Source: an uncultured Bacilli bacterium (GTDB taxonomy: Bacteria; Bacillota_I; Bacilli_A; RF39; UBA660). Taken from it: DNA of 32,632 nucleotides. A program made the position numbers and the translations under genes. Under the pieces are notes generated by a model, which was not told the origin of the DNA, searched no databases, and saw nothing but the letters and a program-made list of their open reading frames with translations. Where the stretch lies: NCBI GenBank assembly GCA_944359885.1, contig CALVTC010000011.1, forward strand, positions 1 to 32,632. The letters run 5' to 3'. Shown one piece after another: positions 1-32,632 of this stretch (position 1 is its first letter; each line of letters begins with the position of its first letter).

Positions 1-84
1 GAAAACTACGGTAGCGACTATCGGATGTTAAGCAATCACGAAGTAGGGATACCTAGTCTGAGAAGCAGGAAACTTGGAAGGTGA
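1..84 (+). other. Window-edge open frame, possibly the 3' end of a transposon gene
   Basis: Frame 1 is open from the window edge to a TGA at 82-84 and would encode a 27-residue tail ending SLRSRKLGR. The base composition is clearly more balanced than in the following genes, and the stretch contains a CTTGG/CCAAG inverted repeat (75-79 and 88-92). The wording of the tail and the compact structured DNA remind me of the 3' end of IS200/IS605-type tnpB genes, where the coding end overlaps a guide RNA scaffold. That is memory-based and weak; upstream sequence is needed. It could equally be an unrelated structured RNA or gene end. Confidence 0.25.
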
Positions 85-94
85 CGACCAAGGC

Positions 95-119
95 GAATTA
101 AGTTTACTTAATTCTTTTG
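95..119 (+). terminator. Hairpin with T-run, probable terminator of the edge element
   Basis: GAATTAAG (95-102) and CTTAATTC (107-114) form an 8-bp perfect stem with loop TTTA, followed by TTTTGTT. The stem is A/T-rich, so it is a modest terminator; it could also be a transposon end hairpin. It separates the edge sequence from the sigma factor promoter just downstream. Confidence 0.4.
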
Positions 120-120
120 T

Positions 121-149
121 TCTAACCAAATTTATCAAAAACTCGTCTA
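121..149 (+). promoter_or_regulatory. ECF-type sigma promoter upstream of the sigma factor gene
   Basis: TCTAACC (121-127) and CGTCTA (144-149) are separated by 16 bp between the AACC and CGTC cores. This matches the known ECF promoter pattern (an AAC-type -35 and a CGTC-type -10), which is typically recognised by the product of the gene it drives. A vegetative-looking TATAAT overlaps at 150-155 but has no good -35. The start codon follows about 36 bases downstream. Autoregulation is inferred from this match. Confidence 0.55.
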
Positions 150-184
150 TATAATGAATCGATTCAAAGAAAGGAATATTATTC

Positions 185-649
185 ATGCCAAAAATAGAAC
201 TAGATATTAAACTACTAATACAAGAATATAGCAATTATCTATTTAAAATAGTAAATAACATAGCAGCATCTTCTTTATCTTATCAAGATAAGGAAGAAAT
301 TATTTCTTCTTCTTTTTATTTATTATGGAAAAATCAAGAATCTATTAAAACAAATCCTAAATCTTATTTAGTGTCTATAACAAAAAATCTTGTTTACGAC
401 TATCTTAGAAAGAAAAAGATAACCTATGTGTATGACGATAGAGTTCATTTTGTTTCTCTAGAGTATGACAATTTACTTATTATGGAAGAAAAGATAAAAT
501 GTTTAACAGAAGAAGAAAAAGATATTTTCACTTTATTTTATGTAGAAGGGTACAAAGTAAGAGAAATCGCTGATATTAAAAATAAGAATAAAACTACTAT
601 TAAAGTAATGCTATATCGTATTAGAAAAAAGTTAAAGGAGGAAAACTAG
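185..649 (+). CDS. ECF-like sigma-70 family RNA polymerase sigma factor
   Basis: This 154-residue protein has the two-domain layout of a minimal group 4 sigma factor. Residues 10-78 look like region 2 (acidic-hydrophobic helices, then a basic stretch YDYLRKKK). Residues 105-152 look like region 4, with LTEEEKDIFTLFYVEGYKV and a recognition helix ending in YRIRKKLKEEN. It would direct RNA polymerase to a small regulon, including its own promoter at 121-149. The ATG has AAAGG 10 bases upstream. The next gene begins two bases after the TAG stop, so the two are cotranscribed and probably functionally paired, as ECF factors usually are with a membrane anti-sigma. I cannot assign it to a numbered ECF group. 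Confidence 0.85.
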   Translation: MPKIELDIKLLIQEYSNYLFKIVNNIAASSLSYQDKEEIISSSFYLLWKNQESIKTNPKSYLVSITKNLVYDYLRKKKITYVYDDRVHFVSLEYDNLLIMEEKIKCLTEEEKDIFTLFYVEGYKVREIADIKNKNKTTIKVMLYRIRKKLKEEN

Positions 650-651
650 TC

Positions 652-945
652 ATGAATATTGATAATATTATCCAAAAAACAAATCAAAAAATAGGGTATA
701 CCTTATACGAGAGGGAGAGAATAATGAAAAAACAAAAGCTGAAAAAATTTATATTTATTTTTGGAATTACTGCATGCTTCTTCGGAGCAACACTAACGGT
801 AGATGCGCTTACAAATCATGCCATCAGCAATCAAATCAAGACAACGATAAAATATATCTGCAATGGGAAAGAGTATCAGTATGATGCCAATTGCCAAAAA
901 CAAAAAGATGGCACATATATTTGTCATATACCAAAAGAAAACTGA
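652..945 (+). CDS. Small single-pass membrane protein paired with the sigma factor
   Basis: It encodes 97 residues: a short polar N-terminus, one hydrophobic segment (about residues 34-52) and an outside tail with three cysteines (ICNGKE, ANCQK, YICHI). Position and topology suggest a minimal anti-sigma or sensor for the ECF factor, with a 25-residue cytoplasmic part; no zinc-binding anti-sigma motif is visible. There is a choice of start: ATG 652 follows GGAGG of the upstream gene end, while ATG 724 has GAGAGGGAGAG just before it and would give a 73-residue secreted-type protein with a signal peptide. Both could be used. I do not recognise a family. Confidence 0.7.
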   Translation: MNIDNIIQKTNQKIGYTLYERERIMKKQKLKKFIFIFGITACFFGATLTVDALTNHAISNQIKTTIKYICNGKEYQYDANCQKQKDGTYICHIPKEN

Positions 946-960
946 GAATCTCTCAGTTTT
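938..960. terminator. Bidirectional terminator between convergent genes
   Basis: AAAACTGAGA (938-947) pairs perfectly with TCTCAGTTTT (951-960) around a 3-base loop. The plus strand continues TAATTT and the minus strand continues CTTTTGG, so it can end both the sigma operon and the glycosyltransferase gene that converge here. Confidence 0.8.
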
Positions 961-2477
961 TAATTTAAAAATTTAATAACAATTACACCATCAATTTCTT
1001 GAACACTTCCTTTATCAGGATAACACTTCATATCTTTATATTCTTCACTTTCTAATATTTTTTGATAAGTGTCTAGATTAACAAAAGAAATTGGAAAACC
1101 TAAATACTGTTCCATAAAGCGACTCCACCCATTTTTAATATTGGTATATTCACTCCAAAATAAGGGATAAGTAGAAACATATCCATATGTAAGTTTAGAA
1201 ATTTGCCCGAGTTCTGTTTTATTATTCATATTATAATATATATTTTTACCAATATCTCCAGCTATCATAATTTCTTTTTGATATCCCATCTGCTGAACTT
1301 CCTCTTTGATATCACTCGCAATAGAATAAGTTTTTTGATAGGTCATTTCTAACGTTTGATAAGTAGCTTGATCTTGAATAATATATCCTCGCATCATAAA
1401 TAATAAACAGCAAATAGAAAGAATTGAAAGCACTTTTTCATGGGAAATAAAATAACAAAGTAAGAAAAATAGCAACAAATATCCACAACACTGCAATATT
1501 TGCATCTTAGTACCAGGAAGAATAACCATAATAACATTAATGCAAACAGGAATCAGTGCAAAAAATACTAGCATAAGTAAAATATTTTTCCATGATATTT
1601 TTCTCTTAATACAAAATACCATACTAGAAATAACTAATAAAAGTAAAAATAAAAAATTAAATAACGGAAGAAAAACATTAGAATTATTAACAATAGTATC
1701 TGTAAAATAGAACTGATAAAACTCTTTATAAGCAGAAAGAATGTTGCTTGGAAGGTGAAGAAGAAATTGAAGCGATGCATTATTAGCATTTTTATAACTA
1801 CTGATATTAACATCGAAAATAACCAAGGATAGTTTCATAAAAATAAAATATAAAAGACTGCTAAGTATAATCACTCCAAGCGAGATCAAAAACTTTTTCC
1901 AAGAAAATGTATTTTTACTAAGTTGTATGATACCAATGAGAAATAATAAGGTGAGAATAACACTAAGATAAGCTTGATATATACTAAGAGAAAAAACAAT
2001 CAAACCAATTGGTACAACATATCGCAAAAACAAATGATTGCTAGATATCATAAGATAAATCGCCAAAACCCCACAAAAGAATGCTAAAAAGTATGAAAAA
2101 CTGCAATAATGAAATAAGAGAGTACAAGAGATAACAGGAAAAAATACACACAATGTACTACAAAGAAGTTGATATCCTATTTTTTTTATATGGAGCAGTT
2201 CAAAAATAAGAATCATACTCGCAGTAAGTAAAAAAATTCCTAAGATAACTTCTAAATGTTTAACAACTAAGAATCCTTTTAAAAGTCCAGTAAAATAAAG
2301 ACCAAATCTTCCTAGAGAAATCTCCCAGCTATATCCAGAATAATAACCAGTATTAAGTAAGACATCTCCTGTTAGTAATTCTTTCGTAAATAGCGGCAAA
2401 TGAAAAATGACTCCAATTAGAATAGTAAAAATAATAACTACTTTGTATTTTAAAATAAAATCCCATATTTTTTTCAT
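960..2477 (-). CDS. GtrII-like multi-pass membrane glucosyltransferase
   Basis: This is a 505-residue integral membrane protein with about ten or more hydrophobic segments through residue 360, then a soluble C-terminal domain of about 140 residues. Near the N-terminus it has the arrangement GYSWEISLGRFGLY after an acidic pair (TGDVLL), typical of the GtrII (DUF/Pfam glucosyl transferase GtrII) family, which moves a sugar from a lipid carrier onto a surface glycan. The likely role here is decoration of wall teichoic acid, capsule or another surface polymer; substrate unknown. GGTGATTT precedes the ATG. It is a lone gene with its own promoter and ends in the bidirectional hairpin. Confidence 0.7.
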   Translation of the reverse strand: MKKIWDFILKYKVVIIFTILIGVIFHLPLFTKELLTGDVLLNTGYYSGYSWEISLGRFGLYFTGLLKGFLVVKHLEVILGIFLLTASMILIFELLHIKKIGYQLLCSTLCVFFPVISCTLLFHYCSFSYFLAFFCGVLAIYLMISSNHLFLRYVVPIGLIVFSLSIYQAYLSVILTLLFLIGIIQLSKNTFSWKKFLISLGVIILSSLLYFIFMKLSLVIFDVNISSYKNANNASLQFLLHLPSNILSAYKEFYQFYFTDTIVNNSNVFLPLFNFLFLLLLVISSMVFCIKRKISWKNILLMLVFFALIPVCINVIMVILPGTKMQILQCCGYLLLFFLLCYFISHEKVLSILSICCLLFMMRGYIIQDQATYQTLEMTYQKTYSIASDIKEEVQQMGYQKEIMIAGDIGKNIYYNMNNKTELGQISKLTYGYVSTYPLFWSEYTNIKNGWSRFMEQYLGFPISFVNLDTYQKILESEEYKDMKCYPDKGSVQEIDGVIVIKFLN

Positions 2478-2504
2478 AAAATCACCAACTAAATTTTATC
2501 ATAG

Positions 2505-2533
2505 ATTATAAAAATATGATATGATAATGAAAA
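2505..2533 (-). promoter_or_regulatory. Promoter of the GtrII-like gene
   Basis: On the minus strand TTTTCA (2533-2528) and TATAAT (2510-2505) are separated by exactly 17 bp. The -10 is perfect. It overlaps the leader and ribosome binding site of the divergent gene at 2544, so the two genes may compete for this short intergenic region. Confidence 0.5.
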
Positions 2534-2543
2534 GGAGTATAAC

Positions 2544-3209
2544 ATGAACTTGGAGAAAATGTTTGATACTTATGAGTTAGAGACAAAAAAACTAATAGAG
2601 TTAGGCTTTAAAAAAATAAAAGATAGCTACCAAAAAACATACTCATTATCAAAAGGCAATTTTGAAGTAACTTTTATGATAACTAAAAAATCTATAAAAA
2701 TAAAAGTAGTAGATACAGAAACAAAAGAAGACTATCTTCCATTTTATGTTGAAGACAATAATCAAGAATTTGTAAATAAAATAAAAAATGAAGTAGCTAT
2801 CAAATGGCAAGAAATACTAACACACGCTTTTCGAAAAATAGATACGAAAAGTAAAGTAATAACTTATATGAAAGAAAAATATCACCTAAGTCCAAATTAC
2901 TCATGGAAAGATGATAATACAACTTGTACATTTAAAACCCAAATATGTAATAAATGGTTTGCAATTATAATGGAAATTCCTTATAAAAAACTAGGAATAG
3001 AAAAAAATGGAAAAATTTTTATTATAAATCTAAAAAATAAAGAAGAAAAAGTAAAAGACATAATCGATAACAAAAACATTTTTAAGGCGTATCACATGAA
3101 TAAAAAATATTGGTATACGGTAACATTAACAAAAAACATAAATCTGAAAAAACTATACTTATTAATAGATGAAAGTTATAATTTGGTAGAAAACAAAAAG
3201 AAATCATAG
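2544..3209 (+). CDS. MmcQ/YjbR family protein
   Basis: The 221-residue protein has a lysine-rich N-terminal domain (about 1-100) and a C-terminal MmcQ/YjbR-like domain (about 103-217). In the latter I see NKWFAIIMEI, then INLKNKEE, then AYHMNKKYWYTVTL and a final LLIDESYNLV, the order and wording typical of this CyaY-fold, putative DNA-binding family. The exact role is unknown in the family. AAGGAG sits before the ATG. It stands alone between a divergent gene and a terminator. Confidence 0.75.
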   Translation: MNLEKMFDTYELETKKLIELGFKKIKDSYQKTYSLSKGNFEVTFMITKKSIKIKVVDTETKEDYLPFYVEDNNQEFVNKIKNEVAIKWQEILTHAFRKIDTKSKVITYMKEKYHLSPNYSWKDDNTTCTFKTQICNKWFAIIMEIPYKKLGIEKNGKIFIINLKNKEEKVKDIIDNKNIFKAYHMNKKYWYTVTLTKNINLKKLYLLIDESYNLVENKKKS

Positions 3210-3235
3210 GTACCTGATATGACTTCTTTTTGTTT
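3191..3235 (+). terminator. Terminator of the YjbR-like gene
   Basis: AAACAAAAAGAA (3191-3202) pairs with TTCTTTTTGTTT (3224-3235), and TCAT/ATGA extend the stem inward. The stem includes the end of the coding sequence. The A-run/T-run arrangement is that of a Rho-independent terminator. Confidence 0.65.
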
Positions 3236-3248
3236 GCCTTTATATAAT
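3219..3248 (+). promoter_or_regulatory. Possible promoter of the GH25 lysozyme gene
   Basis: TATAAT at 3243-3248 lies 18 bp after a weak -35 (ATGACT, 3219-3224), and the lysozyme ribosome binding site AGGAGG follows at once. The -10 is good, the -35 poor, and the -35 overlaps the terminator stem. Confidence 0.35.
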
Positions 3249-3266
3249 ATGATAGGAGGTGATAAA

Positions 3267-4310
3267 ATGTTAAAAGGAATTGATATATCAAGGTATCAAG
3301 CAGGGATTAAGATAGATAGTCTAGACGTTGATTTTGTAATTGCCAAAGCAACAGAAGGAGTAGGATATCAAGATCCTAATTATGTAGAATATATGCAAGA
3401 AGCAATAAATGCAAATAAAAAGATAGGTCTTTACCACTATGCTAGACCAGACTTAGGAAACACACCAGAAAAAGAAGCAAACTGGTTTTTAGAAAAAGCA
3501 AAAAACTATATCAAAAAAGCAATATTAGTCTTAGACTGGGAAATACCTGGGAGTATTGAAAATACTACCTGGGCATATGAGTTCTTAAAGACGGTTTATG
3601 AAAAAACTGGGGTAAGACCAATTATTTATATGAGCGAATATCCCGCCAACACTTATGACTGGACAAGAGTCGTAAATGGTAATTTTGGTCTTTGGATAGC
3701 AAGCTATGGAGCAAACACTGGTGCTCCAGGTACACCACCAACAAATAAATATTGGCCTTTCTATATTTTATGGCAATATACATCGAAGGGATACATTAAT
3801 GGTTATACCAAAAATTTAGACCTAGATTATTTCTATGGAACAAAATCTGCCTGGGATAAATATGCAAATCCTAATGACGAATCGAGCGAGGCACCAGAAG
3901 AAACTCCAACACCAGAACAAGAAAAATATAAAGTAGGAGATGTCGTAACTTTTAATTATTTATATAAAAATAGTTATGCAGAAGAAAAAGTAACATCACT
4001 TATTCATAGTGGAACTATTACCAGAGTAATTGAAAATAGACCAGCACCATATTTAATTAATCGTGGTACAGGATGGCTTTCTAATGACTTAATTTTAACA
4101 TCAGACAATAACAACTTAACAATAGGAGATAAAGTAAAAACAATAAAACAAGGGAATGCTGCATCAGACGGAACTAGTAACAAAGCAAAAAAAGGACTTA
4201 CTGGGACAATCACCAGAATCATACCGCAAGCGAAATACCCATATTTAATCTCCACAACATCTCCACTAGGATGGTATCAAAAAGACGCATTAGAAAAAAT
4301 AGAATCATGA
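3267..4310 (+). CDS. GH25 lysozyme (muramidase) with two C-terminal SH3-like repeats
   Basis: The protein (347 residues from the ATG after AGGAGGTGATAAA) cleaves the beta-1,4 bond between MurNAc and GlcNAc in peptidoglycan. The N-terminal 200 residues are a GH25 barrel: GIDISRYQ holds the first catalytic Asp (D6), and LVLDWEIPG gives the DxE pair D90/E92. LGLYHYAR-like and ILWQYTS strands are also present. After a Ser/Pro/Glu-rich linker come two related domains of about 55 residues (each starts YKVGDVV or LTIGDKV and ends GTITR-I-PYLI-GW), resembling SH3-like wall-binding repeats. There is no signal peptide, as in phage endolysins; it may be a remnant of an older phage or a host autolysin exported some other way. 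Confidence 0.88.
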   Translation: MLKGIDISRYQAGIKIDSLDVDFVIAKATEGVGYQDPNYVEYMQEAINANKKIGLYHYARPDLGNTPEKEANWFLEKAKNYIKKAILVLDWEIPGSIENTTWAYEFLKTVYEKTGVRPIIYMSEYPANTYDWTRVVNGNFGLWIASYGANTGAPGTPPTNKYWPFYILWQYTSKGYINGYTKNLDLDYFYGTKSAWDKYANPNDESSEAPEETPTPEQEKYKVGDVVTFNYLYKNSYAEEKVTSLIHSGTITRVIENRPAPYLINRGTGWLSNDLILTSDNNNLTIGDKVKTIKQGNAASDGTSNKAKKGLTGTITRIIPQAKYPYLISTTSPLGWYQKDALEKIES

Positions 4311-4333
4311 TATAATAAATATGAGGTGATACC

Positions 4334-5221
4334 ATGATTCTAATGGTAAGTGGCAGAACAGATATTGTAGCTTTCTATACTCCATGGTTTTTAAACAGAT
4401 TAAAAGAAGGTTACGTAGATGTAAGAAATCCATTCAATCCTAAGCTAGTAAGTAGAATTAATATGCAAGATGTGGATGCTATCATGTTTTGTACAAAGAA
4501 TCCTACACCCATTATTCCTTATTTAGAAAAAATAAAAAAACCAAAACTTTTTCATATTACCCTAACACCATATTTAAAAGATATTGAACCTAATCTGCCA
4601 CCAAAAAAAGACTTACTAGATAAGATAAAACAAGTATCAAAAATCGTAGGAAAAGACTATACCTATGTACGATACGATCCAATATTTATAAATGAAAAAT
4701 ACACCTTAGAATATCATATAAAAATGTTTGAAAGACTATGCAGCAACTTAGATGGATATATCAATCACATTATCATCTCCTTCCTAGATGACTATAAAAA
4801 TGTAAGAAATAATATTAAAGTAATAAATCCTAAAATATTGACCAAGGGGGACTATAAAACAATAGGAGAAAACTTTGCAAGAATTGCCAAAAGTCATAAT
4901 ATGACAGTGCAAACTTGTTTTGAAGATGAAGATTTGGTAGAATATGGCTTCATTAAGGCAGATTGTTTAGGAATAGGCTTAGCACATAAGTTAACCGGGA
5001 AATCAAAATTTAAAAAATGGAAAGCAAGATCAGGCGGAAAATGTAATTGTGTAGAAATGGTAGATATTGGTGCTTATAATACCTGCAGTCATTTTTGCAA
5101 ATATTGTTATGCCAACTATGATGAGAAAAAAGTAACAAAAAACAAAAGACAACATAATGTAAATTCTTCTCTTTTAATTGGAAATTTAGAAAAAGATGAT
5201 ATAATAAAACAAAGGAGTTAA
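4334..5221 (+). CDS. DUF1848 family protein with cysteine cluster
   Basis: This 295-residue protein matches the DUF1848 family from memory: it starts MILMVSGRTDIVAFY, contains DAIMFCTKNPTP and YVRYDPIF, and ends with KCNCVEMVDIGAYNTC followed by CKYCYANY. The C-terminal cysteines (CNC, TCSHFCKYCYA) resemble an Fe-S or zinc site such as in radical SAM proteins and spore photoproduct lyase relatives, but the family function is not established. It follows the lysozyme gene by 23 bases with its own GAGGTGAT site, and may be in the same transcript. Confidence 0.75.
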   Translation: MILMVSGRTDIVAFYTPWFLNRLKEGYVDVRNPFNPKLVSRINMQDVDAIMFCTKNPTPIIPYLEKIKKPKLFHITLTPYLKDIEPNLPPKKDLLDKIKQVSKIVGKDYTYVRYDPIFINEKYTLEYHIKMFERLCSNLDGYINHIIISFLDDYKNVRNNIKVINPKILTKGDYKTIGENFARIAKSHNMTVQTCFEDEDLVEYGFIKADCLGIGLAHKLTGKSKFKKWKARSGGKCNCVEMVDIGAYNTCSHFCKYCYANYDEKKVTKNKRQHNVNSSLLIGNLEKDDIIKQRS

Positions 5222-5235
5222 AAGTAGGTGATGTA

Positions 5236-5451
5236 ATGCAAGAAGATAAAATAAAAAAAGCAGTAGAGAATGCCATAGGAAACAATAAAATAGAAGGATA
5301 CACCGTGACAACAGAAGAAAAAAATTTAATATTAGAGATTCTATCAAAATATCAAGAAAATGCTAGAAACGTTACTATTGACTATTTATTAGAAAATTCA
5401 CAATTAATGTCTGAAACAAAAGGAGAAAATAAAAATGTTAAGCAAAAATAA
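5236..5451 (+). CDS. VbhA-like antitoxin of the Fic protein
   Basis: A 71-residue helical protein directly before a Fic gene. The arrangement KKAVENAIGNNKIEGYTVT resembles VbhA-type antitoxins, whose inhibitory helix carries (S/T)xxxE(G/N); here the EG is present but the Ser position is Asn (NNKIEG). In the known class I Fic systems this Glu blocks ATP positioning in the toxin active site. The stop codon lies 14 bases inside the Fic gene, so translation is coupled. AGGTGATGTA precedes the start. Confidence 0.65.
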   Translation: MQEDKIKKAVENAIGNNKIEGYTVTTEEKNLILEILSKYQENARNVTIDYLLENSQLMSETKGENKNVKQK

Positions 5452-6115
5452 CAATCAAACTTCTAAAACACAATCTATATATTGCTATCCAGGATCGGAT
5501 GTATTAATCAATAACTTAGATTTAACAAATCAAGAGGAATTAGATGTAGCAGAAAGAAGAATTACAACATTGATACTAGCAACTATGGAATTAAAAGACA
5601 TACCATCTCCAAACAAACTATTCACGATTGATTATTATTTAGGAATACATAAAGAACTTTTTGAATATATCTACCCATTTGCTGGACAAACAAGAAATAA
5701 AAGTATTGCTAAAGGTAGAACTTTTTTCTGTACTCCAGAAAATATTTATTACAACTTAAAAAACACACTATACATCATGGGAAAAGATATGACAAAATTA
5801 AAAACAAGAGATGATATTACAACTTTTCTAGCGGATGGTTATGGAGAATTAAATATAATTCATCCTTTCCGTGAGGGAAATGGAAGAGTTGCTAGAGAAT
5901 TTTTAAGAGAATGCGTAGAATGTATGAATAAATACCTAGGTTTTAATTATGAACTAGACTTCTCCGGAGTAACAGAATACAGTAGTAAAAGATTTATGCA
6001 CGCCTCTCAAGTAAGTGCCTTAACAGCAGACAATCAAGAATTAAAAGAATTTTTTAGTGATATATTAAAGGAAAAGCAACAAACAAAAACAAACGAGAGC
6101 AAAAAAGGAAGATAA
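5435..6115 (+). CDS. Fic family AMP-transferase toxin
   Basis: The 226-residue protein carries the full Fic motif at residues 143-154, HPFREGNGRVAR, including catalytic His143, the acidic Glu148 and the phosphate-binding GNGR. Upstream is a typical Fic fold with PFAGQTRNKSIAKG (flap/target-docking region). Such enzymes transfer AMP from ATP to protein side chains; in VbhT/FicT systems the target is DNA gyrase and topoisomerase IV. The target here is not visible. Together with the small upstream gene it forms a toxin-antitoxin pair. It ends in a strong terminator just before the tRNA at which the prophage sits; it belongs to the host side of the junction. Confidence 0.88.
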   Translation: MLSKNNNQTSKTQSIYCYPGSDVLINNLDLTNQEELDVAERRITTLILATMELKDIPSPNKLFTIDYYLGIHKELFEYIYPFAGQTRNKSIAKGRTFFCTPENIYYNLKNTLYIMGKDMTKLKTRDDITTFLADGYGELNIIHPFREGNGRVAREFLRECVECMNKYLGFNYELDFSGVTEYSSKRFMHASQVSALTADNQELKEFFSDILKEKQQTKTNESKKGR

Positions 6116-6129
6116 ATACTTCCTTTTTT
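6101..6129 (+). terminator. Terminator of the Fic operon
   Basis: AAAAAAGGAAG (6101-6111) pairs with CTTCCTTTTTT (6119-6129) around a 7-base loop: an 11-bp stem ending in a T-run, overlapping the Fic stop codon. Confidence 0.85.
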
Positions 6130-6168
6130 CTAAATTATGGTGTAAAATAAATTGTGTCAAACGAATAT

Positions 6169-6243
6169 TGCCCTATAGCCAAGCGGTAAGGCAGTGCGCT
6201 CTGACCGCACGATGCGTTAGTTCGAATCTAACTAGGGCAACCA
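6169..6243 (+). tRNA. tRNA-Gln (anticodon CTG)
   Basis: A complete cloverleaf: acceptor TGCCCTA/TAGGGCA, D arm GCC-AAGCGGTAA-GGC, anticodon stem GTGCG/CGCAC with loop CTCTGAC (anticodon CTG, reading CAG), and T arm GTTAG-TTCGAAT-CTAAC. Discriminator A is followed by an encoded CCA at 6241-6243. The U1-A72 pair fits tRNA-Gln. Its 3' end is the likely phage attachment site, with the integrase gene 58 bases away. Confidence 0.95.
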
Positions 6244-6252
6244 AATAAAAAT

Positions 6253-6276
6253 AACCCTTGATTTTTCAAGGGTTTT
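6253..6276 (+). terminator. Terminator of the tRNA-Gln gene
   Basis: AACCCTTGA (6253-6261) pairs with TCAAGGGTT (6266-6274), loop TTTT, followed by TTTAT. It lies 9 bases after the encoded CCA. Confidence 0.8.
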
Positions 6277-6294
6277 TATGTGTAATAAAGATTC

Positions 6295-6316
6295 TACCTC
6301 TTATTTACCTCTTATT
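6295..6316. repeat. Tandem 11-bp repeat at the integrase 3' end
   Basis: TACCTCTTATT occurs twice, back to back (6295-6305 and 6306-6316), across the integrase stop codon. It is a candidate arm-type binding site for the integrase or a short duplication at the junction. Confidence 0.6.
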
Positions 6317-7431
6317 TTAAGGCTATTTAAAAGTTTAACTGTTTCTTTTTTCTTAGTTGGAAACATATGATAATAAGTCTTTTCAACCATCTGAATAGTG
6401 TCGCCTATGCGTTCGGCCACATCTCTACTATCACATCCTAAATTAATCAATAAACTTACGTGAGAGTGACGAAAACCGTGTGGTGTAATTTTTTTTACAT
6501 CAGCTAATTCGATATATTTATACAAATATCTTTTTATTGTTGTTGGTGAAACGTGTGTAATGTTTCCAAAAATAAACATTTCTTTATTAAAATTATAAAT
6601 TCTCTTTTCTTCTTCATAATACTTTTTCATTAGAGATAATAAAGCGTCATCTAAATCTACATATCTAACAGAATTGCTGGTTTTAGGGGTTGTTATTTTA
6701 TACGAGCAATCTAACACTTTATTGGTAAAAGTTTTATTGATTCGAATTTGCTTTCTGTCAAAGTTTATATCATCCCAAGTTAACGCAATCATTTCTCCTA
6801 ATCGTAGACCAGTGTAATATAAAAAGTTAAAAATAAGATAATAAAATTTATTATCGACTGCGGAAATAAATTTAGAAAATTCTTCAAAAGTCCAAAAATT
6901 AATTTCAGCATTAGTTTTATCAACAACATTTTCAACTTTATAGAATTGTATTTTACTAACTATTTTTATATCGTATTCATAATTATCTCTAGCATAAATC
7001 AATATTTCTTTTAAAGTTCTTATGAGTGTGTTTTTATGACCAGTGGTAATATTAAGACTAAATATTTTATCCTTCCACTGGTTGATTGTATTCATTTTTA
7101 TAGAATGTAATCTGTATTTTTTAAAGTAGGGTAAAATATGATACTCGCATCTTTTTACTACACTATAAAAAGTAGTTGATTTAACCTGTGATTGTTTAAA
7201 AAGCAACCATTCTCTATATACGTCAATAAATAATATATTGCTATTTATTTCATCTGTTGTTTTTATTTTTGATAAAAACTCTATTTCTGCATCTTTTGCT
7301 TCTAGTTTAGTTTTGTATAGCTTACTTTCTTTTTGTTTTCTGTTTCCATACAAATCCTTATAATAGCATCTAAAATAATATGATCTTCCGTCTTTAGTCC
7401 ATTCTTGTTTTTCTTTTCTATAAACTGGCAT
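6301..7431 (-). CDS. int: Phage tyrosine integrase
   Basis: This 376-residue site-specific recombinase inserts and removes the prophage at the tRNA. Residues 1-60 are a basic arm-binding domain (YYFRCYYKDLYGNRKQKES), 65-160 the core-binding SAM-like domain, and 175-365 the catalytic domain. Visible catalytic residues are R210 (YTGLRLGEM), K250 (TTPKTSN), H318 and R321 (HGFRHSH) and Y353 (KTYYHMFP). The usual second His of the LGH motif appears replaced (RIGDT). It is read toward the tRNA, the standard layout. Its start lies 4 bases after a possible 21-codon leader, and an antisense RNA gene covers its 5' leader region. Confidence 0.95.
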   Translation of the reverse strand: MPVYRKEKQEWTKDGRSYYFRCYYKDLYGNRKQKESKLYKTKLEAKDAEIEFLSKIKTTDEINSNILFIDVYREWLLFKQSQVKSTTFYSVVKRCEYHILPYFKKYRLHSIKMNTINQWKDKIFSLNITTGHKNTLIRTLKEILIYARDNYEYDIKIVSKIQFYKVENVVDKTNAEINFWTFEEFSKFISAVDNKFYYLIFNFLYYTGLRLGEMIALTWDDINFDRKQIRINKTFTNKVLDCSYKITTPKTSNSVRYVDLDDALLSLMKKYYEEEKRIYNFNKEMFIFGNITHVSPTTIKRYLYKYIELADVKKITPHGFRHSHVSLLINLGCDSRDVAERIGDTIQMVEKTYYHMFPTKKKETVKLLNSLKIRGK

Positions 7432-7435
7432 TATA

Positions 7436-7501
7436 TCAACCTCTTTCCCCTTGATTTATGTGCAAAAGATTGATATAATTAAAAAGAAAATTGCAAAGCA
7501 T
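7436..7501 (-). CDS. Possible 21-residue leader peptide before the integrase
   Basis: An ATG at 7501 on the minus strand follows AAAGGATTGATATA, the same ribosome binding context as the 9611 gene, and opens 21 codons ending in TGA four bases before the integrase ATG. The spacing suggests translational coupling to int. Its codons are A/T-rich and the product (MLCNFLFNYINLLH) resembles nothing known, so it could be chance. It is entirely antisense to the small RNA region. Confidence 0.3.
   Translation of the reverse strand: MLCNFLFNYINLLHINQGERG
7451..7479 (+). promoter_or_regulatory. Strong orphan promoter for a small RNA
   Basis: TTGATT (7451-7456), a 17-bp spacer and TATAAT (7474-7479) with an extended TG one base upstream of the -10. 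No plausible protein starts downstream on this strand before the terminator at 7570. Transcription would begin near 7486, running against the integrase leader. Confidence 0.65.
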
Positions 7502-7530
7502 TATATCAATCCTTTATGTTTGGTATTTTG

Positions 7531-7555
7531 TTCACAGTCTTGGTCGACTTTTTGT
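7531..7555 (-). repeat. Inverted copy of a 25-bp element (copy 1)
   Basis: Read on the minus strand this is the 25-bp element that recurs at 9574-9598 on the plus strand, 23 of 25 identical; its core is GTCGACCAAGACT. It lies inside the candidate small RNA. Confidence 0.8.
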
Positions 7556-7569
7556 AATTTTCAAATTTT

Positions 7570-7599
7570 GATCTCGTGTTACCGCACGGGGTCTTTTTT
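7570..7599 (+). terminator. Terminator of the candidate small RNA
   Basis: GATCTCGTG (7570-7578) pairs with CACGGGGTC (7585-7593), nine pairs including two G-U, loop TTACCG, then six Ts. The opposite strand has no U-run, so it works only on plus-strand transcripts. Confidence 0.8.
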
Positions 7600-7643
7600 A
7601 TTTTCAATTTGTAAAATTAACTATATTTTTAAAATTTAAGTTA

Positions 7644-8396
7644 TTATTTATTTTCATTTTTATATTTTATAGTCACTTTAATTCCATATGATAAACTATC
7701 ATTTACTCTGACTCTTTCTTTTAGAGCATCATCGTCAAAATAAATTTCTTTAAATTTACCACCAGAAAATTCGGAGTAAATTTCTTCTGTATTATCATTT
7801 AATATTTTTAATACGTCATTTATTTCACTTTTAGGAACATAGCCTATATGATAATAATTGTCGTTATAATCGCTAATGTATACTTTGATAGCAGTTTCGC
7901 CATTATATTTAGTGATTTCAAGTTTAGTCCTTTTTATATATTGACCTGAAACCCAAAATTGCTCCTCAATGTACATTTCCAACATTTCTTTATTTGTTAT
8001 ATCATTATAAGGTGTTAAGTAACCTAAATCAATTCCTTCTAAAGCTATATTTTTGATAATTTTTTGGCGATTTTTTCTGGTTTTTTCATCCTCAAAAGTT
8101 GTACCAGAAACGTTGAATTGATAAATATTAAAATTGTTTTTTATAATTTTATTATTAGCTGATTCTTCGTCTTTTCCTGCTGGCTTTTCTATATGTATAT
8201 TATTAGAAATATTATTTTTAATTTTCTTCTCGATACTTTCCTTGGTATCTAAAAAACAATCGACGCTTGTGATACCTCCAGCTTTTTTCATACAGCTAGG
8301 ACATATCCAACAATTACTTTTAATTATTTTCCGTCGATTAAGTCCTACTTGTTTTCCACAAAAAGCACATGTGGTTCTTAAGTTAAAAAAGTTCAT
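7644..8396 (-). CDS. Zinc-ribbon (DUF4428-like) protein of the lysogeny module
   Basis: The 250-residue protein begins with a Cys4 ribbon, CAFCGKQVGLNRRK then CWICPSC, of the kind seen in DUF4428 proteins of Firmicute prophages. A polar linker follows (about 45-95). The C-terminal half (about 115-225) includes QFWVSGQY, NGETAIKVYISDYNDN and YHIGYVPKSEI, which faintly resembles a HIRAN-type DNA-binding domain. Role unknown; position next to the repressor suggests a lysogeny-expressed accessory gene, for example host protection. GGAGGAATATTTTT precedes the ATG. It is probably transcribed with the repressor upstream and possibly the integrase downstream. Confidence 0.6.
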   Translation of the reverse strand: MNFFNLRTTCAFCGKQVGLNRRKIIKSNCWICPSCMKKAGGITSVDCFLDTKESIEKKIKNNISNNIHIEKPAGKDEESANNKIIKNNFNIYQFNVSGTTFEDEKTRKNRQKIIKNIALEGIDLGYLTPYNDITNKEMLEMYIEEQFWVSGQYIKRTKLEITKYNGETAIKVYISDYNDNYYHIGYVPKSEINDVLKILNDNTEEIYSEFSGGKFKEIYFDDDALKERVRVNDSLSYGIKVTIKYKNENK

Positions 8397-8446
8397 AAAA
8401 ATATTCCTCCATTTTCTATATTAAAAATACCTGTACTAGCATATTT

Positions 8447-8785
8447 TTAATCACTCTTTTCACTAATTCTTTTTTTTAAAATAAATTTTATTGTATCTTT
8501 ATCATCTTCTGTAAGTAGAGCTTTAGCTTCTCTATATAGTTTTTCTAAATCATCATTGTCATCTTTTATTTTTGATAAATCTTGATTCACTAATTGATCT
8601 ATTGTGTAGTGAAGATAATTTGCAATTTTAATTAAATCAGGAGTCATGATAGTTCTTTCTCCAGTTTTCCACATTGAAATTAGTCCTGGGCTAGTGTGTC
8701 CTGTTATTTTTAACAATGAATCAGCACTTATTATTTTATGATCTAATAGATAACATATATTTTTTGATAGTAAATTATCGGACAT
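8447..8785 (-). CDS. CI-like phage repressor (HTH_XRE)
   Basis: I choose the ATG at 8785 because AGGAGGAATAA precedes it and the promoter lies just upstream; a longer open frame runs through the operators and is not coding. The 112-residue product has a helix-turn-helix at about residues 18-62 (SADSLLKITGHTSPGLISMW, then PDLIKIANYLHYTIDQL) and a short acidic/basic helical tail instead of a cleavable LexA-like domain. It is therefore a short repressor that cannot self-cleave; induction must use another route. It probably binds the two operators at 8839-8888, shutting off the early promoter. Confidence 0.8.
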   Translation of the reverse strand: MSDNLLSKNICYLLDHKIISADSLLKITGHTSPGLISMWKTGERTIMTPDLIKIANYLHYTIDQLVNQDLSKIKDDNDDLEKLYREAKALLTEDDKDTIKFILKKRISEKSD

Positions 8786-8804
8786 ATTTATTCCTCCTAG
8801 CCAT

Positions 8805-8833
8805 ATTATATTACACTTTTTTCTTTTAATCAA
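8805..8833 (-). promoter_or_regulatory. Repressor promoter
   Basis: Minus strand: TTGATT (8833-8828), 17-bp spacer, TATAAT (8810-8805). The repressor start follows about 20 bases downstream. Operator 1 starts 5 bp upstream of its -35, a position that could allow self-activation or repression. Confidence 0.8.
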
Positions 8834-8838
8834 TGTAA

Positions 8839-8861
8839 TTTTTTCACAAAAAGTGAAAAAA
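8839..8861. promoter_or_regulatory. Operator 1 of the lysis/lysogeny switch
   Basis: A perfect inverted repeat, TTTTTTCAC-AAAAA-GTGAAAAAA, lies between the two divergent promoters. Its half-site TTCAC recurs in operator 2. The centres of the two sites are 30 bp apart, about three helical turns. Confidence 0.7.
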
Positions 8862-8865
8862 GTTA

Positions 8866-8894
8866 TTGACTTTTTACTCATAGTGAAATATACT
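8866..8894 (+). promoter_or_regulatory. Early (Cro-side) promoter
   Basis: TTGACT (8866-8871), 17-bp spacer, TATACT (8889-8894): near-consensus. Operator 2 occupies the spacer, so repressor binding would exclude polymerase. Confidence 0.85.
8873..8888. promoter_or_regulatory. Operator 2, inside the early promoter
   Basis: TTTAC-TCATA-GTGAA has the same half-sites and 5-base centre as operator 1 with one mismatch, and sits wholly between the -35 and -10 of the early promoter. Confidence 0.65.
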
Positions 8895-8916
8895 TGTATT
8901 GTAAGGAGAGAAATAA

Positions 8917-9165
8917 ATGGAAACAAATGAACAACAAGTAATAAGAAATATAAAATCTACTCGCAATCGTTATGGTAAAACTCAAGAACAAGTTGCTGCA
9001 GTAGCTAATATGACATCTAGAACTTATAAGTCGATAGAAAATCATCCCTTTTCTTACTCGATTGATAAGTTAAATATCATTGCTAAAGCAATTGGATGTA
9101 ACTTAGACGAATTTTTTTTACCTCTTAATTTCACTGAAAGTGAACAAACTGTTAGTAATAAATAA
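8917..9165 (+). CDS. Cro-like HTH_XRE regulator
   Basis: An 82-residue DNA-binding protein and the first gene of the early transcript. The helix-turn-helix spans about residues 8-64: TRNRYGKTQEQVAAVANMTS, then YKSIENHPFSYSIDKLNIIA and GCNLDEFF, the standard XRE layout. It is divergent from the repressor and likely competes for the same operators to favour lytic growth. AAGGAGAG is 6 bases before the ATG. Confidence 0.8.
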   Translation: METNEQQVIRNIKSTRNRYGKTQEQVAAVANMTSRTYKSIENHPFSYSIDKLNIIAKAIGCNLDEFFLPLNFTESEQTVSNK

Positions 9166-9203
9166 ATTAGATAGTTATATAAGACTGTGAAAGGGATGAT
9201 ATT

Positions 9204-9338
9204 ATGAAAAAAATTAAAGTAACTAAAAAAATGTTAAAACAAGCTTTGTTAGAGAGAATTTACAATATTATAACTGGACCAACTAAATTAACTACAGAGG
9301 ATATAGAAGCTTTAAAAATTTTACTAAAAAAAGACTAG
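9204..9338 (+). CDS. Small early protein (44 residues)
   Basis: A short basic, helical protein (MKKIKVTKKMLKQALLERIY...) downstream of the Cro-like gene in the same direction. The leader AAGACTGTGAAAGGGATGATATT is a variant of the leader of the 9611 gene, and part of it (9181-9191) is a perfect 11-base complement of the candidate small RNA. It may therefore be under the same control. I do not recognise a family; an excisionase or anti-repressor role would be speculation. A weak TAGATA/TATCTA hairpin follows its stop. Confidence 0.55.
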   Translation: MKKIKVTKKMLKQALLERIYNIITGPTKLTTEDIEALKILLKKD

Positions 9339-9374
9339 ATAGTGTCAGTATCTAATCTTATATTGCTATTTCGG

Positions 9375-9521
9375 TTATTTAGAATGTGAGTCTTTTAATT
9401 GCATTGTTATTTCATCAATGGCCTTCTTAATAGCTTCTAGTTGTTCACTATCATCTGCATATTGCTTGATATAGCCATTATTCAACATAGCAATAACAAT
9501 TTCTGTAGCTTTGTCTATCAA
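9375..9521 (-). CDS. Small minus-strand protein with TTG start (48 residues)
   Basis: On the minus strand AAGGAGGTG sits ahead of a TTG at 9521 that opens 48 codons: (M)IDKATEIVIAMLNNGY, ending LKDSHSK. It is amphipathic and acidic, and probably folds into helices. It is convergent with the 9204 gene and opposes the early transcript. Its ribosome binding site is part of a perfect CTCCTT-AGA-AAGGAG hairpin, so translation may be low unless something opens it. A TATACT -10-like box lies about 15 bases upstream of the hairpin. Reminiscent of small phage proteins of unknown function. Confidence 0.55.
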   Translation of the reverse strand: MIDKATEIVIAMLNNGYIKQYADDSEQLEAIKKAIDEITMQLKDSHSK

Positions 9522-9573
9522 AATAACACCTCCTTTCTAAGGAGAGTATATCAAAGATTTATAAAAAACAAAA

Positions 9574-9598
9574 ACAAAGAGTCGACCAAGACTATGAA
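9574..9598 (+). repeat. 25-bp element (copy 2) in the 9611 leader
   Basis: This copy, core GTCGACCAAGACT, matches the minus strand of 7531-7555 at 23 of 25 positions. It directly precedes the ribosome binding site of the 9611 gene. Confidence 0.8.
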
Positions 9599-9610
9599 AG
9601 GATTGATATT

Positions 9611-9817
9611 ATGAAAAAATTAAAATTAAGGAAATGGGTTAAAGTTGCTATAGCTATTATTTTGTTAGTTATTATTGCAATTATTTTAACTCATTTTATT
9701 TTAACTTCAATTAATGGTTTTAATGAGGGTTCTATCCAATGTGATCAAATCAAAGGTAGCACTTGTAGTTATTACGAAGTTCAAAAACTTATAAAAACAG
9801 GTGGTTACAATGGCTAG
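9611..9817 (+). CDS. Small single-pass membrane protein, putative antisense-RNA target
   Basis: A 68-residue protein: basic N-terminus (MKKLKLRKWVK), one strong membrane segment (about residues 12-34) and a polar tail with two cysteines (SIQCDQIKGSTCSYY). It has GAAAGGATT 8 bases before the ATG, and this whole leader is complementary to the candidate RNA at 7486-7599. A short hydrophobic protein held down by an antisense RNA resembles type I toxin design, but the tail is longer than in typical toxins. Its end overlaps the next gene, so silencing it could also reduce translation of the following early genes. Function unknown. Confidence 0.7.
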   Translation: MKKLKLRKWVKVAIAIILLVIIAIILTHFILTSINGFNEGSIQCDQIKGSTCSYYEVQKLIKTGGYNG

Positions 9818-10073
9818 TCAATTACTAGCAGATGAACTTATTGAAGTTTTATCTTGTCAATGGGCTGGAAATAAAGAGATTATGAAAATCATTGGTTGTG
9901 GAACTAATACCGCAATTAAGGTTAGAAGAGAAATTGAAAATTCTGTTAGAAAGATAAATCCAAATTGCAGACTTCCATCAAAGAAAGTTCCGATGCAGGA
10001 AGTTATTACTTATTTCGGAATCGATTTAAAACGACTCGAAAAGATGGCAATTTTGAATAAAAAAATTAAATAA
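9810..10073 (+). CDS. Small helix-turn-helix-like early protein
   Basis: I prefer the ATG at 9810 (AGGTGG six bases upstream) over the GTG at 9801, giving 87 residues. The stretch GNKEIMKIIGCGTNTAIKVR followed by LPSKKVPMQEVITYFGIDL resembles small winged-helix or excisionase-like phage proteins that sit ahead of replication genes. It likely binds DNA; the target is not visible. It overlaps the end of the membrane protein gene by 8 bases and is followed, 40 bases on, by the replisome organizer. Confidence 0.65.
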   Translation: MASQLLADELIEVLSCQWAGNKEIMKIIGCGTNTAIKVRREIENSVRKINPNCRLPSKKVPMQEVITYFGIDLKRLEKMAILNKKIK

Positions 10074-10113
10074 GAGGGGAAACGGTTGGAATAAAGAAGA
10101 AAGTGAGGTTATT

Positions 10114-10941
10114 ATGCTTGAACCGTGTTATTTTTCAGTCTTACCGTCAAAAGTAAGGTACGATGATTCTTTATGTCCAAACGAAAAATTATTATTTAGT
10201 GAGATTAGCAGTCTTTGCAACAAAAGCGGTTATTGCTTTGCAAATAACGAATATTTCGCAAAGCTATACAAGGTACATAAAAACACTGTATCAAAGTGGA
10301 TATCTCACTTAAAGCAAAAGAAATATATTAAATTGTTTTTCACATATAAAGATAATTCTAAAGCAATTGAAAAAAGAATTTTAACAGTTGGTGAAGCAGC
10401 TTTTAGTCCAGACATAAATGACAATTTATTTGAAGATGATCCAAACGATATTTTAGAAGAAGAACAGATATCAGATGACGAATCAGTTGAATTTATAGAA
10501 GAGCATCAATCTGATGAAGAGGTTGATGAAAAAAATTGTCCTACCCCTAAACGAAAAGCTGAATACCCCCTAAACGAAAAGCTGAAGGATAATAATATAA
10601 AGTTTAATAATAGTAATATAGATAGAAGTATATATACGGATTTTGAAAAAAAATTTAAAACACCACTTACACCACTTACAAAAAACTTAATGGATCAATT
10701 TTTATTAATTTATCCAAAGGAAGTTATTACGTATGCTATGGATATTGCTATTAAAAATGGAGTTCCTAAAATTTCTTATGTTGCAGGAATTATTAGCAAT
10801 TGGAAAAAAGACAACTATGAAACATTAGATGACATAATAAGAGGTAGTCCAAAAATTCCAGATTTTACAGAAGAAGAGTTAAAAAAGCTGGATGAAATTT
10901 TAAGTTGGAATTGGTTTGAAGATGATGAGGAAGGAGGATGA
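10114..10941 (+). CDS. Replisome organizer / replication initiation protein (HTH_36 plus DnaB_2-like)
   Basis: The 275-residue protein starts the phage's replication by binding its origin and recruiting helicase-loading proteins. Residues 1-95 are a winged helix of the HTH_36 type (LPSKVRYDDSLCPNEKLLFS, then YFAKLYKVHKNTVSKWISHL). Residues 100-175 are acidic and unstructured. Residues about 175-245 look like the DnaD/DnaB_2 C-terminal domain (EVITYAMDIAIKNGVPKISYVAGIISNWKK is split over this region). As in many Firmicute phages, the origin appears to lie within the gene (repeats at 10544-10586). GTGAGGTTATT precedes the ATG. Confidence 0.8.
   Translation: MLEPCYFSVLPSKVRYDDSLCPNEKLLFSEISSLCNKSGYCFANNEYFAKLYKVHKNTVSKWISHLKQKKYIKLFFTYKDNSKAIEKRILTVGEAAFSPDINDNLFEDDPNDILEEEQISDDESVEFIEEHQSDEEVDEKNCPTPKRKAEYPLNEKLKDNNIKFNNSNIDRSIYTDFEKKFKTPLTPLTKNLMDQFLLIYPKEVITYAMDIAIKNGVPKISYVAGIISNWKKDNYETLDDIIRGSPKIPDFTEEELKKLDEILSWNWFEDDEEGG
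10544..10640. other. Candidate phage replication origin with two 20-bp iterons
   Basis: CCCCTAAACGAAAAGCTGAA occurs exactly twice, at 10544-10563 and 10567-10586, a 23-bp step. Because 23 is not a multiple of three, the two copies encode different peptides (TPKRKAE and PLNEKLK), so selection acted on DNA and not on protein. An A/T-only-like stretch follows at 10587-10640 (ATAATATAAAGTTTAATAAT and onward), a fitting unwinding region. This lies inside the replisome organizer gene, the usual place for such origins. Confidence 0.6.
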
Positions 10942-10942
10942 C

Positions 10943-11251
10943 ATGAAAAAATATCGTTGGTATGCTCAATCCTTAAAGGTTAATTTTAATTACAAAGAAT
11001 GGAGGCAGGATTTAGCAGCTTTTGTTCGAAGAAAATTATTTTGGGATTTTGCAATGGTATCGAAGTCAAGAGCAGTCGATTTAAAAAGTGGATTCTATTC
11101 AAAAGGTAATAAGTGGTTTGAGATTTATGATTCACATGGAAACTGGTTAAGAGTTATTTATAAAAATCAATCAGAGATTATTGCAATAGAACCAGCAAAC
11201 TTTGATAAGAACTTAATTGATGAATATTTCAAGTTAAGGAACATTAACTGA
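10943..11251 (+). CDS. Phage early protein of unknown function (102 residues)
   Basis: The ATG at 10943 follows GGAAGGAGGATGAC directly after the end of the replisome gene, so the two are translated together. The protein is basic and rich in aromatic residues (YRWYAQSLKVNFNYKEWRQD, later GNKWFEIYDSHGNWLRVIY), suggesting a compact beta-rich fold. No family is recognised. The immediate context is replication, so a helicase-loader accessory or nucleic-acid-binding role is possible but not supported by motifs. Confidence 0.65.
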   Translation: MKKYRWYAQSLKVNFNYKEWRQDLAAFVRRKLFWDFAMVSKSRAVDLKSGFYSKGNKWFEIYDSHGNWLRVIYKNQSEIIAIEPANFDKNLIDEYFKLRNIN

Positions 11252-11290
11252 ATTTAACTAAATAAAAGAGAAGAAAAGAGGGATAAGTAT

Positions 11291-11548
11291 ATGGAGATTA
11301 CAAGTGTTAGTGTAAAAAAAGTTGAAAAAGAAGATTCAAGAGTGAAAGGAATTGTAACCATTGTACTAGATGACCAATTCGTAGTACATGATATTCGCAT
11401 TATTGAGGGGGATAACGGTTTATTTATTGCTATGCCTAGTCGAAAGACGGCAATTGGTGGATACCGTGATATTGCTCATCCTATAACTCCTGCAGCTAGA
11501 AATATGATTGAAAAAGCAATTCTAGATGCATATAAAGAGGGTAAATAA
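11291..11548 (+). CDS. spoVG: SpoVG family protein
   Basis: The 85-residue protein is a full-length SpoVG: MEITSVSVKKVEKEDSRVKG, then IVLDDQFVVHDIRIIEG, GLFIAMPSRKT and HPITPAARNMIEKAIL. Bacterial SpoVG is a nucleic-acid-binding regulator that affects sporulation, division, capsule and virulence genes. A copy inside a phage early operon may act on phage DNA or RNA, or mimic the host regulator. AAGAGGGATAAGTAT precedes the ATG, and the coiled-coil gene follows two bases after the stop. Confidence 0.9.
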   Translation: MEITSVSVKKVEKEDSRVKGIVTIVLDDQFVVHDIRIIEGDNGLFIAMPSRKTAIGGYRDIAHPITPAARNMIEKAILDAYKEGK

Positions 11549-11550
11549 TA

Positions 11551-12000
11551 ATGAAAATACTTAGAAAAAAAGAATATGATGACTTAATTAATCAAATTAA
11601 GAGTGCAGAAAGCAAAATAAGAGATCAAAAGAAATACTATGAAGATAAAAATAGTGAATTGAATAAAAAAATAGCTAATTTAGAAAAAGATAAATGTGCA
11701 TTAATTTCAGAATCAGAAAAGATAACAGAAAACTTAAAAAGAATGGAAAATATATTGGTTGCTAAAGAAAATAAGTTAATTAAGATTAGTCAGGAGAAAG
11801 TTAAAATTAATCAGAAAAAAGTAGAGTTTTCTAGCAGAATAGGGGGCTTAACAAAAGAAAATAACAAACTAAAAAAGGAAATTGAAGATAAGAATCAAAA
11901 GATTGAAAACCTAAAAGAAGACTTCCGTAAAAATCATAAGAAATTAACTGTTAATCAGTATGATAAAAGATTAAAAGTAGTAAATAAAAAAGAAAATTAA
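11551..12000 (+). CDS. Coiled-coil phage protein
   Basis: A 149-residue, highly charged protein that is almost entirely coiled coil (repeated Leu/Ile/Lys/Glu heptads such as KKIANLEKDK and NKLKKEIEDKNQKIENLKED), with a basic end. No enzymatic motif. It is immediately downstream of spoVG (two bases) and may be coupled to it. Such proteins in phage replication regions can be scaffolds or single-strand annealing partners; here that is only a possibility. Confidence 0.65.
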   Translation: MKILRKKEYDDLINQIKSAESKIRDQKKYYEDKNSELNKKIANLEKDKCALISESEKITENLKRMENILVAKENKLIKISQEKVKINQKKVEFSSRIGGLTKENNKLKKEIEDKNQKIENLKEDFRKNHKKLTVNQYDKRLKVVNKKEN

Positions 12001-12066
12001 ATAAGTTAAATAAATTAAAGTGGCAAATACATAATACGACAACCCTTTATTATTCTGTTTTACGTT

Positions 12067-12178
12067 ATAGCAAACGAGTTTGTGGCCACGAGTTTGGTTT
12101 GCTAATTATAAACAGTCGCAAGTGTTTCATTTTATAACTAACCTTCTTTAAAGCCAGGTTTGACTGTTTACTGGCTTT
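12067..12178 (+). other. Structured noncoding stretch before the small membrane protein gene
   Basis: The 203 bases between 12001 and 12203 hold no gene but contain nested symmetry. TAGCAAAC (12068-12075) pairs with GTTTGCTA (12097-12104) and encloses two direct ACGAGTTTG repeats (12074-12082, 12088-12096) on either side of the palindrome GTGGCCAC. ACAGTC (12112-12117) can pair with GACTGT (12162-12167). AAAGCCAG (12150-12157) pairs with CTGGCTTT (12171-12178). It could be a leader RNA element, a small RNA, or a DNA site for the recombinase encoded at 12385. Confidence 0.5.
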
Positions 12179-12203
12179 ACTTAATAAAAGAGGAGCTGGT
12201 AGT

Positions 12204-12383
12204 GTGAGTAGAGAATTAAAAATTATATATGTAATATTAAGTATTGGTTTTATAGTTTTAATGTTATGCGGAATTAAAATATTGTATGACATAATCGAAT
12301 ATCATACGTGTTATAATCTCCCCGTTAGTGACTTTTATAAACATGATGAGTGTGTAAGGCTACTGGAAGATTTAGAAGAGTAA
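12204..12383 (+). CDS. Small single-pass membrane protein with GTG start
   Basis: AGAGGAGCTGGTA precedes a GTG that opens 59 codons: (M)SRELKIIYVILSIGFIVL..., one membrane segment (about residues 6-27) and a polar tail with two cysteines (YHTCYNLP, HDECVRLL). The architecture parallels the 9611 protein: short inside, one membrane helix, two-cysteine tail. The stop is one base before the recombinase ATG, so they are coupled. Unknown function. Confidence 0.6.
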   Translation: MSRELKIIYVILSIGFIVLMLCGIKILYDIIEYHTCYNLPVSDFYKHDECVRLLEDLEE

Positions 12384-12384
12384 T

Positions 12385-12999
12385 ATGAGATACTATAAAG
12401 TTAATTACGGTAGAAAAACTGTAAGACCATTTAAATTGGAAGATGCAAAAAACATCATGATTATGTTGCAAAAAAAACGCGATGCAACTGATAATGATAG
12501 ACTTAAGAAAATATACGATAGAGACTGGTTAATGTTTAAATTGGGACTTAATACTGCATTTAGAATAGAAGATCTATTACAAATTAAAGTAGATGATTTG
12601 CTACTTAAAGGGACTATGTATACCAGAGAAAATAAGACTAAAAAAGAGCAAAACTGGGAGCTTAATCAAAAACTACATAAAGAAGTATTAGATTATATTG
12701 AAAGAAACAATTTATATGAGGGAGAGTATCTATTCAAGTCTAATGTTAGTGTTAACAAGCCAATGACTAGACAAAATGCCAGGTTAAGAATAAAAAAATA
12801 TGCTGATGAAATTGGAGTTAAATATTTAGTTAGTTGTCATTCTTTGAGAAAATGCTTTGCTCGAACATTTTACGAGCAAACAAAAGATTTAATAACTCTT
12901 CAGAGAATGTTAAATCATGCGACTCCACAAGTGACATTAATTTATATTTGCTGGGACGATGATGACCAGCAGAAATCAAGAAAAGAATTTTATTTGTAA
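12385..12999 (+). CDS. Small tyrosine recombinase in the early region
   Basis: A 204-residue catalytic-core-only tyrosine recombinase, distinct from the integrase. It shows R60 (LNTAFRIEDLL), a basic K84/K87 hairpin (ENKTKKEQ), H152 and R155 (CHSLRKCF), H178 (LNHATPQ) and Y187 (LIYICW), the complete catalytic set in order. The N-terminal core-binding domain is nearly missing, as in the compact recombinases found in early operons of many Firmicute phages. Possible roles are resolving genome multimers or acting at a local site; the inverted repeats at 12067-12104 are candidates. Confidence 0.85.
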   Translation: MRYYKVNYGRKTVRPFKLEDAKNIMIMLQKKRDATDNDRLKKIYDRDWLMFKLGLNTAFRIEDLLQIKVDDLLLKGTMYTRENKTKKEQNWELNQKLHKEVLDYIERNNLYEGEYLFKSNVSVNKPMTRQNARLRIKKYADEIGVKYLVSCHSLRKCFARTFYEQTKDLITLQRMLNHATPQVTLIYICWDDDDQQKSRKEFYL

Positions 13000-13010
13000 A
13001 GGAGAAAGAT

Positions 13011-13451
13011 ATGAAATTAAAATTAATAGAACTATTGAATATGAAATATAACAATTACTTAAAAGAAGGATTTAAGTTTGTTTTTAGAGATTTAGTATTT
13101 ACATTAAAGGATACAGAATTTAAAGCTAAAAATGGTGCTTTGTTTGGTAATTGTTATATTGTAGAATGCAAGCTAGATGAAGAAGCAAATGTATTAACAC
13201 CAGAATTAATTGATATAAATACAGATAGTGCTACTGAATATAAAAGAAGTGTAACGAAAGAAGATATTGATAATATTTTAGCTAATACATTTATTAAGGC
13301 TGAGAAATATGGTGACAAAACAACAATAGTTAAAGCAACTTTACCTAATGGATTTGTAATTATTGCCGATTCTAGTTGTGTAGATCCTAATAATTTTGAT
13401 ATGTCAATTGGTGAACAAGAGTGTATGAAAAAGATTGAAGATAAGATTTGA
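13011..13451 (+). CDS. Gp49-like phage protein, cut short by an in-frame TGA
   Basis: The C-terminal third, KATLPNGFVIIADSSCVDPN then CMKKIEDKI, matches the Phage_gp49_66 family from memory. Homologues continue with W-ELEGYRLQ. Here the TGA at 13449-13451 stands exactly where the TGG for that Trp is expected, and the same frame goes on ELEGYRLQCEISEE to a TAG at 13494-13496, four bases before the next gene. The protein as read is 146 residues and lacks its last 15. The N-terminal 75 residues are unassigned. AAAGGAGAAAGAT precedes the ATG. Confidence 0.75.
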   Translation: MKLKLIELLNMKYNNYLKEGFKFVFRDLVFTLKDTEFKAKNGALFGNCYIVECKLDEEANVLTPELIDINTDSATEYKRSVTKEDIDNILANTFIKAEKYGDKTTIVKATLPNGFVIIADSSCVDPNNFDMSIGEQECMKKIEDKI

Positions 13452-13499
13452 GAACTAGAGGGTTATCGTCTTCAATGTGAGATAAGTGAGGAATAGCTT

Positions 13500-13742
13500 A
13501 TGTATGGTTATTTGACATTAGAACAATGTTATTCACTAGAAGAACAGGGATTTGCAGTTGTCTGTGATGGAGATAAAGAAGATTGCTATATTAGAGATTC
13601 TGAGAAAGAATATATTGCAAATAATATTCCTCAAATTATTGATTGGGTGAATGATTTTGCTAATAACTTTAAGAAAATATTTGCAGACATCCTTCATGGA
13701 TTAGGTAGAGCTTTTAATAAAATGGGAGATGACTTATGTTAG
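13500..13742 (+). CDS. Small acidic phage protein (80 residues)
   Basis: Begins MYGYLTLEQCYSLEEQGFAV and continues CDGDKEDCYIRDSEKEY, with a helical end (NNFKKIFADILHGLGRAF). I do not recognise a family. GTGAGGAATAG before the ATG serves as its ribosome binding site and also lies inside the ancestral end of the Gp49-like gene. The next small gene starts inside its last codons (ATG 13736), a translational overlap typical of this operon. Confidence 0.6.
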   Translation: MYGYLTLEQCYSLEEQGFAVVCDGDKEDCYIRDSEKEYIANNIPQIIDWVNDFANNFKKIFADILHGLGRAFNKMGDDLC

Positions 13743-13870
13743 AACTATTTGGATGTATTTTACTTATAATTGAAGGAATATCATTTATTTTAATGATTAT
13801 AGATGAATTAAGAACTAATTACAAACTAAGAAAATCCTTGGATAAGAATAGTGTAGGTGATGATGTTTGA
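13736..13870 (+). CDS. Tiny membrane protein (44 residues)
   Basis: MLELFGCILLIIEGISFILM forms one membrane segment, followed by a charged tail ending SVGDDV. GGGAGATGACTT provides the binding site, and the start overlaps the previous stop by 7 bases. It is the first of two tiny overlapping membrane genes. Function unknown. Confidence 0.5.
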   Translation: MLELFGCILLIIEGISFILMIIDELRTNYKLRKSLDKNSVGDDV

Positions 13871-14013
13871 TAAGTATTATTTTATTTATAATGATAGGAC
13901 TTGAACTTAATATTTTAAAAGGTTGGTATTTAGCATTAATAATTATACTAACTATTACAAATATTTTATCGTTTGGTTTCCGATGTTTAAAAAAGGGAAT
14001 GGAACATGAATAA
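13867..14013 (+). CDS. Tiny membrane protein with TTG start (48 residues)
   Basis: A TTG overlaps the previous TGA (TTGA), with GTAGGTGATG just upstream. The product has two short hydrophobic stretches: ISIILFIMIGLELNI and YLALIIILTITNILSF, then a basic tail. Tight overlap and the good binding site support it; composition and length alone would not. Function unknown. Confidence 0.45.
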   Translation: MISIILFIMIGLELNILKGWYLALIIILTITNILSFGFRCLKKGMEHE

Positions 14014-14197
14014 TTAAAAAAACTATAAAGACTTTCCAAAATGAGAAGTTGAAAGTAAAATGTTAAAACTGATAATAAAAAATGTCTTTAAAACGTTTAT
14101 AAATCTTAGAAAAATCACTATTTATATAATCTATTAGGATACTTTACAGAATTATCTCATTATGGAAAGTTTAATTATCAAAAAGAAGGTGTAGAAA
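14014..14197. other. Gap of 184 bases without a recognisable gene
   Basis: Only very short frames occur (for example 24 codons from ATG 14060). There is a short ACTTTC/GAAAGT inverted repeat near 14032-14056. It may be the remains of a decayed small gene, since both flanks show small or broken genes. Confidence 0.4.
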
Positions 14198-14511
14198 ATG
14201 AATTTATGGATAAGAAGTCAAGATAAAGAGAGATTAATAAAACCAATTGATTTTTATTTAGAAAAAGAATTTGATTATTTAAATGAATGTACTGAATTTG
14301 ATATTTATGCTTTAAATTTTGCTAATGATGATATAAGAATAGGAACTTACAAAACAAAACAAAACAAAGAGCATTAGAAGTATTAGATGAAATACAAGGA
14401 ACATTGTGTTTAGATGAATTTTATTATGAAAACAGGGAACAAACAAGTTATCGAGATTGTTATAGATATAAAAGTAATATCATAGCAATTTATGAAATGC
14501 CTGAGGAATAA
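14198..14511 (+). pseudogene. Frameshifted phage gene with (AAAAC)3 repeat
   Basis: AAGGTGTAGAAA precedes an ATG opening MNLWIRSQDKERLIKPIDFY and on to RIGTYKTK, then the frame ends at TAG 14375-14377. In the -2 (equivalently +1) frame the expected continuation RALEVLDEIQGTLCLDEFYY runs to a stop at 14509-14511, ending IAIYEMPEE. This is the layout of a common Firmicute phage protein family (WIRSQDK...TYKTKERALEVLDEIQ...YEMPEE). The break is at AAAACAAAACAAAAC (around 14351-14366): removing one 5-base unit restores one reading frame of about 102 residues. It is either a broken gene or one switched by repeat slippage. Confidence 0.75.
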
Positions 14512-14538
14512 GCAAATATATGAAAGTGAGATAATAAA

Positions 14539-14721
14539 ATGTCAAAAGCAATGAAATTACTGAATGATTATGAACAGGATGTTATTTTAAAAAGCGAAAA
14601 AACAGATTTTAATAATTTTTATAAAGCTGAATTAGTCCAACTATTAGAACACGCAAGAAGACTATTAAAGGAATATGAAGAAAACATAAAACATCGAGGT
14701 GACAAGATTAGTGAAAATTAA
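14539..14721 (+). CDS. Small helical phage protein (60 residues)
   Basis: MSKAMKLLNDYEQDVILKSE followed by EHARRLLKEYEENIKHRGDK: two amphipathic helices, strongly charged. Binding site AAAGTGAG is moderate. Its tail contains the ribosome binding site (GAGGTGAC) of the next gene, which starts inside it. No family recognised. Confidence 0.55.
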   Translation: MSKAMKLLNDYEQDVILKSEKTDFNNFYKAELVQLLEHARRLLKEYEENIKHRGDKISEN

Positions 14722-14914
14722 AGATTATGGAGAATTTAAGTTTTTAAAATCATTAGACGAGTATAAAAAAGAATTAATAGAATTATATAATGAAGTGGGT
14801 GTCAGCATAGCGACCGATACATTAATCAAATCAGATTTAGATTTAATAAGAAGATGGGAAGAACTAATAATTATAATTTCATTCTTGGAAGGTAATCTTA
14901 AAGAGGTGGAATAA
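14711..14914 (+). CDS. Small helical phage protein with GTG start (67 residues)
   Basis: I choose GTG 14711, because CGAGGTGAC lies 9 bases before it; an upstream in-frame GTG at 14699 is inside that binding site. The product starts MKIKDYGEFKFLKSLDEYKK and is largely helical and acidic. Overlaps the previous gene by 11 bases. No family recognised; probably a small accessory protein of the early operon. Confidence 0.55.
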   Translation: MKIKDYGEFKFLKSLDEYKKELIELYNEVGVSIATDTLIKSDLDLIRRWEELIIIISFLEGNLKEVE

Positions 14915-14921
14915 ATTAGTA

Positions 14922-15464
14922 ATGATTCAAGAAAATATATTTTATGAGATGGATAAACAGAATAATCCAGATCATGTTGCCACAACAAGACATATAGTAG
15001 AAGATATTTATGACTTGATAGACATCAGTAGCTTTAAGATGATATGGTTTCCGTTCGACAATTATGATTCGTATTTTAAATTAAGAGCTGATGAGTTGAA
15101 TCTAAAATACAAAGCTACGCACATTTTTGATGACTGCGGGAATGACTTTTTCAAGATGTTACCGCCTGAAAATTGTGATTTACTAATCAGTAATCCGCCA
15201 TTTGGTCAACAAAACGATATTATCAAAAGAACATTTGAATTAATTGACAAAGGATTAATAAAATCATTTTGTTTATTGTTACCATTATCAACATTAGAGA
15301 CACCAACAAGAGCAGAAATGTATGAAAAATATATAGATAAGTTATCAATAATTATCTTTAAGAAAAGAATTAAATTTTTGGGAAAGAAAACAAGTTTTAA
15401 TAAAGGATGTTGTTGGATTTGTTACAACATACCAAAATTAAAAAGACAACTATACTGGATTTGA
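14922..15464 (+). CDS. Adenine-methyltransferase-like protein
   Basis: The 180-residue protein has the catalytic-type motif SNPPFGQQND (motif IV, N/D-PP-Y/F) at about residue 90. Upstream, FKMIWFPFDNYDSYFKLRAD and ATHIFDDCGNDFFKMLPPEN resemble a family of phage proteins (often mislabelled sugar-phosphate nucleotidyltransferase) in which a W-PFD stretch replaces the usual glycine-rich SAM loop. The likely reaction is N6-adenine methylation of DNA, protecting phage DNA, but the SAM site is not clear. No restriction nuclease lies beside it. Binding site AGAGGTGG is 12 bases from the ATG. Confidence 0.65.
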   Translation: MIQENIFYEMDKQNNPDHVATTRHIVEDIYDLIDISSFKMIWFPFDNYDSYFKLRADELNLKYKATHIFDDCGNDFFKMLPPENCDLLISNPPFGQQNDIIKRTFELIDKGLIKSFCLLLPLSTLETPTRAEMYEKYIDKLSIIIFKKRIKFLGKKTSFNKGCCWICYNIPKLKRQLYWI

Positions 15465-15474
15465 GGTGAAATAA

Positions 15475-15972
15475 ATGAGTGATGCTCGAAAGGATGAAGT
15501 AGTAGCTATTAAATTGTGGAGATTAGAAAAGCAAGTGAAAGACTTACAAAAAGAAAATCAAGAATTAAGAATACAAGCAAGTTCAAGAGAAGAGGTTGCT
15601 AATAAATACAAAGAAGTAATGGATAGAGTAAAAGAATTATTAGGCAATTATAAACATTATTCAACTCCTAGTGAGAAGCAAAATACTGATAATGAAGATT
15701 TAGTTAATAAAGCTTTTGATATTAATAATAGATTTGATTTGAAAACAAGAGTAGGAAAATATACAGTATCAACCGTTGATTTAGGCATAAATCATCAATT
15801 TGAAGAAAATTTGCCACCACTTTATTATGAAACTATGATATTTAATTGGAAAGATGAAACCGGCAACCCTTTTGAATATTATCAAGAAAGATATACAACG
15901 GAAAAACAAGCAAGGGAAGGGCATAAAAAAGCTGTTAAGTATGTTAAAGAAAAACTAAAAGAGGTGAAATGA
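15475..15972 (+). CDS. Phage protein with N-terminal coiled coil
   Basis: 165 residues: coiled coil at about 8-60 (RLEKQVKDLQKENQELRIQA), then a conserved-looking C-terminal domain VGKYTVSTVDLGINHQFEEN, PPLYYETMIF, YYQERYTTEKQAREGHKKAV. This C-terminal pattern recurs in uncharacterised proteins of many phages. Function unknown. GAGGTGAAATAA precedes the ATG, and the next gene starts at its stop codon. Confidence 0.65.
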   Translation: MSDARKDEVVAIKLWRLEKQVKDLQKENQELRIQASSREEVANKYKEVMDRVKELLGNYKHYSTPSEKQNTDNEDLVNKAFDINNRFDLKTRVGKYTVSTVDLGINHQFEENLPPLYYETMIFNWKDETGNPFEYYQERYTTEKQAREGHKKAVKYVKEKLKEVK

Positions 15973-16248
15973 ATGGATAGAGATAAATTTCAAATATTAA
16001 GAGATTTCGCCAAATCAAATAATAAACCTGATAAAACGATTTATGAGTACGTTAAAGAAGTATTAGATATGAATACTGGTTAGGCTAAAGAAAATAGAGA
16101 ATTAAAAAAACAATTATCAAATGACCATCAAATAAAAAAGCAACAAAAAGAGTTTATAGAATGGTTGGATAATCTTAATATCTTTGGTCAAATTTCAGTA
16201 AAAGAACTTATAGATAAATATAATGAAACAATAGGTTATAAAGAATGA
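15973..16248 (+). pseudogene. Phage gene interrupted by an in-frame TAG
   Basis: AGAGGTGAAATGA precedes the ATG. Codons 1-36 (MDRDKFQILRDFAKSNNKPD...DMNTG) end at TAG 16081-16083. The same frame then continues for 54 more sense codons (AKENRELKKQLSNDHQ...IGYKE) to a TGA at 16246-16248, which overlaps the next ATG as ATGA. The uninterrupted product would be 91 residues with a central coiled coil. The intact downstream frame and the stop/start overlap show it was one gene until recently, or that the TAG is read through. Confidence 0.75.
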
Positions 16249-16460
16249 AAAAATCAATGTGTTGTCACGAAGATATGATCTATTTGGGAAAAAATAATAT
16301 GAATACTCCAATTAGACAGTTTTTAGGAGATACATATAATTATTGTTGCTCTAAATGTGGCAGTTGTGAATGGTCTACAGAAAAAGAAAAATCCAAATAT
16401 AAATGGTATAAGTTTGATAAAAATAAATTAAAACGATTAATAGGAGGTAGTGATGGGTAA
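16245..16460 (+). CDS. Small zinc-binding-like phage protein (71 residues)
   Basis: MKKSMCCHEDMIYLGKN and later YNYCCSKCGSCEW provide a CCxH/CCxxC set that could bind zinc. There is no clear ribosome binding site of its own; the ATGA overlap means it depends on translation of the preceding gene, whose TAG would then reduce its expression. No family recognised. Confidence 0.55.
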   Translation: MKKSMCCHEDMIYLGKNNMNTPIRQFLGDTYNYCCSKCGSCEWSTEKEKSKYKWYKFDKNKLKRLIGGSDG

Positions 16461-16677
16461 TAGAGCACTGGCAGAAGTTGAAAAACTAGTAAATATAAAT
16501 AATAGATTATTAGAAATATGTATATATGCTTTGATTAGAAATACAAAATTATATAATCATGAATTAGACACGTTAACAAAATTAGAATTTATGGATATTA
16601 TCTTGAATAATTTAAACGATGATACATGTACATTAAGAAACAAGTTGTTATCAAAATGGGAAGAACCAAGGAGTTAA
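16453..16677 (+). CDS. Small phage protein (74 residues)
   Basis: I prefer ATG 16453 to the GTG one codon earlier because AGGAGG (16443-16448) then has better spacing. The product is helical (ALAEVEKLVNINNRLLEICI) with no motif. Overlaps the previous gene by 8 bases. The next gene's binding site AAGGAG lies at its end. Confidence 0.55.
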   Translation: MGNRALAEVEKLVNINNRLLEICIYALIRNTKLYNHELDTLTKLEFMDIILNNLNDDTCTLRNKLLSKWEEPRS

Positions 16678-16679
16678 AA

Positions 16680-16967
16680 ATGAATAAAGAAAAATTAGAA
16701 ACAGGAGCAATGCTAAATCCTAAATGTCAAAAGTGTTCAAGAAAAGATACATGTAACAATAAGACTTTATGTGCTTATTTAATACCAAAAGAGTTGAAGA
16801 TTGATAAAGTATCTGCAGATGCACAAGCATCTTTAACTCAACCATTAAAATTAACTCCCGAAATGGTAAGGAAGCGATTAATAGAAGAAATGACTAATGT
16901 AAGTATAGGAATTAATACAGTTTCAGGGAATAGTAGACAAGTAACAAGGGTGTATAAAAATGATTAA
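16680..16967 (+). CDS. Small cysteine-rich phage protein (95 residues)
   Basis: ATG 16680 follows CCAAGGAGTTAAAA. The N-terminal part has four clustered cysteines, NPKCQKCSRKDTC then KTLCAYLIP, likely a metal site. The rest is helical (TPEMVRKRLIEEMTN). A longer frame starts upstream but lacks a binding site. No family recognised; the following membrane protein gene starts within its last codons. Confidence 0.6.
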   Translation: MNKEKLETGAMLNPKCQKCSRKDTCNNKTLCAYLIPKELKIDKVSADAQASLTQPLKLTPEMVRKRLIEEMTNVSIGINTVSGNSRQVTRVYKND

Positions 16968-17160
16968 ATTGATTATAAATACTTTAAATAATAAGTATGT
17001 AAAATCAATCATAGTTCTTAACATTATAATATTGTTAATAATGTTATTTATATTATTTTTATATTTATTTCCAGTTATATCTTTAGTTATTTTATTTATA
17101 GTTTTATTAGCTTTAATAATACAAGTGTATTTATGTCTGATTAAACATTTTAATAATTAA
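16960..17160 (+). CDS. Small two-segment membrane protein (66 residues)
   Basis: Two hydrophobic stretches: about residues 15-38 (SIIVLNIIILLIMLFILFLY) and 39-60. AAGGGTG lies 9 bases before the ATG. Size and topology resemble a holin, but it is in the early operon and far from a lysin gene, so I leave it as a membrane protein of unknown role. Confidence 0.55.
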   Translation: MIKLIINTLNNKYVKSIIVLNIIILLIMLFILFLYLFPVISLVILFIVLLALIIQVYLCLIKHFNN

Positions 17161-17201
17161 TTATATTTTTAAAAATAAAAAGAGTGAAAGGGAGTTGAAT
17201 A

Positions 17202-17276
17202 ATGATGGGTTTTGCTATTACAGTGGTTATTTGTATTACGTTAATTATTTTAGCTTTAATTGGAAAAGAAAAATAA
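17202..17276 (+). CDS. Possible 24-residue membrane peptide
   Basis: GAAAGGGAGTTGAATA precedes an ATG encoding MMGFAITVVICITLIILALI and a short basic end GKEK. A single membrane helix with a good binding site, 12 bases before the sigma-like gene. Too short for certainty. Confidence 0.4.
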   Translation: MMGFAITVVICITLIILALIGKEK

Positions 17277-17287
17277 GGTGGTGTGAT

Positions 17288-17701
17288 ATGTATAGACAAA
17301 TAAAAAAACAAATTGCTGACAAAAGATTGATAGGAATAACAAGGGAAGGTATTGAGAAGCGAATTAGATTTAAAATAGATAAAGTTCTCGGATTACGTGG
17401 TATGTCTATTCAAGAAGTTAAAATACAATTAAAAAACAGTGAAGATAGATATACATCTGTTTTCGCATCAATTGAGGATTTAGATAAAGATAGAATTATA
17501 TTGCTTGAAGAAGAAAATATTATCGATGAGATGTTATCAAAAATAAATGATGCTATTGATGATCTAAACGAAATAGAACATAAGGTGTTTCGTGCAATGT
17601 ATTTGCGAGGTATGACACAACAGGAAATAGCTGATAGTGAAGGATATAGTTTAGATAGAATTAAGCAAATAAGCAGGGACATTAATAGTAAGATGAATTA
17701 A
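17288..17701 (+). CDS. Late transcription regulator with sigma region 4-like domain (ArpU/RinA type)
   Basis: The start at ATG 17288 follows AAGGTGGTGTGAT; a longer frame upstream overlaps the tiny peptide gene. The 137-residue protein has a helical N-terminal half with coiled coil, then a sigma-70 region 4-like helix-turn-helix at about 93-137 (EIEHKVFRAMYLRGMTQQEI, then SLDRIKQISRDINSKM). It is the last early gene, right before the packaging genes, the typical place of ArpU/RinA/late sigma-like activators that switch on late genes. Its likely target, a promoter with twin ATTACAC boxes, lies directly downstream. Confidence 0.75.
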   Translation: MYRQIKKQIADKRLIGITREGIEKRIRFKIDKVLGLRGMSIQEVKIQLKNSEDRYTSVFASIEDLDKDRIILLEEENIIDEMLSKINDAIDDLNEIEHKVFRAMYLRGMTQQEIADSEGYSLDRIKQISRDINSKMN

Positions 17702-17703
17702 AG

Positions 17704-17738
17704 ATTACACTTTTATTACACCAAAAAAATGCTATTAT
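17704..17738 (+). promoter_or_regulatory. Probable activator-dependent late promoter
   Basis: ATTACAC occurs twice (17704-17710, 17715-17721), with an 11-bp step, i.e. on the same DNA face. A TATTAT -10-like box follows at 17733-17738. No -35 at 17 bp is present, which suits a promoter needing the late regulator encoded just upstream. Confidence 0.45.
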
Positions 17739-17759
17739 GTTATTGTAGAGATTTTATCG

Positions 17760-17791
17760 AAGAAGATATTTTATTGATATCTTCTTTTTTT
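17760..17791 (+). terminator. Terminator between early and late genes
   Basis: AAGAAGATAT (17760-17769) and ATATCTTCTT (17777-17786), a 10-bp perfect stem, then five more Ts. It stops early transcripts; late transcripts starting at 17740-17750 would have to pass it or be partly attenuated. AGGAGAATAT for the HNH gene follows at once. Confidence 0.85.
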
Positions 17792-17801
17792 AGGAGAATA
17801 T

Positions 17802-18092
17802 ATGGCAAAAGATTATTCAAAGGACTTTTATAATTCAAGAAAATGGAGAAATTTAAGTTCATATATAAGAGAGAAATACAATCATATTTGTCAGGAATGT
17901 GGTGAATTCGGTGATCAAGTTCATCATATTGTTGAGATTACGCCTGAAAATATTAACAATCCAGATATAACATTGAATGAAAATAATCTTATATTATTAT
18001 GTGATGGTTGTCATAACAAAAAAAAGAAAAAAGAATTAGATGTAAACGATGGGTTATATTTTGATTCTGATGGGAATCTTCATTCAAAATAA
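17802..18092 (+). CDS. HNH endonuclease of the packaging module
   Basis: A 96-residue HNH nuclease: C30-x2-C33 (CQECGEFG), the DQVHHIVEI motif with H41/H42, N62 (LNENNLILLC) and C67-x2-C70-H71 (CDGCHNKK). In HK97-type cos phages this protein works with the terminase to cut the concatemer at cos and package it. It is the first late gene, immediately before the cos-like gap and terminase genes. Confidence 0.9.
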   Translation: MAKDYSKDFYNSRKWRNLSSYIREKYNHICQECGEFGDQVHHIVEITPENINNPDITLNENNLILLCDGCHNKKKKKELDVNDGLYFDSDGNLHSK

Positions 18093-18201
18093 TCCCCCCC
18101 GGTTAACTTCTAATTTTTTTATTTACTGTACACCGACACCCCACCTTCATAAACCTCAACTTGAAAAATTCATGTGTGAGGGGGGGTAGAAAGGAGAATA
18201 T
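18093..18201. other. Cos-like site between HNH and small terminase genes
   Basis: This 109-base gap lacks a gene. It starts with seven Cs (18094-18100) followed by GG, and ends with seven Gs (18180-18186), an inverted pair striking in such A/T-rich DNA; CACCCCAC lies between. In Firmicute cos phages the cohesive-end site often lies here and is G/C-rich. The exact cut cannot be read. The small terminase binding site AAAGGAGAATAT follows. Confidence 0.5.
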
Positions 18202-18609
18202 ATGGCAGGAAAAGCAAAGAAAAAAACAGATATAGAAATAAATGCTTTGATTCAAGCAGAAAAAGAAAGACTTAATCAAATATATATAAATCTTCCAGAA
18301 AAAAAGTATAAAACGGCCTTAAAATTAATTGATAATGTTGCTTTTATGTCTGTTACATTAGATAAATTAATGGAAGAAATTACAAATTCTGATTTTGTTG
18401 TTAAAACAAAGAATGCATCACAAGAATTTTTAAAGGAATCTCCTGCATTAACTTCGTATAACAAAATGTATTCAAATTTTTTGAAAGGAATTCAACAATT
18501 AAATAGTTTATTACCTTCTGATGATTTTCCACCACCAATTCCTGATAAAAAAAAGAAACCAGAAGATTCTTTTGAAAAGTTTATTCAAAAACGAAAAAAT
18601 AGAAAATGA
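18202..18609 (+). CDS. Terminase small subunit (P27 family-like)
   Basis: 135 residues, starts MAGKAKKKTDIEINALIQAE and is helical, ending in a Pro/Lys-rich tail (DDFPPPIPDKKKKP). It recognises the packaging site and brings the large subunit to it. AAGGAGAATAT precedes the ATG. Its TGA overlaps the large terminase ATG (ATGA), and the gene order is the family standard. Confidence 0.8.
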   Translation: MAGKAKKKTDIEINALIQAEKERLNQIYINLPEKKYKTALKLIDNVAFMSVTLDKLMEEITNSDFVVKTKNASQEFLKESPALTSYNKMYSNFLKGIQQLNSLLPSDDFPPPIPDKKKKPEDSFEKFIQKRKNRK

Positions 18610-20303
18610 GAAAGAAAAATTATATCAGGGAATATTACGATAAAATTTCTTCTGGAGAAATAGTTGCATGTAAAAGAATTAAACAACAATATAAATTATT
18701 AGTAGATGAATTAGATAATCCTAAAATGCTTGGTAATAATTGGGAATTTGATATTAATAGAGCAACAGATCCTATTGAGTTTATCGAAACTTTTTGTAGG
18801 CAATCAAAAGGAACTAAAATTGGGAAAAAAGTGAAATTGGAATTATTTCAGAAAGCGAAAATTCAAGCAATTTATGGATTTATTGATAAAAAAACAAAAA
18901 TGAGACGTTGTCGTGAAAGTGCAACAATTGAAGGAAGAAAAAATGGAAAAACAACAGAATCTTCTGGTTTATCTTTAAATGCTTTGATGGCTGATGGAGA
19001 AGGTGGAGCAGAAGTCTATTTTTTAGCAACAAAAAAAGATCAAGCAAAAAAAGGTTTTAATGAAGCTTGTCATATGATAACTCAATCTCCAGAATTAAGG
19101 AGTCATTTGATTAAAAGAAAAAGTGATGTATATTTCCCTGATACATTTTCAACAATGCAAGCATTATCAAGCGAATCTGACACATTAGATTCTTTAAATT
19201 CAAGTTATATTACTATTGATGAGTTACATGCTATAAAAAATAGGGATTTATATGATGTAATGCAACAATCTATGTATGCTCGAGAACAACCGCTATTAAA
19301 TATAACTTCTACAAATGGTTTTCATAGAGACACAATTTTTGATGATCAATATGAGATGTATTGTAATATTTTAGATAATGCAAATGGTTTTAAATATGAT
19401 GGAACTGTTCTTGCATTTATATATGAGTTGGATAATCCGGATGAATGGACAGATGAAAAATGTTGGATAAAAGCTAATCCAGGCTTAGGGACCATAAAAT
19501 CATTTCCCGAATTAAAGAGAAATGTTGAACGTGCGAAGGTTGATGATAAATATCGAAGGACAGTACTGGTAAAGGATTTTAATTTAAAACAATCTGCTGA
19601 GAATGCATGGCTATCATGGGAAGATCTTAACAATGAAGAAACTTTTAATATAGAAGAAATGGGATTTACTTATGGAATCGGTGGTGTTGATTTATCATCA
19701 ACAACAGATTTAACATCTGTGAAAATGATTTGTAGAAGACCTGATGACGAAAAGATTTATGTTTTGTCACAGTATTTTATGCCAGAAGCAACATTTGAGG
19801 AAAGATGTAAATTGTCTGAAAATGGTCGTGATTCTGTTCCATATAGAACTTGGCATGAAAGAGGTTTAATTACTTTAACTGAGGGAAATAAAGTTGATTA
19901 TCATTACATTACAGAATGGTTTAGGAACTTGCAAGAAAAATATGGAATATATTTGTATAAATGTGGGTATGATCCTTGGGCTTCTACTTATTGGATAAAT
20001 GAAATGAAACTAAATTATGGAGATGAAACTATGGTTCCTGTTATACAGGGAGCAAAAACCTTTTCTAATCCAATGAAAGATTTAGCAGCCGATTTAAAAT
20101 CAAAAGTAGTAGTATATAATAACAATCCAATTGACAAATGGTGTTTTTCAAACACTGTGGAAAAAAAAGATGACAATAATAATGTACGTCCTGTTAAGGG
20201 AACTAATCAGCGAAAACGAGTTGATGGTACTTTTTCACTATTAGATGCTTATACAGTTTATTACAATTGTAAAGATGAATATTTAGTTTATATTGAAGGG
20301 TAG
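18606..20303 (+). CDS. terL: Terminase large subunit
   Basis: The 565-residue packaging motor. The ATPase domain has a Walker A at residues 110-116 (GRKNGKT), a Walker B at 201-206 (YITIDE) and a coupling motif ITSTNG. The C-terminal nuclease domain begins with GIGGVDLSSTTDLTSVKMIC, whose Asp would bind metal, and continues to CGYDPWAS. It drives DNA into the prohead and cuts it at cos. Length is normal for the Terminase_1/HK97-type family. Confidence 0.95.
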   Translation: MRKKNYIREYYDKISSGEIVACKRIKQQYKLLVDELDNPKMLGNNWEFDINRATDPIEFIETFCRQSKGTKIGKKVKLELFQKAKIQAIYGFIDKKTKMRRCRESATIEGRKNGKTTESSGLSLNALMADGEGGAEVYFLATKKDQAKKGFNEACHMITQSPELRSHLIKRKSDVYFPDTFSTMQALSSESDTLDSLNSSYITIDELHAIKNRDLYDVMQQSMYAREQPLLNITSTNGFHRDTIFDDQYEMYCNILDNANGFKYDGTVLAFIYELDNPDEWTDEKCWIKANPGLGTIKSFPELKRNVERAKVDDKYRRTVLVKDFNLKQSAENAWLSWEDLNNEETFNIEEMGFTYGIGGVDLSSTTDLTSVKMICRRPDDEKIYVLSQYFMPEATFEERCKLSENGRDSVPYRTWHERGLITLTEGNKVDYHYITEWFRNLQEKYGIYLYKCGYDPWASTYWINEMKLNYGDETMVPVIQGAKTFSNPMKDLAADLKSKVVVYNNNPIDKWCFSNTVEKKDDNNNVRPVKGTNQRKRVDGTFSLLDAYTVYYNCKDEYLVYIEG

Positions 20304-20311
20304 GAATTAAT

Positions 20312-21499
20312 ATGAAGGTAAGAAGTTTATTTGCAGCAATGTTTGGTAATAAACCAAGTAAAGAAGTTGATAATACATACACTCGCTTTGAATTATTAAG
20401 TTCTAATAGTAATTCTATTAGTCCATGGAATGGAAGAATATACGACAATGATATAGTTAGGTCTTGTTTAAGACCAATATCAACAAATTTGGGAAAGTTA
20501 AATTTTAAATATGTAAGAAATACTTCAGATGGTTTAAAGATTATCAAAAATGGCCAAATATATTATTTGTTGAAATATCCTAATGCATATATGACAATGC
20601 AAAAATTGTTAGAAAAATTAGTTAATCAATATGAAATAGAGGGTAATGCTTATGCGTATGTAAAAAGAGATGACTGTAATAATCCAATTGCTATTTTCCC
20701 TATTCCAGCTAGAAGAACAGAGCTTAAGGAATATGACGGAGAATTATATATGAAATTTACATTTTCCATTGGAAAACATAAAACAGTTCCTTATTGTGAT
20801 GTTATTCATTTGAGAAAAGATTTTAACGAAAATGATATTTTTGGTACTGATAGTGGTTTAGCATTGCAAAACATTATGAAAGTACTTGATACCACAGATA
20901 AAGGTGTTATACAAGCAATAAAAAATTCAGCGGTTATTAAATGGATGTTAAAATTTAAAACTGCTTTAAATCCTAAGGATAAGGAAAAAGAAATTAATAA
21001 GTTTGCCGAAAGTTATTTAGATGTTGATAATCAAGATAATAAAAATGTTGCTGCAACAGATCCTAGATATGATGCAGAACAGGTTAAAGATAATAATTTT
21101 GTTCCTAATGAAAAGCAAATGGAAAGCTATACAAAAAGACTGTATAGCTATTTTGGTGTAAACGAAAAAATTGTGAATAACAGTTACAGCGAAGACGAAT
21201 GGAATGCATTTTATGAATCTAAGATAGAACCTATTGCAAGAGAATTTACCGAACAGTTGACAAAAATATTATTTACAAAACATGAGTTGGAATGTGGCAA
21301 TGAAATAGTTTTTGAGCCATCATCATTACAGTTTGCTTCAATGTCAACAAAATTATCTCTCGTTCAGATGGTAGATAGAAATTCTATGACACCAAATGAA
21401 TGGAGAAAGGTTATGAATTTAGGTCCAATCGAGAATGGTGATAAACCGTTAAGACGATTAGATACCGCAGTAGTTAACACTGAGGATGATAAAAAATAG
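20312..21499 (+). CDS. HK97-family portal protein
   Basis: 395 residues. The signatures are SISPWNGRIYDNDIVRSCLR near the N-terminus, LLKYPNAYMTMQKLLEKLVN, GNAYAYVKRD and VIHLRKDFNEND, plus a helical C-terminus (WNAFYESKIEPIAREFTEQL, then MTPNEWRKVMNLGPIENGDK). It forms the dodecameric DNA gate at one capsid vertex. Order terL-portal-protease-capsid is standard. TAGGAATTAAT before the ATG. Confidence 0.93.
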   Translation: MKVRSLFAAMFGNKPSKEVDNTYTRFELLSSNSNSISPWNGRIYDNDIVRSCLRPISTNLGKLNFKYVRNTSDGLKIIKNGQIYYLLKYPNAYMTMQKLLEKLVNQYEIEGNAYAYVKRDDCNNPIAIFPIPARRTELKEYDGELYMKFTFSIGKHKTVPYCDVIHLRKDFNENDIFGTDSGLALQNIMKVLDTTDKGVIQAIKNSAVIKWMLKFKTALNPKDKEKEINKFAESYLDVDNQDNKNVAATDPRYDAEQVKDNNFVPNEKQMESYTKRLYSYFGVNEKIVNNSYSEDEWNAFYESKIEPIAREFTEQLTKILFTKHELECGNEIVFEPSSLQFASMSTKLSLVQMVDRNSMTPNEWRKVMNLGPIENGDKPLRRLDTAVVNTEDDKK

Positions 21500-21523
21500 A
21501 AACAGTTGAAGGAGGAGAAAAAA

Positions 21524-22195
21524 ATGACTGAAGACCAAAAAGAAAAAATTGAAAAATTTCTTCAAAAAGGACATATGTTTAGGAGTTTTGATAATTTCAA
21601 AATAAATGAAAGACAAGATGATAATGAAAACACATATGAGATTGAAGGTGTTGCTTGTGTATTTAATCAACCAACAGTCTTATTCGAACATAATGGTTAT
21701 GAAATTAAAGAAGTGGTTGATAGAAATGCTTTCAAAGATGCTGATATTTCTGATGTGATTTTTAATTATAATCATGGCGGACGTGTTTTTGCACGAACTA
21801 GGAATGACTCTTTACATCTAGAGGTTAAAGAAGATGGAGTACATGTAAGGTTGAGATTTGATCCTAATGATGAGGGGCATATGCAACTTTATAGAGATAT
21901 TCAAAAAGGCTTAATCGACAAAATGTCGTATAGATATACTGTAACAGATGATGGGGAAGTATATGATCCAGAAACCCATACATGGACAGTTTTGAAGATT
22001 AAGAAGTTGTATGATGTCAGTGCGGTGGACATTCCTGCATATGATAGTACTTCGATTTATGCTAGATCATTAGCTTATTTGCAGAAAGAGGCTAAGGAAA
22101 AACTGGATAGTGACATCAAGCGTAGAAGAGTACGACAACGAAATATTGCGGAGGCAATAAAAATAGAACTGGATTTAGAAAATAATAGAAATTAA
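21524..22195 (+). CDS. HK97-family prohead protease
   Basis: I start at ATG 21524, after GGAGGAGAAAAAA, giving 223 residues. The serine-protease core has FNYNHGGRVFAR (H84) and KMSYRYTV (S135), with DVSAVDIPAYDSTSI closing the domain. It removes the delta scaffold domain from the capsid protein during head maturation and then digests itself. The basic C-terminal tail is typical. Confidence 0.93.
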   Translation: MTEDQKEKIEKFLQKGHMFRSFDNFKINERQDDNENTYEIEGVACVFNQPTVLFEHNGYEIKEVVDRNAFKDADISDVIFNYNHGGRVFARTRNDSLHLEVKEDGVHVRLRFDPNDEGHMQLYRDIQKGLIDKMSYRYTVTDDGEVYDPETHTWTVLKIKKLYDVSAVDIPAYDSTSIYARSLAYLQKEAKEKLDSDIKRRRVRQRNIAEAIKIELDLENNRN

Positions 22196-22211
22196 GGAGG
22201 AAAATAAAAAT

Positions 22212-23387
22212 ATGAATAAAGATGATATTATTGCAAGATTAGAAGAAATTATTGAATTATTAAAGAATGAAGAAACAACAGAAGAAGAGGCGAAAGAATT
22301 AGAAGAAGAGGCGAGAGGTCTTCAAGAAAAATTAAAAGGTATTAATGCACATGCTAGACGTTCTGCAATTGCAGACAGGATTAATGATAATTTGGTTGAT
22401 TCTCGTACAATTTTCGATGATGATACTAAAAAAGCAAAATATAAAGAGGATATGGAACAAAGAAAAAAAGATTTGATTAATAAAAGATCTATTACTATAT
22501 CTTCATCTGATATTTTAGCTCCTAAATATCAAGGTACAGAAATTAACGATAAAGAAGGTGAAGTATCTACATTAGTTGACTCTGTGGCAACGATTAATTT
22601 ACAAGGTGGAGAATCTTATCAAGAAGCTTATGTAAAGTCATATAAAGAAGGTGGAGTAACTGATGAAGGTGCAGACTATTCTGATGGAGAACCATCTTAT
22701 GGATACGCTGATATGAATAAAGTTAAGATTACAGCATATGCAGAAATCTCAGAAGAAGTGGAGAAGTTACCAGCTGCTGATTATGTAGCCAGTGTAGAAA
22801 ATGCTTGTAAAGTTGCAATTAAGAAAAAAATGAATAGTCAAATGCTAAAAGGAACTGGTACTAAATCTTTTTATGGAATTTTTGAAAGTCCAGACGCAAT
22901 TGATTCTTCAAAAGATATTACAATTTCAGAAATCAACGAAACTACTTTAGATGAAATCGTATTTTCATATGGTGGAGATGAAGATACGTCAGAAGAAGCT
23001 ACATTAATTTTAAATAAAAAAGATTTAAAAGCTTTTGCAAAAGTTAGAAGTACAGATGGTAAAAAGGTATATGATATTGATAAAAAAGCTCATACAATTG
23101 ATAAAGTACCTTATATCATTAATTCAAATTGTCATCCAATTAGTAAAACTGATGATACAGCAGGAACTTATTATTGTATGGCATATGGTAAATTATCTAA
23201 CTATAAGATTCCTGTATTTAGTGAATTAGAAATTAAACGTTCTGATGATTATAAATTTAAATCAGGACAAGTTGCTTTTAAAGCAAATGTTATGGCTGCA
23301 GGTAACGTAGTAGCTCAAGATGGATTTGTTAGAGTTAAAAAAGTTGTAGCGGATACAGGTTCAGGAGTTGATGATAATGAAAGTTAA
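22212..23387 (+). CDS. Major capsid protein, HK97 fold
   Basis: 391 residues. The N-terminal 60-100 are an acidic coiled-coil delta (scaffold) domain (ARLEEIIELLKNEETTEEEA). The HK97 shell domain follows: SLVDSVATINL-type N-arm, then KVKITAYAEISEEVEKLPAA, KKKMNSQMLKGTGT and near the end SGQVAFKANVMAAGNVV. The expected protease cut lies around residues 90-105. TAAGGAGGAAAATA precedes the ATG; two bases past strong coding the next small gene overlaps the stop. Confidence 0.93.
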   Translation: MNKDDIIARLEEIIELLKNEETTEEEAKELEEEARGLQEKLKGINAHARRSAIADRINDNLVDSRTIFDDDTKKAKYKEDMEQRKKDLINKRSITISSSDILAPKYQGTEINDKEGEVSTLVDSVATINLQGGESYQEAYVKSYKEGGVTDEGADYSDGEPSYGYADMNKVKITAYAEISEEVEKLPAADYVASVENACKVAIKKKMNSQMLKGTGTKSFYGIFESPDAIDSSKDITISEINETTLDEIVFSYGGDEDTSEEATLILNKKDLKAFAKVRSTDGKKVYDIDKKAHTIDKVPYIINSNCHPISKTDDTAGTYYCMAYGKLSNYKIPVFSELEIKRSDDYKFKSGQVAFKANVMAAGNVVAQDGFVRVKKVVADTGSGVDDNES

Positions 23388-23673
23388 AGTAATTTGTGAA
23401 TTTTTCGATTGTAGTGTTAATAAACCTCGTCATATAGGCGAGGTTTTAACATTATCAAAGAAAAACTATACCAGTTTATTGTCTGCCGGTTTAGTTGAAT
23501 TAGTATTAGATACAAAAACATCAAATAAATCTAGAAATAATAAAGGAAATAAACAAAAGGATGATGTTCAAACTAATGATCCAACTAATAATAAGCAGAA
23601 TGATGATTCAACTGAAGATAATCAAAATGATGATTTAAAGGATGCTGATAAAGAAAATAAAGATAACAAGTAG
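23377..23673 (+). CDS. Small head protein with disordered acidic tail
   Basis: The likely start is ATG 23377, inside the capsid gene end, giving 98 residues (ATG 23371 is also possible). Residues 1-48 (MKVKVICEFFDCSVNKPRHI, then LLSAGLVELVLD) form a small beta domain of the kind often found after capsid genes. Residues 50-98 are a low-complexity Asn/Asp/Lys tail. It may be a capsid decoration or neck accessory protein. The 57-residue protein at 25714 has a similar layout. Confidence 0.65.
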   Translation: MKVKVICEFFDCSVNKPRHIGEVLTLSKKNYTSLLSAGLVELVLDTKTSNKSRNNKGNKQKDDVQTNDPTNNKQNDDSTEDNQNDDLKDADKENKDNK

Positions 23674-23694
23674 TTGATAGAAGGTAGGTGCTCT

Positions 23695-23982
23695 ATGCTC
23701 GAAAAAGTAAAAAAAAGATGTTACATTAATTCAAAAGTCTTTGATGATGAGATTAGTTCATTAATAGATGCGTGTATTAAAGACTTAGAAGATGTGGGTA
23801 TAAAAGAAGATCTATTTAGTGCCTCAAAAATTGATGATCAAATATTAAATTGTGTTGTAAACTACGTAAAAGCATATCGTGGAAACGATAGAACAGATAC
23901 AGAAAAATATTTAGAAATGTACAACTCATTAAAAAATAAGTTAAGTATGCAAAATGATTATGTTGGTGATATTAATGAATAA
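23695..23982 (+). CDS. Head-tail connector protein (gp6-like)
   Basis: ATG 23695 follows AGGTAGGTGCTCT and gives 95 residues. The all-helical pattern VKKRCYINSKVFDDEISSLI, DACIKDLEDVGI, NCVVNYVKAYRGND matches the gp6/gp15-type adaptor that docks onto the portal. Position after capsid and before the stopper is standard. Stop overlaps the next ATG. Confidence 0.75.
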   Translation: MLEKVKKRCYINSKVFDDEISSLIDACIKDLEDVGIKEDLFSASKIDDQILNCVVNYVKAYRGNDRTDTEKYLEMYNSLKNKLSMQNDYVGDINE

Positions 23983-24292
23983 TTGGAAAGATATTGTTTA
24001 TTTTATTAGGATTAACAAAAATAAGAAAGACGGAGATGGATTTCCAATCCCCGAAGAAACTAAAAGTGATCCTATTGTCTCTAATATTATTGGGGTCACA
24101 CGTGCAGAGGAAGAGCATGCAAATAAGATGGGATATACTGCTGATTTAGAGGTAGAAATAATGTCTGTTAATTATGATAATCAGGAAATTTTAGAAACGG
24201 AAGATGGAAATAGATTTAGAATTAGAAGAACATATCTTAAAACTTCTGAAATTTTGAGTTTAACTTGTTCTAATATTTCTGTTGGTACATAA
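23975..24292 (+). CDS. Head closure / stopper protein
   Basis: ATG 23975 overlaps the previous stop and GGTGATATTA precedes it; 105 residues. The signature GVTRAEEEHANKMGYTADLE, then GNRFRIRRTYLK, is that of SPP1 gp16-type head closure proteins, which plug the DNA-filled head. Last base shared with the next start (TAATG). Confidence 0.75.
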   Translation: MNNWKDIVYFIRINKNKKDGDGFPIPEETKSDPIVSNIIGVTRAEEEHANKMGYTADLEVEIMSVNYDNQEILETEDGNRFRIRRTYLKTSEILSLTCSNISVGT

Positions 24293-24732
24293 TGGCACAG
24301 TTTATTAATGACAATAACTTGGCAGATATGATTTCATCTATCGAAAAGCTTTCTAATAATACATCTATTTATGAAGAATTAATCTCTTCTGGCCAAGAAA
24401 TAATGAAAGACAAAATTCAATCTGGTGCTAATAAACATAGATCTAAGTTAGTTAGAAAACATATGGCAGATTCTTTAAAATGTACAAAACCAACAAAAGA
24501 TAAAAACGGTTGCTGGGTTGGAAGAGTAAAGTTTAGTGGAAGTAGTGGAGTTACTATTTCCAAAAAAGGAAAAAAATTTGATGCAACACATTGGATTAAA
24601 GCGTTTCGTATCGAAAATGGTACATCAAAGCAACCAGCTGAACCTTTTGTTAAACCGGCGATTGCAGCAAGTGATGCTCCAATAAGAAAAGAGTGGAACG
24701 AAATCTTTGAAAGAGAGTTGAAAAATTTATGA
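24292..24732 (+). CDS. HK97 gp10-like tail terminator/neck protein
   Basis: 146 residues with the HK97-gp10 pattern: an N-terminal helix, MKDKIQSGANKHRSK, DSLKCTKPTKDKNGCWVGRV, a beta section, and HWIKAFRIENGTSKQPAEPF followed by VKPAIAAS, the hallmark end motif of this family. It links the head connector to the tail. Overlaps neighbours on both sides by a few bases. Confidence 0.8.
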   Translation: MAQFINDNNLADMISSIEKLSNNTSIYEELISSGQEIMKDKIQSGANKHRSKLVRKHMADSLKCTKPTKDKNGCWVGRVKFSGSSGVTISKKGKKFDATHWIKAFRIENGTSKQPAEPFVKPAIAASDAPIRKEWNEIFERELKNL

Positions 24733-25097
24733 ATGTTGTTACTGACGTTAATATAAATTCAAAGATAGAAGATATTTTTAAAGATTTTAAAATAGGGAAT
24801 ATAACATTTCCTATTTTTTTTCGTAAGTCTAATGATAATACATTATCTAACTATTTAACTTATTATTTTTATTCGACACAACCTAATGAATTTGCGGATG
24901 ATATACCTGTATCTGTAATAACTTACTTAACTATTGATGTATATACAACTAATAATTTTCTTAACGTAATATCTGAGATTAAAAAGAAGTTAATTGAAAA
25001 TGATTTTACTTGGACTGGTGATGGAACACCGGATTATGAAGAAGATACAAAACTTTATCATTATCAAATTAATTTTATAAAAGAAAGTGGTGATTAA
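24729..25097 (+). CDS. Tail completion protein
   Basis: 122 residues; ATGA overlap with the gp10-like gene. The pattern KSNDNTLSNYLTYYFYSTQP, VSVITYLTIDVYTT, IKKKLIENDFTWTGDG and YHYQINFI resembles the DUF3168/gpU-type tail terminator that caps the tail tube before head joining. Assigned from order and secondary-structure layout rather than a sharp motif. Confidence 0.65.
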   Translation: MNVVTDVNINSKIEDIFKDFKIGNITFPIFFRKSNDNTLSNYLTYYFYSTQPNEFADDIPVSVITYLTIDVYTTNNFLNVISEIKKKLIENDFTWTGDGTPDYEEDTKLYHYQINFIKESGD

Positions 25098-25101
25098 TTA
25101 T

Positions 25102-25698
25102 ATGGAAAAAATGAAGTTAAACATTCAACAATTTGCGAGTATAGGATTGAAAAGATTCAGATTTGGAGTATTGTTAGAAAACGGTCTTTCTTATGAATCT
25201 CCAAAATCACTTGAGGGTGCTATTGAGTCAAAAGTGTCTTTAAACTTGGCAAACGCAAAATTATATGGAGATGATCAAGTTAATGATGAATTAGATGAAT
25301 TTACAGATGGCACTATGACCATTGGAGTTGTGGATGATCCTGATGATATATTTGCTGAATTATTAGGAAGGGAAGAAAGAAATATCGATGATTCAGAAAC
25401 AGATAAGCAATATGTTTCAAAAAGCGATGATATTGCACCATACGTAGGCTTTGGTCATGTTGTTCCTAAAAGAAAAAACGGTAAAAAAGTTTACAAGGTT
25501 GAATTCTTTCCAAAAGTAAAATTCAAACCATTTGTAGCAGATAAAACGACAAAGAATGATAGCTTAACATTTACTACTCCATCAATTGAAGGAACAATCT
25601 ATGAAAATGTAGAAAAAGAGTGGTTATATCAAGCTACTTTTGCTGATGAAGATGATGCTAATGCATATTTAGATTCATTGTTTACACCAGCAGCATAA
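25102..25698 (+). CDS. Major tail tube protein
   Basis: ATG 25102 gives 198 residues. It forms the stacked hexamer rings of the tail tube. Sequence KRFRFGVLLENGLSYESPKS, VSLNLANAKLYGDDQ, YVGFGHVVPKRKNGKKVYKV and TPSIEGTIYE are typical of the phi13-type major tail protein family. The N-terminus MEKMKLNIQQFA resembles the motif (KLNLQFFA) cut by the Prp protease in ribosomal protein L27 and some phage structural proteins; this is discussed as a finding. GGTGATTAATT upstream. Confidence 0.85.
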   Translation: MEKMKLNIQQFASIGLKRFRFGVLLENGLSYESPKSLEGAIESKVSLNLANAKLYGDDQVNDELDEFTDGTMTIGVVDDPDDIFAELLGREERNIDDSETDKQYVSKSDDIAPYVGFGHVVPKRKNGKKVYKVEFFPKVKFKPFVADKTTKNDSLTFTTPSIEGTIYENVEKEWLYQATFADEDDANAYLDSLFTPAA

Positions 25699-25713
25699 TA
25701 AAGGAGGAATTAG

Positions 25714-25887
25714 ATGCAAGTAATAGTAAATAAAAAATTTTATGATATAAAAAGTAAAAAAATACGTAATAAAGGTGATTCTTTTGAATGCGATGAAAAA
25801 AGATATGACGAAATAAAAAGTTTTGTTGAATCTAGTGTTGAAACAAATAATGATACTAAAAATAAAAAAGACAAAAAGCAGAACTAG
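25714..25887 (+). CDS. Small tail-region protein (57 residues)
   Basis: AAAGGAGGAATTAG precedes an ATG encoding MQVIVNKKFYDIKSKKIRNK, then SFECDEKRYDEIKSFV and a Lys/Asn tail. The layout is like the small protein at 23377 (short beta domain, then charged tail), so they may share a fold. It is between the major tail protein and chaperones. Function unknown. Confidence 0.6.
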   Translation: MQVIVNKKFYDIKSKKIRNKGDSFECDEKRYDEIKSFVESSVETNNDTKNKKDKKQN

Positions 25888-25910
25888 TAAAATCTAGCTC
25901 TGCTTATCTT
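25876..25910 (+). terminator. Hairpin after the major tail genes, partial terminator
   Basis: AAGCAGAACTAG (25876-25887) pairs with CTAGCTCTGCTT (25894-25905), 11 of 12 positions, followed by ATCTTTTG. It can lower transcription of the chaperone genes relative to the abundant tail tube gene. Confidence 0.6.
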
Positions 25911-25930
25911 TTGTATTATAGGAGGATTAA

Positions 25931-26320
25931 ATGAATGATTTAAAATTTTTAGAATTACCAGATGGAAAAAAATATCCAATGTGTTTATCAATTAATGTTA
26001 TGGCCGAACTTCAAAAAAAATACGGCTCTTTTGAGGAAACAATGGAGTTAATTGACTCTTCGAAGCAGAACGAAATTAATTATGCTGTGTTGATAGATTT
26101 TTATTATTATTCAATAAATGAAGGTATTGATATTTATAATGAAAATAAAAATGAACAAGAAAAAATGAATTTTGTTTCAGAACGTCAAGCGGGTAGAATT
26201 ATATCTGAACTTGGTTTTGCAAAATCAAAAGAAACCGTTAAATCAACCGTTATATCAACAGATACAAGTACATCAACAAAATCAACAGAAGATGGAGAAA
26301 CCGTTTTAAAAAACGTTTAG
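25931..26320 (+). CDS. Tail assembly chaperone (G-type)
   Basis: 129 residues; starts MNDLKFLELPDGKKYPMCLS and contains INVMAELQKKYGSFEETMEL, typical of the phage tail assembly chaperone families in Firmicutes. It coats the tape measure protein before tail tube polymerisation. Its last codons hold a slippery A AAA AAC sequence, giving a second, longer product. The Thr/Ser-rich end is a linker. TAGGAGGATTAA before the ATG. Confidence 0.8.
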   Translation: MNDLKFLELPDGKKYPMCLSINVMAELQKKYGSFEETMELIDSSKQNEINYAVLIDFYYYSINEGIDIYNENKNEQEKMNFVSERQAGRIISELGFAKSKETVKSTVISTDTSTSTKSTEDGETVLKNV

Positions 26321-26547
26321 ACCACGAGAATGAAAAAATTATTTTGGATTTCTCGTGGATTTTTTTTGTTGGAGTTACAATATTAGGTTTTTCAAAACGG
26401 GATGTCGGTCACATGACATTAGAGCAATGGCAAAAGTTGTATGACCACTATAAAGATTACTATGATTTTCAATTGACAAAAAGAAGTTATCACTCACTTG
26501 ATGATTCTATTGAAGAATCTGATGAGTGGGTTCCAGACAGGAGGTGA
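25931..26547 (+). CDS. Tail assembly chaperone, -1 frameshift product (GT-type)
   Basis: Ribosomes slipping back one base at 26308-26314 leave the 0 frame after AAC and read CGT TTA GAC on to a TAG-free frame ending at 26547: 128 residues shared plus 77 new ones, about 205 in all. The extension reads RLDHENEKIILDFSWIFFVG, then FSKRDVGHMTLEQWQKLYDH. That frame has no ATG and no ribosome binding site of its own before 26400, which supports its use only by frameshift. In lambda the equivalent gpG/gpGT ratio is needed for tail assembly. Confidence 0.85.
26308..26358 (+). promoter_or_regulatory. Programmed -1 ribosomal frameshift signal
   Basis: The slippery heptamer A AAA AAC (26308-26314) is in the right phase of the chaperone gene (TTA AAA AAC). 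Seven bases downstream begins a 9-bp perfect stem, CCACGAGAA (26322-26330) with TTCTCGTGG (26350-26358), the usual stimulator. The 0-frame stop lies between them. Confidence 0.88.
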
Positions 26548-26551
26548 TTTA

Positions 26552-28834
26552 ATGAGCGGTAGTAACACCTTGGGTGGAACAGTAAAATTGGATGGAGAAT
26601 CTGAATATAGAAAAGCGTTAAGCAATATAACCGCACAGATGAAGGTCATGAGCAGTGAAATGATGAAAGTTACTGCTGAATATGGTAAAAATGATAATTC
26701 TATAGAAGGGTTAACTGCTAAAAATAAAGTATTAACAAATCAAATAGATGTTCAAACAGAACGAGTTAATACATTGCGTGGAGCTTTAGAACAGTCAACG
26801 AATGAATATGGAGAGGCAGATAAGAAAACTTTATCCTGGCAAGCTGCTTTAAATCGTGCAGAAGCAGAATTAACAAAGTTAAATAAAGAATTAGCAGATA
26901 ATCAAGAAGTAATGTCACAATCTGGTGATTCATCAAATGATTCTTCTAAGGGATTAAAAGAATTTGGTGACGAGGCCAAAAACTCTGAGCAAAAAGTTTT
27001 ATCTTTAGGAGATGTAGTAAAAGCTAATTTGATAAGTGAAGCAATAATCGGTGGTATAAAATCCTTAGGTTCTGCAATAAAAAACGTTTCTGGATCTGTA
27101 ACAAATTTGATAGGAGAAATGAGGGAATATAATACAGATTTAGATAAGTTAGAGGCTAATACTGTTAGCAATAATAATGATTTTGATTTAATGAAAGATA
27201 AAATGCAGAATTTAGTTGCAATTACAGGTGAAACTGATTCTTCCATTGAAGCGTTATCAAATCTAATGGCCACTGGCCTAGACGATAGTCAAATGGAAGC
27301 TGCGGTAAATGGCTTATCTGGTGCTATTATTAAATTCCCGGATACTTTAAAAATAGAATCACTTGCTGATAGTTTACAAGAGACAATTGCTACCGGTTCC
27401 GCTACAGGACAATTCAGTGAGTTAATTGGAAGAATGGGCGGAAATATTGATGAGTTTAATGAGGGTCTAGCTAATTGTAGTAGTGAGGTTGAAAAGCAAA
27501 ATTATGCTTTGCAATGGTTATCTGAAAGTGGTTTAGCAGATATTAATGCCGAATATCAAGAGGCTAATAAAGGAGCTATATCTTTATCTGTAGCAGAACA
27601 AAAATTAACTGATGTTAAAGCTAGATTAGCCGACAATCTAACTAATACTTTAGGTCCTGCTTTAGCATCGTCAAAGAATGCTATAGCAGATTTTGGTCAA
27701 TCAATGGTTACCGCTTATGGTGCATTATTTTATGGTGATGTAGAGGGCGGAGCTAAAATGGTAGCGGATTCCTTTATTAATTTAGCTAACGATTTATCAT
27801 CTATACTTCCACAAATGTTAACTGTAGGTACCAATTTAATTCAAGGATTGTTACAAGGAATTCAACAAGCATTACCGACTATGATGCCAGTCATTACAGA
27901 AGCTATTATGTCATTGGCCGAATTTATATTAGAAAATCTACCGTTGATTTTAGACACCGGTATACAGATTATTCTTGCACTTATTCAAGGAATATCTGAG
28001 AGTTTACCAGAATTAATACCTACGATTATAAATGCTCTTTTAGAGATGGTTAACACATTATTAAGCAATATAAATCTAATTGTTGATGCTGGTATTCAGT
28101 TGACTTTAGGATTAGCTCAAGGATTGATTAATGCTATACCTCAATTAATTGAAAGATTACCTGAAATTATAGATCAATTGATTATGGGATTAACTACTAA
28201 CTTACCAAAGTTAATGGCCATGGGAGTACAGTTAACAATTCAACTAGGAGTTGGACTTGTTAAAGCAATACCTCAATTGATTTCTAAGATTCCACAAATT
28301 ATAGCTTCTATTGTTAAGGGGTTTGCTAATTATATATCTCAAGTATGGTCTATTGGAAGTGATATAGTCAAAGGAATATGGAAAGGTATATCAAACGGAT
28401 TTGATTGGATAAAGAAAAAGATTAAACAATGGGTTGGAAATGTAATAGATTTTTTCAAAGAGTTGTTGGGAATTCATTCTCCTTCTACAGTATTTAGGGA
28501 CCAAATTGGATCTAATATGGCTTTAGGTATTGACGATGGTTTTAGTAAAGAAATGGTATCTGTTAGAAATAATATGGCAAAAGCTATACCAACAGATTTT
28601 GAAACAAAAATAAATACCAAAGTGAATTATGAGCAATCTGATTTAGATCAAATAAGGAATAGTCAAAATCAGGATATTAACGTAAGTGATAATCAATCAC
28701 TTAAAAATAATCAAAATGGTGATAATTATCAAATTGTTATTAATAATAATTCACGTTATACTAGTCCTTCTGAAAATGCAAGGTTGATGAAAAGAAGTTT
28801 ACAACTAATGAAATTAAAAGCTGGAAAGGGGTAG
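26552..28834 (+). CDS. Tail tape measure protein
   Basis: I start at ATG 26552 after CAGGAGGTGATTTA, giving 760 residues. It sets tail length and is ejected with the DNA. The N-terminal 140 are coiled coil (EYRKALSNITAQMKVMSSEM, then a LTNQIDVQTERVNTLRGALE stretch). The middle has the TMP core (ITGETDSSIEALSNLMATGL). Residues about 425-620 are repeated hydrophobic blocks with GIQ(Q/I)-LP pattern (for example GLLQGIQQALPTMMPVITEA), likely membrane-inserting. The C-terminus has DFFKELLGIHSPSTVFRD, the phage tail hallmark. The tape is short, so the tail should be of modest length. Confidence 0.92.
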   Translation: MSGSNTLGGTVKLDGESEYRKALSNITAQMKVMSSEMMKVTAEYGKNDNSIEGLTAKNKVLTNQIDVQTERVNTLRGALEQSTNEYGEADKKTLSWQAALNRAEAELTKLNKELADNQEVMSQSGDSSNDSSKGLKEFGDEAKNSEQKVLSLGDVVKANLISEAIIGGIKSLGSAIKNVSGSVTNLIGEMREYNTDLDKLEANTVSNNNDFDLMKDKMQNLVAITGETDSSIEALSNLMATGLDDSQMEAAVNGLSGAIIKFPDTLKIESLADSLQETIATGSATGQFSELIGRMGGNIDEFNEGLANCSSEVEKQNYALQWLSESGLADINAEYQEANKGAISLSVAEQKLTDVKARLADNLTNTLGPALASSKNAIADFGQSMVTAYGALFYGDVEGGAKMVADSFINLANDLSSILPQMLTVGTNLIQGLLQGIQQALPTMMPVITEAIMSLAEFILENLPLILDTGIQIILALIQGISESLPELIPTIINALLEMVNTLLSNINLIVDAGIQLTLGLAQGLINAIPQLIERLPEIIDQLIMGLTTNLPKLMAMGVQLTIQLGVGLVKAIPQLISKIPQIIASIVKGFANYISQVWSIGSDIVKGIWKGISNGFDWIKKKIKQWVGNVIDFFKELLGIHSPSTVFRDQIGSNMALGIDDGFSKEMVSVRNNMAKAIPTDFETKINTKVNYEQSDLDQIRNSQNQDINVSDNQSLKNNQNGDNYQIVINNNSRYTSPSENARLMKRSLQLMKLKAGKG

Positions 28835-28840
28835 TTTGTC

Positions 28841-29698
28841 ATGATTAAAAAAATTATTTGTCAAAATTCTAGAGGTAATCAAATTACTTTTTCTTATTCC
28901 TTTCCTTACTATTTGCAAAAATTAGATGGTGTTACGGAAGTTGTTGGAAAAGTAAATACTATTACATCCGCATATGGTGTAGGTAGTAAATATGTAAGTT
29001 CTTCTGTTAATGAAAGGAATATAGTTATTGAAGGTTCAATCACCCGCGATAATATTACAGAAAAAAGAAAAAATCTTTATAAGATGTTTCCATTAAAAGA
29101 TAAAGGAACTTTTTTTTATTATGAAGAAGATAAAGAGTACAAAATAGAATATTATGTTGAATCTATTGAAATTGTAAAATCTAAAGTTGTTGATACTTTT
29201 TCTATATCTTTAATTTGCCCAAGTCCATATTTTACAGATTTAAATGAAAGTCAGGTTCAATTGGCCAATTGGATTCCTTCGTTTGAATTTCCACTAGAAA
29301 TTCCAGCTGATATTGGTATTGAGTTTGGATATAAAAATACCAATTCTTTAGTTACAATAGAGAATGATACAAATATCGAGATTGGTATGAGAATAGTATT
29401 TACTGCTTCTGATGATGTTGAAAATCCTAAATTGATTAATATTACTACACAGGAAGAACTTGAAATTGAAAAAACTATGTCAGCTGGTGATGTTATAACA
29501 GTAACTACATATTTGAATAATAAAAATATCATTTTAAGTTCTAATGGAGAAGAAATTAATATTAATAATTATTTAAAGTTTGGGACTAAATTTCTTCAAA
29601 TACATACTGGAAGTAACACTTTCAAAGCAACAGCTAAATCTGGAGAAAACTCTCTCGTGACCGAAATATATTACTTGACGAATTATGAGGCGGTGTAA
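28841..29698 (+). CDS. Distal tail protein (Dit)
   Basis: 285 residues between the tape measure and tail-tip genes. The N-terminal domain follows the siphovirus Dit pattern: strand-rich, VNERNIVIEGSITRDNITEK, RKNLYKMFPLKDKGTFFYYE and VDTFSISLICPSPYFTDLNE (family hallmark near residue 125). The C-terminal part is a beta-sandwich like that of galectin-fold Dit extensions. It forms the hub connecting tube and baseplate. Stop is two bases before the next ATG. Confidence 0.85.
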   Translation: MIKKIICQNSRGNQITFSYSFPYYLQKLDGVTEVVGKVNTITSAYGVGSKYVSSSVNERNIVIEGSITRDNITEKRKNLYKMFPLKDKGTFFYYEEDKEYKIEYYVESIEIVKSKVVDTFSISLICPSPYFTDLNESQVQLANWIPSFEFPLEIPADIGIEFGYKNTNSLVTIENDTNIEIGMRIVFTASDDVENPKLINITTQEELEIEKTMSAGDVITVTTYLNNKNIILSSNGEEININNYLKFGTKFLQIHTGSNTFKATAKSGENSLVTEIYYLTNYEAV

Positions 29699-29700
29699 TT

Positions 29701-31644
29701 ATGGATTTTAAGACTATAGATAGTGGTGTACCTGGTAATGGTAAAGATATAGTTTTTGCAAATGATACATATTATATGGTTTCCGTAAGCCCAGCATGTG
29801 TTTCATACAGTAATAATTTAAAGGATTGGACATTAAAGTTATTAAATTCAAATGATACTAGCTCTGATTCTATAGCCTATGGAAATAGTATATTTGTAAT
29901 AGCAAGTGACTCTACTTATGGAATTTATACTTCTCCTGATGGAATTACTTGGACGAATAGAGATTTAAAAGTATATAGTCATTATGCAGGGCGAAATATC
30001 AATGCTGCATTTAATGCGGTAAGATTTTTAAATAACCAATTTGTCATTGTTACAGGAACATCTTATTCTGGAGGGAGACTGGAAGGACATGTTCTAGTTA
30101 GCACTAATGGTATTAACTGGTCAGATAAAGCAGAAATATCTGCTTCATTAATGGAAATAGCATATGGTAACGGTGTTTATGTTGTAGTCGGTAATGAAGG
30201 TGCTATTTATACATCTACAAATTTATCAAATTGGACTAAAAGGACAAGTAATACCAGTCTAAAATTAGTAGGTGTTTCGTTTGGTAAAGGGCTTTTTATT
30301 GTGACTGGAGATAATGGAATTATTTTGACCTCTTCTGATGGAATAAATTGGACAACGCAAGAATCAAATACCACTTCTTATCTAATTAGATCACGTTATG
30401 GAAATGGTATGTATGTTGCTTGCGGATACAATGCGGTGATTTTAACTTCTATAGATGGAATTACTTGGACCGAACAATATGAGGGATATTCAAGTGGAGT
30501 TTGGTATGGAATGGTTTATGCAAATAATAGGTATGTCATAACAGGTAATCGTTTAGGTTCAACGGGAAACGTTCCTTTAGTGTATTTTGATATCACTAGA
30601 GATTTAACTGATTATGAAAATGACTGCATCTTTGTATATGATAAAGGATTGAATTTATTAGGAATTATTGATGAGTTTAATTCTTTACAATGGACCAGAC
30701 GTTACTTTGAAGCCGGAGAATTTGAACTGAGAGTAACACCTGATCAAAATAATGTTAAATTATTAACTAAAAAGGATAATATTTTGATTAGGGATAACTA
30801 TACTGAATCGGCCATCATTGAAGGATTCGATTTTGAAGATAATGGAGAAGAAGCCGAACTTACCGTTAGTGGTAGATTTTTATCTTCTGTATTTGATAGA
30901 AGAATATTACAAAAGACTGTTAACTTTTCTGGAGAAAGTATTAACGCAATGAAAACGTTAATTAATAATGCAACTAAAATATGTGATAACTTTGAAATGG
31001 AACAAACACAATCGGAAAGTAAAAATATCGATTTTCAATGTACATATAAAAATCTGTACGAATATTTAGTAAAAATATCTAAATATTCACTTGTCGGATT
31101 CAGATTAGTACCAAATATAGAAAACAAAGTATTTATTTTTGAAACTTATGAAGGCGTTGATAGATCATCTTCACAAATGGAAAATGAAAGGTATGCATTT
31201 AGCGATGATCAAGCAAACATTGAAAAGGCAAGTTTAATTTATTCATCCAATACGGAATATAACTTTGCCCTTGTCGGTGGTCCTGGAGAAGGAAGTAGTA
31301 GAAAATTAAAAACTGTTAAAAAAGGTAATCCTACAGGTTTTGATTTAAGAGAAATATTTGTAGATAGTAAAAACACTCAAGATAACACCAATATAGATAA
31401 TCAGCTAATAACCGAAGGAGAAAATGCTTTAACTGATGAAACATATACATTCGATGCTACAGCAACTGATGTAGAAAATTACAAAGTAAAGTGGGATTTA
31501 GGAGATATAGTTGATATCAAAAAAGAAGATTGGAATATCACAAGTACAGAAAGAATAATAGAAGTCAAAGAAGTTATTGAAGATGGTAAAAAAACTATTA
31601 CTCCAGGATTTGGAACACCTTTACCAGAAGTATTTAGTGAATAG
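29701..31644 (+). CDS. Tail tip protein: N-terminal beta-propeller fused to Gp37-like domain
   Basis: 647 residues. About residues 1-297 are five or six repeated blades, each with a hallmark such as SPDGITWTNRD, STNGINWSDKA, SSDGINWTTQE or SIDGITWTEQY preceded by GxxxVxxG; this is an Asp-box-like (sialidase/YCF48-type) beta-propeller. From about residue 302 (DCIFVYDKGLNLLGIIDEFN) to the end is a siphovirus Gp37-like tail protein (ReqiPepy6 Gp37 family), usually the tail-associated hub. The propeller may bind a host glycan. No catalytic residues are visible in it. The fusion position at the N-terminus of the hub is unusual. Confidence 0.75.
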   Translation: MDFKTIDSGVPGNGKDIVFANDTYYMVSVSPACVSYSNNLKDWTLKLLNSNDTSSDSIAYGNSIFVIASDSTYGIYTSPDGITWTNRDLKVYSHYAGRNINAAFNAVRFLNNQFVIVTGTSYSGGRLEGHVLVSTNGINWSDKAEISASLMEIAYGNGVYVVVGNEGAIYTSTNLSNWTKRTSNTSLKLVGVSFGKGLFIVTGDNGIILTSSDGINWTTQESNTTSYLIRSRYGNGMYVACGYNAVILTSIDGITWTEQYEGYSSGVWYGMVYANNRYVITGNRLGSTGNVPLVYFDITRDLTDYENDCIFVYDKGLNLLGIIDEFNSLQWTRRYFEAGEFELRVTPDQNNVKLLTKKDNILIRDNYTESAIIEGFDFEDNGEEAELTVSGRFLSSVFDRRILQKTVNFSGESINAMKTLINNATKICDNFEMEQTQSESKNIDFQCTYKNLYEYLVKISKYSLVGFRLVPNIENKVFIFETYEGVDRSSSQMENERYAFSDDQANIEKASLIYSSNTEYNFALVGGPGEGSSRKLKTVKKGNPTGFDLREIFVDSKNTQDNTNIDNQLITEGENALTDETYTFDATATDVENYKVKWDLGDIVDIKKEDWNITSTERIIEVKEVIEDGKKTITPGFGTPLPEVFSE

Positions 31645-31654
31645 GAGGTAGGAT

Positions 31655-32332
31655 ATGGAACAATATTCTTTTTTTAATTCTGAAAATGGGGATAGAAAAT
31701 ATTTAGCAGAAGATTTTGCAGAATTTTTTATTCCTTTTTTTAAAAACGGAGTTTTTGATAATGGTTTAAAAGTTATTGCAGGCACTGGAATGCAAATAGA
31801 AGTAGAAACTGGTAGAGCATTTTGTAATGGTTATAGATATCGTAATAAAGATAGTTCTATAGTAAAACCTATTGCGATTGCTGACGGAGAACAATCAAGA
31901 ATCGATAATGTAGTTTTAAGACTGGATCTTACTAACAGAACTTTTACTTGTCAAGTTGTACAAGGTTCTTACAGTAATAGTCCTGTAGCACCTACGTTGG
32001 TTCGAGATACCACCACTTATGATTTAAGATTAGCAAAAGTTAGTGTTCCAGCAGGAACAACAGCAATCACAGATGATTTAATTACAGATTGTCGCTTTGA
32101 TTCTGCAGATTGTGGTAATGTAATTCAAGCAGTGCAATCCGCAGATTTTACAGACTTATTCAAACAATTTGAAACAGAATTTTATAATTGGTTTGATGAT
32201 TTAGAAGATACATTAGATGATAACACTGCAGCAAATTTAACTAACAGAGTTATTAATCTAGAAAATAATGTAGCATACATCGGTACTTGTACCGATGAAG
32301 AACTTGAAGCTGCAATTGAAGTTTCAGATTAG
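31655..32332 (+). CDS. Baseplate/tail structural protein
   Basis: 225 residues after AGGAGGTAGGAT. It begins YSFFNSENGDRKYLAEDFAE and includes GLKVIAGTGMQIEVETGRAF and DNVVLRLDLTNRTFTCQVVQ, a beta-rich layout frequent in Firmicute phage baseplate upper proteins. A helical C-terminus (FETEFYNWFDDLEDTLDD) follows. It likely forms a ring around the tip and anchors receptor-binding proteins. Confidence 0.7.
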   Translation: MEQYSFFNSENGDRKYLAEDFAEFFIPFFKNGVFDNGLKVIAGTGMQIEVETGRAFCNGYRYRNKDSSIVKPIAIADGEQSRIDNVVLRLDLTNRTFTCQVVQGSYSNSPVAPTLVRDTTTYDLRLAKVSVPAGTTAITDDLITDCRFDSADCGNVIQAVQSADFTDLFKQFETEFYNWFDDLEDTLDDNTAANLTNRVINLENNVAYIGTCTDEELEAAIEVSD

Positions 32333-32348
32333 AAGGGAGAAATATAAA

Positions 32349-32480
32349 ATGAAAATAAGTAAACTTAAAATATACATTGGAGGGGAGAGCTTTACAAGCT
32401 TAATTTCTCAAATGAAAGGGGTAGAGAGGCTAAAAAACAATTCTCTCTCTTCTTTATTTAACGAGGTGGACTATGAGTAA
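32349..32480 (+). CDS. Small tail-tip region protein (43 residues)
   Basis: AGAAGGGAGAAATATAAA precedes ATG 32349, giving MKISKLKIYIGGESFTSLIS and a short charged end. It ends inside the start of the next gene. Too short to assign; a small structural or assembly factor is possible. Confidence 0.5.
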   Translation: MKISKLKIYIGGESFTSLISQMKGVERLKNNSLSSLFNEVDYE

Positions 32481-32632
32481 TTTTTGCTTGCTTGATGAAA
32501 ATGGCAACATCATAAATCCTAAAATACCTAGATATGATAGATTGAAGAGTAAAGTATTATGGGAAAACCAAAATCCAACGACAAATTTTAACGCGCAAAA
32601 TATAACATTAAATAGTTCAGACTATGATTATT
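32473..32632 (+). CDS. Tail fibre or baseplate protein, start only (cut by window end)
   Basis: GAGGTGGACT precedes an ATG that opens 53 codons to the window edge: MSNFCLLDENGNIINPKIPR, then LWENQNPTTNFNAQNITLNS. Similar short motifs (W-NPNP...F-AQTI-L-SSDYDY) occur in Firmicute prophage tail proteins as I remember them. The gene continues beyond the window, so length and function are open. Confidence 0.6.
   Translation, partial: MSNFCLLDENGNIINPKIPRYDRLKSKVLWENQNPTTNFNAQNITLNSSDYDY

Follow-up and report, generated by a model that had tools for sequence, protein, structure and literature searches.

The prophage in the window analysed here (32,632 nt of DNA from an uncultured Bacilli bacterium) raises the question of why a short stretch beside its integrase gene int recurs, as a near-perfect complement, in the leader of a small early gene. 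An initial annotation of this DNA had proposed an antisense small RNA pairing with the ribosome-binding region of that early gene, a proposal supported by the comparison with related loci presented below. The best explanation as a whole is, with high probability, an int-adjacent antisense RNA that holds down a pair of genes, one excisionase-like and one encoding a membrane protein, in the lysogen. The predicted RNA unit sits between int and the lysogeny genes, where the following features were located:

6301-7431, minus strand: int, tyrosine recombinase (Pfam Phage_integrase, E 4e-24)
7451-7479, plus strand: predicted promoter of the antisense RNA, TTGATT-17-TATAAT with extended -10 (TG), 10/12 in the consensus scan
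7486-7599, plus strand: predicted antisense RNA of about 114 nt (deduced start) with P1, P2, the antisense stem-loop P3 and a terminator
7498-7509, minus strand: possible but uncertain facing int promoter, extended -10 TTGATATAAT with a weak -35
7503-7515, plus strand: block 1, coinciding with the TTGATATAAT promoter element in inverted orientation and pairing at 13/13 positions in the window only
7531-7555, plus strand: antisense stretch (block 2), P3 stem-loop 7536-7549 with the loop UUGGUC at 7540-7545
7570-7599, plus strand: intrinsic terminator from the scan, 10-bp stem 7570-7593 followed by T6, loop conserved in relatives

Both the promoter with its extended -10 and the terminator with T6, noticed already in the initial annotation, were recovered by the scan, and -10-like boxes are also present at the corresponding place in relatives. 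The RNA 7486-7599 has a predicted folding energy of -33.7 kcal/mol (z -5.7 versus shuffled sequence). Its architecture recurs across the relatives and consists of P1 (5' end paired with the middle), sometimes P2, the antisense stem-loop and the terminator; for L028 and L041, where the automatic RNA start was too late, the fuller fold was taken from separate folding. The sequence of P1 varies by type, e.g. GAAAAAC/GUUUUUC versus GUACACA/UGUGUAC. Searches of Rfam with the window RNA and five relatives gave no match at gathering score, and the family is undescribed in the open-licence papers searched. Around the predicted RNA start, 7464-7515 forms an inverted repeat of the TTGATATAAT promoter element with 16-nt arms (94%), which could represent facing promoters or an operator.

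The complementary sites lie in the early operon, which is organised as follows:

8447-8785, minus strand: repressor-like HTH gene (weak HTH_3 match and position)
8917-9165, plus strand: cro-like HTH gene, first of the early operon (Pfam HTH_3, E 2e-8)
9181-9203, plus strand: second possible target, the duplicated leader of gene 9204 (near-copy and cofold binding)
9204-9338, plus strand: 44-aa gene downstream of the second leader (open reading frame)
9574-9598, plus strand: block 2 target site in the 9611 leader, hairpin 9580-9593 with the loop GACCAA at 9584-9589
9597-9609, plus strand: block 1 target, ribosome-binding region of 9611 (inverted-repeat search)
9611-9817, plus strand: gene for a 68-aa single-span membrane protein, the presumed direct target (homologue with the same leader arrangement in L019)
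9810-10073, plus strand: 87-aa excisionase-like gene with its start codon inside 9611 (presumed coupling); relatives with matches to phrog_989 and weak ones to the model of the ICEBs1 excisionase

Block 2 pairs 7531-7555 with 9574-9598 over 25 nt, comprising 23 Watson-Crick pairs, one G-U pair and one mismatch, in agreement with the near-full complementarity and the pair counts reported before. No inverted repeat in the 3.7-kb region 6800-10500 ranks higher. Its 18-nt core occurs in the window only at 7531-7548 (minus strand) and 9581-9598 (plus strand), with 0.01 copies expected by chance, and the block 2 score was reached by none of 300 shuffles of the window RNA. Block 1 (7503-7515 with 9597-9609) pairs in the window at all 13 positions as had been claimed, but this match is not kept in the relatives L019 and L064: as read from the sequence, L019 keeps TTGATAT and a few neighbours, and L064 has fewer pairs. 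The leader of gene 9204, overlooked before, could be another target. The stretch 9181-9206 nearly duplicates 9588-9613 and offers 11/11 pairs with RNA positions 7531-7541; cofolding of the window RNA gave a binding energy of -25.5 kcal/mol with the 9611 leader and -8.0 kcal/mol with the 9204 leader.

A DNA search of related genomes yielded L019 on another contig (C64) of the window's own genome, carrying the RNA at 78% identity and a homologue of the 9611 protein. Both RNA and leader are changed there and still pair over 27 nt. L020, from a third genome (G003), has an RNA with a similar end but a different core, TTTTAGTTGGTAGCTAA, and two complement copies 1.5-2.3 kb downstream. Further loci were found with the conserved terminator loop as a search handle on viral contigs and genomes; those from the genome collection come mostly from records titled as uncultured Bacilli MAGs, and in one case simply as 'bacterium'. 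Among them, L057 (contig C25) is a third RNA copy in the window's own genome, so that three such prophages occur in one genome. The relatives carry an RNA of identical architecture at the corresponding place, complementary to the early leader of their own phage just after cro, with paired sequences that are mostly unrelated between phages. Divergence of the two loci in related prophages with loss of complementarity had been named beforehand as a refutation of the proposal; both loci do diverge, but complementarity is retained.

In a reverse search, viral contigs were searched at protein level with the excisionase-like gene and then for the complement of its leader, using no terminator pattern. 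This recovered the RNA in L060 (13 nt in the apical stem-loop), in L062/L063 (a 17-nt match within a promoter-hairpin-terminator unit whose terminator is unrelated) and in L064 (23 nt). Two loci count against the best explanation: in L061 the target gene was present and no RNA was found by the reverse search, and for the RNA of L042 the complementarity search gave no target. The terminator sequence had no match in annotated phages. L025, which looks like a chance terminator match, was discarded as a family member.

In a swap test, the ungapped complementarity of each RNA to the 4.5 kb downstream was compared between its own and other loci. The test covered 12 loci found by terminator or RNA similarity only, not by complementarity, and left out the window. 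The sum of own matches was reached by 0 of 200,000 permutations (z 6.8), and the other strand of the same regions gave z 2.0. Computed over long regions, duplex energies gave noisy values in which the GC-rich L027 predominated; the ungapped complementarity score was used instead. Restricted to leaders, the test gave z 10.4 for 15 loci, three of which had been found through complementarity, and the own leader was best for 13 RNAs. The exceptions concern two columns: the L041 RNA is also a fit for the leaders of L056 and L028, and L057 has its core in common with L020. When 8 RNAs were cofolded with 8 leaders, the cognate pair ranked first in every row and column.

Covariation was counted on three sequences only (window, L019 and L064), with leaders preceding similar membrane-protein genes. 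The RNA loops read UUGGUC, UUGACC and CUGUCA and the leader loops GACCAA, GGUCAA and UGACAG, respectively, flanked by nearly constant stem arms. Across 23 pairs in the three sequences 97% of cells pair, and five pairs are changed on both sides, i.e. compensatory. The covariation score was 0.41 in register and 0.03-0.12 when slid by 1-3 columns. On this sequence comparison compensatory change keeps only block 2, and block 1 was dropped for lack of conservation. Usually a stem-loop contains the antisense stretch, an arrangement suggestive of loop-loop contact. A YUNR motif, considered for the RNA loops, fails in L064 as read from the sequence.

These results also bear on the idea that integrase, excisionase or repressor bind the repeats as DNA and that the match is one between protein-binding sites. 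Inverted repeats beside int and an xis-like gene would be a natural place for such sites. However, the sequence differs between loci while the match is retained, promoter, stable fold and terminator surround the repeat, and the excess is confined to one strand; the chance that this idea is right appears close to negligible.

Kissing-loop antisense RNAs, as in plasmid copy control and hok/sok, recognise their partners through complementary hairpin loops, and paired loop mutations shift their specificity. Many of them are encoded opposite their target, whereas the window RNA and its putative target are separate loci. For the window, the comparison supports the RNA architecture, the conserved one-to-one complementarity and the place of the target; transcription, translational block, loop-loop start, coupling and the roles in excision and immunity are what we infer. 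The RNA 7486-7599 would be a trans-acting antisense regulator transcribed from its own promoter next to int. The P3 loop UUGGUC would first contact the GACCAA loop of the small hairpin in the early mRNA leader, after which the duplex would grow to about 25 bp next to the 9611 ribosome binding site. Translation of 9611 would be blocked, that of the excisionase-like 9810 too via the overlapping start codon, and that of 9204 more weakly. In the lysogen this may add a second layer of control under the repressor, keeping leaky expression of the excisionase-like gene and of its membrane partner in check, and against an incoming phage with the same address the RNA would confer immunity.

The same pairing might have another outcome: transcription of the early operon could be terminated prematurely, or its mRNA could be cut by RNase III. 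The site lies between cro and the remaining early operon, and L020 and L057 have it about 50-65 nt ahead of the start codon, a distance that simple occlusion would not bridge. There is also a precedent in the P4 CI RNA, an immunity-type antisense RNA on an early-operon leader that acts by termination (PMC4825925). This RNA is processed from the leader it acts on, whereas the window RNA is predicted to be a separate gene. Against termination or cleavage, the site ends close to the ribosome binding site in most relatives and reaches the first codons in L055, and a plus-strand terminator scan of 6900-10200 found none after the target site. We regard this outcome as rather unlikely, though of some weight, and translational block as the preferred reading.

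Which genes would be controlled was judged from the target side. In most loci a protein of 67-94 aa, excisionase-like or of DNA-binding type, is encoded at the site, and a gene for a small hydrophobic protein usually comes next. This order is reversed in the window, L019 and L064, where the membrane gene precedes the excisionase-like one; in the window the two frames overlap. The gene downstream of the site in L020 and L057 encodes 33 aa and is not excisionase-like. Four of nine target-side proteins matched phrog_989, and four matched the ICEBs1 excisionase model NF047858 weakly (best 22.3 bits, E 8e-5, at a cut-off of 100), so the target-side proteins may be at most distant relatives of the ICEBs1 excisionase. 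For the window 9810 protein no Pfam, PHROG or NCBIfam family was matched, and comparison of its predicted fold (pLDDT 79.5) with the PDB yielded no convincing match. Weak tblastn matches occur in Staphylococcus pseudintermedius phages, some annotated as xis, beside an antirepressor gene. No close relatives of the 9611 protein were found in IMG/VR, and none of the L024 excisionase-like protein in annotated phages. The excisionase-like proteins of the relatives are very divergent, with 17-31% identity to the window 9810 protein.

The basic, hydrophobic 68-aa protein encoded by 9611, together with the small membrane protein gene near the site in most loci, would also fit a type I toxin-antitoxin system, in which the membrane protein is the toxin, the RNA is the antitoxin and loss of the prophage kills the cell. 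Yet the first gene at the site encodes a DNA-binding-type protein in most loci, and the genes belong to the early operon under cro. A membrane-peptide gene as putative direct target is present in the window, L019 and L064, not in most relatives. We consider a toxin-antitoxin function distinctly improbable. The unit under control would rather be the pair of excisionase-like and small membrane-protein genes, with the membrane gene as direct first target only in the window type. Excision would then be the likeliest route of control.

Alternatively, the RNA, or transcription from its promoter, might silence int in the lysogen by antisense action or promoter collision, the leader pairing being secondary. 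The members are int-adjacent, and a facing extended -10 is present in the window, L019 and L064. In Streptococcus pyogenes prophages, dRNA-seq detected transcripts upstream of int (SP119_SR034, SR071, SR086 and SR106), and the authors propose int silencing for such int-adjacent RNAs (PMC6431027). These have in common with the window RNA the position upstream of int on the opposite strand. The initial annotation had called the window RNA the exact antisense of the int leader, which is true of the DNA strand; as a claim on RNA it is unsupported by conservation. The minus-strand extended -10 (7500-7505) lies inside the RNA gene and is not general among relatives, and an int mRNA from this box would start near 7493, giving an overlap of perhaps about 8 nt. 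Moreover, int silencing leaves unexplained the complementarity to a distant leader, kept despite sequence change. We therefore judge silencing of int as the main function unlikely, and control of excision via the xis-like gene, itself presumed, as better supported.

Seven Streptococcus phage records (L065-L071) have by eye the layout of a promoter-like element, hairpin and terminator upstream of int, e.g. L066:1141-1270, and probably correspond to the S. pyogenes int-adjacent sRNA family. Their loops are similar between phages, not hypervariable, and a search for early targets of the seven units gave none beyond shuffles.

The c4 RNA of phages P1 and P7, named as a precedent in the initial annotation, is a short structured RNA with complementary stretches in loops, which pairs around an early-operon ribosome binding site; its specificity differs between phages and sets heteroimmunity (PMC12197685, PMC5320573). 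Judged by complementarity and covariation, the window RNA would likewise pair around such a site. In contrast to c4, which arises by processing of a longer transcript of the same operon and acts on an antirepressor mRNA, the window RNA has its own predicted promoter and terminator at int, and the putative targets of its family are small membrane or excisionase-like genes. The Rfam C4 covariance model gave no match up to E 5 in 7400-7700. On the sequence evidence the window RNA would work like c4 but is not a C4 member: the similar logic of the precedent stands, and the RNA was not filed as C4 because there is no model match, the gene is separate and the target is different.

To our knowledge, antisense RNAs acting as immunity or lysogeny switches are known mainly from proteobacterial phages. 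The loci described here constitute a comparative case, with covariation evidence, for an antisense switch in Firmicutes phages, located at int and directed against an excisionase-like gene; if this is true, control of recombination direction would be tied to an RNA. The case also suggests a target logic for the int-adjacent sRNAs from S. pyogenes prophage transcriptomics. A sequence that changes while its match is retained would be expected of an 'address' private to each virus, and the natural loop changes are ready-made specificity variants. Tentatively, and with a little less than even confidence, we propose that in Bacilli temperate phages the excisionase-like gene cassette is gated by a family of int-encoded RNAs whose loop addresses change fast, that a private pair in each phage locks excision and sets heteroimmunity, and that a polylysogen runs several such pairs side by side.

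The GC-rich viral contig L027 is doubtful as a family member, since its context differs. At L027:2860-2973 (minus strand numbering) it carries a stable hairpin RNA-like unit with the shared terminator loop, and a 35-nt complementary match lies 1.3 kb downstream, near an HTH gene; possibly another lineage follows this logic too.

The early region of the window prophage further contains a SpoVG-family gene (11291-11548, Pfam E 4e-34) and, besides int, a second, shorter tyrosine recombinase gene (12385-12999, 204 aa). On the far side of int, in 6169-6301, about 60 bases separate the end of a tRNA gene from the end of int, which makes this tRNA gene a likely attachment site of the prophage.
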